Assembly (NCBI GenBank): GCA_036396535.1
Contig: DASWKR010000054.1
Span: 1 to 38,773, forward strand
Reading direction: 5' to 3'
Length of the DNA: 38,773 nt
DNA from: Acidimicrobiia bacterium
GTDB lineage: Bacteria; Actinomycetota; Acidimicrobiia; Spongiisociales; UBA5794
This document shows positions 1 through 38,773 of this stretch, one piece after another. Position numbers and translations under genes: made by a program. The stretch's first letter is position 1; every line of letters begins with the position of its first letter. Below the pieces are notes generated by a model. That model did no database searches. It was given only the letters and a program-made list of their open reading frames with translations, and had not been told where the DNA came from.

Positions 1-1235
1 GCACCCTGAACGGCGAGCCGGGCGAGGTGGAGCGCAGCCGTCGTCGTGTACGTCCGCACCCGTTCCCGGTCCCCCGGCATCCGCAGGGTCCTGGCGGCCG
101 CTCCGTCGGGTGTGCGGACCGCGACGATCATGGTGCCGACCGGCCGCTCCTGCTCGTCCGGTCCCGCCGACCCGGTCACCGCGATGACGACGTCGGCGCC
201 GAGGCGGCCGGCGCCTCCCTGCGCCATCGCCAGGGCCACCTCCTCGCTGACCACGCCGAACTCGTCGATCGTCACGTCCGGGACATCGAGCACCGTGCGC
301 TTCACGTCGACGTCGTATGCGACGACCGAACCCCTGAAGTAGGCGGAGGCGCCGGGCACGGCCGTGAGCCGGGCGGCGATCATCCCTCCGGTGGCGGACT
401 CGGCGGTGGCGATCGTCCAACCCCGCTTGTCGAGCAGGTCGAAGAGGATGCGCTCGACCGTCTCCTCGTCGGCCCCGAAGACACGCGACCCGAGCCGGGC
501 GCGGACCTGCTCCTCGACCGGCGCGATCAGGTCGAGGGCCTCATTCCTGGTTGCGGCCTTCGCCGTGAGTCGGATCTTGATCTCCGCCGCACTTGCCAGG
601 AAGGCCAGCGTCGGGTTATCGCTCGCCTCGTAGAGGTCGGCGAGCACCTCGCCGATCCGCGACTCGGACTCTCCCCAGGTCCTGATGAAGCGGCTGAGAA
701 CGACGGACGGTCCGAGGTCCTCCAATCCACAAAGGAACGGGACGATGTGCTCGTCCACCATCGGCAACATCTCGGCGGGTACTCCGGGCACCGCGAACAC
801 CCACATGCGGCCGACCTTCGTGCGGAGGCCCGGAGCGGTGCCCCGCGGGTTCGGGATCACGTCGGCGCCCTGCGGGCGGTGCGCCTGACGGAGGTTCGAC
901 TCCGGCATCTGGCGGCCCCGCTGGGCAAACCTCTCCTCGAGCTCGGCGGCGTATGCCTCGTCGAACACCAAGCCGACGCCCGCAGCCGCCGCGATCGCCT
1001 CGCGGGTGAGGTCGTCCTGTGTCGGGCCGATCCCACCGGTGACGATGAGGACATCGGCCCGGGTGGCGGCGTGGCGGATGGCGGCGACGATGCGGTCGAG
1101 GTTGTCGCCCACGACGGACTGGTGATGGTGATCGAGCCCGGCGTCCGCCAGGCGGCCGCCGATCTCGGCGGCGTTCGTGTTGACGATCTGGCCGAGCAGC
1201 ATCTCGGTGCCGACGGCGAGCACCTCGACGATCAC
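1..1235 (-). CDS. cinA: CinA-like competence/damage-inducible protein (3' end cut by window edge)
   Basis: CinA family protein. The N-terminal MoCF-like (COG1058) domain is recognisable from GTEMLLGQIVNTNA near the start and TGGIGPTQDDLT at about residue 70. The C-terminal domain, which in related proteins is an NMN deamidase (pyridine nucleotide salvage), is recognisable from ESATGGMIAARLTAVPG and VTGSAGPDEQERPVGT. About 411 codons are visible without a stop, close to the usual full length of about 415, so only the last few residues are missing. The GTG start overlaps the rimO TGA by 4 nt (GTGA), so the two genes are translationally coupled. Many actinobacteria have pgsA between rimO and cinA; it is absent here. 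Family assignment is strong; NMN deamidase activity is inferred from the family. Confidence 0.9.
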   Translation of the reverse strand, partial: MIVEVLAVGTEMLLGQIVNTNAAEIGGRLADAGLDHHHQSVVGDNLDRIVAAIRHAATRADVLIVTGGIGPTQDDLTREAIAAAAGVGLVFDEAYAAELEERFAQRGRQMPESNLRQAHRPQGADVIPNPRGTAPGLRTKVGRMWVFAVPGVPAEMLPMVDEHIVPFLCGLEDLGPSVVLSRFIRTWGESESRIGEVLADLYEASDNPTLAFLASAAEIKIRLTAKAATRNEALDLIAPVEEQVRARLGSRVFGADEETVERILFDLLDKRGWTIATAESATGGMIAARLTAVPGASAYFRGSVVAYDVDVKRTVLDVPDVTIDEFGVVSEEVALAMAQGGAGRLGADVVIAVTGSAGPDEQERPVGTMIVAVRTPDGAAARTLRMPGDRERVRTYTTTAALHLARLAVQG

Positions 1236-2566
1236 CGGCGCACCGACCCCACGAGGTCCGTCCCGTATGCCCCGACAATCTCGGCATCGAGCCATTCACC
1301 GGGCGCCCCCTCGTCGAGGAGGACCACCCCGTCGATCTCCGGCGCCTCCCGGTACGAACGGGCGACGCTCCGGCCATCCTCGACCTGGTCGACGAGGAGC
1401 CGCACGACCCTCCCGACCTGCTCCTGGTTGCGCACCGCCGTGATGTCGTCCTGGATCGACTGCAGGTGTCGCAGCCGCTCTGCCTTCTCCGACTCGGGCA
1501 GCCGGCCTTCCAGCCCGGCTGCCGGCGTCCCCTCCTCCGCCGAGTAGGGGAAGAAGCCCGCCCAGTCGAGGCGAGCTGCCTCGAGGAACCCGGCGAGCTC
1601 GGCGACGTCGTCGTCCGTCTCACCCGGGAACCCGACGATGAAGCTCGACCTGAGCGCCGCCTCCGGAGCCCGGTGACGGATCCGCGCCACGAGGTCGAGG
1701 TGGCGATCGATGTCGCCGGGACGCTTCATGGCCCTGAGCAGGCGAGACGACACATGCTGGAGAGACAAGTCGAAGTAGTCGGCGATCACGGGGTTGGCCG
1801 CCATCTCTTCGATCAGCGCATCACGGATCTCACGGGGGTACAGGTAGTAGAGCCGCACCCGCTCGAGGCCTGCGATGTCGGTCACGAACCGCAGGAGCTC
1901 GACGATGCCACCTGGGGCATCGATGTCCCGGCCGAAGGCCGCCAAGTCCTGGGCGACGAGCACGACCTCCCGCACCCCGTGACCCACCAGCTCCGCCATC
2001 TCGTCGCGGATGTTCACCGGGGGCCGGGAGCGCTGCTTGCCGCGGAACAGAGGAATGGCGCAGAACGTGCACGCCTTGTCGCAACCCTCCGCGATCTTGA
2101 CGTAGGCGTACGGGGTCGCCGGGGTCGGGCGCCGCGTCTGGTAGAGGATGTCCATCCGCGCGGCAGGTGTGGGCCGGATCTGCAGCGGCGTCCACGAGGT
2201 GAGCTGGTCGAGGGTCCCGACCAGCTCCCCGTAGCGACTCAGGCCGATGACGGCGTCCGCCTCGGGTAGTGCCTCGGCGAGCTCCGTCTCGTACCGCTGC
2301 GCCATGCAGCCGATGACGACCAGCTTGGCGTCGGTCCGCTTGGCGTCGGCCAGCTCCAGGATCGTGTCGATCGACTCCCGGCGGGCCGCCTCGATGAAGG
2401 CGCACGTGTTCACCATGACGACATCGGCGTCGGCGGGGGTGTCGGCGTCGAGGTAACCGGCGTCGGCCAGCATCGAGGAAACCTTGTCGGAGTCCACCTG
2501 GTTCTTGGAGCAGCCGAGCGTCGTCAGCCACAGCGTCGGGGCAGACGCCCCGGAGTGGGAGGTCAT
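1232..2566 (-). CDS. rimO: Ribosomal protein S12 (uS12) methylthiotransferase RimO
   Basis: RimO is a radical-SAM enzyme that methylthiolates a conserved aspartate of ribosomal protein S12. The 444-residue protein has the N-terminal UPF0004 cysteines C19 (LGCSKNQVDS), C55 (NTCAF) and C87 (IGCMAQRY) for one Fe-S cluster, and the radical-SAM CX3CX2C at C162/C166/C169 (CDKACTFC) for the other. SSFIVGFPGETDDD and a C-terminal TRAM-like region follow. LGCSKNQVDS favours RimO over MiaB. ATG at 2566 is chosen because TAGACT lies 8 nt before it, the leaderless arrangement seen at many genes here. An in-frame GTG at 2587 would add 7 residues and has a purine-rich GGGGAGAGG directly against it. Heads a two-gene unit with cinA. 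Confidence 0.94.
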   Translation of the reverse strand: MTSHSGASAPTLWLTTLGCSKNQVDSDKVSSMLADAGYLDADTPADADVVMVNTCAFIEAARRESIDTILELADAKRTDAKLVVIGCMAQRYETELAEALPEADAVIGLSRYGELVGTLDQLTSWTPLQIRPTPAARMDILYQTRRPTPATPYAYVKIAEGCDKACTFCAIPLFRGKQRSRPPVNIRDEMAELVGHGVREVVLVAQDLAAFGRDIDAPGGIVELLRFVTDIAGLERVRLYYLYPREIRDALIEEMAANPVIADYFDLSLQHVSSRLLRAMKRPGDIDRHLDLVARIRHRAPEAALRSSFIVGFPGETDDDVAELAGFLEAARLDWAGFFPYSAEEGTPAAGLEGRLPESEKAERLRHLQSIQDDITAVRNQEQVGRVVRLLVDQVEDGRSVARSYREAPEIDGVVLLDEGAPGEWLDAEIVGAYGTDLVGSVRR

Positions 2567-2574
2567 GGCGGGGC

Positions 2575-2580
2575 AGTCTA
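2575..2580 (-). promoter_or_regulatory. -10 element of rimO (leaderless)
   Basis: TAGACT on the minus strand ends 8 nt before the rimO ATG, placing the expected transcription start at or next to the start codon. Function is inferred from spacing only. Confidence 0.5.
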
Positions 2581-2604
2581 CGGCCACCCTCTCCCCGGGA
2601 CGCG

Positions 2605-2636
2605 CCTGAGGGCCCGCCGCGGGGCGGGCCCTCAGG
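2605..2636 (-). terminator. Strong 14-bp stem-loop after the small lipoprotein gene
   Basis: Perfect inverted repeat CCTGAGGGCCCGCC / GGCGGGCCCTCAGG with a 4-nt loop, 14 nt after the lipoprotein stop and just before the rimO promoter. There is no T-run, as is common for high-GC terminators. It would separate the two minus-strand units. Confidence 0.7.
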
Positions 2637-2650
2637 GTTCGCAGGGACCG

Positions 2651-2824
2651 TCAGCCGCCGACCGTCGTGGTCGTCTCGAGCGGAAGCGTCGTCGTCGTGA
2701 TGCCGTCGAGGACGGTCGTGGTGGTGTCGTCGCCCGTGGCCGGGTCGTCGTCGTCGGTGCACGCCGCCAGGCCGAGAGCCAGCGACGTGACCACGAGCCC
2801 GGTCACCAGTTTCTGTCTCAACAT
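2651..2824 (-). CDS. Small acidic, threonine-rich lipoprotein
   Basis: A 57-residue secreted lipoprotein of unknown function. It starts MLRQKLVTGLVVTSLALG, a short basic n-region and hydrophobic core, followed by the lipobox LAAC with the lipidated cysteine at residue 22. The mature part is an acidic tetra-Asp stretch and low-complexity Thr tracts (TTTT, ITTTT, TTTT), resembling an unstructured cell-wall spacer rather than an enzyme. Start choice is firm: AGAGGAGG precedes the ATG by about 7 nt. A strong hairpin follows the stop, so it looks like a monocistronic gene between the flavin reductase gene and rimO. No homologue can be named from sequence alone. Confidence 0.8.
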   Translation of the reverse strand: MLRQKLVTGLVVTSLALGLAACTDDDDPATGDDTTTTVLDGITTTTLPLETTTTVGG

Positions 2825-2894
2825 TCCCTGCCTCCTCTTGGGTGGGGGATGCGAGGAACTACCCGGTGAGACGGCCGATCAAACGCCGCAAAGC

Positions 2895-3413
2895 TCAGGC
2901 CCGTCTCGTGTACCGGCCCCGGTAGTACAGGAGCGGATCGGTGGAATCGACGAGGTCGACGCGGTCGATCTCGCCGGATACGAGCACCGAGTATGACTCC
3001 TCGACCCCGCGCCGCAGCGTGCAGTACGCCCGGGTCGCCAACGACGTGAGCAGAGGTCCGTGGTCGGTCTGGTCGACGTCGAGACCGGCGAACATCCCTC
3101 CGGGGCTGGGTCGGAGCCCGGCGAACACGTCGCTCACCACCTCGTCGCCGACCCGGCAGACGTGGACGATGAACCTGCCGAACTCCTGGATGGCGAGCCA
3201 CAGGTCGGTGGTGGGGCCGACGAGGACGTAGACCAGCGAGGGTGCTCCCTCGGCGACAACCAGCGAGGACACCGTCAGGCCGGTCCGCTCGTCGGCGTCG
3301 CCGGCGGTGACGATCGTGACCGGCGCCGCCAGCCTGCCGCGGAATCGCCGCACCGGGTCTCGTTCGTCCCCCGGGGCCTTGAACGGGTTCTCGTCGTGGA
3401 TCCCTCCGGTCAT
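2895..3413 (-). CDS. Flavin reductase-like, FMN-binding split-barrel protein
   Basis: A 172-residue protein of the flavin reductase like (HpaC/FRP) family, whose members bind FMN and either reduce free flavin with NAD(P)H or act as small flavoenzymes. Family signs are RRFRGRLAAPVTIVTAGDAD, then RTGLTVSSLVVAEGAPSLVY, then FIVHVCRVGDEVVSDVF; length is normal for the family. The ATG overlaps the TGA of the upstream PHP gene (ATGA), so it is the third gene of a coupled operon (small helical protein, PHP phosphoesterase, flavin reductase). The longer reading frame upstream is only the antiframe of the PHP gene. Substrate and partner oxygenase are unknown; no monooxygenase gene lies nearby. Confidence 0.8.
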   Translation of the reverse strand: MTGGIHDENPFKAPGDERDPVRRFRGRLAAPVTIVTAGDADERTGLTVSSLVVAEGAPSLVYVLVGPTTDLWLAIQEFGRFIVHVCRVGDEVVSDVFAGLRPSPGGMFAGLDVDQTDHGPLLTSLATRAYCTLRRGVEESYSVLVSGEIDRVDLVDSTDPLLYYRGRYTRRA

Positions 3414-4291
3414 CGCAGCGGCACGAGCTCCCTCGTGCGCCTCCGGAAGCGGACCCGGTGGGTGTGTCCGGCGGCGAGCGCCTCCCGGATGAGGAGATCG
3501 CGTTCGAGGGCGCAGTCCTCCGGCCGGTGGGCATCGCTCGCAAGCGTGATCGGCACCCCCGCCGCAGCGAACATGGCGAGGAACCGGGGATGCGGGTAGA
3601 TCTCGGAGACCGGCTGGCGCAGCCCGGCGCTCGACACCTCGACGGCGGTGCCCGAGGCGGCCGCAGCCGCCACCACCTTCTCGTAGAGGTCGAGCGGAGG
3701 GTCGGGGAGGACGTGGCCGTGCTTCTTGACGACGTCGACGTGTGCCAGCGCATCGACCGTCCCCGACTCGGCGAGCATCACCTCGATCTCGAAGTAGTCC
3801 TCGTACGCCTGGCGCACGCCGCGACGTCCGAACTCCCACTGGGCGCCGCCGTGGTCGACGGACCACCCTCTCACCCAGTGGGTGGACCCGATCAGGAAGT
3901 CCCACGGATACGGGGCCAGCAGGTCGACGACGGCGTCGATCGTGTCCGGGAAGTAGTCCACCTCGAGCCCGAGGAGCACGGGGAGCCCGCGATCGCGCGC
4001 CTCCGTGACCGTCTGCACGTACCGCTCGAGCGAGAGCTGCAGGTCGTCGAGGAAGAACTTCTCGGCTTGCCGGGCCAGGTCGATCGTCGGGGCGGCCTCC
4101 CAGAACGGCCCGAGCACCGGGGCGGCCTCGACACACCGGTAGAGATGCTCCGTGAATCCGACCTCGTCGGCGCCACGGGTGAGCGCCGTGTCGACGTACG
4201 ACTCGATGAGACCGTCGGGATACTCGCCTGGTCGGGGCCCGGCACCGGCGTACGGGCCGTGCCGGTGGAGATGGACGTGGTAGTCCCCCAC
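3410..4291 (-). CDS. PHP-domain phosphoesterase, histidinol-phosphatase-like
   Basis: A 293-residue metal-dependent phosphoesterase of the PHP family. The metal-binding motifs appear in order: HVHLH (H5, H7, H9), GFTEH, GLEVDYFP, GSTHWVRGW, LAHVDVVKKHG and the terminal SDAH. This set fits the HisK type of histidinol-phosphatase (last-but-two step of histidine synthesis), but no other his gene is present, so another phosphoester substrate is possible. The GTG start at 4291 overlaps the preceding gene's TAG by one base (TAGTG); an upstream extension would be antiframe of that gene. It is coupled to the flavin reductase gene by an ATGA overlap. Confidence 0.85.
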   Translation of the reverse strand: MGDYHVHLHRHGPYAGAGPRPGEYPDGLIESYVDTALTRGADEVGFTEHLYRCVEAAPVLGPFWEAAPTIDLARQAEKFFLDDLQLSLERYVQTVTEARDRGLPVLLGLEVDYFPDTIDAVVDLLAPYPWDFLIGSTHWVRGWSVDHGGAQWEFGRRGVRQAYEDYFEIEVMLAESGTVDALAHVDVVKKHGHVLPDPPLDLYEKVVAAAAASGTAVEVSSAGLRQPVSEIYPHPRFLAMFAAAGVPITLASDAHRPEDCALERDLLIREALAAGHTHRVRFRRRTRELVPLR

Positions 4292-4572
4292 TAGGCGCCT
4301 CGGAGCTCCTCGATGAGGAACCGCAGCGGACCGGGCCCGACGACCTCCCCGATCCTGTTCCAAGCCTCCGGCGACACGGCCCCCGAGCCGTCGATCTCGT
4401 CTGCGGCCGCACCGACCGCTTCGGGGAATCCGCCGAACAGGCCGAGTTGGTCGAGATCCATCGCCTTGTCGGCGTTCTTGCGGGCTCGGTCGGACTGCCC
4501 CGCTGCCAGCGCACGGAGCGCCTGCTCGGCCCCCGTCAGTGCGTTGCGTTGCTTCTGGCCGTCGAGCGTCAC
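4291..4572 (-). CDS. Small conserved-looking helical protein, function unknown
   Basis: A 93-residue protein not assigned to a family. The first half (KQRNALTGAEQALRALAAG, then SDRARKNADKAMDLDQLGLF) reads like a TPR-type helical hairpin; the second half is acidic with RFLIEELRGA at the end. It is accepted as a gene because its stop overlaps the PHP start by one base and codon usage is regular. There is no in-frame ATG; the GTG at 4572 overlaps the TGA of a 9-codon mini-ORF (GTGA). First structural gene of the PHP/flavin reductase operon. Alternative: the original start may lie further upstream with a frameshift, since the first codons of both frames encode a TLDG-like segment. Confidence 0.65.
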   Translation of the reverse strand: MTLDGQKQRNALTGAEQALRALAAGQSDRARKNADKAMDLDQLGLFGGFPEAVGAAADEIDGSGAVSPEAWNRIGEVVGPGPLRFLIEELRGA

Positions 4573-4598
4573 GGCTGGGATCCGTCGAGGGTGAGCAT
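4569..4598 (-). CDS. Putative 9-residue leader peptide ORF (MLTLDGSQP)
   Basis: ATG at 4598 opens a 9-codon ORF ending in TGA, and that TGA overlaps the GTG start of the 93-residue protein as GTGA. TACGAT ends 6 nt before the ATG, so a leaderless transcript would begin on this codon. The likely role is translational coupling or attenuation; a remnant of a frameshifted N-terminus is the alternative. No expression evidence exists. Confidence 0.35.
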   Translation of the reverse strand: MLTLDGSQP

Positions 4599-4604
4599 GG
4601 GGCA

Positions 4605-4610
4605 ATCGTA
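4605..4610 (-). promoter_or_regulatory. -10 element of the PHP/flavin reductase operon
   Basis: TACGAT on the minus strand, 6 nt before the mini-ORF ATG at 4598. It lies about 95 nt beyond the end of the TauE/SafE-like gene, giving the operon its own start. Confidence 0.45.
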
Positions 4611-4703
4611 CCGGGGACGGTCGGCGCATACTCCGGTCATGAGCGAGTGGCAGCTGCTCGGCGACCGTGTCATGGCCCGGCGCGGCATACACACCGGTGA
4701 CCC

Positions 4704-5444
4704 TCATCCGAAGACCGCCAGCCTGACGGCGGCGACGACCGCCGCTCCGACGAGGACCCATCGGATCCAGGCCGCGCCTCTCGCGATGGCGAGCTGGGAG
4801 GCGACGTATGCCCCGCTCACCTGGCCGATGGCGAGCACCCCGCCGACGGCCCAGTCCACCTGGGCGGCGCTGGCGAAGAGGACGAGCGTCACCGGCGTGT
4901 AGACCGCGATCACGAGCACCTTGGCGGCGTTTCCGGAGACGAGGTCGAGCCCTGCGCCGAGGACGAGGGCGCCGAGCAGCATGAAGCCCACTCCGACCTG
5001 GAGGAAACCGCCGTAGAAGCCGATCACCAGGAAGATCCCCGACTGCACCCAAGTGGGCAGGCGGGATTGACGCTCTTCCATCCATCGCGACGGTTTGGCC
5101 AGGACGGAGAGCGCAACCATCAGCAGGACGAGGGCGAACACCCTCCGCAGCGCCTCTGCCGAGACGAGGGTCGCCGTCCACGATCCGACCGCGGCCCCGG
5201 CGACCGTCACCGGCAGGATGGGCGCCACCTTGGCCCATGGCACCTTGCCGCCCCTGTGGAACCCGGCGACAGCTCCGACGTTGGCGAGGAGGATGGCGAT
5301 GCGGTTCGTGCCGTTGGCGGTCGAGATCCCCACCAGCTCGTTGAGGATGGGGATCGTCACGACCGAGCCCCCGCCCGCCAGGGTGTTGATGAAGCCGCTC
5401 GCCATGCCGCCGACGACGAGGAGGAGGGCTTCCGCGACCGACAC
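4704..5444 (-). CDS. TauE/SafE (TSUP) family membrane permease
   Basis: A 246-residue integral membrane protein of the TSUP family, whose members move small organic or sulfur anions (sulfite, sulfoacetate, taurine products) across the cytoplasmic membrane. The N-terminal glycine-rich motif GGMASGFINTLAGGGSVVTIP and the second half repeat (FLVIGFYGGFLQVGVGFMLL) are typical of the two-fold repeat; about 8 hydrophobic segments can be counted. Length is normal. The GTG start (MSVAEALLL) lies 10 nt after the E1-beta stop, so it is the third gene of the E1 alpha/beta unit, which suggests a role with an organic acid substrate. The substrate cannot be read from the sequence. Confidence 0.85.
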   Translation of the reverse strand: MSVAEALLLVVGGMASGFINTLAGGGSVVTIPILNELVGISTANGTNRIAILLANVGAVAGFHRGGKVPWAKVAPILPVTVAGAAVGSWTATLVSAEALRRVFALVLLMVALSVLAKPSRWMEERQSRLPTWVQSGIFLVIGFYGGFLQVGVGFMLLGALVLGAGLDLVSGNAAKVLVIAVYTPVTLVLFASAAQVDWAVGGVLAIGQVSGAYVASQLAIARGAAWIRWVLVGAAVVAAVRLAVFG

Positions 5445-5454
5445 GACAGACCGC

Positions 5455-6429
5455 CTACGCCGTGAGCGTCCGCTTGGCGGCCGACACGATGCGCTCCGGG
5501 GACGGAACGTAGAGGTGCTCGGCCCTGCGGAGCGGAACCACGATGTCCCAACCGGTGACGCGCTCGATCGGCGCCTCGAGTGAGTACATGGCCCGCTCCT
5601 GGATCTGGGCGACGATCTCGGCGGCGTACCCAGCGGTGCGTGGCGCCTCCTGGACGACCACAGCTCTGCCCGTTGCTCGCACCGATCCGACGATCGTGTC
5701 GATATCGAGGGGAACGATCGATCGCACGTCGACGACGGCCGCCTCGATCCCCTCGGCGGCCAGCTTCTCGGCGGCGATCAGGCTGTCCTTCATCATCGAC
5801 CCGTAAGCGACGAGCGTGACATCGCCACCCTCACGGGCCACCCTGGCGACTCCGATCGGGACCGTGTAGCGGCCTTCCGGGACGTCGTCCTTGACCGCCC
5901 TGTAGAGCCGGATCGGCTCGAGGAAGACGACGGGGTCCGGATCGTCGACAGCCGCCAGGAGCAAGCCCTTGGCGTCGCCCGCCGTCGAGGGTACGACGAC
6001 CTTGAGACCCGGGATGTGGGCGTAGATGGTCTCGGCGGACTCGCTGTGATGCTCGGCGGCGCCGATGCCGGCTCCGTACGTGATCCTGATGACCATCGGG
6101 GCGGTGAAGCGGTGTCGGGAGCGGTTGCGGATCCGGGCCACATGGCTGATGACCTGGTCGTACCCGGGGTACGAGAACCCCATGAACTGCATCTCGGCAA
6201 TGGGCCGCATCCCGGCGATCGCCATCCCGTAGGCGGCGCCGATGATCCCGGATTCCGCAACAGGCGTGTCGATGACCCGGTCGGCGCCGTGTTTCTGCTG
6301 CAGCCCGTCGCTCACCCGGAAGACGCCCCCGGTGGCGCCGACATCCTCGCCGAGCAGCACGACGGCCGGGTCCTCGAGGGCGATGTCGAGTGCCTCGTTG
6401 ATCGCCTCGATCATCGACCGCTCAGGCAC
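5455..6429 (-). CDS. 2-oxoacid dehydrogenase E1 component, beta subunit
   Basis: A 324-residue beta subunit of a heterotetrameric ThDP-dependent E1 (pyruvate or branched-chain 2-oxoacid dehydrogenase). Typical segments are MIEAINEALDIALE near the start, VVLLGEDVGATGGVFRVSDG, DTPVAESGIIGAAYGMAI, EMQFMGFSYPGYDQVISH, and LVAYGSMMKDSLIAAEKL with DVRSIVPLD in the transketolase C-terminal domain. The GTG at 6429 overlaps the E1-alpha stop by 8 nt and has AGAGGGA in front; ATG at 6414 is a shorter alternative without a ribosome binding site. No E2 or E3 gene is adjacent, so the complex must draw on loci elsewhere. Confidence 0.92.
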   Translation of the reverse strand: MPERSMIEAINEALDIALEDPAVVLLGEDVGATGGVFRVSDGLQQKHGADRVIDTPVAESGIIGAAYGMAIAGMRPIAEMQFMGFSYPGYDQVISHVARIRNRSRHRFTAPMVIRITYGAGIGAAEHHSESAETIYAHIPGLKVVVPSTAGDAKGLLLAAVDDPDPVVFLEPIRLYRAVKDDVPEGRYTVPIGVARVAREGGDVTLVAYGSMMKDSLIAAEKLAAEGIEAAVVDVRSIVPLDIDTIVGSVRATGRAVVVQEAPRTAGYAAEIVAQIQERAMYSLEAPIERVTGWDIVVPLRRAEHLYVPSPERIVSAAKRTLTA

Positions 6430-7468
6430 TCGAGTCCCTCTCGAGCATCGCCAGCTGGTCGAGCAGCGGGCCGGTCGGCTCTGCGTACATTGCGCCGAAG
6501 ATCTCGGCAGGCCCGAGGGCGGCGAGCGCCTCCGCCTCCTCGACCGCCCGCTCCACGGCTTCTGACTCGGCTGCTTCGAGCCCTTCCTGCCAGTCGGCGT
6601 CCCAGGCGTCGTTGGCTTCGAGCCAGAGGCGAACCCGCTCCAGCGGGTCTCTCGACGAGCGCCACTCGTCGGCGACCTCCTGGGTGCGGTATCGCCCCGG
6701 GTCGTCGGCCGTGGTGTGGGGGCCGACGCGGTAGGTGACCGCTTCGATGAGCGTCGGCCCTCCCCCTCCCCTCGCTCTGGCGACGGCGTCGCGAGTGGCG
6801 GAGAAGACCGCGAAGAGGTCGTTGCCATCGACCCGCACCCCGACCATGCCGTAGGCGTCCGCTTTCTGGGCGATCGTCTCCGATGCGGTCTGCCGCTCGA
6901 ACGGCATCGAGATCGCCCAGCCGTTGTTCTGGCAGAGGAAGACCACCGGCACCCGGAAGACGCCGGCGAAGTTCATCGCCTCGTGGAAGTCTCCCTCCGA
7001 CGTCGCCCCGTCCCCGAAGTACGTCAGCGCCACCGCGTCCGATCCCTTGAGCACCTGCGCCCAAGCGATCCCGACCGCATGGATCATGTGGCCGCCGACG
7101 GTGATCGAAGCCGGCATGACGTTGACGCCCTCCGGCGCCATGCCGCCTCGCTCGTCACCGGTGCGGCCGAGGATCAGCGCCTTCCACGGGTAGCCGTGCA
7201 TCCACATGGCGGCGGCGTCCCGATAGGTCGCCACCAGCCAGTCCCTCGGCTCGAGTGCGGCAACCCCGCCGATCTGGGACGCCTCCTGGCCTTCGAACGG
7301 GGCGTATGTGGCGAGCCGCCCCTGCCGCTGCATGGCCGAGGCCTTCCTGTCGTATGCCCTGGCTGCGACCATCTTGGCGTAGAGCAGACGCGTTGCCGCC
7401 ACGTCGAGCGGCGCCTCCACGCCGGCGACACCGGAGGCGTCGAGGATGGACAGGAGCGGCGCGGACAT
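6422..7468 (-). CDS. 2-oxoacid dehydrogenase E1 component, alpha subunit
   Basis: A 348-residue alpha subunit that binds ThDP and decarboxylates the 2-oxoacid. The ThDP/Mg motif GDGATSEGDFHEAMN followed by VVFLCQNNGWAIS lies at about residues 155-185; the phosphorylation-loop region reads RVGPHTTADDPGRYR. MQRQGRLATYAPFEGQEAS is typical of the substrate-proximal N-terminus. HTTADDP and the overall layout recall branched-chain E1 alpha at least as much as pyruvate E1, so specificity is left open. It heads the unit E1 alpha, E1 beta, TauE/SafE permease; TACGCT lies 7 nt before the ATG and there is no Shine-Dalgarno sequence. Confidence 0.92.
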   Translation of the reverse strand: MSAPLLSILDASGVAGVEAPLDVAATRLLYAKMVAARAYDRKASAMQRQGRLATYAPFEGQEASQIGGVAALEPRDWLVATYRDAAAMWMHGYPWKALILGRTGDERGGMAPEGVNVMPASITVGGHMIHAVGIAWAQVLKGSDAVALTYFGDGATSEGDFHEAMNFAGVFRVPVVFLCQNNGWAISMPFERQTASETIAQKADAYGMVGVRVDGNDLFAVFSATRDAVARARGGGGPTLIEAVTYRVGPHTTADDPGRYRTQEVADEWRSSRDPLERVRLWLEANDAWDADWQEGLEAAESEAVERAVEEAEALAALGPAEIFGAMYAEPTGPLLDQLAMLERDSSA

Positions 7469-7475
7469 CGGCGGA

Positions 7476-7481
7476 AGCGTA
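7476..7481 (-). promoter_or_regulatory. -10 element of the E1 alpha/beta operon (leaderless)
   Basis: TACGCT on the minus strand, 7 nt before the E1-alpha ATG, with no ribosome binding site between. The same hexamer and spacing recur at other genes in the window. Confidence 0.5.
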
Positions 7482-7529
7482 GCGGTCGTGCCTGCTGCGG
7501 CATCGGGGAGGCGGCGGGGCCCCGGCGGG

Positions 7530-9335
7530 TCAAGGTGGCCCGAGGAGCTCCACCTTGCGCCAGCCTCTCACCGAGTTGACGGCCGCCAGGCGTCCTGCGT
7601 CGGCGAGGTCGCGGCGTGAGATCGCCCGCTCCCGGCACACCCCTTCTTCCAGCAGCTCGTCCCGGTAGACGCCCGGCAGGCATCCCGAGTCGAGCCCGGG
7701 AGTCCACCACTCGCCGCCGATCTCCACCATGAGGCTGGCGGTCGTCAGCTCGGTGATCTCGCCCCGCTCGTTGACGAGGATCACGTCGTCGGCGATCGGG
7801 TGCTCGGCCGCCCGGATGTCGTAAGCCTTCCGGTTCGTCGTCTTGTGGAACAGGAAGACGCTCTCGGAGTGGATCGGCCTCTCGGCGACCGCCACGTGGA
7901 GTGTCGCTGCACCAGGCGGCTCCGAGCAGAACGGCTCGAGAAGGGGGGAGGGTCTCTCGACGAACAGCTCTCCCCCTCGCGCCAGCGTCATCCTCACGTA
8001 CTGCTCCCCGGTCGCACCGTCCAGCTCCTTCTCGAGGACCTCGAGGACGAGGTCCGGGTCGATGGCGAACCCGAAGTACCGGGCAGTCGCCGCCAGGCGT
8101 GCCATGTGCCGGTCGATGAGCACGAACCCGTCGCGCTCCGTCCACCGCATCGTCTCGAGGAGATCGAACTCGGGGCGCCGCTCGACGAGAAGCCTGGCCT
8201 TGAGCTTCGCCTCCTCGTACTCGGAGCCGGCCGTCGAGCCCCATGTGATGCCGCCGCCGACGCCGTACTCGGCGACGCCCTCCTCGAGGTCGATCGTCAC
8301 GGTGCGGATCGCCACGTTGAACTCGGCGTCGACGCCGCCGTCCGCCATCGGCGCGATGTAGCCGAAGGCGCCGGCGTACACGCCGCGGGGCGATCCCTCG
8401 AGGGAGGTGATGATCTCCATCGTCCGCCGCTTCGGCGTTCCCGTCACCGATGCGCTCGGGAACAGCGCACCGAACACGTCGACGAGAGAGGCATCGGCGT
8501 CGAGCTCGGCAGACACGCCCGAGGTCATCTGCCACAGGGTCTCGAAGCGCTCGATGGCGAACAGTTCGTCGGCGCGCACGGTTCCGGTCCGGGCGATCCT
8601 CCCGAGATCGCTGCGGAGCAGGTCGACGATCATCAGGTTCTCGGCCATGTCCTTGTCCGACTCGGCGAGGCGCCTCGCCATCTCGTCGTCCTCACCGGGC
8701 CACCGGCCCCGCCTGATCGTCCCTTTCATCGGTCTCGTCCGGATCGTCCCGTCCTCGACCCGGAAGAAGCACTCGGGAGAGGCGCTGAGCACCCGGTAGC
8801 GCCCCAGGTCGAAGTTGCCCGAGTAGGCGCCGCGTTGGGCGAGCGCGATGTCCCGGTACAGCTCGTCCGGGTCTCCGGCGAAGGCGGCTCGGAGCCGGAA
8901 CGTGTGGTTGACCTGGTTCGTGTCGCCGTCTACCAGGTGTTGCTTGATCCGGGCGATCGCCTCGTAGTACTCGTCCCGGGTCACGTCCGGCCGCCACGCC
9001 GACATGTTGTAACGCGGTGGTCCGCCCGGTCGGGGCGCCAAGGGCTCGAACGGCTCGCGCTGCTCGAAGATGGCGAACCACACGAGTGGCAGTTCGGCGA
9101 ACGGATCGCCCGGTTGGCGGTCGACGGTTGCCAGGCCGGCATCGAACGCCCCGGCCGCCTCGTAGGCGACGAACCCGCACGCCCACATCCCGGCACGGCT
9201 CGCCTCCTCGACGCGCCGCAGGGCGGGCAGGACCTCGTCGAGGCGGCCGGCGACGACGGTGTCCTGCAGTCCCGTGAGTGCGAATGCGTGCTCGTGCGAC
9301 GCCGAGTGGTCGTCGAACCGAGCGCGGGGGAACAT
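7530..9335 (-). CDS. pabB: Fused aminodeoxychorismate synthase component I and aminodeoxychorismate lyase (PabB-PabC)
   Basis: A 601-residue fusion for p-aminobenzoate synthesis (folate pathway). Residues ~1-370 are a chorismate-binding PabB domain: RPMKGTIRRG, LMIVDLLRSDLGRI, FPSASVTGTPKRRTMEII and GVYAGAFGYIAP. Residues ~390-601 are a PabC-type PLP enzyme (fold type IV): DRHMARLAATARYFGF, the PLP lysine in TTNRKAYD, and TPGLDSGCLPGVYRDELL. The usual lyase EGxxSN motif reads ELTTAS, a divergence worth noting. This fusion architecture is known in many bacteria. The glutamine amidotransferase PabA is not adjacent. The ATG at 9335 has TACCGT 7 nt upstream and no Shine-Dalgarno sequence. Confidence 0.93.
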   Translation of the reverse strand: MFPRARFDDHSASHEHAFALTGLQDTVVAGRLDEVLPALRRVEEASRAGMWACGFVAYEAAGAFDAGLATVDRQPGDPFAELPLVWFAIFEQREPFEPLAPRPGGPPRYNMSAWRPDVTRDEYYEAIARIKQHLVDGDTNQVNHTFRLRAAFAGDPDELYRDIALAQRGAYSGNFDLGRYRVLSASPECFFRVEDGTIRTRPMKGTIRRGRWPGEDDEMARRLAESDKDMAENLMIVDLLRSDLGRIARTGTVRADELFAIERFETLWQMTSGVSAELDADASLVDVFGALFPSASVTGTPKRRTMEIITSLEGSPRGVYAGAFGYIAPMADGGVDAEFNVAIRTVTIDLEEGVAEYGVGGGITWGSTAGSEYEEAKLKARLLVERRPEFDLLETMRWTERDGFVLIDRHMARLAATARYFGFAIDPDLVLEVLEKELDGATGEQYVRMTLARGGELFVERPSPLLEPFCSEPPGAATLHVAVAERPIHSESVFLFHKTTNRKAYDIRAAEHPIADDVILVNERGEITELTTASLMVEIGGEWWTPGLDSGCLPGVYRDELLEEGVCRERAISRRDLADAGRLAAVNSVRGWRKVELLGPP

Positions 9336-9342
9336 CTCACGA

Positions 9343-9348
9343 ACGGTA
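9343..9348 (-). promoter_or_regulatory. -10 element of pabBC (leaderless)
   Basis: TACCGT on the minus strand, 7 nt before the pabBC ATG; identical in sequence and spacing to the dapA site at 14249-14254. Confidence 0.5.
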
Positions 9349-9354
9349 CCGATC

Positions 9355-9383
9355 AGGCACCCCGATGGGGGAGGTTTGTGCCT
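9355..9383 (-). terminator. Two-part hairpin between ftsK and pabBC
   Basis: Outer stem AGGCAC/GTGCCT encloses an inner CCCC-GAT-GGGG stem, about 40 nt after the ftsK stop and just before the pabBC -10. No T-run. A candidate terminator for ftsK; the fold is from inspection only. Confidence 0.4.
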
Positions 9384-9423
9384 CCGGCGCCCGCTCGCCC
9401 GACCTGAGATGAGACCCGGAGCG

Positions 9424-11646
9424 CTACGCCGACGTCAGCACGTCATGGAGCTCGTCGGCCGTGATCAACACCTCACGGGCCTTCGACCCCTCGGAAGGGC
9501 CGACGATCCCCTTGTTCTCCAGGATGTCCATGACCCGACCGGCCCTGGCGAACCCGATCCGGAGCTTGCGCTGCAACATCGAGGTGGATCCGAGCTGGCT
9601 GCGAACGATCAGCTCGATCGCCTCGCGGATGATGTCGGGGTCCTCGCCTTCGAACTCCTCCTCGACGGCTGCCCGCCTCTCGGCGACCTCGAACACCTGC
9701 TTCTCCTCGTACCTGGTGTTCTGCTGTTGCTTCACCCACTCGACGACGGCGTGGACCTCGGCCTCGGACACGAAGGCACCCTGGATGCGCTCCGGCTTCG
9801 GCTCGCGAGCGGTCGCCACGAGCATGTCGCCGAGGCCGACCAGCTTCTCGGCGCCCGACGAGTCGAGGATGACGCGGCTGTCGGTCTGCGACGTCACGGA
9901 GAAGGCGAGCCGCGAAGGGATGTTGGCCTTGATGACGCCGGTGATGACGTTCACCGAGGGCCGCTGGGTGGCGAGCACGAGATGGATCCCCACCGCCCTC
10001 GCCATCTGGGCGATCCTGACGATCGAATCCTCGACCGCCCTCCCTGCCACCATCATCAGGTCGTTGAGCTCGTCGACGATCACGACGATGTACGGGAAGC
10101 GATCGAACATCTCCTCGTCGACGCCGCCGGCGTCGTACTTCTCCCGGTAGCTGGTGATGTCACGGACGCCGGCGTCGGCGAGCAGCTCGTAGCGGCGATC
10201 CATCTCCTGGACCGCCCACTGCAGCGCATCGGCAGCCTTCTTGGGGTTCGTGATGACCCGCGTCATGAGGTGGGGCACGCCGTTGTACTGGCCGAGCTCG
10301 ACTCGCTTCGGGTCCACGAGGACGAGGCGCACCTCGTCCGGGGTGGCCCGCATGAGCAAGGACGTGACGATGGCGTTGATGCACGACGACTTGCCGGCTC
10401 CCGTGGCACCGGCGATGAGCACGTGGGGCAGGTCCGTCAACGTCAGCAGCCGGGAGGTGCCGCTGATGTCCTTGCCGAGCGCCACGGACATCGGGTCGAG
10501 ATCGGCGGCGGCCTCGCCGCTCGTCAGGATGTCGCCGAGGGTCACGAGGTCGCGGCGCCGGTTGGGGACCTCGATGCCGATGGCGCTCTTGCCGGGGATC
10601 GGGGCGAGGATGCGGACGTCCGGCGAGGCCAAGGCGTAGGCGATGTCGTGGGAGAGCCCGGTGACCCGGGACACCTTGACCCCGGGTGCCAGCTCGATCT
10701 CGTACCGGGTGACGGTCGGTCCGGGCACGATGCGGGTCAGCCTGGCGTCCACCCCGTGCTGGTGGAGGGACTCCTCGAGCTCGATCGCCATCTGCTCGAG
10801 CGCCTTGCGGTTGTGGGCGTGCCTGTCCGAGAGGTTGAGCAGCTCCAGGGGAGGCAACACGTAGTCACCCGTCGTCGGGGGCTTGATCGCCGGCCGCTTC
10901 TGCTGCTTCGGCCTGGTTGCCGCCGGTTCCGGCCCGGCAGGGCCGGTCGAGCGCCGCGGCCGAGTGACCTCGACGTCGCCCGCCATGGGAGGATCGACGT
11001 GCACCTCCCTCACGTCCTGGAACGACCGCAGGAAGGCGACGGCGCCCCGCACGGCGCTCCAGATCGTCCTGGCGACGTCCCGCAGCGAAGCCCTCGTCAT
11101 GATGAGGGCCCCCAGGCCGATGACGGCGACGAGCACCGTGAGCGCCCCCCAGAATCCGATGAGCCGGCGAAGCGGGAAGGACATGAGCGAGCCGACGACG
11201 CCCCCGCGCGCCATGACGTCCTCGAGGGACTCCGCCAGGGAGATCGTCCCCGTGAGGAGATGGAAGAGAGCCAGCGACGACATGAACAGCGCCAGCACCG
11301 CGATCGAGATCCGCCCGTAGTCCTTGCGGGGGAGACTCCCGACGAGGGCCAGGCCGATCACGATCAGGCAGAACGGGATGAAGTACGCCCAGATGCCGAA
11401 GAGGAATGCAAGCCCCATCGTGAGCCATGTGCCCACCGGTCCCGCCAGGTCGAAGAACGCCAGGCCGACGAGGAGGGCGACGACGATGAGGGCCAGGCCC
11501 CAGACGTCGTCCGCCTGGTGGCCCATCCGGTCCCGCACCCTGGCTCGCAGCGCCGTCAGCGCACGACGAGGCGACCAGCGGGCGGCCTTGGTTTTCCTGA
11601 CCCTTCTCCGCCCCGAGCCCCCACGGGACGAAGTCCGTGATGGCAT
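9424..11646 (-). CDS. ftsK: DNA translocase FtsK/SpoIIIE
   Basis: A 740-residue septal DNA pump that moves chromosomal DNA during division. After a basic N-terminus there are four or five membrane helices (about residues 45-175), a short proline/basic linker, then the alpha/beta motor: Walker A GATGAGKSS near residue 415 and Walker B IVVIVDELNDLMM, followed by ARAVGIHLVLATQRPSVNVI. The C-terminal gamma winged helix (SMLQRKLRIGFARAGRVMD) normally reads KOPS/SRS-type sequences. The linker is much shorter than in E. coli FtsK, as in SpoIIIE-type proteins. ATG at 11646 is preferred over an upstream ATG/TTG because TATCGT lies 9 nt before it. Confidence 0.95.
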   Translation of the reverse strand: MPSRTSSRGGSGRRRVRKTKAARWSPRRALTALRARVRDRMGHQADDVWGLALIVVALLVGLAFFDLAGPVGTWLTMGLAFLFGIWAYFIPFCLIVIGLALVGSLPRKDYGRISIAVLALFMSSLALFHLLTGTISLAESLEDVMARGGVVGSLMSFPLRRLIGFWGALTVLVAVIGLGALIMTRASLRDVARTIWSAVRGAVAFLRSFQDVREVHVDPPMAGDVEVTRPRRSTGPAGPEPAATRPKQQKRPAIKPPTTGDYVLPPLELLNLSDRHAHNRKALEQMAIELEESLHQHGVDARLTRIVPGPTVTRYEIELAPGVKVSRVTGLSHDIAYALASPDVRILAPIPGKSAIGIEVPNRRRDLVTLGDILTSGEAAADLDPMSVALGKDISGTSRLLTLTDLPHVLIAGATGAGKSSCINAIVTSLLMRATPDEVRLVLVDPKRVELGQYNGVPHLMTRVITNPKKAADALQWAVQEMDRRYELLADAGVRDITSYREKYDAGGVDEEMFDRFPYIVVIVDELNDLMMVAGRAVEDSIVRIAQMARAVGIHLVLATQRPSVNVITGVIKANIPSRLAFSVTSQTDSRVILDSSGAEKLVGLGDMLVATAREPKPERIQGAFVSEAEVHAVVEWVKQQQNTRYEEKQVFEVAERRAAVEEEFEGEDPDIIREAIELIVRSQLGSTSMLQRKLRIGFARAGRVMDILENKGIVGPSEGSKAREVLITADELHDVLTSA

Positions 11647-11655
11647 GGGACGCCG

Positions 11656-11661
11656 ACGATA
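11656..11661 (-). promoter_or_regulatory. -10 element of ftsK
   Basis: TATCGT on the minus strand, 9 nt before the ftsK ATG; no Shine-Dalgarno sequence between them. Confidence 0.45.
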
Positions 11662-11702
11662 CACCAGCACCGCGCGACCACAAAGCAACCAGGCGGCGAG
11701 AG

Positions 11703-11716
11703 CGCCCGGCCGGGCG
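11703..11716 (-). terminator. GC-rich palindrome directly after rnj
   Basis: CGCCCGGCCGGGCG is a perfect palindrome that can fold as a 5-bp stem with a GGCC loop, 3 nt past the rnj stop. No T-run. A candidate terminator between rnj and ftsK. Confidence 0.4.
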
Positions 11717-11719
11717 GGG

Positions 11720-13348
11720 TCACACCTCGATCAGCACCGGGACGACGACCGGTCTCCGGTCGAGGGTGCTCTTCACGGCCCGGCCGGCGACGCTGCGGAT
11801 CCTGCGGCGCAGAGTGTCCGGATCGAGGGGGCGCTCGAGGCTGTCGACCGACTCCGTGACCCGTTGGACGACCTCCTTGTGGATCTCGTCCGTGTCGTCC
11901 GTGACGCCGTGGCTGTCGACGTCCGGGCCGAAGACGATCTGCCCGCTCGCCATGTCCACCCCCATCGAGACGATGAGCACGCCGTCGTCCGCCAGGTGGC
12001 GCCGGTCGCGCAGAACCGTCTCGACGTCGCCGACGCCGGCGCCGTCGAGGTACACGTAACCGGCCGGGATGGCGCCCCGCTCGACTCGCAGCTCCCCATT
12101 GTCCAGAACGACGACGTCACCGTCGTTGCAGACGACGACCTCGCCGATGCCGACCTGGCGCGCCAGGGCGGCGTTGGCGAACAGGTGGCGGTGCTCGCCG
12201 TGCACCGGCACGAGCGCCCGGGGAGCGACGATGTTCATCAGCGTCTTCAGCTCCTCCTGGGCGGCGTGGCCCGAGACGTGCACGTTGGCGTTGCGACCGT
12301 GGTAGACGCTGACGCCGGTCCGCACGAGGTTGTTGATCACCCTGCCGACCTTCGTCTCGTTCCCGGGGATCGGCGTGGCCGAGATGATGACCGTGTCCTT
12401 CTCCTCGAGCTTCACGTCGCGATGCTCCCCCGACGCCATCAGCGAGAGGGCCGCGAACGGCTCGCCCTGGCTGCCGGTGCAGATCACCGCGGTCTTCTCC
12501 GGGGGCAACTCGCCGAGGGCGTCGAGGGGCATGGAGTCGGCGTCCGAGTAGACGAGGAGCCCGAGGGACCTGGCGACCTCGGTGTTGCGCAGCATCGATC
12601 GCCCGAGGAAGGTGAACTTGCGGCCCGACCCGACAACGGCATCGATCGCCTGCTGGACCCGATGGATGTGGCTGGCGAAGCAGGCGAGGATGACTCTCCC
12701 CTCCGCCCTGCTCGTCAGGGCGGAGAGCTCGCGCCCGAGGGTCGACTCGGACGGCACGAACCCGGGACGTTCGGCGTTCGTCGAGTCGACGAGAAACAGG
12801 CGGACACCCCTCCTGCCGAAACCGGCGAACGTCGCCAGATCGGTGGTGATGCCGTCTATCGGCGTCGGGTCGAGCTTGAAGTCCCCCGAATGGAGGATGA
12901 TCCCCTCCGGCGTGTCGAAGGCGACCCCGGTCGCCTGGGGGACACTGTGGGCGACCGAGATGAGCGTGAACTTGATCGGACCCGCCTCGATCCACTGCCG
13001 AGGCTCCACCGCCACCAGGTTCGGCTCGACGCCGAGCTCCTCGATCCTCGGCCGGGCGAGCTCCACGGCCAGGGCGGTGCCGTACACCGGGACGTTCACC
13101 TCGCGGAGGAAGTAGGCCAACGAGCCGACGTGATCCTCGTGGCCGTGGGTCAGCACGACGCACTCGACGTCGCCCGCCCTGTCGACGACGGAGCTGAAGT
13201 CCGGGAGCACGAGGTCGACCCCGAGCATGTCCTCCTCGGGGAACATGAGCCCGCAGTCGAGAAGCGCCAGCCTCCCGTCGACCTCGACGACTGCGCAATT
13301 GCGGCCGATCTCGCCGAGACCGCCGAGGAACCCGACCTTGACCGTCAT
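11720..13348 (-). CDS. rnj: Ribonuclease J
   Basis: A 542-residue metallo-beta-lactamase/beta-CASP ribonuclease (5' exonuclease and endonuclease in mRNA decay and rRNA maturation). The zinc motif is THGHEDHVGS (H68, H70, D72, H73); further ligands are in SVAHSVPQATG and LHSGDFKLDPTP. The beta-CASP part has RVILACFASHIHRVQQ, FLGRSMLRNTEVA, ICTGSQGEPFAALS and HVSGHAAQEELK, and VPVHGEHRHL closes the active site. The length is typical and the C-terminal domain is present. The ATG overlaps the dapA stop (ATGA), the dapA-rnj order common in actinobacteria. Confidence 0.96.
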   Translation of the reverse strand: MTVKVGFLGGLGEIGRNCAVVEVDGRLALLDCGLMFPEEDMLGVDLVLPDFSSVVDRAGDVECVVLTHGHEDHVGSLAYFLREVNVPVYGTALAVELARPRIEELGVEPNLVAVEPRQWIEAGPIKFTLISVAHSVPQATGVAFDTPEGIILHSGDFKLDPTPIDGITTDLATFAGFGRRGVRLFLVDSTNAERPGFVPSESTLGRELSALTSRAEGRVILACFASHIHRVQQAIDAVVGSGRKFTFLGRSMLRNTEVARSLGLLVYSDADSMPLDALGELPPEKTAVICTGSQGEPFAALSLMASGEHRDVKLEEKDTVIISATPIPGNETKVGRVINNLVRTGVSVYHGRNANVHVSGHAAQEELKTLMNIVAPRALVPVHGEHRHLFANAALARQVGIGEVVVCNDGDVVVLDNGELRVERGAIPAGYVYLDGAGVGDVETVLRDRRHLADDGVLIVSMGVDMASGQIVFGPDVDSHGVTDDTDEIHKEVVQRVTESVDSLERPLDPDTLRRRIRSVAGRAVKSTLDRRPVVVPVLIEV

Positions 13349-14241
13349 ACGGCCTGGGCCGCCTCCAAGGCACTCTCGATGAGCTCGAGCGTCGCCTCGG
13401 ATGCGGCGACGAGCGGTAGGCGAGGTACGCCGACCGGATCCCACAGGACGTCGAGGGCCGCCTTGACAGGCATCGGGCTCGGTTCGACGAACAGGGCGTC
13501 GAAGAGCGGCACCAGGGCGTCGTGGATCTTGCCTGCCTGGCCGTGATCGCCGTCCCTGGCAGCGGCGACGAGCCGCCTGATCTGTGGACCGACGAGGTGG
13601 GACGCCACCGAGACCACCCCGACGCCTCCGGCCTCGACGATCGCCTTCGTCATGTGGTCGGATCCGGCGTACACCGCGAAGCCTTCCGGGAGAGCGGCGA
13701 TGGCGGCCCTGGTGTGCTCGAGGTCCTCGACGGCGTCCTTCACCGCGACGATGTTGGGATGCTCGGCGAGCGCGCTGAGGGTTTCGACCTCGATGAGCCG
13801 AGCCGTCCGGCTGGGGATGTTGTAGAGCATCACGGGAAGGTCGGTGGCGTCGGCGATCGCCGTGAAGTGGCGACGGAGCCCCTCCTGGGGAGGCTTCGAG
13901 TAGTAGGGCGTGACCGCCAGGATCCCGTCGACACCGACCTCGGCAGCCTGCTCCGTCAACTCGACGGACTCCTTGGTGGCGTACGTGCCGGTCCCGGCGA
14001 TCACCGAGGCGCGGTCGCCGACGGCATCGACGGCGGCCTTGTAGAGGGCGATCTTCTCGATGCTGGTGAGCGTCGGCGCCTCGCCGGTGGTGCCGGTGAC
14101 GACGATGCCGTCCGAGCCGTTGGAGACGAGGTGGCGGGCCAGCCGCCAGAAGGTCCCGTAGTCGACCGCCCCCTCGGAATCGAACGGCGTGATCATCGCC
14201 GTGAGCACTTCTCCGAATGGGGGGGTTGGTCGAGCATCCAT
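13345..14241 (-). CDS. dapA: 4-hydroxy-tetrahydrodipicolinate synthase
   Basis: DapA condenses pyruvate with aspartate semialdehyde in lysine and diaminopimelate synthesis. The 298-residue protein has TGTTGE (49-54), TPYYSKPP (111-118), the proton-relay Tyr in YNIPSRT (Y140) and the Schiff-base lysine K168 in NIVAVKDA, so it should be active. ATG at 14241 is chosen: TACCGT lies exactly 7 nt upstream, whereas the longer start at 14271 (10 more residues) lies upstream of that promoter. It is cotranscribed with rnj (ATGA overlap) and divergent from the thioredoxin gene. The next enzyme, DapB, is encoded 1 kb away on the same strand, across the thioredoxin gene. Confidence 0.95.
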   Translation of the reverse strand: MDARPTPPFGEVLTAMITPFDSEGAVDYGTFWRLARHLVSNGSDGIVVTGTTGEAPTLTSIEKIALYKAAVDAVGDRASVIAGTGTYATKESVELTEQAAEVGVDGILAVTPYYSKPPQEGLRRHFTAIADATDLPVMLYNIPSRTARLIEVETLSALAEHPNIVAVKDAVEDLEHTRAAIAALPEGFAVYAGSDHMTKAIVEAGGVGVVSVASHLVGPQIRRLVAAARDGDHGQAGKIHDALVPLFDALFVEPSPMPVKAALDVLWDPVGVPRLPLVAASEATLELIESALEAAQAV

Positions 14242-14248
14242 GACACGG

Positions 14249-14254
14249 ACGGTA
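14249..14254 (-). promoter_or_regulatory. -10 element of dapA-rnj (leaderless)
   Basis: TACCGT on the minus strand, 7 nt before the dapA ATG, inside the 65-bp divergent dapA/thioredoxin intergenic region. Confidence 0.5.
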
Positions 14255-14271
14255 GCAAAGATGCCGGCCAC

Positions 14272-14300
14272 TATCCTGGTGTACCGCCGCCACGTCGGAG
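14272..14300 (+). promoter_or_regulatory. -10 element and ribosome binding site of the thioredoxin gene
   Basis: TATCCT at 14272-14277 is a candidate -10; GGAG at 14297-14300 lies 6 nt before the TTG start. Unlike most first genes here, this gene has a leader with a Shine-Dalgarno sequence, which supports the unusual TTG start. Confidence 0.45.
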
Positions 14301-14306
14301 CAGAAT

Positions 14307-15149
14307 TTGGACCGCCGCAACGTCATCGACATCACGACGGAAGAGTTCCCGCAGGCCGTGCTGCAACGGAGCCACGAGCTCCCGGTCGTCGTCGATTTCT
14401 GGGCGGAGTGGTGCGGGCCGTGCAAGGTGCTCAGCCCCATCCTGGAGCAGGCGGCCGAGCGCCACGGCGGGGCCTTCCAGCTCGTCAAGGTGGATGCCGA
14501 CCAGAGCCCGCAGCTCGCCGCCCAGTTCGGCGTGCAGGGAATCCCGACGGTGATCGCCTTCAAGGGCGGCCAGCCGGTGGCGAGCTTCACCGGGGCCATC
14601 CCCGAGCAGTCGCTCGAGGCATGGCTGGCGCAGATCCTGCCCACCGAGCTCGACACCAAGGTCGACACCGCCCGCGATCACGCCCTGTCCGGTGACGCTT
14701 GGACTGCGGAGAAGCTGCTCCGCGAGGTCCTCGACGAGCAGCCGGACCATCCCGAGGCGGGCACCGGCCTCGCCAGCCTGCTGCTGGCACGCAACGAGCC
14801 CGCCGAGGCCCTCATCGTCCTCGGGAAGCTCGCCCCGACGCCGGACGTCGAACGCCTCCAGGCGGCCGCCCGCCTCGCCGAAGCTCGCTCCGACGAGGAC
14901 CTCACCCCCCTCGAGGCGAGGATCGAAGCCGACCCGGAGGACCACACCGCCCGGCTCGAGCTTGCCAAGGCGCTCGCCGGCCGCGGCGAGTTCGAGCCCG
15001 CACTCGATCATCTCCTCTGGGTCGTGCGGGCGAAAGGCGACCTCAGGGACGACGCCCGCCAGGCCATGCTCGACGTGTTCGGCGTCCTCGGCGACGAGCA
15101 CCCACTCACCGCGACGTACCGCAGGCAGCTCGCCAACGCCCTCTTTTGA
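14307..15149 (+). CDS. Thioredoxin-TPR protein, CnoX/YbbN-like
   Basis: A 280-residue cytoplasmic protein with an N-terminal thioredoxin domain (about residues 5-110: VVVDFWAEWCGPCK with C36/C39, cis-proline in GIPTVIAFKGG) and a C-terminal TPR-like helical region (about 120-280). This is the CnoX/YbbN architecture; the E. coli protein is a holdase that protects clients from oxidation. The CGPC pair is intact here, so redox activity is possible, unlike in E. coli CnoX where the motif is altered. The start is TTG with GGAG at 6 nt; no better start is seen. It is monocistronic, divergent from dapA and followed by a hairpin shared with the convergent dapB. Confidence 0.88.
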   Translation: MDRRNVIDITTEEFPQAVLQRSHELPVVVDFWAEWCGPCKVLSPILEQAAERHGGAFQLVKVDADQSPQLAAQFGVQGIPTVIAFKGGQPVASFTGAIPEQSLEAWLAQILPTELDTKVDTARDHALSGDAWTAEKLLREVLDEQPDHPEAGTGLASLLLARNEPAEALIVLGKLAPTPDVERLQAAARLAEARSDEDLTPLEARIEADPEDHTARLELAKALAGRGEFEPALDHLLWVVRAKGDLRDDARQAMLDVFGVLGDEHPLTATYRRQLANALF

Positions 15150-15151
15150 AT

Positions 15152-15203
15152 CCGTTCCTGCGTCCCTGCGTCGCACCAATGCGACGGCCGGACGCCAGAA
15201 CGG
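15152..15203. repeat. Bipartite hairpin element, copy 1 (between trx and dapB)
   Basis: Outer arms CCGTTC-N2-GCGTCC (15152-15165) and GGACGC-N2-GAACGG (15190-15203), two 4-nt internal loops, inner arms GTCGCA (15170-15175) and TGCGAC (15180-15185), CCAA apex. It starts 2 nt after the thioredoxin stop and ends 16 nt before the dapB stop. Same geometry as 22015-22066. A bidirectional terminator or REP-like element; no T-run on either side. Confidence 0.75.
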
Positions 15204-15219
15204 ACGGCGACCCGGCGAC

Positions 15220-15984
15220 CTAGATCCCGAGGAGGCGCTCGAGGCCGACGGTGACCGGGTCTGGGAGGTCGGCAACCGACCGGATCGCCAGGAGCACCCC
15301 CGGCATGAACGCCGCCCTGTCCGTGGTGTCGTGACGGATGGTGACGGTCTCGCCGACCGCACCGAACACGACCTCCTGGTGGGCGACGAGCCCTGGGAGC
15401 CGCACCGAGTGGACGCTGACACCGGCGACCGTGGCGCCCCGTGCCCCGGCGGCAGTCTCCGCCGACTCGACCTGGCGCTGCTGGTCGGGCTTGGCGGCGC
15501 CGATGCGGCGCGCCGTGGCCAGTGCGGTGCCGGAAGGGGCGTCCGCCTTGCCGTCGTGGTGCAGCTCGATGATCTCGGCTGCCGCGAAATGCGGCGCGGC
15601 GACTTCACTGAGCCGCATCATCACGACCGCGCCGATGGAGAAGTTGGGCGCCACGAAGCAGTTCGGCGGCCCGTCGCCCCACAGGCGGGTCAGATCTGAG
15701 AGACGCGCCTCGTCGAATCCCGAGGTTCCGACGACGGCGTGCAGACCGGCGGCCCGCCACGCCGACAGGTTGTCCATGACGACCCCGGGATGGGTGAACT
15801 CGACGACGACGTCGGCGGTGGAAACCGCTTCCGGGTCGTCCGAGGCGGCCAGCCCGCCGCTGATTACCCCGGGGCAGCCGGGGTCGAAGCAGGCGACCAG
15901 ATCGAGGTCGCCGGCCGACGCGATCCTCTCGGCGACGAGGCGACCCATCCGGCCTCCCGCCCCTGAGACGGCGACTCGGGTCAC
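15220..15984 (-). CDS. dapB: 4-hydroxy-tetrahydrodipicolinate reductase
   Basis: DapB reduces the DapA product with NAD(P)H in lysine/diaminopimelate synthesis. The 254-residue protein has the Rossmann start VAVSGAGGRMGR, VVVEFTHPG and VVGTSGF in the nucleotide fold, and the catalytic signature ELHHDGKADAPSGTA with the His-His pair and Lys. The length is normal. The GTG start overlaps the M16 protease stop by 4 nt (GTGA), so dapB is the second gene of that operon. It converges on the thioredoxin gene across a symmetrical hairpin. Confidence 0.96.
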   Translation of the reverse strand: MTRVAVSGAGGRMGRLVAERIASAGDLDLVACFDPGCPGVISGGLAASDDPEAVSTADVVVEFTHPGVVMDNLSAWRAAGLHAVVGTSGFDEARLSDLTRLWGDGPPNCFVAPNFSIGAVVMMRLSEVAAPHFAAAEIIELHHDGKADAPSGTALATARRIGAAKPDQQRQVESAETAAGARGATVAGVSVHSVRLPGLVAHQEVVFGAVGETVTIRHDTTDRAAFMPGVLLAIRSVADLPDPVTVGLERLLGI

Positions 15985-17231
15985 CGCACGAACTCGTCGA
16001 GCTCGTCCGGCTCGAACGGCCCGACGGCGCCGAGGACGTGCGGGCCGGCGTAGACCTCCCGCGACAGCTCGAGGATCTCGTCTGCGGTGACCGCATCGAT
16101 CCGGGCGACAACCTCTTCGACGGAGAGGTTCTCGATGCCGGTGAGCTCGTTGCGGCCGAGCCGCGTCATGCGGCTGTTCGAATCCTCCAGCGAAAGCGCC
16201 AGGCTGCCCTGCACGTTGCCCTTGGCGCGCTCCAGCTCGTCGTCGCTCACCCCGTCCGCCATCAGCTTGTCGAGCTCACCTCGCACGAGCTTCATCACCT
16301 CTGCGGTCTGGCGGGGCGTCGTGCCGACGTAGATGGCGGCGGCGCCGGTCTCGGCGAACGGCATGCGGAAGCTGTGGACGGCATACGCCAGGCCGCGCTG
16401 CTCGCGGATCTCGCGAAAGAGCCGGGAGGACATGCCGCCGCCGAGGATGTGGTCGACGAGGTTGTGCGCCCAGCGCCGATCGTCGCCTCGGGAGAGCGCC
16501 GCGGTCCCGAGCACGAGGTGGGCCTGTTCGGTGTCCTTGTTCCGCAGCCCCACCTTCGCCTCGACGCGCGGTTCGACCTCGTGCCGGTCGAGAGCCGGGC
16601 CCCGCCACTCGCCGAGGCGCTCACCGATCTGCTCGACGATGTCGTCGTGGTCGATCCTGCCCGCCACGGCCACCACGGACGACCTCGGCGAATAGCGGCG
16701 CGCCCAGTAGCCCGAGATGGTGTCCCGGCTCATTCCCGTGATCGACTCCTTCGTGCCGAGAATCGGAGGAGCGAGCGGATGCCCATCCCACAGCGCCGTC
16801 ACGAACATCTCGTGGGCGACGTCGGTCGGGTCGTCCTCGTTCATGTTGATCTCCTCGAGGACGACGTGCCTCTCCGAGTCGATCTCTTCTTGCCGGAACG
16901 CCGGACGCAGCACCATCTCGGAGAGGATGTCGACGGCGAGTGGGAGGTCGGCGTCTCGCAGCTTCGCCCAATAGCAGGTGTACTCCTTCGAGGTGAAGGC
17001 GTTGTGCCTGGCCCCGACGGCATCGAACGCCTCTGAGATCTGGTGCGCCGACATCGTCTCGGAGCCCTTGAAGAGGAGGTGCTCCAGGAAATGACTCGTC
17101 CCCGCCTCGATCGGCTCCTCGTCGCGGCTGCCGGTGTCGACCCAGATGCCGATCGTCACCGAGTGGAGGGAGGGCATGTCCTGGGAGATGACGCGCAGCC
17201 CGTTCGGCAGCGTCGTGAGGTCGTAGTGCAT
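15981..17231 (-). CDS. M16 family zinc metallopeptidase (processing-peptidase type)
   Basis: A 416-residue M16B-type protease. The inverted zinc motif HFLEH (47-51) is intact and the third ligand E127 falls at the expected +76 (VLEEINMNED). The second half carries the non-catalytic partner domain with GGGMSSRLFREIREQRGLAYAVHS, the typical R/Y signature. Such proteins sit beside dapB in many actinobacteria (often after pnp); the cellular substrate is not established. TATCAT lies 8 nt before the ATG with no Shine-Dalgarno sequence, so translation is probably leaderless. It heads the operon with dapB. Confidence 0.92.
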   Translation of the reverse strand: MHYDLTTLPNGLRVISQDMPSLHSVTIGIWVDTGSRDEEPIEAGTSHFLEHLLFKGSETMSAHQISEAFDAVGARHNAFTSKEYTCYWAKLRDADLPLAVDILSEMVLRPAFRQEEIDSERHVVLEEINMNEDDPTDVAHEMFVTALWDGHPLAPPILGTKESITGMSRDTISGYWARRYSPRSSVVAVAGRIDHDDIVEQIGERLGEWRGPALDRHEVEPRVEAKVGLRNKDTEQAHLVLGTAALSRGDDRRWAHNLVDHILGGGMSSRLFREIREQRGLAYAVHSFRMPFAETGAAAIYVGTTPRQTAEVMKLVRGELDKLMADGVSDDELERAKGNVQGSLALSLEDSNSRMTRLGRNELTGIENLSVEEVVARIDAVTADEILELSREVYAGPHVLGAVGPFEPDELDEFVR

Positions 17232-17239
17232 GGTGGGAG

Positions 17240-17245
17240 ATGATA
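17240..17245 (-). promoter_or_regulatory. -10 element of the M16-dapB operon (leaderless)
   Basis: TATCAT on the minus strand, 8 nt before the M16 protease ATG. Confidence 0.5.
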
Positions 17246-17282
17246 GGTGGCGCCGACTGTGAGGCTCGCAGCGGCCGCCCGC

Positions 17283-17711
17283 TCACTCGTCGGTCTCGGG
17301 AGGCCGCCGGGAGCGTTTCAGGTCGCCACGCCGTCGCTTTCGCTCGATCCTCCTCCGCTTCGCCGCCCGGCTCGGCTCAGTCCGCATCCTCGGCGCGGCA
17401 GGCGGGCGGATGGCGTCGAAGAGCAAGCCGGCCAATCGGCGTCGCGCCGCCTGGCGATTGCGCCATTGCGAGCGCGACTCGTCGGCCGAGACCCAGACGA
17501 CCCCGTCGACGAGGCGGTCCCCGAGGCTCTCGACGACCCTGGCACGCTCGGTCTCGGTGAGTGCCGCCGAGCCCGCCACGTCGTAACCGAGCTCGGCCCT
17601 CGTGTTCGACCGGTTGGCGTGCTGCCCACCGGGACCACCCGTCGGACCGAAGCGCCACATGAGCTCGTCGGCGGCGATCGTGATGCCGGGCGCCACACGG
17701 AGGTCGTCCAC
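17283..17711 (-). CDS. arfB: ArfB-like peptidyl-tRNA hydrolase (GGQ ribosome rescue factor)
   Basis: A 142-residue release-factor-like protein that hydrolyses peptidyl-tRNA on stalled ribosomes. FGPTGGPGGQHANRSNTR holds the catalytic GGQ at residues 28-30. The C-terminus is strongly basic (RAAKRRRIERKRRRGDLKR), as expected for the tail that enters the empty mRNA channel. There is no codon-recognition domain, which separates it from RF1/RF2. GTG start at 17711: TACGCT lies 6 nt before it, again the leaderless pattern. Divergent from the VWA gene. Confidence 0.92.
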   Translation of the reverse strand: MDDLRVAPGITIAADELMWRFGPTGGPGGQHANRSNTRAELGYDVAGSAALTETERARVVESLGDRLVDGVVWVSADESRSQWRNRQAARRRLAGLLFDAIRPPAAPRMRTEPSRAAKRRRIERKRRRGDLKRSRRPPETDE

Positions 17712-17717
17712 GACGCC

Positions 17718-17723
17718 AGCGTA
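17718..17723 (-). promoter_or_regulatory. -10 element of arfB (leaderless)
   Basis: TACGCT on the minus strand, 6 nt before the arfB GTG. Confidence 0.5.
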
Positions 17724-17777
17724 TCGGCCGGTAGACCGGCTGGATCGCCTCGACCTGTATGAGACAATGAACGGTTC

Positions 17778-19979
17778 ATGCGTACCGAGAGTCAGTCAGT
17801 GCTGCGCGAGGTGCTCCCTCCCGAGGAGCGGGTCATCGAGGCCGTCGTCGCCCGCTACCAGCGTGTCGCCCCGGCGGTGACGCGCTTCGCGCGGTCGCTG
17901 GCGGGCAACCCGGACCTCAACGTGCGCCTCGGCTCGCAGGCTTCTGCGACGGGCGACGACATCGTGATCGACCCGGGCGTCTTCCAGGCGGCCTATGCCA
18001 GGTCGGCACCGGTGACGCCGACGGAGGTGGCGCTGACGTCCGCCCTCCACGAGGTCGTGCACCTCATGGCGACCGACTTCGACGAGAAGCGGCCGATACC
18101 GAAGAGCTGGCTCCCGGAAGACAGGCCGCGCCTCGACGCAGAGGTCCGTCCCATCGAGGCTCCCCATCTCCTGTTCGCGGACGACGACGAATCCGACATC
18201 GAGCCTCCCGACGAAATCGCGGATGACGTCGACCACGACCAGCCGGTCAGCCTGCTGGCGGCGCTCGATGAGGCCGGGGGGCCTCCCGCCATCGCCGTGT
18301 TCCTCGGCCTGGAGGATGCCCGCCAGGAGTTGAAGTTCTTCTCGCTGTACCCGGGAGCCCGGTCCGTGCTCTCCGACCTCTACCGGGCCGCCGTCCCAGA
18401 TGCGATGCGCCAGGCGAGGCCGCTCGGCCAGTTCGCCCTGGGAGCGTTCCTGCTCGTCGGCGGTTACTTCGAACGCGGCGAGCTCGAACGCCGGCTGGCC
18501 CCGCACGTGACCGCAGCCATCGGTGAGGCGGCCGACCTCTTCGACGACGTCGCCGAGGCGGAGGACCCCTGGGAGGTCGGCACCCTGAGCCTCGACCTCC
18601 TGGCGATCGCCAAACGGCACGGGCTCGTGACCGAGGTCGGCGCCTCGGACAACAGGACGACGCAGCGCGCCAAGCTCGAGTCGGACGAAGCGGCGATCTC
18701 GGAGAGCATGGACGCCGTGCGGATCGTCACCCCTCCCCTGCGCGACATGGACTCGTACGACCAGACGAGGCAGGCGGCGATGGCGGTCTCCGCCGAGCAC
18801 GGCCACAAGGGCGAGGTCGACCAGGCGGGCGACCCCGCAACCGACCAGCTGGTGCGGGTGTCGCAGGCTCCCACCGTGTACCTCCCGACGGGTCAGCGCG
18901 GCAAGCTCGTCGTCTCCGGCTTCCCCGACCGGTTCCGCACGTTCGGGACCGATGGGAGGGCGCTGCTCATCGACGCCGCTCGGCAATGGGAGGTCGCCCA
19001 GCGGAGGGTCTCGGGCCAGTTGTACCCGCTGTTCCTCGCCAACCAGCGCCGCGGCCTCCGGTCGGGCTTCGACGCCGGCGACCTGTCGCCTCACGCCGCA
19101 CTGCTGCTCGGTGCCGGGCTCTACGAGCGCATGTTCGAGCGGCGTGACCTGCCGACGAGGCGGAGTTATGGCGTGAGCCTCCTCGTCGATGGTTCGGCGA
19201 GCATGCTGCAGCCTCGGGCGATCGGCGGCGGCCGGCGGACGCCGTGGGCTCTGGCGGCCGCCACGCTCGGGGCGTGGACGCTGGCGCAGCTGTGCAGCGA
19301 GCTGCAGATCGACTTCGAGGTAGCCCTCTTCAACCGCTCGTTCCCGGCGACGGGAGACGACACGGAGACCTCGTTCGTCGAGCGACGCGCCAAGGCGACC
19401 GGAGGCCTGAGGCGCACCCAGGGCGGGGCCGCCGAGCGGCTCACGAGGACCGTCAACCACTACCTCGTCAAGCCGTTCGACATGAGGTGGCGGTCGGCGG
19501 AGGACGTGATGGCCGGCCTGTTCTGGACGGCCGCCAAGCCGCAGGAGGCATCGAGGCAGGTGCGCGTCTCCCCGATCGACGCCCCTCCCATCTCCATGTT
19601 CGACAAGGCGGCCAACGTCGACGAGTTCAACGTGGCGTACGCCGGCAAACGGCTGGCCGCCCGCCAGGCGGCCACCAGGATCCTCGTCGTGCTGGCAGAC
19701 GGGATGACCCGCGGCTCCGTCCAGGCACTCGCCGCCTCCGTCGAAGCGGTCGAGGCCGGCGGTGCGGTGGTGCTCGGCATCGGGATCGGCGACGAGACCG
19801 TGCAGGCCGCCTACGCCAGGAACCAGGTCGTCGAGCGGCCGGACGAGCTGGCCCGGGCCATGGTCGACGGCGTTCGCTCGACCCTCTACAAGACGATCGC
19901 GGTGATGGGAGGGAACACCTGGTGGGCCCACTCCTCCGAGCGAGTCCTCAACGACCAACCAAGGAGTATGCATGCCTGA
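17778..19979 (+). CDS. Zincin-VWA protein (CobT/DUF2201-like architecture)
   Basis: A 733-residue cytoplasmic protein of uncertain function. Near the N-terminus is an HExxH zinc-protease motif (ALHEVVHLM, H91-H95), with a possible third ligand in GLEDARQELKFF at about 177-188. The C-terminal third is a von Willebrand factor A domain: MIDAS DGSAS (471-475) after VSLLV, and VVLADGMTRG supplying the later MIDAS aspartate. The middle is helical with an acidic segment (FADDDESDIEPPDEIADD). The pairing with an AAA+ gene resembles CobT-CobS and other MoxR-VWA chaperone or chelatase systems; DUF2201 proteins also combine a metallopeptidase-like region with VWA but are much shorter. GACAAT 9 nt before the ATG is a weak -10. 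Its stop overlaps the AAA+ start by 8 nt. Confidence 0.8.
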   Translation: MRTESQSVLREVLPPEERVIEAVVARYQRVAPAVTRFARSLAGNPDLNVRLGSQASATGDDIVIDPGVFQAAYARSAPVTPTEVALTSALHEVVHLMATDFDEKRPIPKSWLPEDRPRLDAEVRPIEAPHLLFADDDESDIEPPDEIADDVDHDQPVSLLAALDEAGGPPAIAVFLGLEDARQELKFFSLYPGARSVLSDLYRAAVPDAMRQARPLGQFALGAFLLVGGYFERGELERRLAPHVTAAIGEAADLFDDVAEAEDPWEVGTLSLDLLAIAKRHGLVTEVGASDNRTTQRAKLESDEAAISESMDAVRIVTPPLRDMDSYDQTRQAAMAVSAEHGHKGEVDQAGDPATDQLVRVSQAPTVYLPTGQRGKLVVSGFPDRFRTFGTDGRALLIDAARQWEVAQRRVSGQLYPLFLANQRRGLRSGFDAGDLSPHAALLLGAGLYERMFERRDLPTRRSYGVSLLVDGSASMLQPRAIGGGRRTPWALAAATLGAWTLAQLCSELQIDFEVALFNRSFPATGDDTETSFVERRAKATGGLRRTQGGAAERLTRTVNHYLVKPFDMRWRSAEDVMAGLFWTAAKPQEASRQVRVSPIDAPPISMFDKAANVDEFNVAYAGKRLAARQAATRILVVLADGMTRGSVQALAASVEAVEAGGAVVLGIGIGDETVQAAYARNQVVERPDELARAMVDGVRSTLYKTIAVMGGNTWWAHSSERVLNDQPRSMHA

Positions 19980-20961
19980 GACGGTGAAGTTCGAAGATCC
20001 GACCGGGGAAGGCAGGACGATCGAGCTCGAGGCCACCGAGCTGGCGGACGCCCTTCCCGATCGCGCCCTCCGGATCGAGCACATCCCGGAGCCCGATCCG
20101 TACTACGTCGACCTCGGCATGCTGTATCGACTGGCCCAGCTCGAGGAGGTTCGGCGGAGCCATTTCGACGATACGCCGCTCCACCTGGCGCTGCGCGGCC
20201 ACATGGGAACCGGCAAGGACCACGACCTCGAGCAGTTCGCCGCCCTGCTGAAGATGCCCCACTACCGCATACCGTTGACCGGCGAGGTCCGGGACATCAC
20301 GCTCATCGGCTCGGTGAAGCTCTACGGAGACGGCAAGGGTGGCACCGAGTCGCGCTGGGAGGACGGAGACATCACCAGGGCGTTGCGCGGCCCCGCCCTC
20401 ATCAACCTCTCCGAGCTCAACGCGGCTGGGGCGGAGACCCTCTTCGCGCTCCACGGCCTCCTCGACCGCCACCAGGCACTCGAGCTGCCGACGGGCGAGA
20501 TGATCAAGCTGCGGCCGGAGGTCCGGATCTTCGGGACGCTCAACCCGACCGACTTGCGCGACTACGCCGGCACCCAGACGCTCAACAAGGCCTTCGCCGA
20601 CCGGTGGGTCATCTGGGAGAAGGGCTTCCCGACGGAGGAGCAACTGCTGGTCATGCTCCAGCGGCGTCACCCGGAGCTGTTGAACCAGTACGCCGAGCTG
20701 ATCTCCCGGCTGGCCGGCGAGGTGAACGCCTCGTTCACCTCGGCGGACGCCAGGACCAGAGTCGAGACACCGATGAGCCTGCGAACGGTATTGGACCGGG
20801 TACCGGCGGGCTTACGCATGTTCGGGGAGGCAGGGGACCCGCTGCGACGTGCCTGGGAGGAGTTCGTTCTCCCCCACGTCGACGCCTTCGACCGCGACCA
20901 CTACGAGACCGTATGGGCGGCAGTCGTCAGGACCGGGCCCAAAGCGAAACCGTTCGGGTGA
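19972..20961 (+). CDS. MoxR/CobS-like AAA+ ATPase with altered Walker motifs
   Basis: A 329-residue AAA+ protein, the partner of the upstream VWA gene. The P-loop reads GHMGTGKD (76-83), with Asp where Thr/Ser normally binds Mg. The Walker B strand reads ALINLSELN (142-150): the first acidic residue is replaced by Ser while the Glu remains. Sensor-1 Asn (FGTLNPTD) and an arginine-finger region (NKAFADRW) are present, so the fold is intact although Mg-ATP chemistry may be weak or different. AAGGAG 5 nt before the ATG gives a clear start inside the VWA gene's last codons. Translationally coupled at both ends (8-nt overlap upstream, GTGA with the acetyltransferase downstream). Confidence 0.85.
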   Translation: MPETVKFEDPTGEGRTIELEATELADALPDRALRIEHIPEPDPYYVDLGMLYRLAQLEEVRRSHFDDTPLHLALRGHMGTGKDHDLEQFAALLKMPHYRIPLTGEVRDITLIGSVKLYGDGKGGTESRWEDGDITRALRGPALINLSELNAAGAETLFALHGLLDRHQALELPTGEMIKLRPEVRIFGTLNPTDLRDYAGTQTLNKAFADRWVIWEKGFPTEEQLLVMLQRRHPELLNQYAELISRLAGEVNASFTSADARTRVETPMSLRTVLDRVPAGLRMFGEAGDPLRRAWEEFVLPHVDAFDRDHYETVWAAVVRTGPKAKPFG

Positions 20962-21479
20962 CGGTCACGATCCGCCCCGAGCGGCAGGGCGATGAGCCGG
21001 CGATCCGGCACGTCCACGCCGAGGCCTTCCGCAGTCGGGAAGCGCCTGCGGATGAACCCCCCGAGGTCGGTCTCGTCGACGGGTTGCGCCGCTCGGCTGC
21101 CTGGATCCCGGAGCTCTCCATGGTCGCCGTCGTCGATGACGCCGTCGTCGGACACGTGGTGACGACCCGCGCCCACGTCGAGGGCGATCCGGCCCTGGTG
21201 CTCGGGCCGATCGGCGTGCTCCCGAGCCATCAAGGCGCCGGTGTCGGGTCGGCCCTCATGGAAGCGACGATCGAAGTGGCCGACCACATCGGCGAGCCGC
21301 TCATCGTGCTGCTCGGATCGACGGACTACTACCCCCGGTTCGGTTTCGTACCGGCAGCGGCCATCGGCATCATCGCCCCGCACCCCGAGTGGGGCGACAA
21401 CCTCCAGGCGCTCCCGCTGCACGCCTACCACCCGTTCGCCGGCCCGGTGCGCTTCCCGCCGCCATTCGACGAGCTGTGA
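20958..21479 (+). CDS. GNAT acetyltransferase, YhbS-like
   Basis: A 173-residue N-acetyltransferase. The acetyl-CoA motif A is LGPIGVLPSHQGAGVGSALM, followed by LIVLLGSTDYYPRFGFVPA, the hallmark of the YhbS-type (COG3153) branch. Start GTG overlaps the AAA+ stop as GTGA, making it the third gene of the VWA/AAA+ operon; the longer upstream reading frame is antiframe of the AAA+ gene. Target molecule unknown; its position suggests modification of a component or client of the VWA/AAA+ pair, but this could be simple cotranscription. Confidence 0.85.
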   Translation: MTVTIRPERQGDEPAIRHVHAEAFRSREAPADEPPEVGLVDGLRRSAAWIPELSMVAVVDDAVVGHVVTTRAHVEGDPALVLGPIGVLPSHQGAGVGSALMEATIEVADHIGEPLIVLLGSTDYYPRFGFVPAAAIGIIAPHPEWGDNLQALPLHAYHPFAGPVRFPPPFDEL

Positions 21480-21515
21480 GCGTCTCGGGGTGCCCGAACT
21501 GCGGGCGCCGTCACC

Positions 21516-21521
21516 TACCAT
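21516..21521 (+). promoter_or_regulatory. -10 element of yajQ (leaderless)
   Basis: TACCAT, 7 nt before the yajQ ATG, with no Shine-Dalgarno sequence. Confidence 0.5.
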
Positions 21522-21528
21522 CCGGGGC

Positions 21529-22014
21529 ATGCCGTCATTCGACGTCGTCTCAGAGGTCGACATGCAGGAAGTACGCAACGCCGTCGACCAGGCGGCTCGC
21601 GAGATCGTGCAGCGTTACGACTTCAAGGGCACGGGCACCAGCGTCGAGCTGAAGGACGGCGAGATCGTCCTCGAGTCGTCCGCCGAGGGTCGCCTCGACG
21701 CGGCCGTCGACGTCCTCAAGGAGAAGCTCGTCAGACGCAAGGTGTCGCTCAAGTCACTCGCCGGCGGCGACGTGAAGCCTGCGGCGAGAGGTCGGGTGCG
21801 CACCGAGTTCACCCTCAACGAGGGCATCGCCCAGGACGCCGCCAAGGAGTTGTCGAAAGCCATCAGGGACAGCAAGCTCAAGGTCCAGGTGCAGATCCAG
21901 GGCGACCAGCTGCGGGTCCAGGGCAAGAAGCGGGACGACCTGCAGGAGGTCATCGCGCTGCTCAAGGGGCTCGACTACCGCCTCCCGCTCCAGTACACGA
22001 ACTACCGGGATTGA
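21529..22014 (+). CDS. yajQ: YajQ family nucleotide-binding protein
   Basis: A 161-residue YajQ/UPF0234 protein. The N-terminal signature MPSFDVVSEVDMQEVRNAVD, RYDFKGTGTSVEL and the C-terminal LQEVIALLKGLDYRLPLQYTN are near-consensus. Family members bind nucleotides or tRNA, and in Xanthomonas a homologue is a cyclic-di-GMP-responsive regulator; which role applies here is unknown. TACCAT 7 nt upstream supports the ATG at 21529. It is monocistronic and ends directly at the second copy of the bipartite hairpin. Confidence 0.95.
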   Translation: MPSFDVVSEVDMQEVRNAVDQAAREIVQRYDFKGTGTSVELKDGEIVLESSAEGRLDAAVDVLKEKLVRRKVSLKSLAGGDVKPAARGRVRTEFTLNEGIAQDAAKELSKAIRDSKLKVQVQIQGDQLRVQGKKRDDLQEVIALLKGLDYRLPLQYTNYRD

Positions 22015-22066
22015 CCGTTCCGGCGTCCCGCTGTCGCATGGATGCGACGCCGGGACGCAAGAACGG
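22015..22066. repeat. Bipartite hairpin element, copy 2 (between yajQ and GNAT gene)
   Basis: Outer arms CCGTTC-N2-GCGTCC (22015-22028) and GGACGC-N2-GAACGG (22053-22066), inner arms GTCGCA (22033-22038) and TGCGAC (22043-22048), TGGA apex, 4-nt internal loops. It begins at the base after the yajQ stop and ends 2 nt before the convergent GNAT stop. Core arms are identical to the copy at 15152-15203. Confidence 0.75.
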
Positions 22067-22068
22067 AA

Positions 22069-22980
22069 TCAGTCCCTCGCCTTGTGCCAGTCGAGGATCC
22101 TCCACGTGGGCATGAATCCGAGGCTGCGGTAGAGGGCGCTCGAGCCGGGGTTGGCCTCCTCGTACATCACGGTCGCCGTATCGAGCCGGGCGTCCTTCAT
22201 CTCGTGCATGCCTGCCGCCAGCAGCGCCCTGCCGACCCCGATGCGGCGATGATCGGGATGGGTCGCCAGCGGCTCGAAGAGGCCGAGCCCCGTCGCCCTG
22301 TCGAACCACAGCACACAGAACCCGGCGAAGGAGCCGTCCGGCGCGACGACGAGCAGCTCCCGCGTCGGGTCGTAGCCGGACGAGAGCATCACCTTGCGAT
22401 ACATCTCCGCGGTCCATTCCGAGCCGAACCCGGCCGAATGGAGCTCGGCGATCTCGCCCGCCTCGACGATGCCGCCGGCAGGGCGGATCGAGTATCCGGG
22501 CTCGAGCTCGATCGGCGGAAGGGGATCGAGCGACGCCCGGGTGAGGACGTATCCGTCGGTGCCCTGGGCCCATCCGAGGTCGCGTACCGCCGCCACCCGT
22601 GCCGCGTCGCCCTCGAAGACGTCGATCACCAGCTCGTCCTTGCCGGTCCCGTGGCGCTCGATGGCGGCCCAGGCCTCCGCCTCCGCCTCGCCGAGCAGCT
22701 CGCGCTCCCACGCCGGCTCGCGCCTGCCGGGTGCGATCTGCAGCTCGAACGAGGCGAGACGCGGGTACACCATCACCCAGGCGGCGATCTCGCCTCGTCC
22801 CTCGTAGATGAACAGGACCTCCTCAGGGTCGAACCAGCGCTGCCCGTTGTACAGACGATGGGCGATGTCGCCCGGATGGAGATAGCCGGCGTGGCCGACC
22901 GCCGAGATCGCCGCAGAGTTGAACGCCTGGAGCCGGTAGAGGTCGTCGGGACCTGCGAAGGGCCTCCGGTCCGGCCTCAT
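22069..22980 (-). CDS. Tandem-domain GNAT acetyltransferase
   Basis: A 303-residue protein with two GNAT domains. The C-terminal domain is the better preserved: LATHPDHRRIGVGRALLAAG is a full acetyl-CoA binding motif and ALYRSLGFMPTWRILDW the typical end. The N-terminal half (LYRLQAFNSAAISAVGHAGY, FIYEGRGEIAAWVMVYPR) lacks that motif and may be structural. The layout recalls mycothiol synthase (MshD), but specificity cannot be claimed. ATG at 22980 overlaps the HAD gene stop (ATGA), so the longer upstream frame is rejected. Third gene of the VOC/HAD/GNAT set. Confidence 0.82.
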   Translation of the reverse strand: MRPDRRPFAGPDDLYRLQAFNSAAISAVGHAGYLHPGDIAHRLYNGQRWFDPEEVLFIYEGRGEIAAWVMVYPRLASFELQIAPGRREPAWERELLGEAEAEAWAAIERHGTGKDELVIDVFEGDAARVAAVRDLGWAQGTDGYVLTRASLDPLPPIELEPGYSIRPAGGIVEAGEIAELHSAGFGSEWTAEMYRKVMLSSGYDPTRELLVVAPDGSFAGFCVLWFDRATGLGLFEPLATHPDHRRIGVGRALLAAGMHEMKDARLDTATVMYEEANPGSSALYRSLGFMPTWRILDWHKARD

Positions 22981-23615
22981 GCCAGCGCCACCTCGACGGC
23001 CAGGACCAGCGAGTCGGCGACCGGAAAGCCGCTCGCCTCGAGCTGGGCGCGGTGGTGAGAGCCACCGTCGTACATCACGCACGACACGCCAACCTCACGG
23101 GCGGCGACGGCATCGTCGAGGCTGTCACCGATGACCACGACCCGTCGGGGGGCGAGCCCGAGGCTCTCGATGTGGCCGGCGAGGTGCTCGGCCTTCGTTG
23201 CCCCTGCATCGTGCGTGTTGCCGTCGATGCGGACGAAGTAGCCGGACAGACCGTGGCGGGTCACGGCCGGGATCAGCTCCTCGTGCCACCACATCGAGAG
23301 GAGTGACTGCGTCGCTCCCGCCTCCCGGACCGCCGACATGGCGATGACGGCATCGGCGGTGAGCGAGACGGCGTGCAACGCCTCCCGGTACGTTCCGTGG
23401 AAGAACACGTCGATCTCGCGCCACTCGTCATCGGACACGGGCCGGCCGAGGAGGACGTCGTAGAACCGGCGAACGGGACGCTGGTAGTGGTCCCGATAAC
23501 CGTCGGCGTCTATCGGTCCTGCCCCGTACCTGGAGATCGACGCGTTCACCGAATCGACGACCACCGCTAGGTCGTCGATGAGGGTCCCGTTCCAGTCCCA
23601 CACGACGTGGCGCAC
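22977..23615 (-). CDS. HAD-superfamily phosphatase (phosphoglycolate phosphatase-like)
   Basis: A 212-residue HAD hydrolase. Motif I is WDWNGTLIDD (catalytic aspartates D7 and N9 where Asp is usual), motif II lies in AGATQSLLS, motif III near GATKAEHL, and motif IV is VVVIGDSLDDAVAA. The DWNGTLIDD variant, with Asn at the +2 acid/base position, is recurrent in a branch of HAD proteins. The cap sits between motifs I and II (C1 type). Start is GTG with TAGTTT 7 nt upstream. Coupled to the GNAT gene by ATGA. Substrate unknown. Confidence 0.85.
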   Translation of the reverse strand: MRHVVWDWNGTLIDDLAVVVDSVNASISRYGAGPIDADGYRDHYQRPVRRFYDVLLGRPVSDDEWREIDVFFHGTYREALHAVSLTADAVIAMSAVREAGATQSLLSMWWHEELIPAVTRHGLSGYFVRIDGNTHDAGATKAEHLAGHIESLGLAPRRVVVIGDSLDDAVAAREVGVSCVMYDGGSHHRAQLEASGFPVADSLVLAVEVALA

Positions 23616-23622
23616 CGCGCCG

Positions 23623-23628
23623 AAACTA
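23623..23628 (-). promoter_or_regulatory. -10 element of the HAD-GNAT unit (leaderless)
   Basis: TAGTTT on the minus strand, 7 nt before the HAD GTG start and only 17 nt after the VOC stop, so HAD-GNAT can be transcribed apart from the VOC gene. Confidence 0.45.
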
Positions 23629-23645
23629 GTGGCGTCCGGTCGGGC

Positions 23646-24050
23646 TCAATGCATCCACGGGGCATAGCTCAGGCCGATGAGCAACCCGTCCGGAGACTGC
23701 ACCCGTGCCACGGTCTGACCCCACGGCTCCTCCCGGGCGCCATGCAGCAGGGTGTGCCCCGCCGCCTCCATCTCGACCGCCCCCTCGGCGACCGCCTCCG
23801 GAGAGGCGAGCTCGAACTCGATCGTCCCCTGGGGCTGTGGCCGATCCGACGGCCACTCCTCCCTTCCGAAGCAGGCGACCGCTGCCCCCTCCAGGGTCCA
23901 AACACCGAAGTGCCGGATGCCCTCGAGGTCGTCGGTCTGTGGGTAGTCGTCCCCCTGGAGCGGGAGGCCGAGGTCCGCCACGTACAGCCGTCTGGCGGCC
24001 CCGAGGTCCTCGACGATCGGTGCGAAGCCTGCGACGAATCGAACGTCCAA
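23646..24050 (-). CDS. VOC (glyoxalase/bleomycin resistance) family protein
   Basis: A 134-residue single VOC-domain protein with two beta-alpha-beta-beta-beta halves: FVAGFAPIVEDLGAARRLYV... and GTIEFELASPEAVAEGAVEM... ending in ARVQSPDGLLIGLSYAPW. Members are metal-dependent lyases, dioxygenases or drug-binding proteins; the ligands cannot be fixed here. Start TTG at 24050 has AAAGGAG 4 nt upstream; a TTG at 24077 would add 9 residues. A TACGTT hexamer about 25 nt upstream may be the -10. Divergent from the LOG-type gene. Confidence 0.78.
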   Translation of the reverse strand: MDVRFVAGFAPIVEDLGAARRLYVADLGLPLQGDDYPQTDDLEGIRHFGVWTLEGAAVACFGREEWPSDRPQPQGTIEFELASPEAVAEGAVEMEAAGHTLLHGAREEPWGQTVARVQSPDGLLIGLSYAPWMH

Positions 24051-24131
24051 TGCGCTCCTTTCCTCGACACCCGCCAACGTATCAGCACGATGCGACAGGT
24101 TCGGTGTGGGATGGGCGGGGCCGGGACGGTC

Positions 24132-24137
24132 TACCGT
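24132..24137 (+). promoter_or_regulatory. -10 element of the LOG-family gene (leaderless)
   Basis: TACCGT, 8 nt before the ATG at 24146, no Shine-Dalgarno sequence. Confidence 0.5.
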
Positions 24138-24145
24138 TGGAAGCC

Positions 24146-25195
24146 ATGCGCGAGTATCGAACCGGTGACGAGGTGATCGACAAACAGATCGCAGACCTGG
24201 TCGCCGCCGCGGGTGACTCTGTCGATCCCAGGGACCGCGATATCACCGTCGAGATGATCGTGAGCGCCATCCGGCTGCTGCGCGACGGAACGGATCGGGG
24301 CGACCTCAAGCTGGTGAACAGCGCCCTCAAGGAGCTCCGTTACTCGTTCCTCGTGTTCTCGCGCTACAAGGACGTCCCCAAGGTGACGATGTACGGATCG
24401 GCGCGCACCAGGCCCGACAGCCCGAACTACGAGCTCGCATCCGAGTTCGCCAACCGGATGGCAGACGTCCACCAGTGGATGGTGATCACCGGGGCCGGCC
24501 CGGGCATCATGGAGGCGGGCAACCTCGGGGCAGGGAGGGACTACGGCTTCGGCGTGAACATCCGCCTGCCGTTCGAGGCCGATCCCAACCCGTACGTCCA
24601 CGAGAGCAGGCTCATCAACTTCAAGTACTTCTTCACCCGCAAGCTGATGTTCGTCAAGGAGTCGGACGCCTTCGTGCTCTTCCCCGGCGGCTTCGGCACG
24701 CAGGACGAGGCGTTCGAGTTGCTCACCCTGATCCAAACCGGGAAGTCGGACATGCACCCGATCGTGCTGCTCGAGGCCGACGGCACGGCGTATTGGGAGA
24801 AGTGGCTCGACTTCATCGCCGCCTTGGAGGGCCAGGGGATGATCTCGCCCCATGACAGGCACTTGTTCACGTTCACCACGAGCGTCGACGAGGCATGCTC
24901 CGAGATCCTGCGCTTCTACGGGAACTACCACTCGCAGCGTTTCGTGAATGGCAAGCTGATACTCAGGCTCAAGCACGAGCCGAGCGACGAGCTCGTGGCC
25001 CAGGTCAACGCCGAATTCGCCGACATCCTGGCATCTGGGACGATCGAGAAGTCGGGACCGACGGACCGCGAGATCGAAGACGACGACCACGTCGAGCTGC
25101 CACGCCTGCGGCTCCACTTCGACCGCAGGAACCTCGGCAGGCTCCGTCTGCTGGTCGATAGGCTGAACCAGGCCGCCGCCGCCCATCAACCCTGA
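24146..25195 (+). CDS. LOG-family Rossmann-fold nucleotide-binding protein
   Basis: A 349-residue protein. After a helical N-terminal extension of about 80 residues comes the LOG core: VTMYGSARTRPDSPNYELA, the nucleotide loop GAGPGIMEAGNLGA and the signature FPGGFGTQDEAFE at about 178-190. LOG proteins hydrolyse nucleotide 5'-monophosphates to base and ribose 5-phosphate, including cytokinin activation in some. The N- and C-terminal extensions separate it from the short LOG enzymes and recall PpnN-like nucleosidases, which respond to alarmone; this is inference. TACCGT 8 nt upstream fixes the start. Confidence 0.85.
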   Translation: MREYRTGDEVIDKQIADLVAAAGDSVDPRDRDITVEMIVSAIRLLRDGTDRGDLKLVNSALKELRYSFLVFSRYKDVPKVTMYGSARTRPDSPNYELASEFANRMADVHQWMVITGAGPGIMEAGNLGAGRDYGFGVNIRLPFEADPNPYVHESRLINFKYFFTRKLMFVKESDAFVLFPGGFGTQDEAFELLTLIQTGKSDMHPIVLLEADGTAYWEKWLDFIAALEGQGMISPHDRHLFTFTTSVDEACSEILRFYGNYHSQRFVNGKLILRLKHEPSDELVAQVNAEFADILASGTIEKSGPTDREIEDDDHVELPRLRLHFDRRNLGRLRLLVDRLNQAAAAHQP

Positions 25196-25204
25196 TCAGG
25201 CCGG

Positions 25205-25210
25205 TAAAAT
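25205..25210 (+). promoter_or_regulatory. -10 element of the DinB/MDMPI-like gene
   Basis: TAAAAT, 9 nt before the ATG at 25220; the best match to a canonical -10 in the window. Confidence 0.5.
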
Positions 25211-25219
25211 GATGCGCCT

Positions 25220-25987
25220 ATGCGTGAGATCCTCTCAGATCTGGTGGCAGAGCAGCAGTCGCTCGACCAGTTCCTCCAGCAGATACACGAGCGCGACTGG
25301 AAGCTGCGGACCCCGGCACCGGGGTGGACCATCCAGGACACCGTGAGCCATCTGGCGTACACCGAGACATTCGCGGCCCGAGCCATCGAGGAGGGCGAGG
25401 CTGCGATCAAGGACGCCGACATCACCGATATCGACGAGTGGACGGCACGGGGCGTGCAGCAGGGCCGAGGCAAGCGCTACCAGGAGACGATCGAGTGGTG
25501 GCGCAACGGCCGGGCCGCCGTCGTCGACCTCCTCTCGCGCATGGAGAAGTCCGAGCGCGTCCCGTGGATCCTGGCGCCGGTGAGTGCCAAGGCCTTCGCG
25601 ACGTTGCGGCTGACGGAGACCTGGGCACATGGGCTCGACATCAAGGCGGCGATGAACGGCCGGCTCCCCGAGCCGGAAGAGGGCGAGGACGACCCGAACG
25701 CCGACACGCCCCGTCTCAGGCACGTCGCCTGGCTCGCTCACCGGATGCTCCCCTACTCGTTCGAGAGGACCGGCGTGGAGTTCCCGGACGCCGGCATCAG
25801 GGTGGAGCTCATGGGCCCCAAGTACTCGCGGTGGGTCTACGGGCCTGAGGATGCCGAGAACGTCATCAAGGGGATCGCCGGCGACTGGTGTCGCGTGGCG
25901 GTCCGGCGACTCGACGCTTCGAAGACAGGGCTCAAGGCCATCGGCGACGCAGCCGAGGTGGCGCTGCGGGTCGTCCAGACCTACTGA
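25220..25987 (+). CDS. DinB-fold, maleylpyruvate isomerase-like protein (TIGR03084 type)
   Basis: A 255-residue protein of the mycothiol-dependent maleylpyruvate isomerase N-domain (MDMPI_N)/DinB superfamily. The four-helix DinB domain shows APGWTIQDTVSHLAYTETFA and TLRLTETWAHGLDIKAAM, with histidines H44 and about H137 as expected metal ligands. The C-terminal part carries the small domain ending in DAAEVALRVVQTY. Such proteins are common in mycothiol-producing actinobacteria, but the reaction of this branch is not established. It is a single gene that converges on the nuclease-like gene at 26080. Confidence 0.82.
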   Translation: MREILSDLVAEQQSLDQFLQQIHERDWKLRTPAPGWTIQDTVSHLAYTETFAARAIEEGEAAIKDADITDIDEWTARGVQQGRGKRYQETIEWWRNGRAAVVDLLSRMEKSERVPWILAPVSAKAFATLRLTETWAHGLDIKAAMNGRLPEPEEGEDDPNADTPRLRHVAWLAHRMLPYSFERTGVEFPDAGIRVELMGPKYSRWVYGPEDAENVIKGIAGDWCRVAVRRLDASKTGLKAIGDAAEVALRVVQTY

Positions 25988-26079
25988 GCCGTCGGCTCGG
26001 CGACATCCTGCGGCGCAGCAGCAGGGCGACCACTTCCGAAGACCGGCGGCGGGAGCGCCGTGACCGCCCTCCCGACGTC

Positions 26080-26700
26080 CTAGCGGATGTCCTCGATCTC
26101 GAAGCCTGCCTTCAGGAGGAGGCGCAGGAAGGCCGGGGCCGGCTCCTTGAAATTGATCGGCCGGAAGGCGTCTTCGTATCGATGGAAGAACCCCAGCATC
26201 GTGGTCACGATGTGCGACAGTGAGATCGTCGCCAAGTCAGAGTGGTCGCTCCGCCCGAATGCGACGAGCCGGGTGCGCACTCGGCCGCCGCCCCGAGCCG
26301 AGGCGAGGTGCAACCCCGACCGCTGCAGCCCGACGATCACCTCGGTTACGGCCACGTCGTCGCCGTAGAGCCAGTCGATCCTGTGCAACATTGCAAACAG
26401 GGCGGCGTGGTCCCTGATCCCGTCGTTGAGCTGAGCCTGACCCTGCTTGACCTCTCCGATGATGACGTCGACGCAGTCGTCGAGGAGCTCGAGAACCGGA
26501 TCGTCGATGAGGATGTTCTGCTTGTGCTCGTCGGGCTCGTCGATGTAGAGGGCGCCGGGAAAGCGAACGGCCATCACGTCGATGTCCGTGACCGTCTTGT
26601 ACCGTCCCTTCTTGTCCCTCGTCTGTACCTCGAACTCCGAGAGCGTGAGATACCCGGTGAGCCGCAGGTAGTTCTCCACGAGGTTGACGGCGATGTCCAT
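26080..26700 (-). CDS. Hypothetical protein with PD-(D/E)XK-like nuclease core
   Basis: A 206-residue protein with no family name recognised. Residues ~1-110 fit a restriction-endonuclease-like core: an early Glu in LSEFEVQTR, then TVTDIDVMAVRFPG (acidic pair), then DVIIGEVKQGQAQLND with the E-x-K triad. The remainder is helical and basic with no further motif. ATG at 26700 has GGAG 4 nt upstream; a GTG at 26754 would add 18 residues. The promoter carries a hairpin over the expected start point, hinting at self-regulation. No methyltransferase, toxin partner or helicase adjoins it, so it appears to be a solitary nuclease-like gene. Confidence 0.65.
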   Translation of the reverse strand: MDIAVNLVENYLRLTGYLTLSEFEVQTRDKKGRYKTVTDIDVMAVRFPGALYIDEPDEHKQNILIDDPVLELLDDCVDVIIGEVKQGQAQLNDGIRDHAALFAMLHRIDWLYGDDVAVTEVIVGLQRSGLHLASARGGGRVRTRLVAFGRSDHSDLATISLSHIVTTMLGFFHRYEDAFRPINFKEPAPAFLRLLLKAGFEIEDIR

Positions 26701-26711
26701 GGTCTCCAAGT

Positions 26712-26732
26712 CTCGACTCGTGGTCGAGCGTA
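26712..26732 (-). promoter_or_regulatory. Promoter with overlapping inverted repeat for the nuclease-like gene
   Basis: TACGCT (26727-26732, minus strand) is a -10 candidate. Directly downstream lies CTCGAC-N5-GTCGAG (26712-26728), where transcription should start, 11 nt before the ATG. It could be an operator or a 5' leader hairpin. Confidence 0.4.
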
Positions 26733-26919
26733 GCCTTCGAAACGACTCAGGCACAGATATCGCGACCTCGACCGACGGTCGATCCGTACCTCTCCCAGCA
26801 TCTCAGGGCTTCTTACGCGCGCTCGTCGCGGGTAAGACGATTTTGTGGTTTCCCTCTACGGTCGGTCGAGAAAGACTCGATCAATGGTCGAAGGTCGTTC
26901 GTGACCTCGTGAGGCGCCG

Positions 26920-26925
26920 TACCAT
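26920..26925 (+). promoter_or_regulatory. -10 element of the LuxR regulator gene
   Basis: TACCAT, 9 nt before the ATG at 26935. The roughly 180-bp region upstream contains further TCGACC/GGTCGA inverted repeats (for example 26768-26782 area) that could bind regulators. Confidence 0.45.
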
Positions 26926-26934
26926 TGTGCGATC

Positions 26935-28560
26935 ATGGCCGACGCCTCGACTGCAGGTGCTGCCGCTCTCGGGCGCGGCGACTGGTCCGCCGCCCGAGAC
27001 GCCTTTGGCGACGCCCCATCCTCCCCGGAAACCCTCACCGGTTTGTCGGATGCGCTGTGGTGGATGGGGGAGATCGACGAGGCGCTGGCAGCGCGCCAGC
27101 GGGCGTACGCCGCCCACAGGAGGGGCGGCGACCTCGAAGGAGCTGCCGAGGTGGCGACCTGGCTGTCGATCGAGACGGCCCTGGCGGCCGGCGACATGCC
27201 GGCGTCGAACGGATGGTTCACCATCGCCGCCGGCCTCGTCGGCGACGGCGCTCCGGGGGCTCGCGGGCGGCTCGAGCTGGCGAGGGCGCTGCGCTCGGAG
27301 CGCCCGCAGGCGAAACAGGCGGCCGCCGGTGTCGCGCTGAGCGCGGCCCTCGCCTCCGGCGACCTCGGGCTCGAAGCGAGGGCGCGAGCGGCAGTGGGAC
27401 ATGCGCTCGTGTCACTCGGGCACGTCGCGGACGGCATCGAGCAGCTCGACGCCGCGATGGTGACCGCGGTCACGGTCGACGACCTCCGCGTCGTGGGCGA
27501 CGTTGCCTGCTCCATCATGTCCTCGGGCGAGCTGCTCGGCACCCTCGACCGGTTCGAGCGGTGGTCGGACGTGATCAACCGGTCGATCGGAAGGCTAGGG
27601 CACCCTGCCCTGATGAGCTTCTGCGGAGCATGTTGCGGAGAGCTGTTCGCCATGACCGGCCGTTGGGACGAGGCCGAAGCGGAGCTGACACGGTCGATCG
27701 CGGCACTCGAGCAGAGCGGCCACCGGTCCCGCTGCGTCCACCCGGCAGTCAGGCTGGCAGCGCTCGACATCCGTCGAGGAAGGCTCGAGGCCGCAGAGGC
27801 TGCCCTGGCACCATATCGCGACCTGCCGGAGGCAGCCTCCCCCCTGGCGGCGCTCCACCTCGCAACCGGGCGGTACGAGGAGGCGAGGAACGTATCGGAG
27901 CGCCGCGTCGCCCAACTCGGTACGGCTCATCTTGCCGCCGTCTCGCACCTGTCGACGTTGTGCAAGGCGAGGCTCGCGCTGGGCGATGTCGAAGGGGCGG
28001 CTGGGGCGGCTTCGAGCATCTCGGCGATGGCCGACGTCTCGGGTCTCGAGTGGGTCAGAGGGGCGGCGGCATCGTGCCTGGGTCTGGTCGCCGGCGCCGA
28101 ACGCAGAGACGCCGAAGCGGTCGTCCTCCTCGAACAGGCTTGGCGGTCCTTCGAGGCAGCGGGGTCTACTCATGACGCAGCCACCACGAGGGCGCTCCTC
28201 GGTGAAGCGCTCGTCTCGTCGGATGCCTCAGCCGCCGTCGCCCACATGCGGCGAGCCCACGAGGAGCTCGAGCGCCTCGGCGCGGCCAGGGACGCGGACC
28301 GATTGGCGGCGCGGCTGCGGTCGCTCGGAGAGCGCAGCGCAACCGGCAGGCGCGGGCTCGGGTTGCTCACGCCACGGGAGCGCCAGGTCCTCGAGCTCGT
28401 AGCTCTCGGGTTGCGTAACGCCGCCATCGCAGAGCGCCTGTTCATCAGCGACAAGACCGCCGCCAACCACGTGAGCAACATCCTCACGAAGCTCGGGGTG
28501 TCGAGCAGGACGGAGGCGGCGAGAGCGGCCGCCGAGGCGTTGTCCTCCGCCAGGCGCTGA
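26935..28560 (+). CDS. TPR-LuxR family transcriptional regulator
   Basis: A 541-residue regulator. Residues ~1-460 are a run of TPR-like helical pairs (GRGDWSAARDAF, GEIDEALAARQRAY, GRWDEAEAELTRSI, GRLEAAEAALAPY). The C-terminus (478-541) is a GerE/LuxR helix-turn-helix with the canonical TPRERQVLELVALGLRN and ISDKTAANHVSNILTKLGV. It lacks the N-terminal AAA/NACHT domain of LAL/MalT regulators, so it looks like a truncated LAL-type architecture that senses through its TPRs. It is followed by a SnoaL-like gene in the same direction, a plausible target. TACCAT upstream supports the start. Confidence 0.88.
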   Translation: MADASTAGAAALGRGDWSAARDAFGDAPSSPETLTGLSDALWWMGEIDEALAARQRAYAAHRRGGDLEGAAEVATWLSIETALAAGDMPASNGWFTIAAGLVGDGAPGARGRLELARALRSERPQAKQAAAGVALSAALASGDLGLEARARAAVGHALVSLGHVADGIEQLDAAMVTAVTVDDLRVVGDVACSIMSSGELLGTLDRFERWSDVINRSIGRLGHPALMSFCGACCGELFAMTGRWDEAEAELTRSIAALEQSGHRSRCVHPAVRLAALDIRRGRLEAAEAALAPYRDLPEAASPLAALHLATGRYEEARNVSERRVAQLGTAHLAAVSHLSTLCKARLALGDVEGAAGAASSISAMADVSGLEWVRGAAASCLGLVAGAERRDAEAVVLLEQAWRSFEAAGSTHDAATTRALLGEALVSSDASAAVAHMRRAHEELERLGAARDADRLAARLRSLGERSATGRRGLGLLTPRERQVLELVALGLRNAAIAERLFISDKTAANHVSNILTKLGVSSRTEAARAAAEALSSARR

Positions 28561-28595
28561 TCGGACGAACGGGACAGGAATCGGGTGTTTCTCCT

Positions 28596-28623
28596 CATGC
28601 GCCCGGCGGCGCCGTCGCGCATG
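28596..28623. terminator. Inverted repeat between the LuxR and SnoaL-like genes
   Basis: CATGCGC (28596-28602) and GCGCATG (28617-28623) are perfect complements around a GC-rich loop, 36 nt after the luxR stop. A candidate terminator or regulator site upstream of the SnoaL-like gene. Confidence 0.4.
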
Positions 28624-28656
28624 CTGTCGACCTCACCGACCACTTGGAGGTGGCAC

Positions 28657-29079
28657 ATGTCCGAACAGAGCAAGACGATCGTCAGGGACTTCTTCGATGC
28701 GGTCAATCTGCGAGACGCCGATCGCCTCGACGGCCTGGTCGCCCTCGACGTCACGTATCACGGCGCCTCCGTGAACGGGCTCGCCGAACTGAAGCAGCTG
28801 ATGCGGCACATCGTCGACGGGTTCCCCGACTTCGAGGTCACCATCGAGGAGCTCGTCGCCGAGGGCGACAAGGTGGCCGCCATGTCGATCGAGACCGGAA
28901 CACATCGCGGAGAGTTCGAGGGAATCCCGCCGACGGGCAAGAGCATCTCGCTTCGCGAGGTCAACCTGTTTCGCATCTCGGAAGGCAGGATCGCGGAGGT
29001 CTGGCAGATCTCGGATCAGCTTGCCTTCATGCAGCAGCTCGGGTTGATGCCCTCGGAGGAGGAGCAGGCCGCCGGCTGA
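28657..29079 (+). CDS. SnoaL-like / ester cyclase family protein
   Basis: A 140-residue NTF2-fold protein of the SnoaL-like ester-cyclase group. Family features are TIVRDFFDAVNLRDADRLDG, YHGASVNGLAELKQLM, FPDFEVTIEELVAEGDKVAA and SLREVNLFRISEGRIAEVWQ. Members range from polyketide cyclases to uncharacterised ligand-binding proteins; no biosynthetic cluster is present. GGAGG 6 nt before the ATG gives a clear start, so it is a leadered mRNA. It may be regulated by the adjacent TPR-LuxR protein (inference from position). Confidence 0.85.
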   Translation: MSEQSKTIVRDFFDAVNLRDADRLDGLVALDVTYHGASVNGLAELKQLMRHIVDGFPDFEVTIEELVAEGDKVAAMSIETGTHRGEFEGIPPTGKSISLREVNLFRISEGRIAEVWQISDQLAFMQQLGLMPSEEEQAAG

Positions 29080-29140
29080 CCGCCGCGGAGAGGTGCCGGC
29101 GCAGACCGCAGCTTTCTGTCACTCTGCGCCGGTACCCTCC

Positions 29141-32100
29141 ATGTCGGTGGCTCTCGAGCGGTTCTCCGAGGCGGCACGGGCGTGGTTCGACGCCTCCTTC
29201 GCCGCGCCCACGTCGGCCCAGACGATGGGATGGGAGGCGATCGCCAGGGGGGACCACACCCTCATCCATGCCCCGACCGGAAGCGGCAAGACGTTGGCCG
29301 CCTTCCTGTGGGCGATCGATCGCCTGGCGAGTGAACCACCCCCGGAGGAGCGCCGGCGGTGCCGAGTGCTCTACGTGTCCCCCATGAAGGCCCTGGCGTA
29401 CGACGTCGAGCGCAACCTGAGAGCCCCCCTCACCGGCATCCAGCTCGCCGCCGAGTGGCTCGGCGCGGCGGTGCCGGCAATCACGACCGCGATGCGCACC
29501 GGCGACACGCCGCCGGGCGACAGGCAGGCCATGGTCCGCCACCCGCCCGACATCCTGATCACCACACCGGAGTCGCTCTACCTCATGCTCACCTCGCAGG
29601 CCAGGGGGATGCTCGAGAGCGTCAGGTGGGTCATCGTCGACGAGATCCACTCGATCGCCGGGACGAAGCGGGGCTCCCACCTCAGCATCTCCCTGGAGCG
29701 CCTCTCGGAGATCACGGAGGTCGAGCCGCAGCGCATCGGGCTGTCGGCGACGCAGCGCCCGCTGGAGCGCATCGCCGAGTTCCTGGGGGGCGGCACGCTC
29801 GGCGACGGGGCGTGGGCGGCGAGACCCGTCACGGTGGTCGATGCTCCGTGGGAGAAGCAACTCGACGTCGAGATCGTCGTTCCGGTCGAGGACATGACCC
29901 GTCCCGAAGAGACGCCGGTACCCGATGCGGTCGAAGAGGGCTCGCGACGGTCGATCTGGCCGGCCATGTACCCGCGCCTCCTCGACCTCGTGCTCGACCA
30001 CACGAGCACGCTCCTCTTCGTGAACAGCCGCGGCCTGGCCGAGCGCCTCGCCGCCGAGCTGAACCGGCTCGCCGGGTCCGAGCTGGTCCAGTCGCACCAT
30101 GGCTCCGTCTCACGCGAGCAGCGCCTCACCATCGAGAACCGCCTCAAGCGCGGCGAGCTGCGAGGCGTCGTCGCCACGTCGACGCTCGAGCTCGGCATCG
30201 ACATGGCCGCCATCGACCTCGTCGTGCTCGTCGAGTCCCCGGCGTCCGTGGCTCGGGCGCTCCAGCGTGTCGGCCGGGCCGGCCACCAGGTCGGCGCGGC
30301 GAGCGTCGCCAAGGTCTTCCCGAAGCACCGCGGTGACCTGCTCGAGACCGCCGTCGTCGTGGAGCGAATGCACGCCGGCGCCATCGAGGAGACCACCATC
30401 CCGCGCAACCCGCTCGACGTGCTCGCCCAGCACGTCGTCGCCGCAGTGTCGGTCGAGCCGAGATCGAGCGACGGCCTGTACGAGCTGGTACGCCGCGCCG
30501 CGCCGTACCGCGACCTGCCCCGTTCGTCGTTCGACGCGGTCCTCGACATGCTCTCGGGCCGCTATCCGAGCGACGAGTTCGCCGAACTGCGGCCCCGCCT
30601 CGTGTGGGACAGGGTCGAGGATCGGCTCGAGGGCCGAGGCAACGCCCAGCTCCTGGCGGTGACCAACCCGGGCACCATCCCCGACCGGGGCCTGTACACC
30701 GTGACGCTCCCCGATGGCGGCAGGGTCGGGGAGCTCGACGAGGAGATGGTCTACGAGTCGAGGCCGGGCGAGGTGTTCGTGCTCGGATCGACGTCGTGGA
30801 AGGTCTCCGAGATCACCCAGGACAAGGTCGTCGTCACCCCGGCTCCGGCCGACGCGGCGGCCAAGATGCCCTTCTGGCACGGGGACGGTCCCGGCAGGCC
30901 CCTCGAGCTCGGAAAGGCGATCGGCGCTTTCATCAGAGAGATCGGCGCTCTCGATCCCGCAAGAGCGTCCGACCTGCTCGAGGAGCGCTATCGGCTCGAC
31001 CCGTGGGCAGCGAGGAACCTGGCGCACTACTTCGAGGAGGAGAAGGCCGCCACCGGTGTTCTGCCGTCCGACAGGACGATCGTGGTGGAACGGTTCCGTG
31101 ACGAGATCGGCGATTGGCGGGTGGCACTCCTCTCCCCGTTCGGAGCGAGGGTTCACGCCCCGTGGGCCCTGGCGGCGCGGCGGCGCTACCGAGACGCCAA
31201 CGCGTCCGAGGTCGACGTGCTGTGGTCGGACGACGGGATCATGTTCCGCTTCCCGGACGTCGACACGCCTCCCTCGTCCGCAGAGATCCTCATCACGGCC
31301 GAAGAGATCGAGGAGCTGGTCTTGGAGGAGGTCGGAGACAGCGCCCTGTTCGCCAGCCGCTTCCGGGAGGCGGCGGCCCGGGCACTGCTCCTCCCCCGCC
31401 GCCGGCCGGGCGCCCGGACTCCGCTGTGGCTGCAACGCCGCAAGGCAGCCAACCTGCTCGAGGTCGCCAGGCAATACGGGTCGTTCCCTGTGATCCTCGA
31501 GACCTATCGCGAAGTGCTCCAGGACCACTTCGACCTCCCGGCCCTGCAGGAGGTGCTCGGCGCCATCGCCAAGCGGACCGTCCGGGTGCGCGAGGTCGAC
31601 CTCCACGGGCCGAGCCCGTTCGCTTCCTCTCTCATGTTCGACTTCATCGCGTCGTTCATGTACGAGTACGACGCCCCGCTCGCCGAGAAGCGCGCCGCCG
31701 CCCTCACCCTCGACCGCTCACTGCTCCAGGAGCTTCTCGGGGAGCCTGAGTTCCGCGATCTGCTCGACGCCGACGTGATCGCCGCCGTCGAGCGCGAGCT
31801 GCAGCGGCTCGCCGACGGGCGCAAGATCGGCACCCCCGACCAGCTCCACGACGCCTTGAACGATCTGGGGCCGCTGACACGCCCCGCCATCGAGGCCCGC
31901 CTCGACGACCCGGCGACCGCAGACGGATGGCTGACCCGCCTCATCGAAGCCCGCCGGGTCGTCCCGATCCGATTCGGCGGCGAGGACCGGATCGCGGCCG
32001 TCGAGGACCTCGCCAGGCTGCGTGACGCGGTCGGGATCTCGCCACCGAGGGGCGTCGCCCCGTCCCTCCTCGAACCGGTGCTCGACCCGCTCGGTGACGT

Positions 32101-33541
32101 GGTCGGTCGCTACGCCAGGACCCACGGCCCGTTCGCGGTCGAAGCCGCCGCCTCGGAGCTGCGGCTCCCGCCGGCGGCCGTCGCCGAGGTGCTCCACCGC
32201 CTCCGTGGCCAGGGCAGAGTCTCGGCCGGTGCGTACCGTCCTGGACGGTCGGGCCAGGAATGGGTCGACAACGAGGTGTTGCGTCGCATCAGGCGGCGCT
32301 CGCTCGCCGTGCTGCGCCGTGAGGTCGAGGCCGTCGAACCCGCCGCCTACGCCGGGTACCTGGCAGGCTGGCACGGCATCGGCCAGACGACCGGGCGGCG
32401 CGATCGGATATTCGAGGTCGTTCGCCAGCTCCAGGGCTGCGCCGTCCCGGCGTCGACACTCGAGTCGGAGATCCTGCCGAGCCGTATGGATTACGAGCCG
32501 GCGATCCTCGACAACCTGCTCGCCTCGGGGGACGTCATGTGGATGGGCCGCGGCCCGCTCGGCGCAGCCGACGGCCGGGTCGCCCTCTACCTGCGTGAGC
32601 AAGCGCCGCTCCTCCACTGGCCCCTCGACGGCGCCCACCCGGACGGCGAGCTGCATGATCGCCTGCGCACCCACCTGCGAGAGCGCGGGGCCTCGTTTTT
32701 CCGCGACCTGTACGCCGCGGCCGAAGGAGGCGACCCGGGCGTCGTCCTCGACGCATTATGGGATCTCGTCTGGTCCGGCGAAGTGACCAACGACACGATG
32801 GCCCCGTTGCGAGCGTTCCTCTGGGGCAGGGCGAAGCGAAGGTCGGGCGGCAAACCCCAGCTCTCGGCGGCCACGCCCCCTGCCGGATCCGGGCGGTGGT
32901 ACCTCGCCGTCGACGTTCTCGACGTGCCGCCCGCCCCGTCCCCGGAGCAAGCCGCCAAGGCGATCGCCGAGCAGCTCCTCGAGCGTCACGGGATCGTCAC
33001 CCGCGACGCCGCCCTGTCCGAGTCGATACCGGGAGGGTTCGCCGGGCTCTACCCGGTGTTCGCGGCGCTCGAGGACGCCGGGCGGGTACGGCGCGGCTAC
33101 TTCGTCGAAGGTCAGGGCGGCGCCCAGTTCGGGCTGCCTGGAGCGATCGACCGCCTTCGCAGCCGCGATGCGCGGGGCATCGTCATCCTGTCGGCGGTCG
33201 ACCCAGCCAATCCGTACGGCGCGTCACTCCCGTGGCCGGGCCATCCGGAAAAGCGGCCCGCCCGCCGGGCAGGTTCCCAAGTCGTCCTCAACGACGGCGG
33301 TCTGATCGCCTGGATCGATCGGGGTGGACGAACTGCGGTCACGTTCGACGAGCCAGACGCCGGCCTCGTGGCGGCGGCGCTCGCAGACGCCTTCAGGAGG
33401 CGGGGTGGCCGATCCGCTCTCGAGTCGGTCGACGGCGCCACGGCCCTCGGGTCGTGGCTGGCTCCCCACCTGGAGGCTGCCGGCTTCGCCGTCGGTTACC
33501 GGGGGTTCACCCTCCGTTCACGCCACCCGAGCCGTGCCTGA
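29141..33541 (+). CDS. lhr: Lhr-type large ATP-dependent helicase
   Basis: A 1466-residue superfamily 2 helicase of the Lhr family, which in mycobacteria is a DNA-damage-inducible 3'-5' translocase. RecA1 holds the Q region (FAAPTSAQTMGWEAI), Walker A APTGSGKT near residue 45, and DEIH (VIVDEIHSIAG) near 167, then SATQRP. RecA2 has LLFVNSRGLAERLA, ATSTLELGIDMAAIDLV and QRVGRAGHQVG. A winged-helix/Lhr-core region and a long C-terminal extension complete the typical ~1500 residues. TACCCT ends 2 nt before this ATG but 8 nt before an in-frame GTG at 29147, so the true start may be that GTG, two codons later. It overlaps nei by 8 nt. Confidence 0.95.
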   Translation: MSVALERFSEAARAWFDASFAAPTSAQTMGWEAIARGDHTLIHAPTGSGKTLAAFLWAIDRLASEPPPEERRRCRVLYVSPMKALAYDVERNLRAPLTGIQLAAEWLGAAVPAITTAMRTGDTPPGDRQAMVRHPPDILITTPESLYLMLTSQARGMLESVRWVIVDEIHSIAGTKRGSHLSISLERLSEITEVEPQRIGLSATQRPLERIAEFLGGGTLGDGAWAARPVTVVDAPWEKQLDVEIVVPVEDMTRPEETPVPDAVEEGSRRSIWPAMYPRLLDLVLDHTSTLLFVNSRGLAERLAAELNRLAGSELVQSHHGSVSREQRLTIENRLKRGELRGVVATSTLELGIDMAAIDLVVLVESPASVARALQRVGRAGHQVGAASVAKVFPKHRGDLLETAVVVERMHAGAIEETTIPRNPLDVLAQHVVAAVSVEPRSSDGLYELVRRAAPYRDLPRSSFDAVLDMLSGRYPSDEFAELRPRLVWDRVEDRLEGRGNAQLLAVTNPGTIPDRGLYTVTLPDGGRVGELDEEMVYESRPGEVFVLGSTSWKVSEITQDKVVVTPAPADAAAKMPFWHGDGPGRPLELGKAIGAFIREIGALDPARASDLLEERYRLDPWAARNLAHYFEEEKAATGVLPSDRTIVVERFRDEIGDWRVALLSPFGARVHAPWALAARRRYRDANASEVDVLWSDDGIMFRFPDVDTPPSSAEILITAEEIEELVLEEVGDSALFASRFREAAARALLLPRRRPGARTPLWLQRRKAANLLEVARQYGSFPVILETYREVLQDHFDLPALQEVLGAIAKRTVRVREVDLHGPSPFASSLMFDFIASFMYEYDAPLAEKRAAALTLDRSLLQELLGEPEFRDLLDADVIAAVERELQRLADGRKIGTPDQLHDALNDLGPLTRPAIEARLDDPATADGWLTRLIEARRVVPIRFGGEDRIAAVEDLARLRDAVGISPPRGVAPSLLEPVLDPLGDVVGRYARTHGPFAVEAAASELRLPPAAVAEVLHRLRGQGRVSAGAYRPGRSGQEWVDNEVLRRIRRRSLAVLRREVEAVEPAAYAGYLAGWHGIGQTTGRRDRIFEVVRQLQGCAVPASTLESEILPSRMDYEPAILDNLLASGDVMWMGRGPLGAADGRVALYLREQAPLLHWPLDGAHPDGELHDRLRTHLRERGASFFRDLYAAAEGGDPGVVLDALWDLVWSGEVTNDTMAPLRAFLWGRAKRRSGGKPQLSAATPPAGSGRWYLAVDVLDVPPAPSPEQAAKAIAEQLLERHGIVTRDAALSESIPGGFAGLYPVFAALEDAGRVRRGYFVEGQGGAQFGLPGAIDRLRSRDARGIVILSAVDPANPYGASLPWPGHPEKRPARRAGSQVVLNDGGLIAWIDRGGRTAVTFDEPDAGLVAAALADAFRRRGGRSALESVDGATALGSWLAPHLEAAGFAVGYRGFTLRSRHPSRA

Positions 33542-34337
33542 GGGCGACTCGCTCGTCCACGCAGCCGACGAGCTGCGCCCGCGACTCCAGGGGCGCGCCG
33601 TCGTACGGCTGCACGGGAGCCACCGGGCGCTCCACCCCAACGCCCGGCGGATCACCGGGCGGGTGATCTCGGACGTTCGCACCGTCGGCAAGCACATGTT
33701 GATCGACTTCGACAACGGCTGGACGCTGCGCACCCACCTCGGCATGACCGGAGGATGGCAGCACTACCAGCCGGGCGAGCCCTGGCGGCGCAGCCCCGGC
33801 AAGGCTCGGGTCGTCATCGAGACCGCCGACTGTGTGGCCGTCTGCTTCGCCGCCCCGACGGTGGAGCTCGCCCCGACCGAGCGGATCGGTATCCGCCACC
33901 TCGGGCCCGACCTCATGGCGGACGAGGTCGACTGGGACGGCATCGTGCGGCGCGCCAGGCAGTCTCCGGGACGGACGGCGGCCGACCTCCTCCTCGATCA
34001 GCGGGTCATGGCCGGCGTCGGGAACGTCTACAAGTCTGAGACGCTGTTCCTCGAGGGCATCGATCCGCAGCGACCCGTCGCCACGCTCACGGACGACGAT
34101 GTCGGTCGCATCGCCGGGCGCGCCCGGAAGCTCCTCATGGCGAACCGAGAGCCGGCCATGCGGTCGACGACGCGGTCTACGACCGGGTCCCGCCGGCCGG
34201 GTGCGAACTACTGGGTGTACCGCAGGGCGGGCCGTTCGTGCCGGCGGTGCGGGGCCACGGTCCTCACGGACACGCACGGCGAGCTCGACCGCTCGACGTA
34301 CTGGTGCCCGAGCTGTCAGGCGCCTCCGAGGTCGTAG
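33534..34337 (+). CDS. nei: Endonuclease VIII-like DNA glycosylase (Nei)
   Basis: A 267-residue Fpg/Nei glycosylase that removes oxidised bases and nicks the DNA. The catalytic N-terminus is PEGDSLVHAADEL after the initiator (Pro2, Glu3); a conserved lysine is in VGKHMLIDF, and the H2TH domain has DLLLDQRVMAGVGNVYKSE. The C-terminal zinc finger is complete: CRRCG and CPSC, with DRSTYWCPSCQ carrying the arginine. PEGD (rather than PELP) indicates Nei, not Fpg. GTG start lies 8 nt inside the end of lhr. The lhr-nei order is also found in mycobacteria (Rv3296-Rv3297), supporting a joint repair role. Its end overlaps the convergent DUF971 gene by 22 nt. Confidence 0.93.
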   Translation: MPEGDSLVHAADELRPRLQGRAVVRLHGSHRALHPNARRITGRVISDVRTVGKHMLIDFDNGWTLRTHLGMTGGWQHYQPGEPWRRSPGKARVVIETADCVAVCFAAPTVELAPTERIGIRHLGPDLMADEVDWDGIVRRARQSPGRTAADLLLDQRVMAGVGNVYKSETLFLEGIDPQRPVATLTDDDVGRIAGRARKLLMANREPAMRSTTRSTTGSRRPGANYWVYRRAGRSCRRCGATVLTDTHGELDRSTYWCPSCQAPPRS

Positions 34338-34618
34338 AGACGATCGTACGGGTAGATGCCCGTGCCATGACCGTCCGGGCCGAACACGAACGTCAGGGCA
34401 TACCCGCCAACGATCCGCGTATCTGTGATCGTGACCGGCACCGGACCCGCGAGCACGAGTCGGGTCTTCTCCATACCGGCCGGCTCGCGGCAAGTGGCAC
34501 AGTGGCAAGCGCCTCGCAGCTGAGAGGCGCTCAGCGTCGTCTGCTCGCCGTCCTCCCAGGTGAGGACGACCCGGCTCTGCTCCTCCACCTCGACGCGGCT
34601 CGGGATGCGCCCCGTCAC
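34316..34618 (-). CDS. DUF971 domain protein
   Basis: A 100-residue protein with the DUF971 fold (gamma-butyrobetaine hydroxylase-like N-terminal domain). Signature segments are LTWEDGEQTTLSASQLRGAC, CHCATCREP and GGYALTFVFGPDGHGTGIYP. The cysteine-rich CHCATC probably binds zinc or an Fe-S unit; members have been linked to Fe-S protein maturation. There is no in-frame ATG; the GTG at 34618 overlaps the TGA of a 15-codon mini-ORF (GTGA). The 3' end overlaps nei by 22 nt, convergent. Confidence 0.85.
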   Translation of the reverse strand: MTGRIPSRVEVEEQSRVVLTWEDGEQTTLSASQLRGACHCATCREPAGMEKTRLVLAGPVPVTITDTRIVGGYALTFVFGPDGHGTGIYPYDRLYDLGGA

Positions 34619-34662
34619 GACGTCCGCCGGGCCGGGGCACGCTGGTCTGTGGGGCGTCGCAT
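34615..34662 (-). CDS. Putative 15-residue leader ORF before the DUF971 gene
   Basis: ATG at 34662 opens MRRPTDQRAPARRTS and its TGA overlaps the GTG of the DUF971 gene (GTGA). TACGCT lies 9 nt before this ATG, and 6 nt before the GTG directly in front of it in the same frame. A leaderless transcript would therefore begin with this mini-ORF. The peptide is basic and has no family. Confidence 0.35.
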   Translation of the reverse strand: MRRPTDQRAPARRTS

Positions 34663-34671
34663 CACACCCCG

Positions 34672-34677
34672 AGCGTA
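34672..34677 (-). promoter_or_regulatory. -10 element of the mini-ORF/DUF971 unit
   Basis: TACGCT on the minus strand; no ribosome binding site follows before the first start codon. Confidence 0.45.
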
Positions 34678-34762
34678 GGGCCGCAGACGTCTGCCACGAG
34701 CCGATCCGGAGGTAGCGGGTCCGGCGCGGTGAGCCTGCGGGTCCCGACTGGCGGCCGCCGAT

Positions 34763-34768
34763 TACCGT
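34763..34768 (+). promoter_or_regulatory. -10 element of the Fur/Nur-family gene (leaderless)
   Basis: TACCGT, 6 nt before the ATG at 34775. No TTGCAA palindrome overlaps it, so autoregulation is not evident. Confidence 0.5.
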
Positions 34769-34774
34769 TGACAC

Positions 34775-35284
34775 ATGGCAGAGGCTCTGCAGGTTCACCT
34801 CGACGAGATGCGCAGCAAAGGACTCCGCCTGACGCGCGCCAGGCGAGCGGTGATCGACGCCCTCGTCGACGGCCACGGAGAGCACCTGAGCGCCATCGAC
34901 ATCGCGGGCCGCCTCGGCACAGCCCACTCGGACGGGGAGCCGCCCATCGACCAATCCACCGTGTACCGGACTCTCGAGACCCTCGAGCGCGCCGGCATCG
35001 TGACCCACACCCACATGGGGCACGGCGCCCTCGTCTACCACCTCGCCGACGAGCCGCCCCACCAGCACCTCCTCTGCGTCGACTGCGGCAAGACGCTCGG
35101 CGTCCCCGAAGACGAGCTCATCCGGCTCTTCGACGAGATCACCGCTCGCACCGGGTTCGTCGCCGATCCGACGCACGTCGCCATCTCGGGCCGGTGCGCC
35201 GACTGCATGGGGGATCGGCGAGCGTCCCGCCAGGGACCGAGCCGAGGGGGCCCAACAACCCGGCCGGCCGCAACCACCTCTTAA
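34775..35284 (+). CDS. Fur-family metalloregulator, probably Nur (nickel)
   Basis: A 169-residue Fur-family repressor. The winged helix shows LRLTRARRAVIDAL and PIDQSTVYRTLETLERAGIV; the dimer/metal part shows GALVYHLADEPPHQHLLC with an HxH site, and paired zinc cysteines in CVDCG and CADC. The natural end is expected near CADCM (about residue 146); the last 23 residues (GDRRASRQGPSRGG...) are translated from the first unit of the downstream hairpin-repeat array. A TTGCAA-N5-TTGCAA operator at the following transporter gene fits Nur rather than Fur or Zur; the effector metal is inferred. The leaderless-type TACCGT upstream supports the ATG. Confidence 0.88.
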   Translation: MAEALQVHLDEMRSKGLRLTRARRAVIDALVDGHGEHLSAIDIAGRLGTAHSDGEPPIDQSTVYRTLETLERAGIVTHTHMGHGALVYHLADEPPHQHLLCVDCGKTLGVPEDELIRLFDEITARTGFVADPTHVAISGRCADCMGDRRASRQGPSRGGPTTRPAATTS

Positions 35285-35985
35285 CGCAATCCCCCGGTCT
35301 CCGGGGGATTGGTTCACCCTGCTTGGCCTCATACGCAATCCCCCGGTCTCCGGGGGATCGGCGAGCGTCCCGCCAGGGACCAAGCCGAGGGGGCCCCGCC
35401 GCAACCACCCCTCATACGCAATCCCCCGGCGTGAGCCGGGGGATTGGTTCACCCTGCTTGGCCTCCGGTACTCGGCGTGGTACCCCGTCAGACCAAACAG
35501 GGTGAACAGAGCGTCCCGTCAGGGACCGAGCCGACGGGGCCCAACCACACCACCAGCCGCAGCCACCCCCTCGACTCGGCCTTCGGCGCTCGTCGGTCCC
35601 CCGCAAAGCGGGAGACAGCGTAAGAAGGGTGCTCGTCCGTGGGGCGGGTGGCCCCGGGTGAGCGAGGACCGCCGCGCCCGACCGACTCGGCCTAATACGC
35701 AATCCCCCGGCGTGAGCCGGGGGATTGGTTCACCCTGCTTGGCCTCCGGTACTCGGCGTGGTACCCCATCAGGCCAAACAGGGTGAACAGAGCGTTCAAC
35801 CAGGGATCGAGCCGAGGGGGCCCAACCACACCAACGTCCGCAACCACCCCTCATACGCAATCCCCCGGCGTGAGCCGGGGGATTGGTTCACCCTGCTTGG
35901 CCTCCGGTACTCGGCGTGGTACCCCGTCAGGCCAAACAGGGTGAACAGAGCGTCCCGTCAGGGACCGAGCCGAGGGGGCCCAGCC
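35209..35985. repeat. Hairpin-rich tandem/interspersed repeat array
   Basis: The roughly 780 bp between the Fur-family gene and cbiM hold no gene but five degenerate units. Module A is a hairpin AATCCCCCGG(C) / (G)CCGGGGGATT at 35288-35310, 35337-35358, 35420-35445, 35701-35726 and 35859-35884; the last three have GTGA (GNRA-type) loops, the first two TCT. Module B is a long stem GTTCACCCTG / CAGGGTGAAC (35447/35498, 35728/35779, 35886/35937) continued by TTGGCC/GGCCAA and enclosing GGTAC...GTACC; unit 1 keeps only the left arm. Module C, AGCGTCCCGTCAGGGACCGAG-like, starts at 35221, 35364, 35510, 35791 and 35949. Full units are about 158 bp. Paired changes leave the stems intact. Not a CRISPR: no constant repeat with unique spacers. 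Confidence 0.85.
35573..35692. repeat. Non-array segment flanked by 9-bp direct repeats
   Basis: GACTCGGCC occurs at 35573-35581 and 35684-35692, bracketing about 100 bp that interrupts the array between units 3 and 4. The segment has a CCCGC-AAA-GCGGG hairpin and only partly complementary ends. It could be a small insertion with target duplication or a diverged repeat module. Confidence 0.4.
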
Positions 35986-36049
35986 GCAGTGTCGATCGCA
36001 CGCTGACGGCAATCCGGCGCCGGCCGGTCTCCGAACCTCCTCGGGGTCG

Positions 36050-36072
36050 TTGTTGCAAGCGGTTTGCAACAA
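36050..36072. promoter_or_regulatory. Nur-type operator of cbiMNQO
   Basis: Perfect inverted repeat TTGTTGCAA-GCGGT-TTGCAACAA. Its core is TTGCAA-N5-TTGCAA, the layout of the Nur (nickel uptake regulator) box described in Streptomyces coelicolor. The left half-site (36053-36058) doubles as a -35-like sequence, so bound repressor would block RNA polymerase. Confidence 0.8.
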
Positions 36073-36076
36073 GCCG

Positions 36077-36105
36077 TAAACTACGTGCGAGTGACTTGCA
36101 GGAGG
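36077..36105 (+). promoter_or_regulatory. -10 element and ribosome binding site of cbiM
   Basis: TAAACT (36077-36082) lies 18 bp after TTGCAA at 36053-36058. A strong AGGAGG (36100-36105) sits 8 nt before the cbiM ATG, so this mRNA has a normal leader, unlike most first genes of the window. Confidence 0.6.
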
Positions 36106-36113
36106 GCGAGCCG

Positions 36114-36791
36114 ATGCACATTCCCGACGGGTTCGTGAACGGGGCGACATCGGCGGCCTTCGGCGTCGTCTCCGCCGGCGGGCTCGGGTACTCGATCCGC
36201 AAGACGGGCCGGTACCTCAGCGACCGTCAGGTGCCCCTCGCCGGTCTCGTCGCCGCCTTCGTCTTCGCGGCCCAGATGTTCAACTTCCCTGTCGTCTCCG
36301 GGATGAGCGGTCACCTCCTCGGCGGCGTGCTGGCGGCGGTCCTGGTGGGACCGTGGGCGGGATTCGTGGTGATCGCAGTGGTCCTCGCCGTGCAGGGGAC
36401 GTTCTTCGCCGACGGGGGGCTGACCGCGCTGGGCCTCAACGTCGTCAACATGGGGCTCATCGGAGCGGTCGGCGGATATGTCCTGTACCGGCTGGTACTC
36501 GGCCTACTCCCCCGGTCCGACCGGTCGGTGGCGGCGGCCGCCTGCGTGGCGGCCGGGCTGTCCGTCCCCCTGGCGGCCCTCGGCTTCGTCGCCGAGTTCG
36601 CCATCGGCGGGACCGCCGACGTCGCCTTCGGCGCGGTACTCGGCGCCATGCTCGGAACCCACGTCCTCATCGGTGTCGGCGAGGCCGTGCTGACCCTGCT
36701 CGTCGTCTCGGCAGTCGTGTCCAGCAGACCCGATCTCGTCTACGGCGCTCCCACCTACGTGGGAGCACGCACGGAGGAGCTCATCGCGTGA
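36114..36791 (+). CDS. cbiM: Nickel/cobalt ECF transporter substrate-binding component CbiM/NikM
   Basis: A 225-residue membrane S-component that binds Ni2+ or Co2+. The N-terminus MHIPDGF is the diagnostic metal-binding loop (Met1 amine, His2). At least six hydrophobic helices follow, with FNFPVVSGMSGHLLGG carrying another conserved His and VQGTFFADGGLTALGLNVVNM typical of the family. Start is fixed by AGGAGG at 8 nt. First gene of cbiM-cbiN-cbiQ-cbiO, coupled to cbiN by GTGA. The Nur-type operator favours nickel; sequence alone does not separate Ni from Co. The longer upstream frame is repeat-array sequence. Confidence 0.95.
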   Translation: MHIPDGFVNGATSAAFGVVSAGGLGYSIRKTGRYLSDRQVPLAGLVAAFVFAAQMFNFPVVSGMSGHLLGGVLAAVLVGPWAGFVVIAVVLAVQGTFFADGGLTALGLNVVNMGLIGAVGGYVLYRLVLGLLPRSDRSVAAAACVAAGLSVPLAALGFVAEFAIGGTADVAFGAVLGAMLGTHVLIGVGEAVLTLLVVSAVVSSRPDLVYGAPTYVGARTEELIA

Positions 36792-37108
36792 GAGACAGAC
36801 GTCTCGTCACCTTCCTGGCCCTGGGCCTCGTCGTCACGTTCCTCCTCGGCGTGGTCGTCAGCCAGTTCGCCTCCGGCAACCCGGACGGGCTCGAGTTCGT
36901 CGCCGGCCAGGAGGGTTTCGCCGACGCCGCCCGCGACCACGACCTCGGCGACGGGCCGCTGGCCGACTACGGCGTCAGCCTCACGGACAACGACGTGGTG
37001 AACACGGCCATCGCCGGAGCGGCCGGCGTCCTGATCACGTTGATCGTCGGATACGGGGTCTTCGCGCTGGCGAGGCGCGCCCGCGGCGACCACCCCGTGG
37101 AGAGCTGA
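36788..37108 (+). CDS. cbiN: Nickel/cobalt transporter accessory protein CbiN/NikN-like (PDGLE domain)
   Basis: A 106-residue protein with an N-terminal and a C-terminal membrane helix around an extracytoplasmic loop; the loop contains the PDGLE motif (SGNPDGLEFVAGQEGF). This is the arrangement of CbiN-type subunits that load metal into CbiM. GTG start overlaps the cbiM TGA (GTGA). The loop also has acidic and histidine residues (ARDHDLGDGPL). Confidence 0.9.
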   Translation: MRDRRLVTFLALGLVVTFLLGVVVSQFASGNPDGLEFVAGQEGFADAARDHDLGDGPLADYGVSLTDNDVVNTAIAGAAGVLITLIVGYGVFALARRARGDHPVES

Positions 37109-37117
37109 GGGGACGCG

Positions 37118-37882
37118 GTGGCGGGCAGCCACGTCCACGCCCTGTTCCGGCATGGAGACAGCGCCCTCCATGGTCTCCCCCCGCACGTCAAGATCGTGGC
37201 TGCGTTCGCCTTCGTCTTCGCCGTCGTCGCCACCCCCCGCGAAGCGTTCTGGGCCTTCGCTGCATTCGCCGCCATCCTCCTCACCCTGGCGGCCGTCGCA
37301 CGCCTCGGCGCCCGATTCGTGGCGAGCCGGATGCTGATCGAGGTCCCCTTCGTGATCGTCGCCGTGGCGCTTCCCTTCTTGGCGTCGGGCGACCGCATCG
37401 ACGTCGCCGGGGTCCCACTCTCCGTGGAGGGCCTGTGGGACGCCTGGAACATCCTCGCCAAGGCAACCCTCGGCCTGCTCACTTCGATCGTGCTGGCCGG
37501 AACCACACAGGTCGTCGACATGCTGCGCGGATTCGAGACGCTCCGAGTCCCCGGCGTCGTCACCGCCATCATGGGCTTCATGGTTCGCTACCTCGACGTC
37601 GTCGGGGGCGAGTTCGGCCGGCAGCACGTCGCCATGCAGTCGCGCGGCTACTCGCCGCGTTGGATCGGAGACCTCGGACCGCACGCCAGATCGATCGGAC
37701 GGCTGTTCGTCCGCTCATACGAGAGAGGCGAGCGGGTCTACCTGGCGATGGCTGCCCGCGGCTACGTCGGCTCCATCCCTCGCATGGCACGCGCCGCGGC
37801 CACGCCGGCCGCATGGGGGGCCGCCATGGCAGTCCCGGCCGCGGCGTGGACGCTCGCTGTGGTGGCGCTGGTGGTCCGATGA
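37118..37882 (+). CDS. cbiQ: Nickel/cobalt ECF transporter transmembrane coupling protein CbiQ
   Basis: A 254-residue EcfT protein that couples ATP hydrolysis to CbiM. Four to six hydrophobic helices surround a cytoplasmic helical part with the two coupling motifs VAMQSRGYSPRW and LAMAARGYVGS, the expected Ala-Arg-Gly type pair (the first reads Ser-Arg-Gly). GTG start lies 9 nt after cbiN. The end overlaps cbiO (ATGA). Confidence 0.93.
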   Translation: MAGSHVHALFRHGDSALHGLPPHVKIVAAFAFVFAVVATPREAFWAFAAFAAILLTLAAVARLGARFVASRMLIEVPFVIVAVALPFLASGDRIDVAGVPLSVEGLWDAWNILAKATLGLLTSIVLAGTTQVVDMLRGFETLRVPGVVTAIMGFMVRYLDVVGGEFGRQHVAMQSRGYSPRWIGDLGPHARSIGRLFVRSYERGERVYLAMAARGYVGSIPRMARAAATPAAWGAAMAVPAAAWTLAVVALVVR

Positions 37883-38637
37883 GCGTCCCCACCATCGCCG
37901 TCACCGGACTGTCGTACCGGTACCCGGACGGCACGGAGGCGCTCCGCGACGTCGACCTCCACATCCATGACGGCGAGAGGGTGGCCCTCCTCGGCCCCAA
38001 CGGGGCAGGCAAGACGACCCTGGTGCTGCACATGAACGGGATCCACATGCCCCAGAACGGGGTGGTCGCAGTCGGCGGGCTGACGCTGACGACCGCCACG
38101 GTCAAGGAGGCACGGCGACGGGTCGGGATCGTCTTCCAGGATCCCGACGACCAGCTCTTCATGCCGACGGTCGAGGAAGACGTGGCCTTCGGACCGCACA
38201 ACCTGGGGCTTCCGCCTGCCGAGGTTGCCGCCAGGGTGGAGCGCGCCCTCGAAGCCGTCGAGGTGACCGACCTGGCGGACAGGCCCCCGAATCACCTCAG
38301 CTTCGGGCAGAAGCGGAGGGTCGCCATCGCCGGTGTGCTCGCCATGGAGCCGGACATCCTCGTGTTCGACGAGCCGACTTCGAACCTCGACCCCGCCAGC
38401 CGGCGCGAGCTCACGAACGTGCTCGAGTCCCTCGACATCACGATGCTGATCGTCACCCATGACCTGCCGTTCGCGCTCGAGTTGTGCCCTCGCTCGATCG
38501 TCATCGACGGCGGGAGGATCGTCGCCGACGGTGACACGAGGGCGCTGCTCGCCGACGAACGGCGGATGCGGGCTCACAGGCTGGAGCTCCCGTTCGGCTA
38601 TCGCGTCGCCGATGCCCCGGCAACACGGCCCAGCTAG
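37879..38637 (+). CDS. cbiO: Nickel/cobalt ECF transporter ATPase CbiO
   Basis: A 252-residue ABC ATPase powering the transporter. Walker A GPNGAGKTT is at 39-47, the Q-loop in VGIVFQDPDDQLFMPTVEED (typical of EcfA proteins), the signature LSFGQKRR at about 140, and Walker B ILVFDEPTSNLDP at about 159-171, followed by the switch His in IVTHD. ATG overlaps the cbiQ stop. One ATPase gene only, so it probably acts as a homodimer. The gene ends 21 bp before the tail of a transposase gene on the opposite strand. Confidence 0.96.
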   Translation: MSVPTIAVTGLSYRYPDGTEALRDVDLHIHDGERVALLGPNGAGKTTLVLHMNGIHMPQNGVVAVGGLTLTTATVKEARRRVGIVFQDPDDQLFMPTVEEDVAFGPHNLGLPPAEVAARVERALEAVEVTDLADRPPNHLSFGQKRRVAIAGVLAMEPDILVFDEPTSNLDPASRRELTNVLESLDITMLIVTHDLPFALELCPRSIVIDGGRIVADGDTRALLADERRMRAHRLELPFGYRVADAPATRPS

Positions 38638-38658
38638 ACATCCCACGGGTGGAAGTTG

Positions 38659-38773
38659 TCAAGCGGCTTTGTCGTTGCGGTGGGCCCAGGCGGTGTGTTC
38701 GTCGTAGGGGGTTTGGTGGCGGAGGCAGCCGTGGAGGATCCCGACGAGGCGGTTGGCGAGGACCCGCAGCGCC
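38659..38773 (-). mobile_element. IS110-family transposase, C-terminal end (cut by window edge)
   Basis: The minus strand reads into the window with LANRLVGILHGCLRHQTPY DEHTAWAHRNDKAA then TGA (38 codons visible). The LANRLVGILHGCL and YDEHTAW segments match the usual C-terminus of IS110/IS116/IS902 transposases in actinobacteria. The insertion sequence end should lie in 38638-38658, against cbiO. Whether the element is complete cannot be seen. Confidence 0.7.

Follow-up and report, generated by a model that had tools for sequence, protein, structure and literature searches.

A zincin-VWA protein paired with a MoxR protein is an architecture already described in phages, which a survey of jumbo phages suggested to function in the assembly of virions (PMC7824862). 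For NorQD, two reports describe a mechanism in which the VWA protein NorD docks on the NorQ ring (PMC13036017, PMC9976466), and the latter indicates that the MIDAS Thr of NorD is both present and needed (PMC9976466). Here we compare these systems with a gene pair from an Acidimicrobiia bacterium, encoded on a contig of 38,773 nucleotides that is referred to as the window (DASWKR010000054.1, assembly GCA_036396535.1). Sequence comparison indicates that the pair is homologous to CobS/CobT, with phage CobS/CobT-like pairs as its closest resemblance; it is a conserved variant of a known machine, neither an artefact nor a new kind. An earlier note on this DNA had set the pair apart from ordinary MoxR-VWA pairs. 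That contrast was too strong, as phage CobS/CobT-like pairs already join an HExxH-VWA protein to a MoxR/CobS-type ring; the coupling of a protease-like part to a MoxR-type ring was borne out.

The locus consists of three open reading frames on the plus strand, and an ORF check returned the same coordinates as before. The first encodes a CobT/NorD-like zincin-VWA protein of 733 amino acids (17778–19979), assigned by profile, structure, and orthologue comparison, the second a CobS/MoxR-type AAA+ protein of 329 amino acids (19972–20961), and the third a GNAT acetyltransferase of 173 amino acids (20958–21479; Acetyltransf_1, 1.4e-9). The AAA gene, which is present in one copy in the source genome, shares its first 8 bases with the end of the VWA gene, and its likely ribosome-binding site, AAGGAG, lies inside the VWA gene (19961–19966, plus strand). 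The acetyltransferase had been proposed to belong to the same operon and its GTG start at 20958 does overlap the AAA gene stop, but it adjoins the pair in only 1/121 loci. It was therefore rejected as a conserved partner or operon member and is regarded as lineage-specific and incidental. A 762-amino acid open frame antisense to the VWA gene (17796–20084, minus strand) looks like an artefact of high G+C content.

Distribution of the pair

Each of the two proteins was found in 132/149 genomes of relatives, with five of the AAA hits, from other families of the class, being weak or distant. The pair is single-copy and adjacent in approximately 93% of the genomes of the order (127–130/138), and the genomes of the family or order that lack it are mostly incomplete assemblies. 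Two genomes of about 1.1 Mb that belong to a different family of the class carry the pair as well; in these, the AAA protein is 60–61% identical and the partner about 30% identical. A search of 296 genomes of the phylum resulted in no further close relative, the next being two genomes at about 40% identity, with GKT in the P-loop. Among the best 80 of 153 relatives, all of them close, those with names are mostly labelled Acidimicrobiia and nearly all are metagenome-assembled. The pair is a fixed bacterial core locus. No match to a defence system was obtained with PADLOC, and this identity was rejected.

Of the actinobacterial relatives with GKT, the one nearest to the AAA protein is encoded next to a VWA protein without HExxH (L243:1590–9573, genome G188; also L244). 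By eye, this cluster reads as a methanol or corrinoid methyltransferase operon, with RamA-like, corrinoid, and MtaB-like proteins.

The ATP site of the AAA+ protein

The AAA+ protein matches AAA_5 (PF07728) above the curated cut-off (46.7 bits versus 22; 4e-12) and the CobS structure at 6e-17, and it scores 48.5 bits against the cobaltochelatase CobS model TIGR01650, below the equivalog cut-off of 558.55. Its Walker A motif is altered to GHMGTGKDHD (20197–20226, plus strand), in which the P-loop GHMGTGKD spans residues 76–83 and ends in Asp83 (20218–20220). The Walker B motif (20398–20421, plus strand) includes NLSELN, whose NLSE is at residues 145–148, with Ser147 (20410–20412) in the place of Asp and the catalytic Glu148 kept. 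A joint alignment was made of 83 GKD proteins, 48 viral CobS-like proteins, and 23 other actinobacterial AAA proteins. Every one of the 83 GKD proteins has Asp at position 83, where the 71 homologues have Thr or Ser, while position 147 is Ser in 83/83 and, among the homologues, Asp in 67, Glu in three, and Asn in one. Lys82, Glu148, sensor 1 Asn191 (20542–20544), and the arginine finger Arg211 (20602–20604) are invariant across all three groups, and sensor 2 Arg271 (20782–20784; these three also on the plus strand) is found in 83/83 GKD proteins and 67/71 homologues. Judged by these residues, the protein is a variant rather than a canonical member of the MoxR/CobS-type AAA+ family (PF07728), having the sensor 1 Asn, arginine finger, and sensor 2 Arg of that family and, in 83/83 cases, GKD and SE instead of GK[T/S] and DE.

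The altered P-loop and Walker B Ser read from the single sequence were thus confirmed in every aligned orthologue, and the conserved GKD and LSE subfamily that profile and orthologue comparison was meant to reveal exists. It forms one group on the tree (support 96/93) and reaches down to the 1.1-Mb genomes of the class; among the best 80 of 153 relatives, which are named loci and all close, both GKD and SELNA occur in 80/80. In 98 distinct sequences Asp83 is encoded by GAC (74) or GAT (24) and Ser147 by TCN (96) or AGC (2), and therefore the residues, not the codons, are held. The earlier note had considered that homologues with GKT and DE would point to a decayed copy or a sequencing artefact; these motifs were seen only in the wider family, not in orthologues. 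Although two catalytic positions do differ from that family, both changes are invariant across the order and beyond in independently sequenced genomes. Decay or sequencing error, refuted by orthologues that share GKD and the Walker B Ser, is thus extremely improbable.

Few residues of P-loop ATPases are as conserved as the Thr/Ser of Walker A and the Asp of Walker B, which sit side by side at the Mg2+ ion. Because these two residues adjoin at the metal, the changes look like a reciprocal exchange that moved a carboxylate to Walker A and a hydroxyl to Walker B. Such an exchange would keep Mg2+ binding and suggests a motor that has been rebuilt, not one that is dead. That the protein is an active AAA+ ATPase whose Mg2+-binding residues are swapped order-wide (Walker A Thr to Asp, Walker B Asp to Ser) and that it forms part of a VWA-linked metalloprotease is a possibility that we put somewhat below an even chance. 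Alternatively, the ring might bind nucleotide without useful hydrolysis, with Asp83 repelling or replacing the metal, and switch the zincin-VWA partner in the role of a scaffold or ligand sensor. This would fit the change of both standard Mg2+ ligands in every orthologue and the unusual placement of a carboxylate beside the P-loop Lys and the phosphates, but it would leave little reason for the invariance of Glu148, sensor 1, sensor 2, and the arginine finger, and the exchange retains one hydroxyl and one carboxylate. We consider this alternative rather unlikely. A ring that simply senses a ligand and has no ATPase activity is not favoured either, because the other catalytic residues are kept and the changes look like exchange instead of loss. 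The predicted model of the AAA protein has a pLDDT of about 30 in its core and is unusable there; a PDB search with it gave no match at E 0.001 and the result was discarded. A literature search for a GKD Walker A motif in an AAA+ protein returned nothing relevant, its only hit, on LonP1, being judged irrelevant from the title.

The zincin and VWA domains of the partner

The partner carries the zinc motif HEVVH at residues 91–95 (18048–18062, plus strand). His91, Glu92, and His95 are invariant in 50/50 aligned relatives, some of them only about 30% identical, and HExxH is present in 73/73 named loci from the best 80 of 153 relatives. A candidate third zinc ligand, Glu184 (18327–18329, plus strand), lies in LEDARQE, is conserved in 50/50, and is aligned by hhalign to the LEDIWxE motif of phage homologues. 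HExxH followed by a Glu ligand in a later helix is the gluzincin arrangement, and the two motifs here coincide with predicted helices 81–98 and 169–188. HExxH by itself is no proof of a peptidase; the N-terminal domain is probably an active gluzincin-type domain, and the partner would be expected to bind zinc and to have peptidase activity.

A scan of viral sequences with a phage CobT-like profile resulted in 42 loci, in which HExxH is present in the CobT-like proteins, with ED...E after it in most cases, and the AAA neighbours have GKT/S, with DE wherever the pattern located Walker B. A tblastn search of phage records with the VWA protein gave no match, and the link to phages needed profiles. 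The N-terminal domain scored 50.8 with hhalign against the phage HExxH domain and 34.1 against true CobT, compared to at most 16.0 for 20 column shuffles and 16.8 for a reversal; as single-pair hhalign E-values are uncalibrated, the argument for homology rests on these shuffled and reversed controls. By this comparison, the domain is homologous to the HExxH domain of phage CobT-like proteins.

True CobT (PF06213) has an N-terminal domain that also aligns with the phage CobT-like zincin domain, and HExxH is absent from it in three true CobT sequences (L245:4398–6221, L246:5087–6946, L250:4432–6327). CobT may derive from a zincin.

The predicted model of the partner has a mean pLDDT of 78.6 and resembles models of phage CobT-like proteins along almost its full length (Foldseek, 1e-13). 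Among the solved structures listed for the full model, its VWA domain matches NorD best (Z 19.4, rmsd 5.0 over 237 residues; Z 18.8, 2.6 over 214), followed by Rea1-MIDAS (Z 17.6). This list contained no zincin structure, which is uninformative because a single domain filled it. The C-terminal half matches phage CobT in hhalign at 9e-13, an uncalibrated single-pair E-value. Against the CobT VWA domain PF11775 the partner scores 14.2 bits, below the curated cut-off of 21, and an orthologue (L061) 26.6 bits, above it; this model was matched by 25/41 at E up to 1. The first MIDAS motif, DGSAS (residues 471–475; 19188–19202), has its D, S, and S invariant in 50/50, as is the last MIDAS Asp, Asp641 (19698–19700). 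The MIDAS Thr is replaced by Val614 in NVDE (residues 613–616; 19614–19625, all three features on the plus strand), which is aligned to phage NSDY. Thus, of the HExxH and MIDAS-bearing VWA domain initially read from the 733-residue protein, HExxH and the VWA domain stand and the MIDAS is incomplete, with DxSxS and Asp kept.

The replacement, Val in 48 and Ile in two of the 50 orthologues, means that the alterations of the pair extend to a second metal site. Without the MIDAS Thr, clients may be bound less strongly.

Proposed mechanism and comparison with known machines

We give about an even chance to the reading that the pair is a chromosomal CobS/CobT-like remodelling machine, built from a MoxR AAA+ protein and a VWA protein, with a gluzincin partner moved by the ring and an ATP site working with exchanged Mg2+ ligands. 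The AAA+ protein would form a hexameric ring, and the partner would bind this ring through its C-terminal VWA domain in the way that NorD docks on NorQ. As the hydroxyl of Walker A and the carboxylate of Walker B are exchanged (Thr to Asp, Asp to Ser), not lost, the ATP site would still work with Mg2+, and nucleotide-driven motion of the ring would move the partner together with its N-terminal domain. This metal-binding gluzincin-type (HExxH...E) domain would then act on a putative client protein, with cleavage as the simplest possibility.

The pair might instead be a metal-insertion chaperone like NorQD or CobST, with the HExxH domain holding or delivering metal without cutting. The nearest solved single-module AAA proteins are CobS and NorQ, the nearest VWA protein is NorD, and true CobT shares the N-terminal domain without HExxH. 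A possible client is a TIGR03084 metal-binding protein, encoded with a LOG-family protein downstream of the pair (24134–25987). Both genes lie within 6 kb downstream and on the same strand in 66/74 loci, and TIGR03084 is present with the pair in both 1.1-Mb genomes. However, since general gene order is conserved around the pair, including dapB, M16, and LOG, this linkage is weak evidence and a lead only, and the partner keeps the full HExxH...Glu set expected of an enzyme. Overall, a chaperone of this kind seems unlikely. CobN (PF02514) is absent from 31 genomes, including that of the window, with control genomes positive, and PF06213 CobT is absent from 60 genomes; a cobaltochelatase was therefore rejected.

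If the remodelling machine with an exchanged ATP site is correct, an order-wide exchange of ligands in an otherwise unchanged site would mean that the metal site of a P-loop motor can be rebuilt, and the exchanged pair would be an experiment of nature on the importance of each ligand position.

Compared to known systems, the phage pair (phrog_249, phrog_5298, phrog_1576) shares adjacent genes, a CobS-like AAA protein, HExxH fused to a CobT-type VWA domain, and ED...E; it differs in having GKT/S and mostly DE where GKD and SE are found here, and in gene order, with the AAA gene mostly first. Midasin (Rea1/Mdn1) is matched in both its AAA modules and its MIDAS domain, but is a single eukaryotic giant protein that is not known to have a zincin domain. 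NorQ-NorD shares a MoxR-type ring and the VWA fold with the highest Z score, whereas NorQ has normal ATPase motifs and NorD is described, in the sections consulted, with no mention of a zincin domain. CobS-CobT shares the CobS-type AAA protein, the CobT-type VWA domain, and the N-terminal domain, which CobT appears to carry without HExxH; CobS has canonical GKS and DE. The pair ties together phage CobS/CobT-like proteins, CobT, and NorD.
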